A stretch of DNA of 33,914 nt from Acidobacteriota bacterium (GTDB taxonomy: Bacteria > Acidobacteriota > Holophagae > Thermotomaculales > Thermotomaculaceae). The DNA is taken from contig JAADGL010000037.1 of assembly GCA_013152385.1 (NCBI GenBank), forward strand, positions 1-33,914, read 5' to 3'. Under the pieces are notes generated by a model. The model had not been told where the DNA came from. It worked only from the letters and a program-made list of their open reading frames with translations, and did no database searches. Each line of letters begins with the position of its first letter. Position 1 is the first letter of the stretch. Positions 1 to 33,914 of this stretch are shown piece after piece. A program made the position numbers and the translations under genes.

Positions 1-2
1 GA

Positions 3-1061
3 AACGGGGCTTTTCATTCCTGGGCCGAATACCGAGATAGAGAAAACGGGGCTGCGGCAGCATGTCCGGCTTCAATTGAAACCGACAAACTGCTCCTTGT
101 CCCTCACGTGGATGAAGGAAACTACTGGAACACCTTCACAGGTATCGTAAACTGCAGCAGCACACCTCTGCCCTTAACATTCATCGCAGCCGGGAATGAA
201 GTAACGGTGAACGAACACACTCCTCCGGAGGGAGGCTATCACGACCGATTCATCCGGCTTATGGACGAGAGCCTGCTTCAAGGGGGCTGGGGAATATTTG
301 AAGGAAACGCAACCTCTCTTGCAGGGGCTGAAATATTCTACCGTGTGGACAAGTTGCATCAGGCGGCAGCCCTTCGCCTCTCCGGCAAAACAGCCTGTAC
401 CTTTTATTTTCCCCATATTGATATTACCGGATTCTGGTGGACCGGAATCTCGCTGATCAACCCCGGGAACGAGTCCGCAACCGTCAAACTAACAGCTTTT
501 GACACCAACGGGTATACAATCCCGGATACCGGGACCTGCGCCGGAACCACAACCTTTTCCCTGCCGGGGCAAACCCGGCGGGTGGACCTCGTGGAAAACT
601 TCTTCGACAAACCATTAAACCCGAAAGCGGCATGGATTCGTGTCGAAAGTAATCAGCCATTGACCGGATTGGAGATATTCGGTTCACGGGCCGGGTTTCA
701 GGAAGACCTGTCAACCGGACTGGAAGCTGTGTCCGAACCATCCGTTTTCATGGTATTCCCATGGGCGACAGACGGAGAAAACGGAAAATGGTGCGGTCTT
801 GCCCTCCTGAACCCCGACAAAACAAATCCGGCAGACGACATCACTGTCAGCATTCTCACTGCAGACGGCACAACTGTCGGATTAGCCGCATTACATCTGG
901 CCCCCCTGCAGAAACATGTGGTACTGGTTCGGGATATTTTCGGCGGAACTGTCCCTCCGGGGGGAACTTATCTGAAAGTGCTGTCCGATGTTCCCCTTGT
1001 GGGATTTGAATTGAATGGTGATGACAACCACCAGTGGCTGATGGGCTTAAACGGAATGTAA
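3..1061 (+). CDS. Secreted modular protein, 3' part only (gene begins before the window)
   Basis: The reading frame is open from the first bases, so only the C-terminal ~352 residues are present; the GTG at 108 is probably internal. The visible part consists of about three modules of ~110 residues. Each has a WTGI/WNTFTGI-type stretch followed by N-P or N-C, a middle stretch ending in K/R-x-V-x-L-V-x-x-F/I-F, and a closing PLTG-x-E-x-FG-like motif. Examples are 'FPHIDITGFWWTGISLINP' and 'PLTGLEIFG'. The same module occurs in the large secreted protein at 28001-32245, where it precedes glycosidase-like domains, so this may be the tail of a related extracellular or surface protein. No catalytic motif is visible in the part present, and I know no named family for the module. 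The end is firm (TAA at 1059-1061). Confidence 0.8.
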   Translation, partial: NGAFHSWAEYRDRENGAAAACPASIETDKLLLVPHVDEGNYWNTFTGIVNCSSTPLPLTFIAAGNEVTVNEHTPPEGGYHDRFIRLMDESLLQGGWGIFEGNATSLAGAEIFYRVDKLHQAAALRLSGKTACTFYFPHIDITGFWWTGISLINPGNESATVKLTAFDTNGYTIPDTGTCAGTTTFSLPGQTRRVDLVENFFDKPLNPKAAWIRVESNQPLTGLEIFGSRAGFQEDLSTGLEAVSEPSVFMVFPWATDGENGKWCGLALLNPDKTNPADDITVSILTADGTTVGLAALHLAPLQKHVVLVRDIFGGTVPPGGTYLKVLSDVPLVGFELNGDDNHQWLMGLNGM

Positions 1062-1236
1062 AAATCAGGATTGGAAATCCCCGGGCAGCAATTAATTCCC
1101 AATTCGCATATTCTCCCGTGTCTCCACCGGGACAAAACCGTTTTCTTCTGTGCGTTTATTTGGCTTCCCGGGACGGGGAAATATTCTGATTCGGCCTTCA
1201 GCAACTGCACGCAAGACCTTTTCCGGTTCTTTTGTT

Positions 1237-2375
1237 TTATCTCCCCGTCATTTTCAGGAATTGGGTGCAGGCGGCGGCAATGGCAGCGGCAGCGGCTTCG
1301 ACTGCTGAAATGTCCAGAAAATGAGAGAAGGAGATACGGAGAAATTCGTCCGGATTCAACCCCAGTATTTCGGCGGTGTGGTTGCGGAGCCGCGGAGCCG
1401 GGATTTAGTGGAACAGGCGGAGCCGGCGGAGATAAAGATACCTTTTTCAGACAGCATCCGAATCACCACTTCGGATTTTATTCCCGGAACGGTGAGGCCC
1501 AGGATGTACGGGCTGTTGTTTTTGCTTTCCACCACCTGAACAAGAGGCAAATGTTTCAGCATTTCTTTCAGAAAGGCAGCCCGCAACCGGGAAACCTGCG
1601 CCAGATTTTCCTCAATTTTTCCCGCAAGCAACCGGACAGCTTCCCCGAAGCCGGCAATGCCCGGCACGTTCTGGGTGCCGCCCCGGAGTCCGCCCTCCTG
1701 GCTGCCTCCGATAAGGGGAGAGACAAGACGGTTATTCTGAAAAATCAACGCCCCTGTCCCCTTCGGGCCGTAGATTTTGTGGGCAGCAACGGTAATAAAG
1801 TCAAGTTCCCGCAGGGTTGCCGGTATTTTCATGAATCCCTGCACAAAATCGCTGTGGATACGGACACGGGGAAACTGTTTTTTCAGTACCCCGGCGATGG
1901 CGGCAATGTCAAAGATGAAGCCGGTTTCGTTGTTGACAGCCATGATGGAGACGAGGCGGGTTTCACTGTCTGTCCGGGCCAGAACCGCTTCCGGTGTCAA
2001 TGTGCCGCCCGGGCCCGGCGGGAGCACCCGAACTTCAATGCCGGCCCGCTCCAGCCGGGGTAAAAGGCTGCGGACAGAGTTGTGTTCCACGGCGGATACT
2101 ACGATGTTTCCAGCTCTTTTTTCGACAGTCAGCAGGTTCATAAGCACCTGACTGTTGCCTTCGGAACCCCCGGACGTGAAAATCAGGCGGTGGCTGTTTT
2201 CCAGCCCGGCTGCCCGAAGGATATCAAGACGGGCTGTTTCTACGATTTTAGCCGCTTCAATGCCGGGACGGTGGGGAGAGGAGGGGTTACCGGAATGTTC
2301 CGTCAAAACCGCCGTTATTTTTTCGCGAACCGGTACGGAGACCGGTGTGGTGGCGGCAAAGTCAAGGTATATCAT
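1237..2375 (-). pseudogene. Cysteine desulfurase (NifS/IscS family), frameshifted near the 3' end
   Basis: This is a PLP-dependent class V aminotransferase-fold enzyme that takes sulfur from cysteine for Fe-S cluster or thio-cofactor synthesis. It has the N-terminal 'MIYLDFAATTPVS', the His of 'SAVEHNSVRSL', the PLP lysine in 'VAAHKIYGPKGTGAL' and the catalytic cysteine in 'SAGSACSTKSR'. Just after that loop the frame breaks and translation stops at 1356 after 339 residues. The next frame continues with a normal desulfurase C-terminus (RNHTAEILGLNPDEFLRISF, then an Ala-rich helix) to a TAA at 1237-1239. The break lies in two tandem copies of CGGAGCCG (1385-1400); removing one copy restores a 376-residue protein. 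All catalytic residues precede the break, so a truncated product could be made. The gene lies 7 bases after dut. It could be a real mutation or an assembly error. Confidence 0.85.
1385..1400. repeat. 8-bp tandem duplication causing the desulfurase frameshift
   Basis: CGGAGCCG occurs twice back to back (1385-1392 and 1393-1400). Deleting one copy joins the upstream desulfurase frame to its missing C-terminus, so the duplication is the lesion. Confidence 0.9.
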
Positions 2376-2382
2376 CGCTGCC

Positions 2383-2832
2383 CTATATTCCGGTGCTTCC
2401 GAAGCCGCCGTCGCCCCGGCCGGTTTCGGTGAGTCCGTCTGCGGGAATGAGGCGGGCCTTGAAAACCGGTGTCAGAACCGCCTGGGCAATGCGCATTCCC
2501 CGTTCGATTTTCATCGGAAGTTTTCCCAGATTGACAAGGATTACTTTCACTTCGCCCCGGTAGTCGGCATCAATGGTACCCGGAGAGTTGAGGCAGGTGA
2601 TCCCGTGTTTCAGCGCCAGGCCGCTTCTGGGCCGTATCTGAATTTCCGTCCCGGCCGGAATTTCAAAGATCAGTCCGGTGGGAATGGCTTTCACTTCTCC
2701 GGGAGCCAGGTCCAGCGGGGTTTCCACCGCAGCCAGCAGGTCCATTCCGGATGAACCTGCGGTGGCGTAGTCCGGCAGAGGCAGGTTGCGGCTGTGGGGC
2801 AGTTGTTTAACCCGGATTTGAATTTCTTTCAT
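2383..2832 (-). CDS. dut: dUTP diphosphatase (dUTPase)
   Basis: Hydrolyses dUTP to dUMP and pyrophosphate, keeping uracil out of DNA and supplying dUMP for thymidylate synthesis. The trimeric dUTPase motifs are in order: 'AGSSGMDL' (motif 1), '[12 protein letters not shown]' (motif 2), '[17 protein letters not shown]' with the catalytic Asp (motif 3), '[10 protein letters not shown]' (motif 4) and the flexible C-terminal '[11 protein letters not shown]' (motif 5). The length, 149 residues, is normal. I chose the ATG at 2832 because a GGAG lies about nine bases upstream; an in-frame ATG at 2847 would add five residues but has no good ribosome site. It sits between an M16 peptidase and a cysteine desulfurase, with gaps of about 20 and 7 bases, consistent with one transcript. 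Confidence 0.96.
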
Positions 2833-2851
2833 GCTGTTTGGCTCCATTGTT

Positions 2852-4093
2852 TTATTTTCTGTTTTTAATTCCGCTGATATTTCCGTAAATCAGTGCGGCA
2901 AGTTTTTCTTCCGAAAATATTTCCGCCGCAAGTTCCCGGATTTCATGGTAGGAAATATTCTTTATAATGTCCAGTGCCTCGGAAGGAGCAACGGCCCGGC
3001 CGTATTGCAGAAAGTTCCTTCCTTCCCACATGGCCTGGCTGGTGGAGGTTTCCAGAGACAGTTCCAGGCGCCCGATGAGCTGGTTCCGGCCGTCTTCCAC
3101 TTCTGTTTCGGTGAGGGTGTCTTTCAGGGAAAACGCTTCTTTCCGCATAATTTCCATTGTTTTTTCGGCGTTTTCCGGTGCGGTGGAGGCGTTGACGTAG
3201 AGATGTGCCTCTTTCCGGAAAAAGGTGGGGCTTGAAAATACCATGTAGGCCAATCCGCTTTCTTCCCGGATTTTCTGAAACAGCCGGGAGCTCATCCCCC
3301 CGCCATACACATTGTTCAGGATGGAGACGGTTTGCTGCAACTGCAGGGAAGGGGCGGGAAGGGGCCATGCCATGTAGAGGTTTGTGGCTGTCATGCCTTC
3401 CCGGCTTATTGTTTTCCGACCGGGACAAAATGGCTGCACCGGGTTATTCCCGGAATCCGGAAAATCCTCTTTTACCGATTCCAGCAGCGGATGTGCCAGC
3501 CTGATAACTTCTTCTTCACTGACGTTTCCTGCTACACTCACCGCAAGTTTGCCTCTGCTCATGCAGCGGCGCAGCATTTCCCGGAGCATTTCCGGGGTGA
3601 AGGAATCCACGGTGGTTTCGGTACCGAGGATGGAACGCCCCAGTACCGCCTCCGGGTAAAGAGCGGCCATGAACAGTTCGTCGCCGGTGTCGTCCGGGTC
3701 ATCTTTCATCATCCGGATTTCTTCCCGGACCACCGATTTTTCCAGTTTCACGTCTTCCGGACGGAATGAGGGCCGGGTCAGCATATCTGTGAGCAGGTCA
3801 AATCCCAGTTCCAGTTTCTCCGCCGGCACCCGTGCGATAAAGCAGAGCTGGTCTCTGGACGTGAAGGCGTCCAGGTCCCCGCCCACCCGCTCAATTTCAC
3901 GGGAGATGTCTGTCGCGGTCCGGGTTTCACTACCTTTGAATACCATGTGTTCCAGAAAATGGGTCAGTCCGTGTTCCCCGGGGAAAATTTCATCCCGTGC
4001 TCCGCGGTTGAACCAGATACTCACTGTCGCCGCCCGGGTATGGGGAATTCTGCTGATAATGACCGGTATGTGGTTTAGCTTTCGTATTGTCAT
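2852..4093 (-). CDS. M16 family zinc metallopeptidase (insulinase/processing-peptidase type)
   Basis: A zinc protease of the insulinase/mitochondrial-processing-peptidase family, about 413 residues, the usual size for a single two-domain bacterial subunit. The inverted zinc motif H-x-x-E-H is in '[13 protein letters not shown]' (residues ~45-49) and the distal glutamate region is '[17 protein letters not shown]'. The C-terminal half has the inactive partner-domain fold, with '[21 protein letters not shown]'-like family features. The ATG at 4093 is preferred because AAAGGAG lies 11 bases upstream; the in-frame ATG at 4117 would add eight residues but lacks a clear ribosome site. No signal peptide is seen, so it is probably cytoplasmic. 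It is first in an operon with dut and a cysteine desulfurase. In many bacteria an M16 gene sits near dut, so the context is ordinary; its substrate is unknown. Confidence 0.92.
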
Positions 4094-4116
4094 CTCTACA
4101 TTCACTCCTTTATTCA

Positions 4117-4135
4117 TTTCATCTTTCAGATGAAA
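4117..4135. other. Small inverted repeat in the M16 leader
   Basis: TTTCATC-TTTCA-GATGAAA forms a 7-bp stem with a 5-base loop. It lies just upstream of the preferred M16 start and close to where the transcript from the 4143-4172 promoter would begin, so it could form a 5'-end stem-loop in the mRNA. Confidence 0.45.
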
Positions 4136-4142
4136 TGTCTTT

Positions 4143-4172
4143 ATTTTACCAGCAGCAGTGGTTTTATGGAAA
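4143..4172 (-). promoter_or_regulatory. Probable sigma70 promoter for the M16-dut-desulfurase operon
   Basis: On the minus strand TTTCCA (-35, 4167-4172) and TAAAAT (-10, 4143-4148) are separated by 18 bases, in the 83-base gap between the glycan operon and the M16 gene. Confidence 0.5.
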
Positions 4173-4200
4173 GAAAGGCTGATTGGAATTCAAAGCGAAG

Positions 4201-5241
4201 TTACAGATCCGTTTTCTCATTTTTCAACATATTTCGGCATTTCCACATCCCGATGTTCATAAACAACTGGCGGATATACACAAGAACCGGAACGACAATC
4301 CAGATGGAAAAGGGGTCCAGACAAACTTTTTCCCGCCGCCGCAATAGCAGGCGATAGGGAAGGGATTGTTTCCGCAGATACAGCTGTAAAATAAGATGCA
4401 GGCATGCAACCCCGGCAATGGCAAACACAGGGTGAACGAAAAAAATGAATCCCAGCAGAATAAAAGCTGAAACAGCCCAGAGCGGGGAGCCGGGCTCCAG
4501 AATCATTTCTTTTGCCGTTGGCCGGTTGAGAGAATATTTGGTGAGTCCAACACCAATATTCCATTTTATATAGACCGGCAAGGGGCTGTGGGGTTGATGA
4601 TAAATTCCCATTGCCGGTTCATATTCCAAACAGTACCCGGCCGCCCGTAGACGCCGGCTGATATCCACGTCTTCTCCACCATACTCAAAATCAAGGCTGT
4701 ACCCCCCCACGGCATCCAACGCCGCCTTCCGGAAGGCAGCGTTGCATCCCGGAATAAATGCTATCCCTTCCCGAATCCCCTCAAGGTTTGCGTCCAATCC
4801 GAGTGATCCGCCGCCGGGATGCCCCACTGCTGCGATGCAGCGGCCCATCCAATCCGTCCCCGGTGGCGGGAACGAATCCCCGGCAAGACCTCCGGCCTCA
4901 GGATGGCGGGCAAAACCGGCTGCAATTCCCATTAACCAGCCGGCAGGGATACAGGTGTCGGCATCCACAAATGCAACAACATCAAAACGGACAGCTTCCA
5001 GCGCGCTGTTCCGCTGTCGGCTGAACCCCGCATTGCTTCGGATCAGCCGAACGGATGCGTATTCCGCCACAATGGACGGAGTGCGATCTACAGAGGCATC
5101 CACGACAATACATTCCCAGAGGTTTATCGGATAGTCCTGTGCCATGAGGCTGTCCAGGCATCTCGCAATATTCCTTTCCTCATTTTTTGTGATAACGACA
5201 ACACTGATCTTTGGTAATTGCCGGGTGTTACCTGCTTCCAT
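4201..5241 (-). CDS. Family 2 glycosyltransferase with C-terminal membrane segments
   Basis: An inverting GT-A glycosyltransferase that probably adds a sugar to a lipid-linked or extracellular glycan at the inner face of the membrane. The N-terminal domain opens with 'PKISVVVITKNEERNIARCL', has the metal/nucleotide-binding 'DAD' in 'VVAFVDADTCIPAGW', the acceptor region 'IPGCNAAFRKAALDAVGGY' and the catalytic-base region 'YGGEDVDISRRLRAAGY'. About the last 100 residues hold hydrophobic membrane segments ('LWAVSAFILLGFIFFVHPVF' and 'IVVPVLVYI'), a common architecture for membrane glycosyltransferases. I use the ATG at 5241; a GTG at 5256 would add five residues. The start overlaps the radical SAM gene by 14 bases, so it belongs to the five-gene glycan operon and is its last gene. 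Donor and acceptor sugars cannot be told. Confidence 0.92.
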   Translation of the reverse strand: MEAGNTRQLPKISVVVITKNEERNIARCLDSLMAQDYPINLWECIVVDASVDRTPSIVAEYASVRLIRSNAGFSRQRNSALEAVRFDVVAFVDADTCIPAGWLMGIAAGFARHPEAGGLAGDSFPPPGTDWMGRCIAAVGHPGGGSLGLDANLEGIREGIAFIPGCNAAFRKAALDAVGGYSLDFEYGGEDVDISRRLRAAGYCLEYEPAMGIYHQPHSPLPVYIKWNIGVGLTKYSLNRPTAKEMILEPGSPLWAVSAFILLGFIFFVHPVFAIAGVACLHLILQLYLRKQSLPYRLLLRRREKVCLDPFSIWIVVPVLVYIRQLFMNIGMWKCRNMLKNEKTDL

Positions 5242-6340
5242 TGAGCCGTTCCGCACTTAAAACGCATCCGTCAAATGACCGGTAATCGTACACACAGTTG
5301 CGGCAGAACAGGAATCTGTCCCTGTTCTGCTGAAAACGTTTACGAAAGTCCTCGGCCTCGGGGGAGAACCAGATTTCATCAAAATGACAGTTGTTAATGT
5401 TCCCGAAAGCATGCTGATAATGGAGATCAAACTCACAGGAAATAATTTCCCCGTCCGGAAACAGGGTGGGTTTGGTCCAGGGAAACCGGCACCGGTATTT
5501 ACCTTTTCCGGTATCAGTACGAAATCCCCGCCCGTATTGATACCATCTGAACCGCTCCTGCCGCGGTGCGAACCGACGGTCATTTTCAGGATCAGCCGAG
5601 CCGTCCTGCCGCGTGGAAAATGCTTTGTAACTGACCAGATCCACCCCGAGTTTGATTGCCATTTCCCGGAATTTTTCCACTTCGTGTTCATTGTCTCTGG
5701 AAACCACCATCCTCAAATTCAGCAGCGGCCCACTGCCGCCATTGGCTTTCTTGGCTTCAACAAGCATACGGACATTGTTCAGAACGCGATTCAAACTGCC
5801 GCCTGCACGCTGAGCGGCATAGCTTTCCTCCGTGGTGCCGTCCACTGCTATAATCAGTGCTGAAAGACCGGAATGTATCAGTTCTTCCGCACGACTTTCG
5901 TTCAGTTGATTCAGGTTGGTGCTGGTGACGGTAAGGATGTTACGGTCAGCCGCATAGCGAATCATTTTTGAAAGGTCCGGATTCAGAATCGGTTCTCCCC
6001 AACTCCAGAGAATAATGTAAATCAGGGTATCTCCCGCTTCATCCACAAATTTTTTGAACGTATCCAGCGGCAGAAGCATCCGCGCCCGCGTTGTCTCGTC
6101 CTTTGCCGGACAGAGCCGGCAATTGAGGTCACAGAGATTGGACGGGGAAATGTGAGCCATATAGGGACGCCCCATGGTTCTGGCTATTGGAAACAGGCGG
6201 TTCAGTCCGATTTTCAACAGGTTCCATCGTTTTTTTCGGGACAGGTTTTCGGCTGTCAGTAAAATCCGGTCAAAGGTAAAAACCAGCTTTTTTCGAAACA
6301 ACAGGTTGAATCCGTTTCGAATTAAAAAATTTATTTTCAA
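5228..6340 (-). CDS. Radical SAM/SPASM enzyme in the glycan operon
   Basis: A radical S-adenosylmethionine enzyme of about 370 residues. The 4Fe-4S motif is C-x3-C-x2-C in 'SNLCDLNCRLCPAKDE', followed by 'LWSWGEPILNPDL' (the GGEP-type SAM region). A C-terminal SPASM-like cysteine set includes 'FPDGEIISCEFDLHYQHAFG' and 'FLFCRNCVYDYRSFDGC', which would hold an auxiliary cluster. I place the start at the TTG at 6340 because GGAAGGAG lies seven bases upstream and the TTG overlaps the stop of the preceding gene (ATTGA); a longer frame reaching 6433 would overlap that gene by 97 bases. Neighbours are glycosyltransferase and sulfotransferase genes, so it may modify a sugar, lipid carrier or exported peptide. 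The substrate is not deducible; this subfamily often accompanies polysaccharide loci. Confidence 0.88.
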   Translation of the reverse strand: MKINFLIRNGFNLLFRKKLVFTFDRILLTAENLSRKKRWNLLKIGLNRLFPIARTMGRPYMAHISPSNLCDLNCRLCPAKDETTRARMLLPLDTFKKFVDEAGDTLIYIILWSWGEPILNPDLSKMIRYAADRNILTVTSTNLNQLNESRAEELIHSGLSALIIAVDGTTEESYAAQRAGGSLNRVLNNVRMLVEAKKANGGSGPLLNLRMVVSRDNEHEVEKFREMAIKLGVDLVSYKAFSTRQDGSADPENDRRFAPRQERFRWYQYGRGFRTDTGKGKYRCRFPWTKPTLFPDGEIISCEFDLHYQHAFGNINNCHFDEIWFSPEAEDFRKRFQQNRDRFLFCRNCVYDYRSFDGCVLSAERLNGSR

Positions 6341-6837
6341 TGAGAATCTCCTTCCCGATTTTGCAGAATCGCCCGCAGCCTGCCAATTATTTCCGGTTGG
6401 TGCGGTTTCAGTTTTATAATGGTATGTTTCCATTCCCTGCTTTCCAGTATTCTATTGAATTCCCTGATGGTATAAGCAGCGAGAACTCTTCCCCGCTCTT
6501 CCATTTTTTGCACAAACTCGGTTTGGTGATTGTCCACATGCTCCCCGAGGCCGGACTGTCTGGGAACCACAAGGGGAATAATACCGGCTTCCAGGGCCAG
6601 GAGAACCGACCCGACCCCGCCATGTGAAATGACCAGATCGGCTTTTTGAATTGCATCCTTTAATTGATCAAAACTGAGGAAGCGGGCTGCTTTACAATGC
6701 GGTGATGGAAACGGGGTATGTCCATACTGCACAAAAGTGTCCGGAGGAAGCCAGTTACGGGAAACCGCCTCATCCACTGCCTTGAGTAAACGGCTGAATG
6801 GTTTTCTTTCCAGGCCGACGGTAACAAAAACATTCAT
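6337..6837 (-). CDS. Alg13/PssE-like catalytic-fold subunit of a split glycosyltransferase
   Basis: 166 residues matching the C-terminal, nucleotide-sugar-binding half of GT28 glycosyltransferases (MurG/Alg13 type). It starts 'MNVFVTVGLERKPFSRLL' and has the sugar-nucleotide motif 'ADLVISHGGVGSVLLALEAG' followed by 'IPLVVPRQSGLGEHVDNHQ'. In this family a small cytoplasmic subunit of this kind works with a membrane-anchored Alg14/PssD-like partner. The partner gene lies immediately upstream and overlaps by four bases (ATGA), which supports a two-subunit transferase that probably adds UDP-activated GlcNAc, glucose or a uronic acid to a lipid-linked primer. The stop overlaps the TTG start of the radical SAM gene, indicating translational coupling. 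Confidence 0.92.
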   Translation of the reverse strand: MNVFVTVGLERKPFSRLLKAVDEAVSRNWLPPDTFVQYGHTPFPSPHCKAARFLSFDQLKDAIQKADLVISHGGVGSVLLALEAGIIPLVVPRQSGLGEHVDNHQTEFVQKMEERGRVLAAYTIREFNRILESREWKHTIIKLKPHQPEIIGRLRAILQNREGDSH

Positions 6838-7307
6838 ATTACCTGACCCCCGAATTCCGCTTTCCGGTACTGTTCAGCCAGTTCGGGCCACTGGACCAGA
6901 AAATGTTCGGCAATGGGATAAATCAATTTTCCGGTTAACGAAAAACCGGAAATCCGGGTGTAAGACTCTACATATACGGTTGGGATACCCATCAGTTTCC
7001 CGACATACGCGAACGGAAGAGCGATGCCGGCACCGGTGGTCAGAATCACATCCGGATGCTGCCGCTTCAAAGTACGAATTGCCACCCATGTGTTGCGAAT
7101 CAGATTAATCAGGTTCCGGTTGGTGGGGCAATATGCGAAAACGACCTGTTCATCTCTCAACAAACACCTGGAATCCGGACCGTCAAAAGTGACCCAGAAA
7201 CAGTCCGATTGTTCCCAGGCAGACCGCATCCGGAACAGCTCCAGCAGATGTCCGCCGGTGGAACAGACAAGGCACACTCTCACCCTGGCTCCGTTTACCG
7301 CCGTCAT
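6834..7307 (-). CDS. Alg14/PssD-like membrane-anchor subunit of a split glycosyltransferase
   Basis: 157 residues matching the N-terminal acceptor-binding half of the Alg13/Alg14, PssE/PssD or CpsG/CpsF pairs. The glycine-rich motif 'VCLVCSTGGHLLELFRM' is typical, followed by 'PDVILTTGAGIALPFAYVGKLMGIPTVYVES' (here split by position: TTGAG then a hydrophobic helix near residues 95-115) and 'EHFLVQWPELAEQY' at the end. Family members sit on the membrane and recruit the catalytic partner, encoded next with a four-base overlap. The gene is coupled upstream to the sulfotransferase by another four-base overlap. Together the pair should act as one glycosyltransferase in assembly of an extracellular polysaccharide or glycolipid. 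Confidence 0.9.
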   Translation of the reverse strand: MTAVNGARVRVCLVCSTGGHLLELFRMRSAWEQSDCFWVTFDGPDSRCLLRDEQVVFAYCPTNRNLINLIRNTWVAIRTLKRQHPDVILTTGAGIALPFAYVGKLMGIPTVYVESYTRISGFSLTGKLIYPIAEHFLVQWPELAEQYRKAEFGGQVI

Positions 7308-8263
7308 ACCGACCCCCGCCAGATGGACAACGAGCGGCCCAGTAATTCTTCCAACCGATCAATCTCCGGATTGTATATTTCAGTCAAATTCCTGCGGAAA
7401 GAATCCGGCATCGGCTCCGGCCGGGTAAGCCTCTTCCACATCTTCAGTTTCATTTTCCGCCGCACCGGATAAGGGAGAACTTTTTTCAAAGCGCTTTTCC
7501 ATCGGCTGGGCTTTAAAATTCCGTGGGCAATCCACTGAGCTGCAGACCCACGCAAGCGGCCGGACGGGTTGATTTTTCGTTTTGAAAGCAATACCGGATC
7601 CATCGGAATTTCAAGGAAATCCGCAATTTGTTTCATGTGCTTGGGCAAGTTCTGAAAAAACTCTTCAAAAATCCAGACCCTGCAGCGGGGAAAAGCCTGT
7701 GTCCAGGCATTTATCTGCTCAGCATAACGCCCGAAACCGATGTAATCATACGTGTAGTTCATATTATCCGCCAAGCGGCGTGTGATTGTTGTTTCGCTAA
7801 TGGCTTCCTCAAAGGACAGTGGTTCCCGCTGAAATGCAGTTTTCAGCAGATAATGGGACCATGCCCGGGTTATCGGATTTCTGAGCATGATGAGAATTTT
7901 CAAATCACGCGCGGCAGCACCATACAGTTCCAGAATATTCGCGATTGCAGTGGCATGATCATACAGATACCAGACAGACCCTTCTCCCAGGAGCTGGCCG
8001 GGTTTTGCCTTATTGAACAGATTCAAATAATCATCAAGAGTATTGCACTGCCAGTCAGTCGGAATAAGTCCCGATTCCCCTTTCCATTCCTTTGGAAAAG
8101 GACGTTTCCAAAGGGAAAAAAACGTCGGCTCTTTTTGTTCGGGGAAAAAAAGAGAGGGATGCCGGGACAGGCTGTCAAAAAGTTTGGTTGTGCCGGACCG
8201 AGCGGCCCCCGGGATCAAAAAATCCGGTAATTGAAGCCTTTTCCCTTTATTGCTGACAATCAT
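7304..8263 (-). CDS. PAPS-dependent sulfotransferase (carbohydrate/heparan-sulfate type)
   Basis: 319 residues with both PAPS-binding signatures of the sulfotransferase family: the 5'-phosphosulfate loop 'PDFLIPGAARSGTTKLFDSL' near the N-terminus and the 3'-phosphate motif 'LKILIMLRNPITRAWSHYL' in the middle. 'HPSLFFPEQKEPTFFS' is typical of the NodH/heparan-sulfate-like subgroup. It would transfer sulfate from 3'-phosphoadenosine-5'-phosphosulfate to a sugar hydroxyl or amine. It is the first gene of the operon with two split-glycosyltransferase subunits, a radical SAM enzyme and a GT2, so the product is likely a sulfated glycan. The start is ATG with GGGGGAAG upstream, behind a good promoter. 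No signal peptide or membrane segment is seen, so modification is expected in the cytoplasm. Confidence 0.92.
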   Translation of the reverse strand: MIVSNKGKRLQLPDFLIPGAARSGTTKLFDSLSRHPSLFFPEQKEPTFFSLWKRPFPKEWKGESGLIPTDWQCNTLDDYLNLFNKAKPGQLLGEGSVWYLYDHATAIANILELYGAAARDLKILIMLRNPITRAWSHYLLKTAFQREPLSFEEAISETTITRRLADNMNYTYDYIGFGRYAEQINAWTQAFPRCRVWIFEEFFQNLPKHMKQIADFLEIPMDPVLLSKRKINPSGRLRGSAAQWIAHGILKPSRWKSALKKVLPYPVRRKMKLKMWKRLTRPEPMPDSFRRNLTEIYNPEIDRLEELLGRSLSIWRGSV

Positions 8264-8292
8264 CGTATATTTCTTCCCCCGTTTCCTTATTC

Positions 8293-8321
8293 AGTATAAC
8301 AGGGTCTGCAATCGCTCACAA
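8293..8321 (-). promoter_or_regulatory. Sigma70-like promoter of the glycan operon
   Basis: On the minus strand TTGTGA (-35, 8316-8321) and TATACT (-10, 8293-8298) are spaced by 17 bases, about 30 bases before the sulfotransferase start. It is the only promoter I see for the five coupled genes. Confidence 0.65.
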
Positions 8322-8502
8322 GGAATTCAACAAACTGGGTATATTGACCGCATACCTTCTTTAAGCTAACGTTTTTCTAAAGAACGAATAGAATTTTATG
8401 CCATTCCGGCCTGTTTCCCTGTTTTCGGTCGTCTGCGAAGAGCAGGGTTGTTTTTGTAAGTTAAACGGGGAACATCCCTGTCCGGCAAAATTTGCATTTT
8501 TC

Positions 8503-8531
8503 TTGCACATTTCTCCGTATCATGCTAATTT
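8503..8531 (+). promoter_or_regulatory. Sigma70-like promoter of the RRM protein gene
   Basis: TTGCAC (-35, 8503-8508) and TAATTT (-10, 8526-8531) with 17-base spacing. It would give a leader of about 70 bases, which contains the direct repeat ACGGTTGCCG at 8539-8548 and 8569-8578. Confidence 0.65.
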
Positions 8532-8607
8532 GATAAAGACGGTTGCCGGAGTTCCGGATGATTCGGGAACGGTTGCCGTTTAGAATCATTTTTTGAGGAG
8601 TGCTTGA

Positions 8608-8883
8608 ATGTCTCAGTCTCTCTATGTGGGGAATCTTCCCTACTCCGCCTCCGAAGATGAACTTCGGAACCTGTTCGCAGAGCACGGAACTGTTGAGTCC
8701 GTCCGTATCATTTCCGACCGTGTAACCGGTCTTTCCCGGGGCTTCGGCTTCGTGGACATGGCAACTGATGAAGAAGCGGAAGCCGCCATTGCCGCGCTGA
8801 ACGGCGCTGATTTCAAAGGCCGCGCCCTTCGGGTGAACGTGTCCAAACCCAGAGAAGACAACCGGAACCGCGACCGCTACTGA
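8608..8883 (+). CDS. RRM-domain RNA-binding protein
   Basis: A single RNA-recognition-motif protein of 91 residues. RNP2 is 'LYVGNLPY' near the N-terminus and RNP1 is 'RGFGFVDM' near residue 49, both with the aromatic residues that stack on RNA bases. 'ALRVNVSKPREDNRNRDRY' forms a short basic, Arg-rich tail instead of a glycine-rich one. Such proteins in cyanobacteria and many other phyla bind RNA and are often cold- or stress-responsive; the exact role here is unknown. GAGGAG precedes the ATG, and the gene stands alone between a divergent glycan operon and a convergent large gene, with its own promoter and a terminator directly after the stop. Confidence 0.96.
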   Translation: MSQSLYVGNLPYSASEDELRNLFAEHGTVESVRIISDRVTGLSRGFGFVDMATDEEAEAAIAALNGADFKGRALRVNVSKPREDNRNRDRY

Positions 8884-8902
8884 AAAACCAGACTATCAAC
8901 GG

Positions 8903-8934
8903 AAAAGCCGGAACATTTTCCGGCTTTTTTTATT
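8903..8934. terminator. Bidirectional intrinsic terminator
   Basis: AAAAGCCGGAA-CATT-TTCCGGCTTTT is a perfect 11-bp stem (8903-8913 with 8918-8928) with a T run on the plus side and an A run on the other, between the convergent RRM gene and the 989-residue protein gene. It can serve both. Confidence 0.88.
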
Positions 8935-11899
8935 TTCTGCCATTGAATGTTCCCTTTGGTTTCTGTAATACACCCTTTGAAGCTCTTCCGTCTATTCTGG
9001 ATACAAGGGATTTTTTGAATCGGAGATGACGAAGGAATTTTCCTTCCCGAAATACCGGTTGATTTCTGAGCCAGTCCCAATCCACAAAATCGTCTCCCTC
9101 TCCGCTGACGTAAAAATATCCCAGTTTATTGGCAAGCATATGCTGGAAAAAGTGATTTCCCCTGGATGCATCGGCTTTGAAATCCTTCAGGTTGGCTTCA
9201 ACCAATATCCGTGCCTGTGAAATAGCTGTCCAATTCACAGGTATGCCCTGCGAAGGATCCGAACTTCCCCAGCGGCCGAAGCCGATAAGGATACAGTTTC
9301 GTCCTTCTGCCTCCAGTTTCCGGTTGAACTCCCCCAGCTCCGCAGCGATTTCCCGGGTGGCTTCCGGGGAAAAATGTTCCGGGTCAATGTAAATCAAATC
9401 GTGAATTTTGTCTTCAAGACCGTTTCCCATGGTCTGCCCGGACCGGCAGAAGATTCTTTTCCGTGGTATTGTTTCCGTGTTGATTTCTCCGAACTCATTC
9501 CCCGCAACAAGAGGGCGGATCTGCAAAAAACTGAACTCCGGCCTCCGCCTGCCGTCCGGATAGAGATTCACCGCAAATTCAATTCCCACCGGTGTCCCCA
9601 CCGCCTGTTCCCCCAGGTCCAGAATTTCCCGAATCAATTCCGGAAAAGGGAAGAATTTCCCCTTCAGCAGTTTAGAAAAAGTCAGTACAGGTTTCCCCCT
9701 GGCAAACATAAAATTATCGTCCAGTGTCCCCGCCTCTAAACTCAAGACACTGGCAACAGCAGACAGCACCCCTCTTTGATCCGCACGGTCCAAAGGAAGG
9801 TGAAGCAAGTTGGCATTTTCGTCTATCGGCAACTCCGGGATGTCCGCCCCGACATGCAGAGCAAAAAATTTTCGCTGGGTCTTTGCCGGAAGTTCCAGGG
9901 GTTTTCGCAAGAGAGGATTGATTGCAGGATTCGCCGGAGAAACACGAAAAACCCGGTCCCGGCCGATTGATTTTCCAATCCCCATCACCAGACTCATAAT
10001 TCCGTCGTGTGGATTCAAATGAGACAAAGGATAAAAATTGTAGGATTGAGCGGTCCCCGAAACAGTGGGATAAAAGAGTTCCCCGTAGCGAATTCCACTG
10101 ACCCGTTGAATCAGAATCGCCATCTGCTCCTCTTCCACCCGGAAATTTGAATTGGACACGTACTGCCTGGCAGCCATGGAAAATACGGAGGCGTACACCA
10201 TTTTAATGGCTGTCACCAGCTGGCGGTAACGGACTTCCAGATTCGGGTGGCTGTTGGGCAGCATGTAGGTTTTGTACACACCGGAAAAGGGCAATGCCTG
10301 GGAATCCTCCAACAGACTGGAAGAGCGAACGGCAATGGGGTGACGAATTTTCATCAGAAGGGAACGAAGGTCTTTCTCCACAGCCGAAGGAATGTAACTC
10401 TCCCGGAACATCCTGAAAACTTCTTCATCTGTTGTGGCGGAAAATGCCCGGTCCCGGAGATTCCCCTGCTGGAGAAAATCCCCGTACACATCGGTACAGA
10501 TCACAAAAGTAGCCGGGGTACGAATCCGCACACCGGGGTAGCGTTCCTGTATACCGCTCTTCAGCATCATCGCATTCATAAAAGCGACACCCCTGGCTTT
10601 TCCCCCCATGGAACCGCTTCCGATCCGGGAAAACTGGTTGTCTTCTTCCTGAAGTTCGCTGGCACTGAAATCGGAGATAATACCGGATCGTTCTTTTGAT
10701 ATGGAGAATTCGATGGATTCAATCAGGTACTGGCGTAATTTTTCAATGGTCTCGAAATCGGATACTTTTCTGGGACGGAGTTTTTCCGCCAGGTCAAACT
10801 CTGTCCGGGCCCGAAGCCAGATAGACACATGGTTTCGGCTGGTATGGTACAGCAGGGATTCCACCGGCAACTGCCGCAGAACCGCCCCGAACTCCCGGAG
10901 AGTCCGCGCCCGCCCCACAATACGCCCGTCCGGCATTCGGAAGACGAAATCGCCAAAACCGAAGTTTTCCAGCATAAAAGATTGTAATTCCTCCAACAGA
11001 GTCGGAGAATTTTTATTGATAAACCGGACACCCAGTTTGTTTGCTTCTCTTTCAACCCGCTGCTCCGAGGATTGAAGTACAATTCCAAGGTCCGGAATCT
11101 CTTCCCGAATCAAACGAACCAGTTGTAAACCGGCATCCCGGGTCATTTTCCCGTTTTTGGGGTAGCGAATATCCGAAATCACACCGAGAAGACGGCCTTT
11201 GTAAGTTTCCACAATGGATTTTGCTTCTTCAAAAGTCTCCGCACTGACAATTTTGGGACGGGCCCGGATTCGGAGCATCCGCTGAACGTCATTTGCCCCC
11301 TCAGACACAATCCGCCGGGTCTGTTTGATAATTTCGGTGTACAGCATGGGGAGAAAAGCCGAATAGTACCAGGGAGAATCCTCCACCACAAGAATAATAT
11401 TTACTCCGTAACGGCTGTCACTTTCAAGATTTTTCATATCTTCAATGGATTTGATAATGGCAAGAAAGATTTTGGAATCCCCGAACCAGTAGAAGATTTT
11501 ATCAATACTGTCGTGACGGCGGATCTGTTTCAAAACCCGGCTTTGAACCGGGGCATATGTCAAAAGAACAATGGGCAGGCCCGGACGGATTTCCTTTGCC
11601 TTTGTTCCGAACTGAAACGGGCTCATGTCGGAAAGCCGGGGCATGGTAATGACCAGGTCGAAGTTTTCCGCCTCCAGCGCTTCCAGCGCCTCACTGGCAC
11701 TGGAAACCCGGGTAATTCTCGGAATATGGTGCAGGTCCAGGTCCATAAAATCGCCGAAAACCCGGTGGGACAAGCGGCCGTCTTCTTCCAGAAGGAAAGC
11801 ATCATACATACTGGAAACCAGGAGCACTTCCTGCACATGATATTGCATCAGGTCATGAAGACTGTCCGCTTTGGAGCCCTGTTTCCAGAAAAATCCCAT
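8930..11899 (-). CDS. Receiver-like plus PEP/pyruvate-binding (PpsA N-domain) protein
   Basis: 989 residues. The first ~140 residues look like a response-regulator receiver that lost its phosphate-accepting Asp ('FDLVITMPRLSDM'). A second receiver-like region at ~170-315 has acidic residues in 'LVVEDSPWYYS', an Asp in 'GVISDIRYPKNG' and a Lys in 'RFINKNSPTL'. From ~425 follows an ATP-grasp domain like the N-terminal part of phosphoenolpyruvate synthase: 'GSMGGKARGVAFMNAMML', 'HPIAVRSSSLLEDSQALPFSG' and 'EFSFLQIRPLV'. The PpsA phosphohistidine motif (TCHAAI-type) and the TIM barrel are absent, so it is not a full PEP synthase. The C-terminus is a distinct domain of about 200 residues. It may be a phosphotransfer or ATP-dependent regulatory protein. 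A promoter lies just upstream, and GGAGGA precedes the ATG. Confidence 0.85.
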   Translation of the reverse strand: MGFFWKQGSKADSLHDLMQYHVQEVLLVSSMYDAFLLEEDGRLSHRVFGDFMDLDLHHIPRITRVSSASEALEALEAENFDLVITMPRLSDMSPFQFGTKAKEIRPGLPIVLLTYAPVQSRVLKQIRRHDSIDKIFYWFGDSKIFLAIIKSIEDMKNLESDSRYGVNIILVVEDSPWYYSAFLPMLYTEIIKQTRRIVSEGANDVQRMLRIRARPKIVSAETFEEAKSIVETYKGRLLGVISDIRYPKNGKMTRDAGLQLVRLIREEIPDLGIVLQSSEQRVEREANKLGVRFINKNSPTLLEELQSFMLENFGFGDFVFRMPDGRIVGRARTLREFGAVLRQLPVESLLYHTSRNHVSIWLRARTEFDLAEKLRPRKVSDFETIEKLRQYLIESIEFSISKERSGIISDFSASELQEEDNQFSRIGSGSMGGKARGVAFMNAMMLKSGIQERYPGVRIRTPATFVICTDVYGDFLQQGNLRDRAFSATTDEEVFRMFRESYIPSAVEKDLRSLLMKIRHPIAVRSSSLLEDSQALPFSGVYKTYMLPNSHPNLEVRYRQLVTAIKMVYASVFSMAARQYVSNSNFRVEEEQMAILIQRVSGIRYGELFYPTVSGTAQSYNFYPLSHLNPHDGIMSLVMGIGKSIGRDRVFRVSPANPAINPLLRKPLELPAKTQRKFFALHVGADIPELPIDENANLLHLPLDRADQRGVLSAVASVLSLEAGTLDDNFMFARGKPVLTFSKLLKGKFFPFPELIREILDLGEQAVGTPVGIEFAVNLYPDGRRRPEFSFLQIRPLVAGNEFGEINTETIPRKRIFCRSGQTMGNGLEDKIHDLIYIDPEHFSPEATREIAAELGEFNRKLEAEGRNCILIGFGRWGSSDPSQGIPVNWTAISQARILVEANLKDFKADASRGNHFFQHMLANKLGYFYVSGEGDDFVDWDWLRNQPVFREGKFLRHLRFKKSLVSRIDGRASKGVLQKPKGTFNGRK

Positions 11900-11916
11900 T
11901 TCCTCCTCCCCGCCTC

Positions 11917-11945
11917 ATCATACAGATTCCCCCCCGCGTTATCAA
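11917..11945 (-). promoter_or_regulatory. Sigma70-like promoter of the receiver/PEP-binding gene
   Basis: On the minus strand TTGATA (11940-11945) and TATGAT (11917-11922) with a 17-base spacer, giving a very short leader that carries GGAGGAGG just before the start. Confidence 0.6.
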
Positions 11946-12107
11946 TGTTTTTGCTTTGAAAGACCGGAAGAGCAAAACCGGTGAATGAAAGCGCTCATTT
12001 TTTACCGTTAAAAAATATACGTCCTGATATTTTTTGTTCGAATCGTGATATTCTGATACGTGAGTGACCCTAACTCGGATTCTGAAACAAGGGTTGGAGG
12101 TTTTTTA

Positions 12108-14018
12108 ATGCAAAAGATTTGGAAAGAAAACCGTTTTGCGGCGCTGCTTCTATTTGCGGCAATATTTCTGATTGTTTCTTTCTTGACACGGGTATTTTTA
12201 TTGGGAATCTCCTTTCACAGGCTTGATCTGACAGTGGGGCGGTTTCTGGGAATTTTCGGAATCGGTTTTTTCTTCGACATCGTCACGCTGATATATTTCT
12301 GCATTCCGTTTACACTGTTTCTGATGCTGGTACCGGACAAGCTGTTGAAAACAGCGGTGCTGCGCTGGTTTGTTCTATTTTGTTTCGCCTTTTTTACCTA
12401 TGTAATTCTGTTCAACGCCGCTGCGGAATATTTCTTCTTTGAAGAATTCGGTGTCCGGTTCAATTTTATCGCGGTGGATTATCTGGTATACACAAGGGAA
12501 GTGGTAAAAAACATTGTGGAATCCTATCCCATGACTCCGCTGCTTCTCACGATCCTGGTCATTTCCGTCTCCATTACACTGGCACTCAAAAAATATATTT
12601 TTACCGCAATCTCCACACCGGGGACATGGAAGAAAAGGCTGACTTCCGGTTTTCTGATTCTGGCATTGTCCGGACTCAGCTTTCTGTTTGTGGAACAGGA
12701 CTGGTCTCATTTTTCCACCAACAATTATGACAACACACTGGCGGAAAACGGAATTTATGATTTTTTTGCCGCTTTCCGGGACAACAGCCTGAATTATGAT
12801 GCCTTCTATCCCACAATCCGAAAAAAAGTCCTCTTTCCCCGGCTGCGCAATCTGCTGAAAGAACCGGATGGCACCTACGTTTCCACGAATCCCGCCAATA
12901 TCACACAGAAATTAACGGAAGAGGGGCCGGAAAAACACAAAAATCTGGTGTTTATTGTAGAAGAAAGCCTCAGCGGAAGCTTCATGGCACATTTCGGGAA
13001 CAAAGACAATCTGACGCCCCGTTTCGACGAACTGGCTGAAAAAAGCATGTTTTTCACCCGGCTGTACGCAACCGGTACCCGGACCACCCGGGGCCTGGAG
13101 GCTGTCACACTCTCTCTTCCGCCAACACCGGGGCGTTCCATCATCAAGCGGCCCCACAATGAAAACCTGTTTTCCATTGCCACCGTCCTGAAACCCCGGG
13201 GATACGACATGATGTTTCTCTACGGCGGCTACGGTTACTTTGACAACATGAACTATTTTTACACCCATAACGGGTTCCGGAAAATTGACCGTTCCGATCT
13301 GACGGACAAGGAAATTACATTTGAAAATGCCTGGGGCGTGTGCGACGAAGATATGTTTAACCGCTGTTTGAAGGAATTTGACAAAACCAGTGCCAGAGGA
13401 AATCCGTTCTGTGCCGTAATTATGACCACTTCCAATCACCGCCCCTACACCTACCCGGCGGGAAAAATCGATATCCCTTCCCATACCGGGCGCAAAGGGG
13501 CGGTTAAATATGCCGACTACGCCACCGGAAAATTTCTGGATGATGCACAAAACCATCCGTGGTTTAAAAACACGGTATTTGTCATTGTGGCAGATCATTG
13601 CGCCAGCTCCATGGGCAAACGGGCACTGCCGGTGAACCGCTACCACATTCCCCTGTTCATCTACAGCCCCGGATTCATTAAACCGCAGAAAATTACTACC
13701 CAGTGCAGCCAAATGGACATCACACCGACTGTCCTGGATTTACTGGATATTTCTTACGACAGCCAATTCTTCGGACAGGACATTCTTGCGATGAAACCTG
13801 CAACCGGCCGGGCCTTGATTGCCACCTATTCCAGAATGGGTTATTTGAAGGGAAACAAACTGGTAATTCTGGATGTGAAAAAGGAATTCGGCATGTATCT
13901 CATAAATAATAAAACATTCACTCCGACCCGGATTCAACCGGACCGGCAACTGCTTGAAAACGCCATCAGTTACTATCAGGGGGCAGCCGAACTGGAAAAG
14001 AAGCGCGGCCTCAATTGA
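12108..14018 (+). CDS. LTA-synthase-family membrane sulfatase-fold enzyme
   Basis: About 636 residues: an N-terminal block of five membrane helices (from 'FAALLLFAAIFLIVSFLTRV' to the segment near residue 190) and an extracytoplasmic alkaline-phosphatase/sulfatase-fold domain. The latter starts at 'KNLVFIVEESLSGSFMAHFG' with the metal-binding Glu, has the Thr-rich nucleophile region 'YATGTRTTRGLEAVTLS', and the metal site 'VIVADHCASSMGKRA' plus the 'NRYHIPLFIYSPG' His. The family moves phosphoglycerol, phosphoethanolamine or similar groups onto lipids or glycans. In a diderm cell a phosphoglycerol or phosphoethanolamine transferase is more likely than true lipoteichoic acid synthesis. I use the ATG at 12108, with GGAGG seven bases upstream, not the GTG at 12060. 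A PAP2 phosphatase follows. Confidence 0.9.
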   Translation: MQKIWKENRFAALLLFAAIFLIVSFLTRVFLLGISFHRLDLTVGRFLGIFGIGFFFDIVTLIYFCIPFTLFLMLVPDKLLKTAVLRWFVLFCFAFFTYVILFNAAAEYFFFEEFGVRFNFIAVDYLVYTREVVKNIVESYPMTPLLLTILVISVSITLALKKYIFTAISTPGTWKKRLTSGFLILALSGLSFLFVEQDWSHFSTNNYDNTLAENGIYDFFAAFRDNSLNYDAFYPTIRKKVLFPRLRNLLKEPDGTYVSTNPANITQKLTEEGPEKHKNLVFIVEESLSGSFMAHFGNKDNLTPRFDELAEKSMFFTRLYATGTRTTRGLEAVTLSLPPTPGRSIIKRPHNENLFSIATVLKPRGYDMMFLYGGYGYFDNMNYFYTHNGFRKIDRSDLTDKEITFENAWGVCDEDMFNRCLKEFDKTSARGNPFCAVIMTTSNHRPYTYPAGKIDIPSHTGRKGAVKYADYATGKFLDDAQNHPWFKNTVFVIVADHCASSMGKRALPVNRYHIPLFIYSPGFIKPQKITTQCSQMDITPTVLDLLDISYDSQFFGQDILAMKPATGRALIATYSRMGYLKGNKLVILDVKKEFGMYLINNKTFTPTRIQPDRQLLENAISYYQGAAELEKKRGLN

Positions 14019-14036
14019 CAAAAATAAAACACGCCT

Positions 14037-14066
14037 GATTGCGGAGGAAACTCCGCCGGCTTAATC
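14037..14066 (+). ncRNA. GAAA-tetraloop RNA hairpin between the LTA-synthase-like and PAP2 genes
   Basis: GCGGAG-GAAA-CTCCGC (14041-14056) is a perfect 6-bp stem capped by a GNRA tetraloop, flanked by GATT and AATC, which can pair as an outer stem. No T run follows, so it looks more like an mRNA structural element (stability, processing or protein binding) than a terminator. Confidence 0.5.
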
Positions 14067-14085
14067 ATTTTAAAAGGAGTGTGTG

Positions 14086-14628
14086 ATGAAATTATTCTGT
14101 CAATTCTGTCTCGCCATGCTTCTGCTCTTTTCTTTTATCTCCCCGGTAAATGCCAACGATACCGCCGGTAAAACCGGAGACGCCATTCAGGTTCTGCTGC
14201 CCCTTGCAGCCTGTGGGCTTACCTTTCGTTATCACGACGGCGAAGGCCGGAACCAGTTCTACAAAGCATTTTTTTCTTCCATGGCACTGAGTTATGTTCT
14301 GAAATTCAGCATTGACGACAATCGGCCAAACGGCAGTAAATCGGAAGTTGCATTTGTATCCGCACATACATCCGCTGCATTTTCCGGTGCCGCATTTATC
14401 CAGCGGCGCTATGGATGGAAATTCGGCGCCCCGGCATACGCACTGGCAGCATATGTCGGATGGAGCCGAATCCATGTCCATGCTCACGACTATGACGACG
14501 TACTCCGCGGTGCCGCTATCGGGATTGCCGGAGCCTATTACTTTGCCCGGCCCATTTCAAAACATGTTATGCTGTATCCCATTGTCGGTGCCCACACAAT
14601 GGGAATCGGTATCAGTGCGAACTGGTAA
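14086..14628 (+). CDS. Secreted or periplasmic PAP2-family phosphatase
   Basis: 180 residues with a signal peptide ('KLFCQFCLAMLLLFSFISPV' then NANDTAG) and the full acid-phosphatase/PAP2 signature: K-x6-R-P in 'KFSIDDNRPNGS', the SGH-type motif as 'FVSAHTSAAF', and S-R-x5-H-x3-D in 'SRIHVHAHDYDD'. Such enzymes remove phosphate from lipid phosphates such as undecaprenyl pyrophosphate or phosphatidic acid. The catalytic residues are intact although the middle motif has SAHTS rather than PSGH. The ATG at 14086 has AAAGGAG upstream; the GTG at 14083 is less likely. It follows the LTA-synthase-like gene by 67 bases, so it may remove the phosphate or diacylglycerol phosphate left by that enzyme. 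Confidence 0.9.
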   Translation: MKLFCQFCLAMLLLFSFISPVNANDTAGKTGDAIQVLLPLAACGLTFRYHDGEGRNQFYKAFFSSMALSYVLKFSIDDNRPNGSKSEVAFVSAHTSAAFSGAAFIQRRYGWKFGAPAYALAAYVGWSRIHVHAHDYDDVLRGAAIGIAGAYYFARPISKHVMLYPIVGAHTMGIGISANW

Positions 14629-14682
14629 GCGTATCCTGACTGCGTTCTGCATTTCAACTTCTGTACATCTTTGTCCATAATG

Positions 14683-14688
14683 TATAAT
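14683..14688 (+). promoter_or_regulatory. -10 box before the TauE-family gene
   Basis: A perfect TATAAT 33 bases before the start. The -35 region (TTCTGT with an 18-base spacer) is weak, so the full promoter is uncertain. Confidence 0.45.
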
Positions 14689-14720
14689 AACGGCTGAACC
14701 CTGTGTTCTCCGGAGGAGAG

Positions 14721-15485
14721 ATGGGCATACTCTCACAAACAATTTTTCAGAGCTGGGGACAGTATCTCGCTGTAGGGGGAATTATATTTCTCGGACAGTT
14801 CATTTACGCCGCTATCGGCTTCGGATCAGGAATGGTCACAATTTCCCTCCTTGCACTGTTGTTTGGCAATATCAATATTTTTGTCCCCTTTTTCCTGCTG
14901 CTCTGCCTCCCCACCGAACTAACCGTCAGCATGAAAGACAGAAAACACATTAACTTCCGCAGAACAGGAAAATTTCTCCTTTTCATTTTCCCGGGACTGA
15001 TTGCCGGGGCATTTCTGTTGAAATCCGCGCCAAACCGGGGTCTGGTCGCATGGCTTGGGGCAATTGTAGTAATTCTGGCAGTTTATTACCTGTTTTTTGA
15101 AGAAAAAACAAGTTTTACCCTGAAAAATCCGGCATGGATCCCTTTTTTCGGCAGCATCAGTGGTATCCTCGGCGGAATATACGGAATCAGCGGGCCGCCC
15201 CTGATCGTATATTTTAAGGCAATGAAAATGGACAAAACCGGTTTTCGCGTTGCGCTTCTCAGTATTTTTCTTGCCATGAGTATTTTCCGGACAGGAGTTT
15301 ATGCTGCCATTCACCTCTATACCTTACCGATTCTCACCGCTGCAATTCTGACACTGCCTTTTGCCCTCCTTGGTGTTCTCGCCGGAATACGGGCACATCA
15401 CCGGATTCCGGAACATCATTTCAGACAGTTTACATCTGCTTTGCTGCTGATCTCCGGAATTTTACTGCTATGGAGAAATCTCTGA
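14721..15485 (+). CDS. TauE/SafE-family (DUF81) anion permease
   Basis: 254 residues with about seven to eight membrane helices. The N-terminal half carries 'FIYAAIGFGSGMVTISLLAL' and the second half repeats the pattern in 'FFGSISGILGGIYGISGPPL', the paired G-F-G-G/GISGPP signature of the TauE/SafE family, with 'LFGNINIFVPFFLLLCLPTE' between. Members export or import sulfoacetate, sulfite, taurine or similar small anions; the substrate here is unknown. The ATG at 14721 has GGAGGAG just upstream; a GTG at 14703 would add six residues. It ends 27 bases from the convergent kinase gene, and I see no strong terminator between. Confidence 0.88.
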   Translation: MGILSQTIFQSWGQYLAVGGIIFLGQFIYAAIGFGSGMVTISLLALLFGNINIFVPFFLLLCLPTELTVSMKDRKHINFRRTGKFLLFIFPGLIAGAFLLKSAPNRGLVAWLGAIVVILAVYYLFFEEKTSFTLKNPAWIPFFGSISGILGGIYGISGPPLIVYFKAMKMDKTGFRVALLSIFLAMSIFRTGVYAAIHLYTLPILTAAILTLPFALLGVLAGIRAHHRIPEHHFRQFTSALLLISGILLLWRNL

Positions 15486-15512
15486 TTTTACCACCGGCAA
15501 CGCCGCCACCGT

Positions 15513-18500
15513 TTACAGCCCACGCAGCACCTTCATAAAGCCCTGCTGAATCGCATCGTATCCGGAAATCCGCTGGGAAGGGTCCTTTTCAATAAGGCTC
15601 ATGATAAAATCCGAAACCGGTTTCGGCACCCGGGGCTCCACCTCTTTCGGCGGGGTGGGGCTTCTGTATAAAACCGCATACATCAACTCTGCCATGTCTT
15701 CACCGATATAGGGTGCCACCCCGGTGACCATCTCATAGGCCATAATACCCACAGCATAGTAATCCACTGAAGATGTCGCGTGTTTACTGCCTCCGAGGCT
15801 TTCCGGCGGTACGTATAAAATGGTTCCGGCCACAAGGCCGGTCCGGGTCAGGGTTGTGGCACCGGCCTGCCGGGCAAGCCCCAGATCCAGCAGCTTGACG
15901 CAGGATCCTGCAAAGGTAACGGGATCATCCGCCTCATCAATCAATTGAAAATCCGGGGTGTCAAGAATCATGACATTTTCCGGTTTTACATCCCGATGAA
16001 CAATTCCTTTTTTGTGAAGGTAGTGAAGTGCGTCACAGAGCACCGTACAAACCGCCAGAACCGCCCGGATACTCATTCCTTCTTCCATCAGGCTCCGAAG
16101 CGGTATGCCCTGACAGAATTCCATTGCATAGTAAAGGGAACCGCCTGCTTTACCGCTGTCGTAAATCCTCACAATATTGGGGTGATTCATCTCCTGCCCC
16201 AGTTTTCCTTCCCGGAGAAAACGTTTTCTCGCATCTTCATCTTTTACATCCGAATCCATTACTTTCAGTGCCACAATCTCATCATCTTTTCTGGATATTG
16301 CCCGGTACACCGTTCCCATTCCGCCGCGTCCAACCGGCTCAATTATCCGGTATTTTCCAAATACATGGGTGGAACGCCACTGTTTGATCACAGACCAGAA
16401 ACGCAGCAACGCCTTTGCCAGCAGATTCATCAGAATACCGGCCAAAACCAGTACCACTCCCAGAAACCAGAGACTGCGCCACCACGGCGTCACCACAGTA
16501 AAACTGAAAGAAGCCGGTGATTGACTCCAGACTCCATCATTATTGGCAGCATAGACCAGGAAAGTATATTCACCCGGGTCCAGGTTGGTATATTCCACTT
16601 CCGTTTGTGATGTTTCCGAAAACCCGCTGTCAAATCCCCGCAGCATGATACGGTACCGATTCCTCTCCGGAACCACAAAACTGAGGCCGGCATAGCAGAC
16701 TCTCAGGCGTTTCCAGCCCGGCTGCAGTGAGAACTTCTTATGAAGAGGACATTGCCGTCCATCCACCCGAACGCCTTCCAGCTGAACGAAGGGAGCAACT
16801 TTATTTCTGGGAATACGGCGGGGATTTACCACAGTAAGCCCATTGACTGTGGCAAACCATATTTCCCCCGAACGGTCTTTCCAGGAAACCGGCTGAGTAC
16901 CGCCCAAACCACTGTTGATCGGCAGTCCGTCCCGGGTGTCGAAAAGTGCCGGGAAAACCTTTCCGTTTTCTTCAGACATTGCCACATCCAGCGCAGTTCT
17001 GGAAACAGAACAGATTCCGTTTCCTTCCGAAATCCAGAAATTCCCCCTGCCGTCCGGTTGAATGGCATAAATATCATTGGAAGGCAGACCGTTTTTAACC
17101 GTTAGTGCATTGATTGTATTGTTGCGAATCCGTCTTAAACCGAAATCCGTTCCCGCCCATACCGTACCGTTTTTTTCAACAAACAATTCATACACAAAAC
17201 TGTCATTCAACCGGCCGGGCAATGGAATAACCCGAAGCGAATCACCGACAATAATATGACAAACACCACCATCTGTTCCGATCCACAGTGTTCCGTCCGG
17301 TGCGGAACGAATGACTCGAACCCGTTCGGAAGGCAACCCGTCGACTTTTTTAAAAACCTGAATTTTCCCCTTGAATATTCGGAACAATCCGTGTTCTGTT
17401 CCAATCCAGCGGCTTTTGTCCCGGGCAAGAATCATCGAAAAAATTGTACTTTTCCGAAATTTCAGAAACAGCCGCTTCTCATCTGCGCTTTCAACAGGCA
17501 AAGCATGAAGGCCCCGCCCCCCTGCCCATATGCGGCCGTTTCTCAACGGTAAAAGAGAAAAAACATCCTTCCCCTTCAAAAAAACTTTCGAATCTCCCTC
17601 GGCACCAAACCGAACAACCCCCTTTTGTGTCGCAACCCAAAGAAAATTGATGTCATCTTCACATACGCTCTGAACAACCCGGTATGGCAGGCCGTCCGCA
17701 GTGCCGTAACTGGAAAAAGCGGTTCGGCGAAAACGGTCTACACCGCTGCCGGTTCCCACCCACAAGCTTCCTTCCCGATCTTCAAAAAGCGAAAGGATCT
17801 TCTGTTGTGTCAGGCCGTCTTTTTCCCCGAATACCTGCATGCGCGCGCCCACTAAACGGCCCACTCCCACTCCTTCAATTCCACACCATAAGGTACCGTC
17901 CCTTGTAACCAGCAGAGGAAACAGCGACTTCCCCGAAAGAGCCGGCTGAAGCCGGACAAAATCAAACTGCCCGTTTTGACTGTGAAACAGCCCCTTATCG
18001 GTGGAAACCCAGACACCTCCCCGGTGATCCGCTGCAATTGCCCAGACCTTCTTTGTTTTTGAACCGACAACAATTTGAGAAACATGATTTTTATGAATCG
18101 AATATAAACGGCTCTCGGCAATAACCCAGATTTCCCCAGGGTGAAGCTCTATCAGCCCCTGAATGAAAAGGTTCTGAAAACGGGGGAAAATATGAAAGCG
18201 CATTTCCCCTTTCTTCATATATGCCAGGCCATGATCGGTACCGGCCCAGAATCTGTGCTTGCTGTCCGCAAGGAGCTTTATAACGGTTCTCCCCGGCAAC
18301 CCGCTTCTTTTTCCGAAATATGTCCACTTCCCGTTCTTCAGGCACAGCAGTCCGTTTCCGGTTCCCACCCACAAACTGCCGGCGGGGAACTCGGCAAGAC
18401 ACAGGGAATATCCGCTCTTGAAAACCGGAATGGAAGCATTGGAAAAAATAAGGAAACGGGTGCCATCATAGCGGATCGCCCCCAAACCGGTGGCAAACCA

Positions 18501-18683
18501 GAGAAATCCGTCCGAGCTCTGCCGGATACATCGGACATCGCCCAAAGACCGGCTGTCCACCTCCTGCCAGCGTTCATGCTTCCACTGCCGGATCGTGCGG
18601 GGAAAACCGGCATACAGTGGAAAAACACACAGCAATACGACAGCAACGATACAGTATCTGCATAAGGTGCGGAACTTTAACAA
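15513..18683 (-). CDS. Periplasmic two-component-propeller sensor fused to a Ser/Thr protein kinase
   Basis: 1056 residues. An N-terminal signal/anchor ('YCIVAVVLLCVFPLYAG') is followed by many propeller blades of the Reg_prop type, e.g. 'GFLWFATGLGAIRYDG', 'GSLWVGTGNGLLCL' and 'GTLWIGTDGGVCHI', then a Y_Y_Y-like domain ('YRIMLRGFDSGFSE...' near residue 690). A membrane helix lies at about 731-755. The cytoplasmic C-terminus from ~777 is a Hanks-type kinase: glycine loop 'GRGGMGTVY', Lys in 'VALKVM', catalytic Asp898 in 'HRDVKPENVM', DLG in place of DFG ('LLDLGLAR') and PPE in place of APE. Propellers like this normally precede histidine kinases; here the output is Ser/Thr phosphorylation. 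The start is TTG with AGGGGG upstream. It lies 56 bases after the small peptide gene and may be in the same transcript. Confidence 0.9.
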   Translation of the reverse strand: MLKFRTLCRYCIVAVVLLCVFPLYAGFPRTIRQWKHERWQEVDSRSLGDVRCIRQSSDGFLWFATGLGAIRYDGTRFLIFSNASIPVFKSGYSLCLAEFPAGSLWVGTGNGLLCLKNGKWTYFGKRSGLPGRTVIKLLADSKHRFWAGTDHGLAYMKKGEMRFHIFPRFQNLFIQGLIELHPGEIWVIAESRLYSIHKNHVSQIVVGSKTKKVWAIAADHRGGVWVSTDKGLFHSQNGQFDFVRLQPALSGKSLFPLLVTRDGTLWCGIEGVGVGRLVGARMQVFGEKDGLTQQKILSLFEDREGSLWVGTGSGVDRFRRTAFSSYGTADGLPYRVVQSVCEDDINFLWVATQKGVVRFGAEGDSKVFLKGKDVFSLLPLRNGRIWAGGRGLHALPVESADEKRLFLKFRKSTIFSMILARDKSRWIGTEHGLFRIFKGKIQVFKKVDGLPSERVRVIRSAPDGTLWIGTDGGVCHIIVGDSLRVIPLPGRLNDSFVYELFVEKNGTVWAGTDFGLRRIRNNTINALTVKNGLPSNDIYAIQPDGRGNFWISEGNGICSVSRTALDVAMSEENGKVFPALFDTRDGLPINSGLGGTQPVSWKDRSGEIWFATVNGLTVVNPRRIPRNKVAPFVQLEGVRVDGRQCPLHKKFSLQPGWKRLRVCYAGLSFVVPERNRYRIMLRGFDSGFSETSQTEVEYTNLDPGEYTFLVYAANNDGVWSQSPASFSFTVVTPWWRSLWFLGVVLVLAGILMNLLAKALLRFWSVIKQWRSTHVFGKYRIIEPVGRGGMGTVYRAISRKDDEIVALKVMDSDVKDEDARKRFLREGKLGQEMNHPNIVRIYDSGKAGGSLYYAMEFCQGIPLRSLMEEGMSIRAVLAVCTVLCDALHYLHKKGIVHRDVKPENVMILDTPDFQLIDEADDPVTFAGSCVKLLDLGLARQAGATTLTRTGLVAGTILYVPPESLGGSKHATSSVDYYAVGIMAYEMVTGVAPYIGEDMAELMYAVLYRSPTPPKEVEPRVPKPVSDFIMSLIEKDPSQRISGYDAIQQGFMKVLRGL

Positions 18684-18739
18684 TTAACCGGTGCCCCCTG
18701 CGGTAATTTTAACACGCCCGTAAATTCAAAACATTCAAC

Positions 18740-18880
18740 TCAGCGAGGTTCACACGGGGCCTGTTTGGGGCAATGTTCCGTGTCCCCGTCTTCTCCCGCT
18801 TTCGTAACAACCTCTGTTTTGTCATTCAGGACAGCCAATTGTGGCTCCAGCGATTGCAGACTGTTTTTCCGGTTTTCCAT
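18740..18880 (-). CDS. Small peptide gene, candidate radical-SAM-modified peptide precursor
   Basis: 46 codons, ATG at 18880 and TGA at 18740-18742. The ATG is preceded by AAAGGAGGG with five bases between, a near-ideal ribosome site. It starts inside the last 59 bases of the radical SAM/SPASM gene but in a different frame, so it is not a continuation of it. The peptide begins MENRKNSLQSLEPQLAVLND, continues with an acidic, charged stretch (KTEVVTKAGEDGDTEH) and ends CPKQAPCEPR, with two cysteines six positions apart near the end. That plan, an uncleaved polar leader with a short Cys/Pro core, fits a RiPP precursor, and the adjacent maturase-type enzyme supports it. I know no family match, and the first 20 codons also code for the enzyme, so the reading remains provisional. 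Confidence 0.6.
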   Translation of the reverse strand: MENRKNSLQSLEPQLAVLNDKTEVVTKAGEDGDTEHCPKQAPCEPR

Positions 18881-20162
18881 TTTTCCCTCCTTTGAGTTTT
18901 GACATTGTATGGAGTATCACCGCCTCCTGCAGGCAGTGTTTCCATCTTCCGCAGGCAGTTTCCGGGCCGCTTTTTTCCAGAAGGTCCGGACATCGCCCCA
19001 TGCAGGCCGGCAGCAGGCTGCACACTCTGCATTCCCGCCACTGCAACGGGGAAAACCGTGCCCATTGCCGGTTCTTATCCGGTGCTTCTGACTCGGAAAC
19101 ATGACTGACAACCTTTTTCGGATCCCCCACATCGTTCCAGCATTTGTAAATGTCACCCCCGGGGCCGATCACATAAGCAAACGCGGAAACCTTTGAACAA
19201 ACCGTCATCTGCGGCAATTTCAACAGCCCGTCTTCCCCCCTCCTGTAGGCGGACCGGGCAAAATTCACCCATTCCGAGGCAAACTCTTCAGGGTGCAAAC
19301 ATTTATTTTTATATTCGCTGTTGGCTTCGTTGGTGGCATCAACATTGGCAATCTCAAACCGTACTTTCCCTGATAATCCGGCGGCTTCCAGTATTGCAGC
19401 CAACTTTTCCCATTCTCCGCGGTTTTCCCGGTCCAGATTCATCCGGACCTTCACCGTCTTAAATGCTTCCGCCGCAATCCGGACACTCTCCAGCAAGCGG
19501 TGAAAAGTCCCGCCTCCCCCACGGAGGACACGGCGGCGGTTATGAACTTCCGGCGGGCCGTCCAGGGTAATTTGAATACCGGAAATCCCCGCCGAAGCAA
19601 GTTTTGATGCCAGTGTTTCCGTCAGCAGATAACCGTTTGAAACAAGGAAAAACGAAACATCCTTCCCCCGGGATCCGCAGATCGCCCGGATCCGTTTTGT
19701 GACACTCAAAACCATTTCCGCCGCCAGCAGGGGCTCCCCTCCGTACCACGTCACGGAAACTTCCCGGACTTCCTTCATCCGCCTGTCAACAAACCCAATC
19801 AGCCGGGTTGCCGTCTCTTTGCTCATGGTACCGGCTAAGCGGTTCTCGTAACAGTAAGGGCAGGCAAAATTACAATCCAGTGTCGGGGCAATTGTCAGCA
19901 TCAGCTTGTTCCGGGCACTCCGCAGACGCCGGTATTTCTCCATTGCCAGTGCCAATTCATCTGTTTCACCGGGAACCAGAACCCCCTGTTCCCTCATCAC
20001 GGCGGAGACCTCCGGGTCCAGCTCACGGCATTTCCCATCCCGAACCAGCTTCCAGCTCCGGCTGTCCAGGCGTACCACGGCACCGGTCCTGGCGTTATAC
20101 ACAATCCGGAGCGTATCCGCCATTTGGAAAAAGTGATTGTATCGGGATAACTTTTCCACCAT
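18822..20162 (-). CDS. Radical SAM/SPASM peptide-maturase-like enzyme
   Basis: 446 residues. An N-terminal ~80-residue region ('MADTLRIVYNARTGAVVRL' etc.) resembles the PqqD-like peptide-recognition domains of RiPP maturases. It is followed by the radical SAM core with C-x3-C-x2-C in 'LDCNFACPYCYENR', the SAM motif 'VTWYGGEPLL' and 'GISGIQITLDGPPEVHNRRR'. The C-terminal SPASM region has 'CSKVSAFAYVIGPGGDIYKC' and 'CRVCSLLPACMGRCP', then two more Cys ('TACGRWKHC'), enough for auxiliary 4Fe-4S clusters. The architecture is that of enzymes making thioether or carbon-carbon links in peptides; anaerobic sulfatase-maturase-like activity is an alternative, but no sulfatase gene adjoins. The ATG at 20162 has GTGAGG upstream; a TTG at 20195 is less likely. 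The next gene is a short peptide overlapping its end by 59 bases. Confidence 0.88.
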   Translation of the reverse strand: MVEKLSRYNHFFQMADTLRIVYNARTGAVVRLDSRSWKLVRDGKCRELDPEVSAVMREQGVLVPGETDELALAMEKYRRLRSARNKLMLTIAPTLDCNFACPYCYENRLAGTMSKETATRLIGFVDRRMKEVREVSVTWYGGEPLLAAEMVLSVTKRIRAICGSRGKDVSFFLVSNGYLLTETLASKLASAGISGIQITLDGPPEVHNRRRVLRGGGGTFHRLLESVRIAAEAFKTVKVRMNLDRENRGEWEKLAAILEAAGLSGKVRFEIANVDATNEANSEYKNKCLHPEEFASEWVNFARSAYRRGEDGLLKLPQMTVCSKVSAFAYVIGPGGDIYKCWNDVGDPKKVVSHVSESEAPDKNRQWARFSPLQWRECRVCSLLPACMGRCPDLLEKSGPETACGRWKHCLQEAVILHTMSKLKGGKNGKPEKQSAIAGATIGCPE

Positions 20163-20240
20163 ACCCGCCTCACCGGAATTTCCGTTTATTGACAAATGCC
20201 CGTGACGCCCGCCGCCACACTCAAGTTGTTTCTTGACTAA

Positions 20241-20246
20241 AGTATA
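20241..20246 (-). promoter_or_regulatory. Possible -10 box for the radical SAM gene
   Basis: TATACT on the minus strand about 80 bases before the radical SAM start, downstream of the previous operon's terminator. No good -35 box lies 16-18 bases upstream, so an activator or a weak promoter is possible. Confidence 0.35.
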
Positions 20247-20308
20247 CCACTAATTTATGAAACAGCATTCCCGAATCTTCAACAAAGTGTAAAAAATACT
20301 CTGCCACA

Positions 20309-20337
20309 GAAAAAAAGCCCGGCAAAACATGCCGGGC
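20309..20337 (-). terminator. Intrinsic terminator of the sensor/small envelope gene operon
   Basis: On the minus strand CCCGGCA-TGTTT-TGCCGGG (20318-20336) followed by CTTTTTTTCT. It lies about 60 bases after the Pro-rich protein gene and separates it from the radical SAM gene. Confidence 0.85.
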
Positions 20338-20397
20338 CGGGCACACAGGGGGGAAATAATAAAAATCCGTACATTTTTACAAGATTGCCAGCTGCCC

Positions 20398-21069
20398 TTA
20401 TCTTCCGTAAAACAGCATTTCCCGGTTTGCGCCAGCATCCTGCATCACATGGACACCGTCAAAATAGATTTTCACACGGGCCACAATGCGGTTATCCAGC
20501 ACAAGGGGAAAAGACCAGCAGGATTCCGGTTCAATAAACTCCGCATAAGGCAGAATCTTCAATCGGTTGAACACCGGCTGCAAAGCCGCTTTCACCGATT
20601 GCAGCCCCGCTGTGGTTTCGCCGAAGCGACACGGCATGATTCCCAGCGGAAGAATGCTGCCGTTTTCCGGGTTTATCCGCAGAACGCCAATGGCAATTCC
20701 CTGATATAAAATACCGGCCTTCACTTCAAGCTCACCGGACGGCCCCCGTGAAACCCACACCTTTCCCGGCCGCATCAACCGGTTCAGTTCCCGGACAGTG
20801 GCAACCGCCCTCTGCAGATTCCGCAGCAGCTCTGCGGCGGGAACGGCACAGACAACAGGAATGCCGGGGGCTGGTGGAGACGGCGGAACCAGGCCGGGAG
20901 GGGCGGGAACAGGCGGATTTGCCGGGGGCAACGGTGCAGGGGCCGGCTGCTGAAGCAGCAAAGGCGGCATCTGCTTCTGCGGCGGCGGAGATTGCGCCGA
21001 CACCGGCTGTGCTGTTAAAACACAGCAGAAAACCATAACAACAACGGAAAACAAAAACTCTTTTTTCAT
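20398..21069 (-). CDS. Secreted Pro-rich protein of unknown function
   Basis: 223 residues. A signal peptide ('EFLFSVVVMVFCCVLTAQPV', cleaved near SAQ-SPP) leads to a proline/alanine-rich spacer at about 26-72 (motifs PPPQK, PAPAPLPP, PPSPPAPG), then a compact ~150-residue domain from 'AAELLRNLQRAVATVRELNR' to 'ANREMLFYGR'. The latter contains 'AGILYQGIAIGVLRINPENG' and 'KIYFDGVHVMQDAGANRE', which I do not recognise. The Pro-rich stretch suggests it spans peptidoglycan or keeps the domain away from the membrane. CGGAGG precedes the ATG. It is the last gene after a small lipoprotein-like gene (gap 12 bases), behind a sensor kinase pair, and ends at a clear terminator. The two-component system next door may control it. 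Confidence 0.8.
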   Translation of the reverse strand: MKKEFLFSVVVMVFCCVLTAQPVSAQSPPPQKQMPPLLLQQPAPAPLPPANPPVPAPPGLVPPSPPAPGIPVVCAVPAAELLRNLQRAVATVRELNRLMRPGKVWVSRGPSGELEVKAGILYQGIAIGVLRINPENGSILPLGIMPCRFGETTAGLQSVKAALQPVFNRLKILPYAEFIEPESCWSFPLVLDNRIVARVKIYFDGVHVMQDAGANREMLFYGR

Positions 21070-21081
21070 GGTAACCTCCGT

Positions 21082-21372
21082 TTAATGTGAATCTTTTTCA
21101 TTCCGGGATTTTTCCAGCCGGTCAATTTTTTCTTCCAGTTTTTTCAATTGCTCATTGAGGGCATTCAGCGTTTCCTCAAGGGCATGGGGCTTCGGCGTTT
21201 CAGCGGCAGTTGTTTTCTTCCAGATCAAAATCCCCGCCAGCGCGAAAACACCGAGAATAATCCATTCAAACCCGGGAAAAGGCGGCGGCGGGGGGCCGGG
21301 CGCACAGGCCCAGAAAGAAAAAAGCAGAAAAAACAGGCAAATCCGGCAAAAAACTTTCACTGACGTATTCAT
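21082..21372 (-). CDS. Small membrane or lipoprotein-like protein with coiled coil
   Basis: 96 residues. The N-terminus 'VFCRICLFFLLFSFWACAPG' resembles a signal with a lipobox-like FWAC, so a lipoprotein is possible. A Pro-rich patch (GPPPPPFPG) is followed by one membrane helix 'WIILGVFALAGILIWKK' and a C-terminal charged coiled coil ('LEETLNALNEQLKKLEEKID'). I do not recognise a family; the layout resembles small envelope-stress or phage-shock-like membrane proteins, but that is only shape similarity. The ATG at 21372 has GGGAGG five bases upstream; an ATG-like start two codons earlier is less well placed. It shares an operon with the Pro-rich secreted protein, 12 bases downstream. Confidence 0.72.
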   Translation of the reverse strand: MNTSVKVFCRICLFFLLFSFWACAPGPPPPPFPGFEWIILGVFALAGILIWKKTTAAETPKPHALEETLNALNEQLKKLEEKIDRLEKSRNEKDSH

Positions 21373-21432
21373 CGCCACCTCCCGTCCTCACCCATAAAGT
21401 AGGAAAAAAAGATAAAGAAATTCTGTACGGAA

Positions 21433-21450
21433 CATTAAGAAAAAATGAAG
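21433..21450 (-). promoter_or_regulatory. Possible OmpR/PhoB-type operator before the two small envelope genes
   Basis: On the minus strand CTTCATT and CTTAATG repeat with an 11-base period (CTTCATTTTTTCTTAATG), the spacing of OmpR/PhoB-family direct repeats. A TATCTT -10-like box follows 18 bases later, so an activator bound here would overlap the -35 region. The upstream genes encode an OmpR-family regulator and its kinase. Confidence 0.35.
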
Positions 21451-21462
21451 ATTCAAAAAATA

Positions 21463-22905
21463 TTACAGCGGCAGAGTGAAAAAGACGGTTGTGCCGTCCC
21501 CCTGTGAACTCTCAATCCGGACATTCCCGCCCTGGGCATCAACCATGGACTTTATCAGCGTAAGGCCGAGCCCTGTCCCCCTGCCTCCGGCGGCGCCCCG
21601 GTTTCCCTTCCGGTAAAAAGGCTCAAAAGCGCGGGACAGAGTTTCGGCATCCATTCCGCCCCCGGTATCCGAAAACCAAATTTCCACAAACCCCGGAACC
21701 AGGCGCCACCCGGACACAACCGACGTTTCAGGGGGACAATGGGAAAGCACATTGGAAAGAAGGTTGAGAAGAATCTGTTCCAGCATATCGGCATCCGCCA
21801 TCACCGTAACCGGCGGCCCCTCCTGAATTCGCACCGGAATTTCCGGGGCGAAAAGCCCGCTCTGCTCCTGAAAACGGCGAAAAAAACTCTTCAGTTCCAC
21901 CGCATCCTTTTCCACATCAGCGGCATTCTCCACTCTGGAAATTCCAAGCAAGCGGTCACAGAGGCGGATCAGATGATTAACCTCCCGAAACATCCCTTTG
22001 GCCAGACGGTTCACCGTCTCCGGTTCATCCACCGCATCCCTCAGCAGAACCTCCAGCGAACCCCGCAACCCGGTCAGAGGGGTCAGGAGTTCATGGGCGG
22101 CATTTGTGACAAATCTCTTTCTCGAACCAAACATCTCCCCCAGCCTGTTTGTCATTAACTCAAAAGAATCCGCCAGATTTCCGATTTCATCCTTCCGGTT
22201 CCGGACATCGGGTTTCAGATTAAAATTGCCCCTTTCAATCTCCCGGCACGCCAGCGACAGGCTCCGCAAATCCTTCAAACTTAAACCAATCAGCCAATAG
22301 CCGAACAAAATTCCCAGAATCAGAACAATCATCACAGCCGCCATCTGCATATAGCCGTACCGGAACAGAATCTTCCTGATACCCGAAAGGGGCCGGCTCA
22401 CCTGAATCACACCCAACACACGGGGACTGTCCGGTTCCGGACGCAGGGGAATCAGGCAGGTCAGATACAGAATGCCGTTTTCCTTATTCCAATATGTAAT
22501 TTCATTGTTTCCCGACAGGGCCTTTGAGACATAATCGGGGTTCGGGGCCGGAGCATCCGGTTCTTCCGCCAGGCGTTTGCCCCGTGCAATCACATGGCCA
22601 CTGCTGTCCAGCACAAGGGCCGCAGTGTTCCTCGAAGTCAGATCCCGGGCCAGCGCAAGGGCTTTCCGTACCGGAACCTCCGCCGGCGGGGCAGAACGCC
22701 GGTTTTGCAACCCATCACCGGCCAGCCAATGCGCAATAACCGGTTTCGCCTCGGCGCGGACATGCCCTGCCTCATTTTCAATAAAAAGCTGCCAGATATT
22801 CCAATAAGAATAATAACTGACCGGAACAACGGAAAAAATCAATAAAACCGCATAAAGCAAACTTATCTTCGTTCTCAACCCCAGGCGGTCAAAAATCCGA
22901 TTCAT
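21463..22905 (-). CDS. Membrane sensor histidine kinase (HAMP, HisKA, HATPase)
   Basis: 480 residues. Two membrane helices ('ISLLYAVLLIFSVVPVSYYS' near 15-34 and 'AAVMIVLILGILFGYWLIGL' near 190-209) flank a ~150-residue periplasmic sensor domain. HAMP follows, then HisKA with His271 in 'NAAHELLTPLTGLRG' and the ATPase domain with N box 'LEQILLNLLSNVL', G1 'SDTGGGMD', F 'FEPFYRKG' and G2 'GRGTGLGLTLIKSM'. The H box reads HELLTP where HELRTP is usual; the phosphorylated His is kept. It shares a TAATG stop-start overlap with the response regulator, so the two are a cognate pair. The signal is unknown; the downstream pair of small envelope genes suggests a cell-envelope response. Confidence 0.95.
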   Translation of the reverse strand: MNRIFDRLGLRTKISLLYAVLLIFSVVPVSYYSYWNIWQLFIENEAGHVRAEAKPVIAHWLAGDGLQNRRSAPPAEVPVRKALALARDLTSRNTAALVLDSSGHVIARGKRLAEEPDAPAPNPDYVSKALSGNNEITYWNKENGILYLTCLIPLRPEPDSPRVLGVIQVSRPLSGIRKILFRYGYMQMAAVMIVLILGILFGYWLIGLSLKDLRSLSLACREIERGNFNLKPDVRNRKDEIGNLADSFELMTNRLGEMFGSRKRFVTNAAHELLTPLTGLRGSLEVLLRDAVDEPETVNRLAKGMFREVNHLIRLCDRLLGISRVENAADVEKDAVELKSFFRRFQEQSGLFAPEIPVRIQEGPPVTVMADADMLEQILLNLLSNVLSHCPPETSVVSGWRLVPGFVEIWFSDTGGGMDAETLSRAFEPFYRKGNRGAAGGRGTGLGLTLIKSMVDAQGGNVRIESSQGDGTTVFFTLPL

Positions 22906-23612
22906 TAGTCTTCCGTATTGTCCGGGTAAAACGCGTAGCCCATACCATAAACCGTTCGAATCAAACGGGCCGGAGAATCATTCAGCTTTTTACGCAGATG
23001 GTTAATGTGAACATCAATGACATTCGTACCCCCGTCATAATCGTACCCGAGAATCCGGTTCAGCAGAATTTCCCTTGTAAACACCCTGCGCGGATGCCGC
23101 ATAAAAAGTTCCAGCAGTGCAAATTCAGTGGGCGTAAGGCTGACCGGAATCCCGTTTTGCCCGACCTCCCGGGTTTCCGTGTTCAGGGAAAGGTGCCCTG
23201 CCTTCATCAGCTTTTTTTCTGTAATCTTTCCGCTTCGCCGGAGCAGCGCCCGAATTCTCGCAAGAAGCTCGTCAAAATCAAAGGGTTTGGTCAGATAATC
23301 GTCTGCGCCGCTGTTCAGGCCCCGTACCCTGTCCGAAACCTCATTTTTGACCGTCAGCATCAGAATCGGAAGATCATTTCCCCGGGCCCGAATCCGGCGG
23401 CACACCTCAAAGCCGTCGATATCCGGAAGCACAACATCAAGAATAATCAAATCAAAAGAAGACTGCCCGGCCAGATCCAGCCCATCCTTTCCCGAATGAC
23501 AGCTTGACACCCGATAGTTCTCGTATTGAAGCCCGGTCTGCAAAAACCCCGCAATAACCGGGTCGTCCTCAATCACTAAAATGGCAATTCCGTCTTTTCT
23601 GACGTCTTCCAC
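22905..23612 (-). CDS. OmpR/PhoB-family response regulator
   Basis: About 235 residues. The receiver has the acidic pair in '[16 protein letters not shown]', the phosphorylated Asp59 in '[19 protein letters not shown]', the Thr/Lys switch region '[13 protein letters not shown]' and '[18 protein letters not shown]'. The C-terminal winged helix ends with '[15 protein letters not shown]' and '[12 protein letters not shown]', the classical DNA-contact and wing signature. I place the start at the GTG at 23612, with AAAGGAG 10 bases upstream; a longer frame to 23654 would add 14 residues with no family counterpart. A promoter lies 67 bases upstream. Its stop overlaps the sensor kinase start, so both proteins are made together. 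Confidence 0.95.
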
Positions 23613-23678
23613 GATGGTTTGACTCCTTTGCCCCGCCGGATACAGAAAAAACAATTGACAATCGCTGCCGCTCCTTTG

Positions 23679-23707
23679 AAGATAGCACTCTCCCTTCCCC
23701 CTGACAA
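23679..23707 (-). promoter_or_regulatory. Sigma70-like promoter of the two-component operon
   Basis: On the minus strand TTGTCA (23702-23707) and TATCTT (23679-23684) with a 17-base spacer, in the gap between the SelD fusion gene and the response regulator. Confidence 0.6.
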
Positions 23708-23764
23708 GTTTTGCTCATCCCCGCACTGCCCCTGAAATGAAAACGGAATCTATGAGCCGTGCGT

Positions 23765-25978
23765 TCAGTTGTGAACAACGTGAATGCGGCCGGTACCGGA
23801 GGTGAAGCGGGCAATTTGGGTTGCCGCGGGGACGCCGGCGGTTTGCAGGGCGGTGGCCAGCGCGGCGGCGTCCGGTTCCGGCACCGCGATCAACAGGCCG
23901 CCGGAGGTCTGGGCGTCTGAAAGGAGCAGCCGCTCCGCCATGGCTATGCTTTTGTTCCAGTCGGTGCGTTTTTCCGTGTAGGCAAGGTTGTTCCGGGTGC
24001 CGCCGGGAATTACGTCTGCCATTGCCAGTTCACGGGCGCCGGGGAGTATCGGTACCGATTCCGCCTGGATTTCCGTGTCCACGGTTCCATCACCCAGCAT
24101 TTCAGACAGGTGCCCCAGAAGGCCGAAGCCGGTAACGTCGGTGCAGGCGTGAACCGTGAAGCCTGCCATGATTTCAGCAGCCTGCCGGTTCAGCTGCGAC
24201 ATGGTTTCCACCGCAGGGGCGAAGGCGGTTTCATCTATGATTCCCCGTTTCAACGCGGTGGCGAGGATTCCCGTTCCGATGGCTTTGGTCAAAATCAGGG
24301 CGTCTCCGGGCCGGGCGCCGATGTTGGTCAATACGTGTTTCGGGTGTACCGTACCCACCACCGCCATTCCGAATTTGGGTTCGCTGTCTTCCACGGAATG
24401 ACCGCCGAGGATAAAGATTCCCGCTTCTTTTGCTTTGGCGTTTGCCCCTGCCAGTATCCGGTTCAGTATGTCCTCCGGCAGACGGCCCACCGGGAAACCG
24501 ACAATGTTCAGTGCAAAAAGCGGTTTTGCCCCCATGGCGTAGATGTCGGACAGGGCGTTGGCCGCTGCGACGGCACCGAATTGAAACGCGTCGTCCACCA
24601 CCGGAGTGAAAAAATCCACGGTTGCAACCAGAGCGGTGCTGTCGTTGATTCTGTAAACCGCCGCGTCATCTGTTGTGTCTGTTCCCGCCAGTATGTCGGG
24701 ATTGTCCGGTATCGGCATTTTTTTGAGAATTTCTTCCAGTATCCGGGGCTGAATTTTGCAGGCGCAGCCCATTCCCCGGGTAAACCGGGTCAATTTCACC
24801 GTTTCGCCTGCAACGGAATTCGCGGCAACTGTTTGTCCATCCGGCTGAAGCCGCCGTACCGCTGCCACAATTTCTTTCGCCGCCCGGTCAATTTCCCCTT
24901 CGGAGGTCATCCGGCCGGTGGAAAACCGGACTGTTCCCATGGCGTATTCCACCGGCACGTTCATGGCTTCCAGCACCGATGACACATCCACCCGGTCGGT
25001 GTGGCAGGCTGCCCCGGCGGAAGCCGCCACTCCGGTTAATTCCGACAGAAGGGTATTGGCTTCCACTCCCCGAAAGGAGATACTTAATGTGTTGGGCAGG
25101 CGTTTTTCCGGGTGTCCGTTTACCCGGCAATCCGAGATTTCCCGCGTCAATCTGTCTTCCAGCCGGTCCCGGAGTGCCGCGGAATGCGCCATGTCTTGTT
25201 CAAGGCGGTTCAGCGCCAGTTCACAGGCTTTTCCCAGCCCGGCAATTTCCAGGATGTTTTCGGTTCCGGCACGCCACCCCCGTTCGTGGTCCGCCCCGTG
25301 AACCAGCTTTTCCAATTTTACGCCGCTTCGGATATAAAGGGCGCCGATTCCCTTGGGCCCGTAAAATTTGTGCCCTGCCACAGAGAGCAGGTCCACCCCC
25401 AGGTCATTCACCCGGACCGGGATTTTCCCCACCGCCTGGGCCGCGTCGGTGTGCATCAGGATACCCCGTTTTTTCGCCAGTGCGGCAATTTCGGCAATGG
25501 GCTGAATGGTGCCCACTTCGTTGTTTGCCGTCATGATTGTAATGAGGATGGTCTGCGGGGTAACGGCGGCTTCCACTTCTGCCGGGGATACCATGCCGGT
25601 TTCATCCACCGGCAGCACCGTTACCGTGAATCCGTTTTTTTCCAGAAATCGGCAGACTTCCAGAACCGCCGGATGCTCCACCGCCGAGGTGATGATGTGG
25701 TTTCCCTTTTCCCGGTACGCGAAAGCCGCCCCTTTGATGGCATAGTTGTTGGATTCGGAGCCGCCGCTGGTAAAGACAATCTCATCCGGCCGGCATGAGA
25801 GGAGGGCTGCCACCTGACGGCGGGCGGTTTCCACCGCTTTTTTCGCTTCCAGCCCGAAGGAATGGGAACTGGAGGGATTTCCGAACACACTGTCAAGAAA
25901 AGGGCGCATTGCCGCCGCAACCGCCGGGTCAATGGGGGTTGTGGCGTTGTAGTCCAGGTAAATCGGCGTTTTTTCCAT
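23765..25978 (-). CDS. Selenocysteine-lyase-like cysteine desulfurase fused to selenide, water dikinase (SelD)
   Basis: About 737 residues, two complete enzymes in one chain. Residues ~1-385 are a NifS-fold desulfurase: 'PIYLDYNATTPIDPAV', the His of 'AVEHPAVLEVC', PLP Lys204 in 'VAGHKFYGPKGIGAL' and Cys325 in 'SAGAACHTDRVDVSSVLEAM'. That AACH-T-D loop resembles animal selenocysteine lyase (AACHSD) more than IscS. From ~395 a full SelD follows: Cys405 and Lys408 in 'GMGCACKI', 'TVDFFTPVVDDAFQFGAVAA', 'LILTKAIGTGILATALKRG' and 'DVTGFGLLGHL'. SelD makes selenophosphate from selenide and ATP, for selenocysteine tRNA or selenouridine. The lyase half could hand selenide directly to SelD. The ATG at 25978 lies four bases after the FMN reductase stop. 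NifS-SelD fusions are known but uncommon. Confidence 0.94.
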   Translation of the reverse strand: MEKTPIYLDYNATTPIDPAVAAAMRPFLDSVFGNPSSSHSFGLEAKKAVETARRQVAALLSCRPDEIVFTSGGSESNNYAIKGAAFAYREKGNHIITSAVEHPAVLEVCRFLEKNGFTVTVLPVDETGMVSPAEVEAAVTPQTILITIMTANNEVGTIQPIAEIAALAKKRGILMHTDAAQAVGKIPVRVNDLGVDLLSVAGHKFYGPKGIGALYIRSGVKLEKLVHGADHERGWRAGTENILEIAGLGKACELALNRLEQDMAHSAALRDRLEDRLTREISDCRVNGHPEKRLPNTLSISFRGVEANTLLSELTGVAASAGAACHTDRVDVSSVLEAMNVPVEYAMGTVRFSTGRMTSEGEIDRAAKEIVAAVRRLQPDGQTVAANSVAGETVKLTRFTRGMGCACKIQPRILEEILKKMPIPDNPDILAGTDTTDDAAVYRINDSTALVATVDFFTPVVDDAFQFGAVAAANALSDIYAMGAKPLFALNIVGFPVGRLPEDILNRILAGANAKAKEAGIFILGGHSVEDSEPKFGMAVVGTVHPKHVLTNIGARPGDALILTKAIGTGILATALKRGIIDETAFAPAVETMSQLNRQAAEIMAGFTVHACTDVTGFGLLGHLSEMLGDGTVDTEIQAESVPILPGARELAMADVIPGGTRNNLAYTEKRTDWNKSIAMAERLLLSDAQTSGGLLIAVPEPDAAALATALQTAGVPAATQIARFTSGTGRIHVVHN

Positions 25979-25982
25979 GTTT

Positions 25983-26564
25983 TTATCCCCGGAGCTTTTC
26001 GGCAAAGGCGGTCAAGGCCGCGCCCAACTGTTCCGCTTTCGCGGCAAAACGGCTGTCGGCCAATGTTCCGTCCGAAGAAAATACTTTGTGGGCGTGTGGA
26101 ATTGTCACCTGTTCCGGAATGACCGCGACACCGAGGTTGGAGAGCAGCGTTCTCAGGTGCTGCAGGCCCCGAACACCCCCCAGGCTGCCCGGAGATGCCG
26201 ACATGATGGCCGCAACCTTACCCTTGAACGGAACCGGAGAATCTTCTTTTGCCGACGGCCGGGACAGCCAGTCAAGGATATTTTTCAGTACCCCGGAAAA
26301 AAATCCGTTGTACTCCGGCGAGGCAATGAGAAATCCGTCCGCCCCGGCAAACAGGGCTTTCAGCCGGATCGCGGTTTCCGGAATCCCCTCCGCCGCCTCC
26401 AGGTCCCCGTCGTAGAGAGGCATGGGAAAGTAGTTCAAATGAAGTTCAATCACGCTGGCACCCCGGAGTGACGCCCCCCGGATTGCATGGGAAAGCAGCA
26501 TCCGGTTAAAAGAATTCGACCGTGTACTGCCGCTGAATGCCAGAAAATGAATTTCATGGGCCAT
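25983..26564 (-). CDS. NADPH-dependent FMN reductase family flavoprotein
   Basis: 193 residues with the flavodoxin-like fold of the NADPH-dependent FMN reductase/chromate-quinone reductase family. The FMN phosphate loop is 'FLAFSGSTRSNSFNRMLL', the mid-protein signature is 'FLIASPEYNGFFSGVLKNIL' and the flavin-binding loop near the end of strand 4 is 'IMSASPGSLGGVRGLQHL'. It should reduce FMN, quinones or metal oxyanions with NADPH. The ATG at 26564 has AAGGAG six bases upstream; a TTG at 26582 is less likely. It ends four bases before the SelD fusion, so one message is expected. A role in reducing selenium oxyanions such as selenite to feed SelD is an attractive inference, not shown. Confidence 0.92.
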   Translation of the reverse strand: MAHEIHFLAFSGSTRSNSFNRMLLSHAIRGASLRGASVIELHLNYFPMPLYDGDLEAAEGIPETAIRLKALFAGADGFLIASPEYNGFFSGVLKNILDWLSRPSAKEDSPVPFKGKVAAIMSASPGSLGGVRGLQHLRTLLSNLGVAVIPEQVTIPHAHKVFSSDGTLADSRFAAKAEQLGAALTAFAEKLRG

Positions 26565-26595
26565 GGCTTTCTCCTTTTTCAACTCCCCGCCAAAG

Positions 26596-27807
26596 TCAAT
26601 GAATCCGGGGCGGTTTGTAATCGGCTTTCGGCTTCACTTTCACCGCGTAGGCGCTGTTCCACAGGTTGGAAAACAGCATATCCAGGGTGTTGGCAATTTT
26701 CCGGTTGCGAATCACAAGTTCCAGATTCCGGGAAGAGTAGAAATAATCGTAGGCCCAGTTGCTGGTTCCAATCCAGCAGACCGTATCGTCCACCCGCATT
26801 ACCTTGGAATGAATCACCCGGGCGTAGGGGATAAATCCTGTTTTCGAGGGCGGAATGGTCACAAATTTTACGGTAATGCCGGGGACGGCGGCAAGGGATT
26901 GTACATCCCGGACAGCGGGTTTCCGCTTGTTCCAGTCCGATACCATCATCCGAACACGGACCCCCCGTTTTGCGGCGGCCCGAAGGGCGGCATCAATATC
27001 AAAAAACCGCTTTTTTGAATGGTAACGCCAGGTGGAGTAGTTAAGCAGCTGAATGGTGATTTTCTTCTTCGCTTTTCCGATAAGGTTCAGCAATTCCGGC
27101 AGCGCCGCGTTCACCCCCGGGGGATTAAACTTTCCGGGGCTGGCCACCAGCCGGCAGCCGGGGGAAAATTTCAGCGGTTTCAGTTTCCGCATTTCCCGGT
27201 ACACGTTGACATTCCCTGCTGAAAACGCCCAGTCACTGTTGAAAATTTCCGAAATTCCCTTCACCACAGCCGGGTCTGTTACTTTTACCCCGGTTTCATG
27301 AATATGCTTCAAAGAACGCCAGTCAAAATTTTGACTGCCCACGTATGCCATTTTGCCGTCCACCACAAAATATTTGGCGTGGAGTACACCGCCGGTGAGC
27401 TTTCCCCAGTCAAAAATTTCCACCGCTATTCCCGCTTTTCGGAACCGGGCAATGAGTGCTGTTGAGTTTTTCTCCATCTTTCTATCGGTGAGAATCCGGA
27501 CCCGGACACCCCGTTTTTTTGCCTGCAAAACAGCATTAACCACCTGTTTCAGAGGCGGTTTATTGCCGCCGGTGAGATAAAACTCTCCGAAATCCAGTGT
27601 TTTCCGGGCAGAATCAATCATGTTGACCCATATTTTTGCAGCGGAAGGGGTAATCTTCCGATTCAATGTGGTTTCCACCGGGATGGTGGTGACCACCGTT
27701 ACCGCCGCCGGCGTCCCCGCCTGCAGCACCGGGATACCGGCAATCCAGAGCAGCAGAATAAACAGCATCCGGAACTTCCGGGATTTTCCGTATAAATCTT
27801 TCAGCAT
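26596..27807 (-). CDS. Secreted phospholipase D-family protein, PLD3/K4L-like
   Basis: 403 residues with a signal peptide ('MLFILLLWIAGIPVLQAG') and two HKD motifs: 'HAKYFVVDGKMAYVGSQNFD' (first) and 'HSKVMRVDDTVCWIGTSNWA' (second), each H-x-K-x4-D followed by G-S/T-x-N. Features such as 'GSQNFDWRSLKHIHETGV', 'IDAALRAAAKRGVRVRMMVS' and 'IGTSNWAYDYFYSSRNLELV' resemble the PLD3/PLD4 and poxvirus K4L branch rather than cardiolipin synthases or Nuc. Eukaryotic members are single-strand exonucleases or acid lipases, so this enzyme may hydrolyse nucleic acids or phosphodiester lipids outside the cytoplasm. GGAGG lies seven bases before the ATG. The FMN reductase gene follows by 31 bases. It is divergent from the large modular glycosidase-like gene. 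Confidence 0.92.
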   Translation of the reverse strand: MLKDLYGKSRKFRMLFILLLWIAGIPVLQAGTPAAVTVVTTIPVETTLNRKITPSAAKIWVNMIDSARKTLDFGEFYLTGGNKPPLKQVVNAVLQAKKRGVRVRILTDRKMEKNSTALIARFRKAGIAVEIFDWGKLTGGVLHAKYFVVDGKMAYVGSQNFDWRSLKHIHETGVKVTDPAVVKGISEIFNSDWAFSAGNVNVYREMRKLKPLKFSPGCRLVASPGKFNPPGVNAALPELLNLIGKAKKKITIQLLNYSTWRYHSKKRFFDIDAALRAAAKRGVRVRMMVSDWNKRKPAVRDVQSLAAVPGITVKFVTIPPSKTGFIPYARVIHSKVMRVDDTVCWIGTSNWAYDYFYSSRNLELVIRNRKIANTLDMLFSNLWNSAYAVKVKPKADYKPPRIH

Positions 27808-27837
27808 GATTCAGCCTCCATGATTTCGCTGTATTCA

Positions 27838-27866
27838 CAATTACCACTAAAGCCCCGCCTTGTCAA
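27838..27866 (-). promoter_or_regulatory. Possible promoter of the phospholipase D gene
   Basis: On the minus strand a perfect TTGACA (27861-27866) lies 17 bases from TAATTG (27838-27843), which is a poor -10 box. It is divergent from the promoter at 27941. Confidence 0.4.
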
Positions 27867-27940
27867 AACAACGGAAGGGAAATCGGCTTATCCCCGCCCC
27901 ATTACCGGGAAAATTGTTACAAATTTTTACGAAACAGCTC

Positions 27941-27969
27941 TTGCACCGATTCCGGAGGAATTTTATATT
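27941..27969 (+). promoter_or_regulatory. Sigma70-like promoter of the large secreted modular protein
   Basis: TTGCAC (27941-27946) and TATATT (27964-27969) with a 17-base spacer, 31 bases before the ATG; the -35 box is the same as that of the RRM gene promoter. Confidence 0.7.
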
Positions 27970-28000
27970 TTATACAAACCAATTAAACCGGGAGGGTGCG

Positions 28001-31000
28001 ATGAAACGGCCGGCAATTCTGATTCTCCTTTTTTTCTGGGCCCTGACGGGAACAGCGGAACAGCACACCGACTTTCCCCTTGTTTCACTCTGGAACAAAG
28101 GGGACAACGGAAAACCCGCTACAATGATAATTCCAAAATCCACTGTCGTTCTGTACAACTCAAACGGGGAAAACACAGATTTTGCGGTGGAAGTTTATGA
28201 CGCAGATGGAAATAAACTGGGCTATTCCACCGGAACACTGCCGGCAGGGGCCGCAAACCGGGTAAACCTGCCTGCACTTGTGACTGAAGAAACAGCCCTT
28301 CCGGCCCGTGTCACCGTGAAGGGAAACGGCATTCTCTGCCTTCTTGTGGAGGCGGACGAGAGCGGAGACAGAATTGCCGCGGTATGGCCGCCGGATGTGG
28401 GCCCCGCAGCCGGCATGTGGATCAATCACATTGCCCCGGAACGGGATCAGTTTTTCACCGCTTTTTCCATCTTCAGCCAGACAGACAGCGAGCTGAACTG
28501 GGCCGACAACGAAGGAAACATCTCCCTTGCTTCCCTGTCCGCGGGGCAGGTAAAAGATTTTGAACTGGGAGAAATCTACCCCGGAACCATACCGGATGAT
28601 GTGGCGCTGGTTTCTATTTCCGGAACAGCGGGAACCGCAATTTCAGGGTTTGAAAGTTTCGGAAACTGGGACAGCAAAAAAACCTTCGCGATTCTCCCCG
28701 CCACCTCTTTCACCAATACCAGGCTGATTTTCCCCCATATCGCTTACAGCAAAACCCTCTACTGGACCGGCCTGGTGGTGGGCAATCCCAATTCAACCGC
28801 GAACCGGGTCATGCTCCGCTTCATGGATGAATCGGGAAATGTTCTCCAGACCCAGCATACAAAAATTGACCCGTTAAAGCGGCTTGTACTGCTTTTTGCC
28901 GGTGAAAATACCGCGGCTCCGGCATTACCGGAAGCCATTCCCGACGGCACCGCCTGGCTGGACGTGTACGGAGACCTCCCGCTGACCGGATTTGAGCTCT
29001 TCGGCGGCAACGACATAACAAAAGCCGATTACATGGAGGGAATCCGGGCAACGGCGGAACCCTTTGAAACCGGTATTGCCCCCTATCTTCCGGAAGGAAG
29101 CAATGAATGGGCCGGAATCGCAATCGTCAACGCCCTGTCCCTTCCGGTTACAGTCAGCATGAAACTATTGGGCCCGGAGGGCAATCTATTGGAATCGGCG
29201 GATTTCACCCTCAACTCCTTTGAGAAAAAGGTGGACCTTCTCCGTAATTTTTTCACCCGGGAAAACCTCGCCGCAGGGGGAAGCGTGCGGATCCAATCCT
29301 CGGAACCGGGGTCAATTGTGGGAATCATCGTGTTCGGAGATGACAATGTGACGCCAAGACGCCTTCTCGGGGGCTACGAAATTATGCCCCTGAACGCAAA
29401 CCGGAAATTCGGGCCGGTGAGAGGTGTGTCCTCCCTTCCGAAATTCGGCGTTAATTCTCCGAAATTCGGGGAACTTCCCGGCATTTCCGTACCGACGCAG
29501 GAAGAACTACAGAATGAATTCGCCTGGTGGTCTTCCGGACAGCCCTACCGCATCGCGGCCCGGCACATGCAGAACCGGGACGTTTTTTACAGCGAATGGA
29601 TTCCTGAAAACGCCGCTGCCCGGGAAAGTTTCTTCCGCAACCGCCAGGGCTTTGCGGTAATGCCCACATTGATCGGATTCAAAGCGGAATGGAACGGTAT
29701 CGGCGAACCGTACGATCCCATTGACATGAGCAATCCGGAACATGTCAGCCGTCTTAAATCCTATGTCCGGGACGTGATTTCCACCTACCCGGACATTGAT
29801 TATTTTGAAATATTCAATGAAACCTTCGGTACCGACACCCTGGGAACAGACAACTTCGCGGAAATTCTGAACACTGCCGTTGACACTGCAAAAAGTGAAA
29901 ACCCCGATGTTCTGATTTCCTTCCCCCACCTCCTCGGCACAATCCCAAGCCTCCTGGAAAACGCCCTTTCCAGCCTCTCCCTCTTTGCTGTCAACCATCC
30001 GGATGTGCTGAATAAATTTGATGTGTACGGACTCCACTATTACGGCCCGTGGCAGCAGTTCGATTCCATCTTAAACAGTAACTTTTTTGCCCCCATGACA
30101 AGCGGCGTGCTTCCTGAAAAACCATGGGTCATTACCGAAACCGGAATCAGCTCTTCCACCGCGTCCGATACTGTTACCGCGCAAAACGGCATTCAGGGGG
30201 GGCTGGAAAATCAGGCCGCTTACATGGTCAGAATGTTCACCCTGTCCTTTCGTGCCGGGGCGGAATTGTCCATGGTTCACAGCGTTCAAAGCGGCAGCAC
30301 CGGCGGAGGCTGGGCCGGCTATGGCCTCATCAACGCGGACGGCACCCGGACACTGGCTTCCTGCACCTTCAGATTTTTCGCCGACGCCGTACGGGATTTC
30401 ACCGCTGTGGACGCCCTTTCGGAAGGGGATAACGGCATCTGGCTCTACCGCTACAACCGCGCGAACCGGCTGCTGGGAGATGCGTACGTAGCCTGGAAAG
30501 ACGACGGAATAGAGGCAAACAATACCGAATTGACGCTTCAGACACTGGCGGGACAGAGCGTCGTGGTCACCTGGCTGGTGCCGGACAACTGCCCGGGTAA
30601 AGCGGGGGACATGGCTGCGTTTGATCCCGACGCGCTGTTTACCCGGGAAATCGCGGAAGTGGGAGACGACGGAAAACTCACCGTTTCCCTTGGCCAGTAC
30701 CCTGTGCTCATTCAGGCAGCGGAAAAAGCCGAAACCTACACCATCAGCATTGACAGCGGCAGCTCCAACGGAACCATTCAAAACCTCTGCGGTGTCATCA
30801 GCGGTCCGGTTCCGGTTCCCGAAACCAACGGAATTGACTTAACCGCGCAGCTGCAGAGCGTCGGAATCACAAGCATCCGGACCAACGACTACTACGACGA
30901 CAGCCTGGACATTGAGGGCATCTTCCGCTGCCCCGACACAAGCGTGTATCCCTCCTGGGACTGTGACGCCACAGACGACAGCAACTACCACTGGGACAAC

Positions 31001-32245
31001 AGCGACACCGTTTATTCCGCCATTGTAGGCGGCGGGTTTGAGCCCTTTCTCCGCCTCGGAGGCGAAATAGAAAACATGTACAACCACCACGACTTTGCCG
31101 GACCGAGAGACGAAACACAGGAAAACAACTGGATTATCGCGGCAGAAAAAATGGTAAACCGCTACCGGAACTGGCCGGCGCACCCCAACGCCTTTCAATA
31201 CCTTGACATCTGGACCGAATGGCCCAACAGCGACTTCTGGGACCGTTCCAACCCGGAATTCATTGATTTCTGGGCCAAAGCATTCCGGGAAATCAAACAG
31301 GCATTCCCGGACTACAAAATCGGCGGCCCGGGAATCCTGAAACCCACAGTAGATGTAATTGCCGGAACCACCGAAAACAACCTGGCCATTGTCTTTTTAA
31401 ACAAACTCTACCTCCTGGGGCTGAAACCGGATTTCATCAGCTTTCACCTGTGGAAAAACGACCCGGAACTTTTTTACCGTGCCGCCGTCCAATTCCGGGC
31501 ACTCCTCAACGGAACCGGTGACTTTCAATCCGTTGCCTGGGCGGGAACCGGATTCTTCGATAACATTGAACTGATCTGCGGCGCCTACGGCTTCGGCCAG
31601 CTGGAAGACAACGAAGCCGGCGAACCGGTTGAGCTGTCCAAAAAAGAACTCTTTGACATCATGAACCGGAAACAGGGGGCCGCAATCCTCACCGGGCATC
31701 TGATCGCCCTGCAGCAGGGAAAAGTAACCCGGGCATACTACTACCGAGACGGAGACCCCAACTCCTCACCGGATGCCGGGCCCCAGGACCATGACCGGGG
31801 CTGGACCGGCCTGTTTTACGGAGACCCCGACGGCACCGCGAAACCCTCCGCCTTCGCCTTGCGGCTCTTTTCCAGACTGTACACCGACTTTCCCAACGTG
31901 ATTTCGAGCAAATTTGTTTCCGTCGGAAACGAAAACGACAAAATCTACTACCTCGCGGCAAAAGGAACAAACAGCATCGCCCTGTTGCTCAGCAACCCCG
32001 GGGACACGGCAGCCTCGGTACACCTTATTCTGGACAATATGGAAATCAACCCGGCATCCTGCGAAAGCATTCAGGTATATCAGGTGGACAATGAAAATGA
32101 CGGCTCTGTTGCAGTGGAGTGGTCCGGAAACACATTTCATATCCCGCCGCAGTGCGCCCAGCTCATTATCCTCAATGGTTCTTTTGAAAAAACCGGCGGT
32201 AAACAACAATGCCCGCCTGCGGAACACAGGGGGAAAAGAAAATGA
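28001..32245 (+). CDS. Large secreted protein: repeated modules plus two glycosidase-like barrels
   Basis: 1414 residues with a signal peptide ('KRPAILILLFFWALTGTAEQ'). About residues 20-460 hold four modules of ~110 residues like those in the gene at 3-1061, including 'FPHIAYSKTLYWTGLVVGNP' and 'PLTGFELFG' near 243-340. Residues ~480-930 are a clan-A glycoside-hydrolase-like barrel: acid/base candidate Glu607 in 'DYFEIFNETFG', 'VYGLHYYGPWQQ', nucleophile candidate Glu713 in 'KPWVITETGISSS'. A second barrel at ~950-1400 resembles GH39-type enzymes: 'LDIWTEWPN' with Glu1073, 'PDFISFHLWKND', and 'QSVAWAGTGF' where a nucleophile would be expected but is missing. The start is the ATG at 28001 with GGGAGGG upstream; the frame is open further up to 27860. 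It is probably extracellular or surface-bound and acts on a polysaccharide. Domain limits are estimates. Confidence 0.88.
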   Translation: MKRPAILILLFFWALTGTAEQHTDFPLVSLWNKGDNGKPATMIIPKSTVVLYNSNGENTDFAVEVYDADGNKLGYSTGTLPAGAANRVNLPALVTEETALPARVTVKGNGILCLLVEADESGDRIAAVWPPDVGPAAGMWINHIAPERDQFFTAFSIFSQTDSELNWADNEGNISLASLSAGQVKDFELGEIYPGTIPDDVALVSISGTAGTAISGFESFGNWDSKKTFAILPATSFTNTRLIFPHIAYSKTLYWTGLVVGNPNSTANRVMLRFMDESGNVLQTQHTKIDPLKRLVLLFAGENTAAPALPEAIPDGTAWLDVYGDLPLTGFELFGGNDITKADYMEGIRATAEPFETGIAPYLPEGSNEWAGIAIVNALSLPVTVSMKLLGPEGNLLESADFTLNSFEKKVDLLRNFFTRENLAAGGSVRIQSSEPGSIVGIIVFGDDNVTPRRLLGGYEIMPLNANRKFGPVRGVSSLPKFGVNSPKFGELPGISVPTQEELQNEFAWWSSGQPYRIAARHMQNRDVFYSEWIPENAAARESFFRNRQGFAVMPTLIGFKAEWNGIGEPYDPIDMSNPEHVSRLKSYVRDVISTYPDIDYFEIFNETFGTDTLGTDNFAEILNTAVDTAKSENPDVLISFPHLLGTIPSLLENALSSLSLFAVNHPDVLNKFDVYGLHYYGPWQQFDSILNSNFFAPMTSGVLPEKPWVITETGISSSTASDTVTAQNGIQGGLENQAAYMVRMFTLSFRAGAELSMVHSVQSGSTGGGWAGYGLINADGTRTLASCTFRFFADAVRDFTAVDALSEGDNGIWLYRYNRANRLLGDAYVAWKDDGIEANNTELTLQTLAGQSVVVTWLVPDNCPGKAGDMAAFDPDALFTREIAEVGDDGKLTVSLGQYPVLIQAAEKAETYTISIDSGSSNGTIQNLCGVISGPVPVPETNGIDLTAQLQSVGITSIRTNDYYDDSLDIEGIFRCPDTSVYPSWDCDATDDSNYHWDNSDTVYSAIVGGGFEPFLRLGGEIENMYNHHDFAGPRDETQENNWIIAAEKMVNRYRNWPAHPNAFQYLDIWTEWPNSDFWDRSNPEFIDFWAKAFREIKQAFPDYKIGGPGILKPTVDVIAGTTENNLAIVFLNKLYLLGLKPDFISFHLWKNDPELFYRAAVQFRALLNGTGDFQSVAWAGTGFFDNIELICGAYGFGQLEDNEAGEPVELSKKELFDIMNRKQGAAILTGHLIALQQGKVTRAYYYRDGDPNSSPDAGPQDHDRGWTGLFYGDPDGTAKPSAFALRLFSRLYTDFPNVISSKFVSVGNENDKIYYLAAKGTNSIALLLSNPGDTAASVHLILDNMEINPASCESIQVYQVDNENDGSVAVEWSGNTFHIPPQCAQLIILNGSFEKTGGKQQCPPAEHRGKRK

Positions 32246-32296
32246 ATCCTCCGTTCGGCATAGAGGGCTTGCCGAAGTGCCGGAAAAGCGTCTCAA

Positions 32297-32311
32297 TCCG
32301 GTATTGCCGGA
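32297..32311 (+). other. Short stem-loop after the large secreted protein gene
   Basis: TCCGG-TATTG-CCGGA, a 5-bp stem followed by AATATTTTC. It could be a weak terminator; the T run is poor. Confidence 0.3.
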
Positions 32312-32350
32312 AATATTTTCATGCTGCGTTGACAAAAAAACTTTTTTTGG

Positions 32351-32379
32351 TTGACAAAGGCGGTGATGCTCATTACAAT
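32351..32379 (+). promoter_or_regulatory. tRNA operon promoter
   Basis: Consensus TTGACA (32351-32356), 17-base spacer and TACAAT (32374-32379), about 45 bases before tRNA-Lys. Confidence 0.8.
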
Positions 32380-32424
32380 CTCATAGCTGTCGGCTCAAAC
32401 CGGCAACATTCTTTGAAATAGTGC

Positions 32425-32500
32425 GGGCCCATAGCTCAGTTGGTAGAGCACCTGCCTTTTAAGCAGGGAGTCGATGGTTCGAACCCATCTGGGCTCACCA
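32425..32500 (+). tRNA. tRNA-Lys (anticodon TTT)
   Basis: A 76-base cloverleaf with encoded CCA. Acceptor GGGCCCA pairs with TGGGCTC, D arm contains AGCTCAGTTGGTAGAGC, the anticodon stem CCTGC/GCAGG has loop CTTTTAA (anticodon TTT), and the T loop is GGTTCGAACCC. It reads AAA/AAG lysine codons. Confidence 0.97.
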
Positions 32501-32512
32501 ATTTTTATCTGC

Positions 32513-32590
32513 GTCCCCATCGTCTAGCCTGGCCCAGGACACCGCCCTTTCACGGCGGCGACAGGGGTTCAAATCCCCTTGGGGACGCCA
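32513..32590 (+). tRNA. tRNA-Glu (anticodon TTC)
   Basis: A 78-base cloverleaf with encoded CCA. Acceptor GTCCCCA pairs with TGGGGAC, the anticodon stem CCGCC/GGCGG carries loop CTTTCAC (anticodon TTC), and the T arm is AGGGGTTCAAATCCCCT. It lies 12 bases after tRNA-Lys, so both come from one transcript. Confidence 0.96.
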
Positions 32591-32618
32591 TTTTTTTCTG
32601 GGGACGCCATTTTTTTCT
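32581..32618 (+). repeat. 19-bp tandem duplication of the tRNA-Glu 3' end
   Basis: GGGGACGCCATTTTTTTCT occurs at 32581-32599 and again at 32600-32618. The unit holds the end of the acceptor stem, CCA and the T tract, so the copy outside the tRNA is a fragment. The T runs could also serve as a terminator. Confidence 0.92.
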
Positions 32619-32695
32619 TTTAATCCTGTTTCTCCCCGATTTTATTCCGCAGTTTAGCAATTTTTCCGTTGACTCTTCTCCCTGTTAAACAAAAT

Positions 32696-32726
32696 TTGGA
32701 CGAATTTTGGGTGGTTCGGGTATAAT
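32696..32726 (+). promoter_or_regulatory. Probable promoter of the TMEM43-like gene
   Basis: TATAAT (32721-32726) is perfect; TTGGAC (32696-32701) is separated by 19 bases, longer than ideal. It gives a leader of about 95 bases. Confidence 0.5.
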
Positions 32727-32826
32727 CTGCACAGGCTTACTCGTTTCTGAATTTTAATTTTCAGAGAGTTTACGATTTCTCTGTCTCAAAATACGGAACG
32801 GAAAAGAATAATAAACGGAGGGATAG

Positions 32827-33914
32827 ATGTCACAAGAGAGTTATACTGATGTAACAAACCAGTCGTGGTTCAGCCGGATCGGGGGCGCAATTAAGGGAGT
32901 TCTGTTTGGACTCATCCTGCTGATTGTAGCTTTCGTCCTGCTGTTCTGGAATGAAGGGCGTTCGGTGGAACGCTACAAAACACTGAAAGAGGGAAGGGGT
33001 GCCGTTGTTTCGGTGAAAGCAGACAGTGTGAACCCTAAAAATGAAGGAAAACTGGTTCACGTAACGGGAAAAGCGGATACGAAAGACACCATTACCGATC
33101 CTGTTTTTGAGATTTCCGTCAAAGCATTGAAACTGGAACGCTCGGTGGAGATGTACCAGTGGAAAGAACATGCCGAAACTACCACCAAAAAGAAACTGGG
33201 GGGCGGAAAGAAAAAAATTACCACCTACACCTATGACAAGGTATGGGCAAATCATGTCATCAACTCTTCCCGGTTCAAACACCCCGACGGGCATCAGAAC
33301 CCCTCCCAGCTTCCGTATAAGCCGATGAGTTTTTACGCGAAAAATGTAACGGTGGGCGCATTTTCCCTGCCCCGGGACCTGATTTCCCGAATCGGCGGAA
33401 CAGAACCGCTGCCCATTGAACCCAAGGATGTACCCCTGACCATCAGCGCCACAACTTTTGCGGCAAACGGAGAGTTTTATTCCGGTGTTTCCCCCGACAG
33501 CCCCGAAATCGGAGATACCCGGATTTCTTTTCAGGTACTTCGGCCGACAACGGTCAGTATTATTGCCAGACAGGTGGGCAGCAGCTTTGAACCCTACGAC
33601 ACAGAGGCGGGGGGAAGCATTGAACTTCTGAAAACCGGGGTTCATTCCGCGGATTCCATGTTCAAAAGCGAAGCCCACAGCAACAAGATTCTGACATGGG
33701 TTCTCCGCGGGGTCGGTTTTCTACTGATGTTCATCGGATTCAACCTGATTTTCGGCCCCCTTTCGGTGGTGGCGGATGTGGTGCCGCTGTTCGGCTCCAT
33801 TGTCTCCGTCGGAACCGGGATTATCGCGTTTCTGCTTTCCCTTGTCATTTCATTGTTTACCATCGGATTCGCGTGGGTATTTTACCGGCCGCTTATCGGT
33901 GTTCCCCTATTGCT
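32827..33914 (+). CDS. TMEM43-family membrane protein, 5' part (runs off the window)
   Basis: The first ~362 residues of a protein of the TMEM43 (LUMA) family. A first membrane helix 'VLFGLILLIVAFVLLFWNEG' is followed by the family hallmark FWNEGR-x-V-x-R, then 'EGKLVHVTGKADTKDTITDP', 'LERSVEMYQWKEH' and 'TYTYDKVWANHVINSSRF' with 'HPDGHQNP'. Near the end are further membrane helices ('WVLRGVGFLLMFIGFNLIFG' and 'SIVSVGTGIIAFLLSLVISL'). In animals the protein sits in the ER/nuclear envelope; bacterial members are widespread but have no assigned function. GGAGGGATAG precedes the ATG. The stop lies beyond 33914. No neighbour within the window gives a functional clue. Confidence 0.9.
   Translation, partial: MSQESYTDVTNQSWFSRIGGAIKGVLFGLILLIVAFVLLFWNEGRSVERYKTLKEGRGAVVSVKADSVNPKNEGKLVHVTGKADTKDTITDPVFEISVKALKLERSVEMYQWKEHAETTTKKKLGGGKKKITTYTYDKVWANHVINSSRFKHPDGHQNPSQLPYKPMSFYAKNVTVGAFSLPRDLISRIGGTEPLPIEPKDVPLTISATTFAANGEFYSGVSPDSPEIGDTRISFQVLRPTTVSIIARQVGSSFEPYDTEAGGSIELLKTGVHSADSMFKSEAHSNKILTWVLRGVGFLLMFIGFNLIFGPLSVVADVVPLFGSIVSVGTGIIAFLLSLVISLFTIGFAWVFYRPLIGVPLL

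Follow-up and report, generated by a model that had tools for sequence, protein, structure and literature searches.

The DNA analysed here, a 33,914-nucleotide stretch from an Acidobacteriota bacterium (the window), encodes on its minus strand, in this order, a 446-aa radical SAM/SPASM protein, a 46-codon peptide frame and a 1056-aa membrane kinase (Table 1). These genes probably form a peptide-pheromone-like signalling cassette, in which the propeller kinase would have the modified peptide as its cognate ligand. The initial annotation had suggested from the gene order that a modified peptide is sensed or acts as a signal, and this now appears to be the best-supported function of the locus, given a mosaic pattern of divergence in the window's genus and the co-variation of peptide tail and sensor ectodomain in a second lineage. 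Genetically diverse peptide pheromones and their matching membrane kinases have been described mostly in Gram-positive bacteria, where the kinases are histidine kinases; propeller sensors, although very common, are still orphan receptors. If the proposed function is true, radical SAM chemistry in Acidobacteriota would supply the signals of Ser/Thr receptor kinases, the orphan propeller sensors would gain a ligand, and a signal–receptor pairing would become directly testable, with natural specificity variants at hand.

Table 1. Positions of the cassette features and of the adjacent hairpin in the window.
Feature	Position	Strand	Basis or remark
Radical SAM/SPASM peptide maturase, 446 aa	18822..20162	-	NCBIfam profile search, fold match
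Maturase start, ATG (in-frame TTG at 20195)	20162	-	
Predicted RRE (PqqD-like) domain, residues 1–82	19917..20162	-	fold prediction
Radical SAM CX3CX2C motif (C97, C101, C104)	19851..19874	-	invariant across 23 homologues
SPASM region (C322, C341, C378, C381, C387, C391, C404)	18951..19199	-	23 homologues
Ribosome-binding site AAAGGAGGG of peptide gene	18885..18893	-	AAAGGAGG retained in 4/4 species
Precursor peptide gene, 46 codons + stop	18740..18880	-	
Cys37 codon	18770..18772	-	sole Cys kept in 4/4 peptides
Maturase/peptide gene overlap, 59 bases	18822..18880	-	only 17 bases in sister species
Membrane Ser/Thr kinase, 1056 aa, TTG start	15513..18683	-	
Propeller/Y_Y_Y ectodomain, codons 25–735	16479..18611	-	divergent sensor part
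Ser/Thr kinase domain, codons 778–1049	15537..16352	-	divergence no higher than flanks
Divergent block (maturase from codon ~35 onwards, peptide, ectodomain up to codon ~600–700)	16600..20060	-	
Intrinsic-terminator-like hairpin between upstream histidine kinase/lipoprotein genes and maturase operon	20316..20338	-	

The short frame, which translates to MENRKNSLQSLEPQLAVLNDKTEVVTKAGEDGDTEHCPKQAPCEPR, starts inside the end of the radical SAM gene in another reading frame, with four bases between AAAGGAGGG and its ATG (five when counted from AGGAGG). The initial annotation had drawn attention to this overlapping frame behind a ribosome-binding site and had proposed looking for a conserved short frame at the maturase 3' end of relatives, together with a codon-substitution test. 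Close maturase homologues are present in three other species of the window's genus (G001, G002 and G003), and at the 3' end of each the same ATG, preceded by AAAGGAGG, opens the same alternative frame, the encoded peptides being MEKQGEKLKGLEAELAEMEAADAVVTNVDSEGQKPGKYCTDKGKQ, MEKQDEKLRGLEAELAEMKAADAVIKTVDSEAEKPVKRCVERQ and MEKQDEKLKVLEAELAGMKATDMVVTAVDSEGEKPGKQCNDKLH. The non-overlapping part of these three frames contains no stops and has a pN/pS of 0.34; changes at the three codon positions number 19/21/39, with an excess at the third. Column shuffling matched or exceeded this selection signal in just 10 of 5000 cases. The peptide gene is conserved and under purifying selection, and a search of the genus with the peptide profile gave matches only at these loci. 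We regard the frame as almost certainly a real precursor gene. Nine residues are invariant among the four peptides, eight of them within the first 24 and the ninth being Cys37, so that the peptide looks like a conserved leader (approximately residues 1–24) followed by a variable core, or tail, with one kept cysteine. The second Cys of the window motif CPKQAPC is found in the window peptide only. Given this lack of conservation, the previously considered linkage of the two cysteines to each other is not supported.

A propeller-sensor membrane Ser/Thr kinase follows the peptide gene in 4/4 species at the same chromosomal site, the maturase–peptide–kinase order being conserved at one syntenic position, as far as the compared genomes, largely draft assemblies, extend. 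The cassette of G001 shares with the window an upstream flank of PLD-like, FMN reductase and cysteine desulfurase–SelD fusion genes, and a downstream flank of TauE permease and sulfatase genes. The fusion of cysteine desulfurase and selenide, water dikinase (SelD) is 746 aa long in the window (23765–26005). The kinase and TauE also lie downstream in G003, where a second propeller kinase is located immediately upstream of the maturase (L018, 1–818), in a tandem ended by the contig edge. Upstream of the hairpin, the window carries histidine kinase, response regulator, lipoprotein and Pro-rich genes; the histidine kinase/response regulator pair is absent at the G001 site and is not found between kinase and maturase in G003. 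These upstream genes were rejected as parts of the system, because the terminator-like hairpin separates them from it and they are missing at the G001 site. Part of this region (20398–22905), encoding a Pro-rich secreted protein, a 98-aa lipoprotein-like protein and the histidine kinase, shows dS of only 0.27–0.43 to G002, where the other genes compared mostly reach dS 1 or more, which, with its absence at the G001 site, suggests a recently transferred module. A seeming maturase paralogue in the window's own assembly (G000) lies on a 3.3 kb contig (C57; L016, L105), the last 91 bases of which are identical to the first 91 of a G002 contig (C97) that starts within the kinase gene and lacks the maturase. 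Therefore, the C57 copy is most likely a wrongly binned G002 allele.

The architecture of the maturase is typical of peptide-modifying enzymes. The full set of three radical SAM and seven SPASM cysteines is present; of the latter, six are invariant across 23 homologues and C381 is almost so. The structure predicted for the enzyme (pLDDT 89.7) shows a strand-rich, three-helix, RRE-like N-terminal domain (strands 3–5, 9–14, 18–23, 28–31 and 62–64; helices 34–41, 50–58 and 69–81; pLDDT >90), and its top PDB fold match is CteB, which carries an RRE. The profile search of the maturase gave no match to PqqD, and the PqqD-like N-terminus is a predicted RRE fold. The initial annotation had pointed out that peptide maturases with such an N-terminus and SPASM clusters are often neighbours of short precursors. 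The C-terminal extension encoded by the overlap occurs in the window only and is predicted with low confidence. Among named families, the Clo7bot, TIGR04463, CefB and geopeptide maturase models matched at about 1e-84 to 1e-59, all far below cut-off, and the scores against the best NCBIfam models lay between about a third and a half of the required values: 281.6 bits (9e-84) against 600 for TIGR04334 (Clo7bot) and 264.5 bits (1.5e-78) against 525 for TIGR04463. The PapB model gave 110.8 bits with a cut-off of 340, and the SCIFF cut-off was likewise not reached, in agreement with the earlier impression that no named family fits. Together with the conserved, selected peptide gene, the predicted RRE and the full SPASM motif make good the initial assignment to RiPP-type loci, and the window peptide is very probably modified by this maturase.

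The kinase consists of a signal sequence, a Reg_prop propeller ectodomain, a Y_Y_Y domain, one TM helix and a cytoplasmic Ser/Thr kinase domain (PF00069). The label of sensor kinase, applied to it initially, holds for the sensor ectodomain, a propeller of the two-component type, but not for the output domain, which, being PF00069, is not that of a histidine kinase. Fold prediction of the full-length protein reached a mean pLDDT of only 58, and a fold search from this model was dropped as its quality was inadequate. Elsewhere in the phylum, the propeller Ser/Thr kinases examined (L169–L171, L174) had no convincing peptide beside them.

The comparison of the window with the three sister species revealed a mosaic. 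The ratio of window-to-sister over sister-to-sister protein distance (bootstrap intervals in brackets) was 1.06 (0.57–2.08) for maturase residues 1–34 and 3.20 (2.73–3.85) for residues 35–430, 3.69 (2.39–6.57) for the peptide, 3.01 (2.65–3.46) for the ectodomain, 2.02 (1.58–2.63) for the Y_Y_Y/TM segment, 1.20 (1.00–1.45) for the kinase domain and 1.25 (1.02–1.56) for TauE. The intervals of block and flanks are well separated, the short maturase 5' segment excepted. Correspondingly, dN between the window and the sisters was 0.11–0.22 for most flanking genes and the kinase domain, 0.51–0.54 for the maturase past codon 34, 0.6–0.8 for the peptide and 0.83 for the propeller ectodomain, and DNA profiles placed the borders at about maturase codon 35 and kinase codon 600–700. 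The maturase core, the peptide and the sensor ectodomain are approximately threefold more diverged than expected, and the maturase 5' end, the kinase domain and the neighbouring gene are not; the pattern represents a single event in four species, with the window allele type coming from one of them. The divergence profile therefore indicates that one block spans enzyme core, signal and sensor, the kinase output being common to the genus.

A phylum-wide search with the kinase led to an independent instance in a second lineage, one genus in another family of the phylum. Its SPASM enzyme (about 350 aa, without an RRE) is of a different type from that of the window and matches the PapB model at 5.5e-24, below the cut-off. 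The enzyme gene is divergent to the peptide gene, on the other strand, and wherever the assembly shows the adjacency, a homologous propeller Ser/Thr kinase comes next after the peptide gene; in G493 (L195) a peptide–kinase–peptide–kinase tandem occurs. Enzyme and peptide are found together in 13 of the 16 species, and the remaining three lack both. The peptides are 63–68 aa long, with a strong ribosome site where checked, and each of the 14 has exactly one Cys, located in a variable tail (pN/pS 0.64) behind a conserved leader (pN/pS 0.34).

Among ten complete loci of this genus, tail distances followed ectodomain distances (Mantel r 0.75, p 0.0001), also when the kinase domain (partial r 0.76) or the radical SAM enzyme (partial r 0.72) was taken into account, whereas the correlation between tail and kinase domain was not significant (r 0.19). 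The tail varies with the periplasmic part of the receptor and not with its cytoplasmic kinase domain, which speaks for a site of action outside the cytoplasm. The correlation stayed at r 0.54–0.70 when one to two loci were dropped and fell to 0.41 (p 0.06) when three of the ten were dropped; co-transfer by recombination could yield part of it, since tail and ectodomain are physically adjacent. Trees of the two kinase parts disagree: the kinase domain rejects the G493/G317/G499 group (p-AU 3e-6), which has support of 100/99 in the ectodomain tree, and the ectodomain rejects the G378/G137/G492 group (p-AU 0.003), which has support of 99/97 in the kinase-domain tree, the clades for these AU tests having been picked after the distances were seen. 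Between G378 and G492, DNA identity is 84% in the leader, 38% in the tail, mostly 43–68% in the ectodomain and mostly 87–95% in the kinase domain. A leader that stays constant next to a changing tail and sensor suggests that the unit of exchange is a functional one and reflects more than adjacency, although linkage may have led to co-transfer.

These data can be accommodated in the following model. With its N-terminal RRE the maturase would bind the leader of the 46-aa peptide, and it would modify the C-terminal core, probably at the one conserved Cys by forming a thioether or a related structure. After maturation the tail would leave the cytoplasm by an unlinked route, through an exporter encoded elsewhere, and would bind the propeller ectodomain that the neighbouring Ser/Thr kinase exposes to the periplasm; the ligand-bound kinase would then phosphorylate cytoplasmic targets. 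Against this model, no exporter, protease or dedicated response gene was seen beside the peptide in either lineage, and the propeller Ser/Thr kinases L169–L171 and L174 have no such peptide neighbour. Peptide, maturase core and ectodomain may be exchanged or diversified jointly as a specificity block (a pherotype), with the kinase output domain kept. It is likely that the window peptide is the ligand of this kinase; for a cell-to-cell (pherotype) use the scales are evenly poised. We lean slightly towards the broader reading that the loci represent an undescribed pheromone class of a Gram-negative phylum, characterised by SPASM-matured single-Cys peptides, periplasmic propeller Ser/Thr kinase sensors and pherotype-like exchange of signal and sensor (and also of the enzyme core in the window's genus), and that such systems arose in Acidobacteriota on two or more occasions, using two different kinds of SPASM enzyme. 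Our literature search, in which subscription papers were sparsely covered so that families described there may be missed, found no description of such a system, and a search on FlmE/OhkG returned nothing relevant.

Other explanations have to be weighed against this model. SPASM maturases serve many product types, and a single divergent allele is known in the window's genus; the RiPP could thus target other cells or serve as an antimicrobial or a cofactor, with the kinase as a regulator or bystander and the mosaic as one lateral replacement with arbitrary ends. However, the kinase adjoins the peptide not only in all four species of the window's genus but also in the second lineage, with its different enzyme on the other strand, and in both lineages the block ends at the border of ectodomain and kinase, in the second also at that of leader and tail, which makes a product of another kind unlikely. 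It is still less probable that the peptide is a signalling ligand that escapes radical SAM modification and that the enzyme, merely co-located, serves another substrate. The short, polar and variable peptide core speaks for this reading, but an RRE-type N-terminus with SPASM architecture is typical of peptide maturases, the maturase core diverges along with the peptide, and peptide and enzyme are co-present or co-absent in 16/16 genomes of the second genus.

The idea that the short frame is a chance product or remnant, the true maturase substrate being encoded elsewhere, draws on its overlap with the maturase gene and on the just 22–29% identity of the sister peptides to that of the window. 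It is scarcely credible, as start, ribosome site and invariant residues are conserved, the selection signal is rarely reached by shuffling, and no other small conserved frame was seen in the cassette, which has one peptide copy per locus. The signalling cassette remains our preferred interpretation.

The cassette resembles ComQXP(A) of Bacillus in combining a modifying enzyme, a small pre-peptide and a membrane kinase (PMC4008528). In both systems the sensor part is variable and the cytoplasmic part conserved, as described for ComP, and a C-terminal extension of the enzyme overlaps the peptide start, the comQ–comX overlaps arising from a ComQ extension of 13–18 residues (PMC4008528). However, ComQ is an isoprenyl transferase and ComP a polytopic histidine kinase of Firmicutes, whereas the Acidobacteriota window encodes a radical SAM/SPASM enzyme and a Ser/Thr kinase with a periplasmic propeller, with no conserved linked response regulator gene. 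The staphylococcal agr hypervariable region covers agrB, agrD and agrC (PMC10482373), that is, the processing enzyme, the peptide and the sensor part of the receptor kinase, and its thiol-based cyclic peptide may be a plausible parallel for the window peptide. The mosaic of the window's genus is of this comQXPA/agr type, with enzyme, peptide and sensor hypervariable and kinase output conserved. Nevertheless, neither a ComQ isoprenyl transferase or AgrB protease nor a histidine-kinase receptor with a linked response regulator was found at the window locus, and there is no sequence relationship to agr.

With respect to the enzyme, the closest parallels are the PapB and SCIFF (CteB) ranthipeptide maturases, which share the RRE, radical SAM and SPASM arrangement but act on precursors with repeated motifs, unlike the single-Cys core of the window peptide. 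PapB joins Cys to Asp/Glu at spacings of 0–6 (PMC9413430). Since Asp/Glu occurs 0–6 residues after a Cys in 4/4 peptides of the window's genus, their sequences permit, and only permit, a PapB-type link; in the second genus, several peptides lack an acidic residue behind the Cys. The best profile matches of the window enzyme, TIGR04334 and TIGR04463, are associated with Cys-rich precursors, in contrast to the one conserved Cys found here. Streptococcal RaS-RiPP loci under Rgg/SHP control also tie radical SAM RiPPs to cell–cell signalling (PMC13361665, PMC8092268). In those loci the RiPP operon is controlled by a separate SHP peptide and a cytoplasmic Rgg, whereas in the window system a membrane kinase would have the RiPP itself as its ligand.

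Several other candidates and loci deserve mention. Cyclopropanation of the conserved Val was set aside as a mere lead, as TvgB acts on TVGG repeats (PMC9062424). The nearest Acidobacteriota relatives of the maturase (30–37% identity) differ in having mostly multi-Cys, Cys-rich precursors and no adjoining propeller kinase, and an Armatimonadetes fragment with 61% local identity (L058) is a broken remnant without a peptide. In large-genome relatives of the same class (L107, L108, L109), the maturase is followed by a peptide ending DGDNTWCDEGC, with two such loci 20 kb apart in G018; these apparently constitute another RiPP family. In Thiocapsa sp. KS1, a 45-aa peptide ending CCVDHLCGCK lies just behind a maturase homologue (L030, 7402–7539), which groups with the one from Hydrogenedentes (L032).
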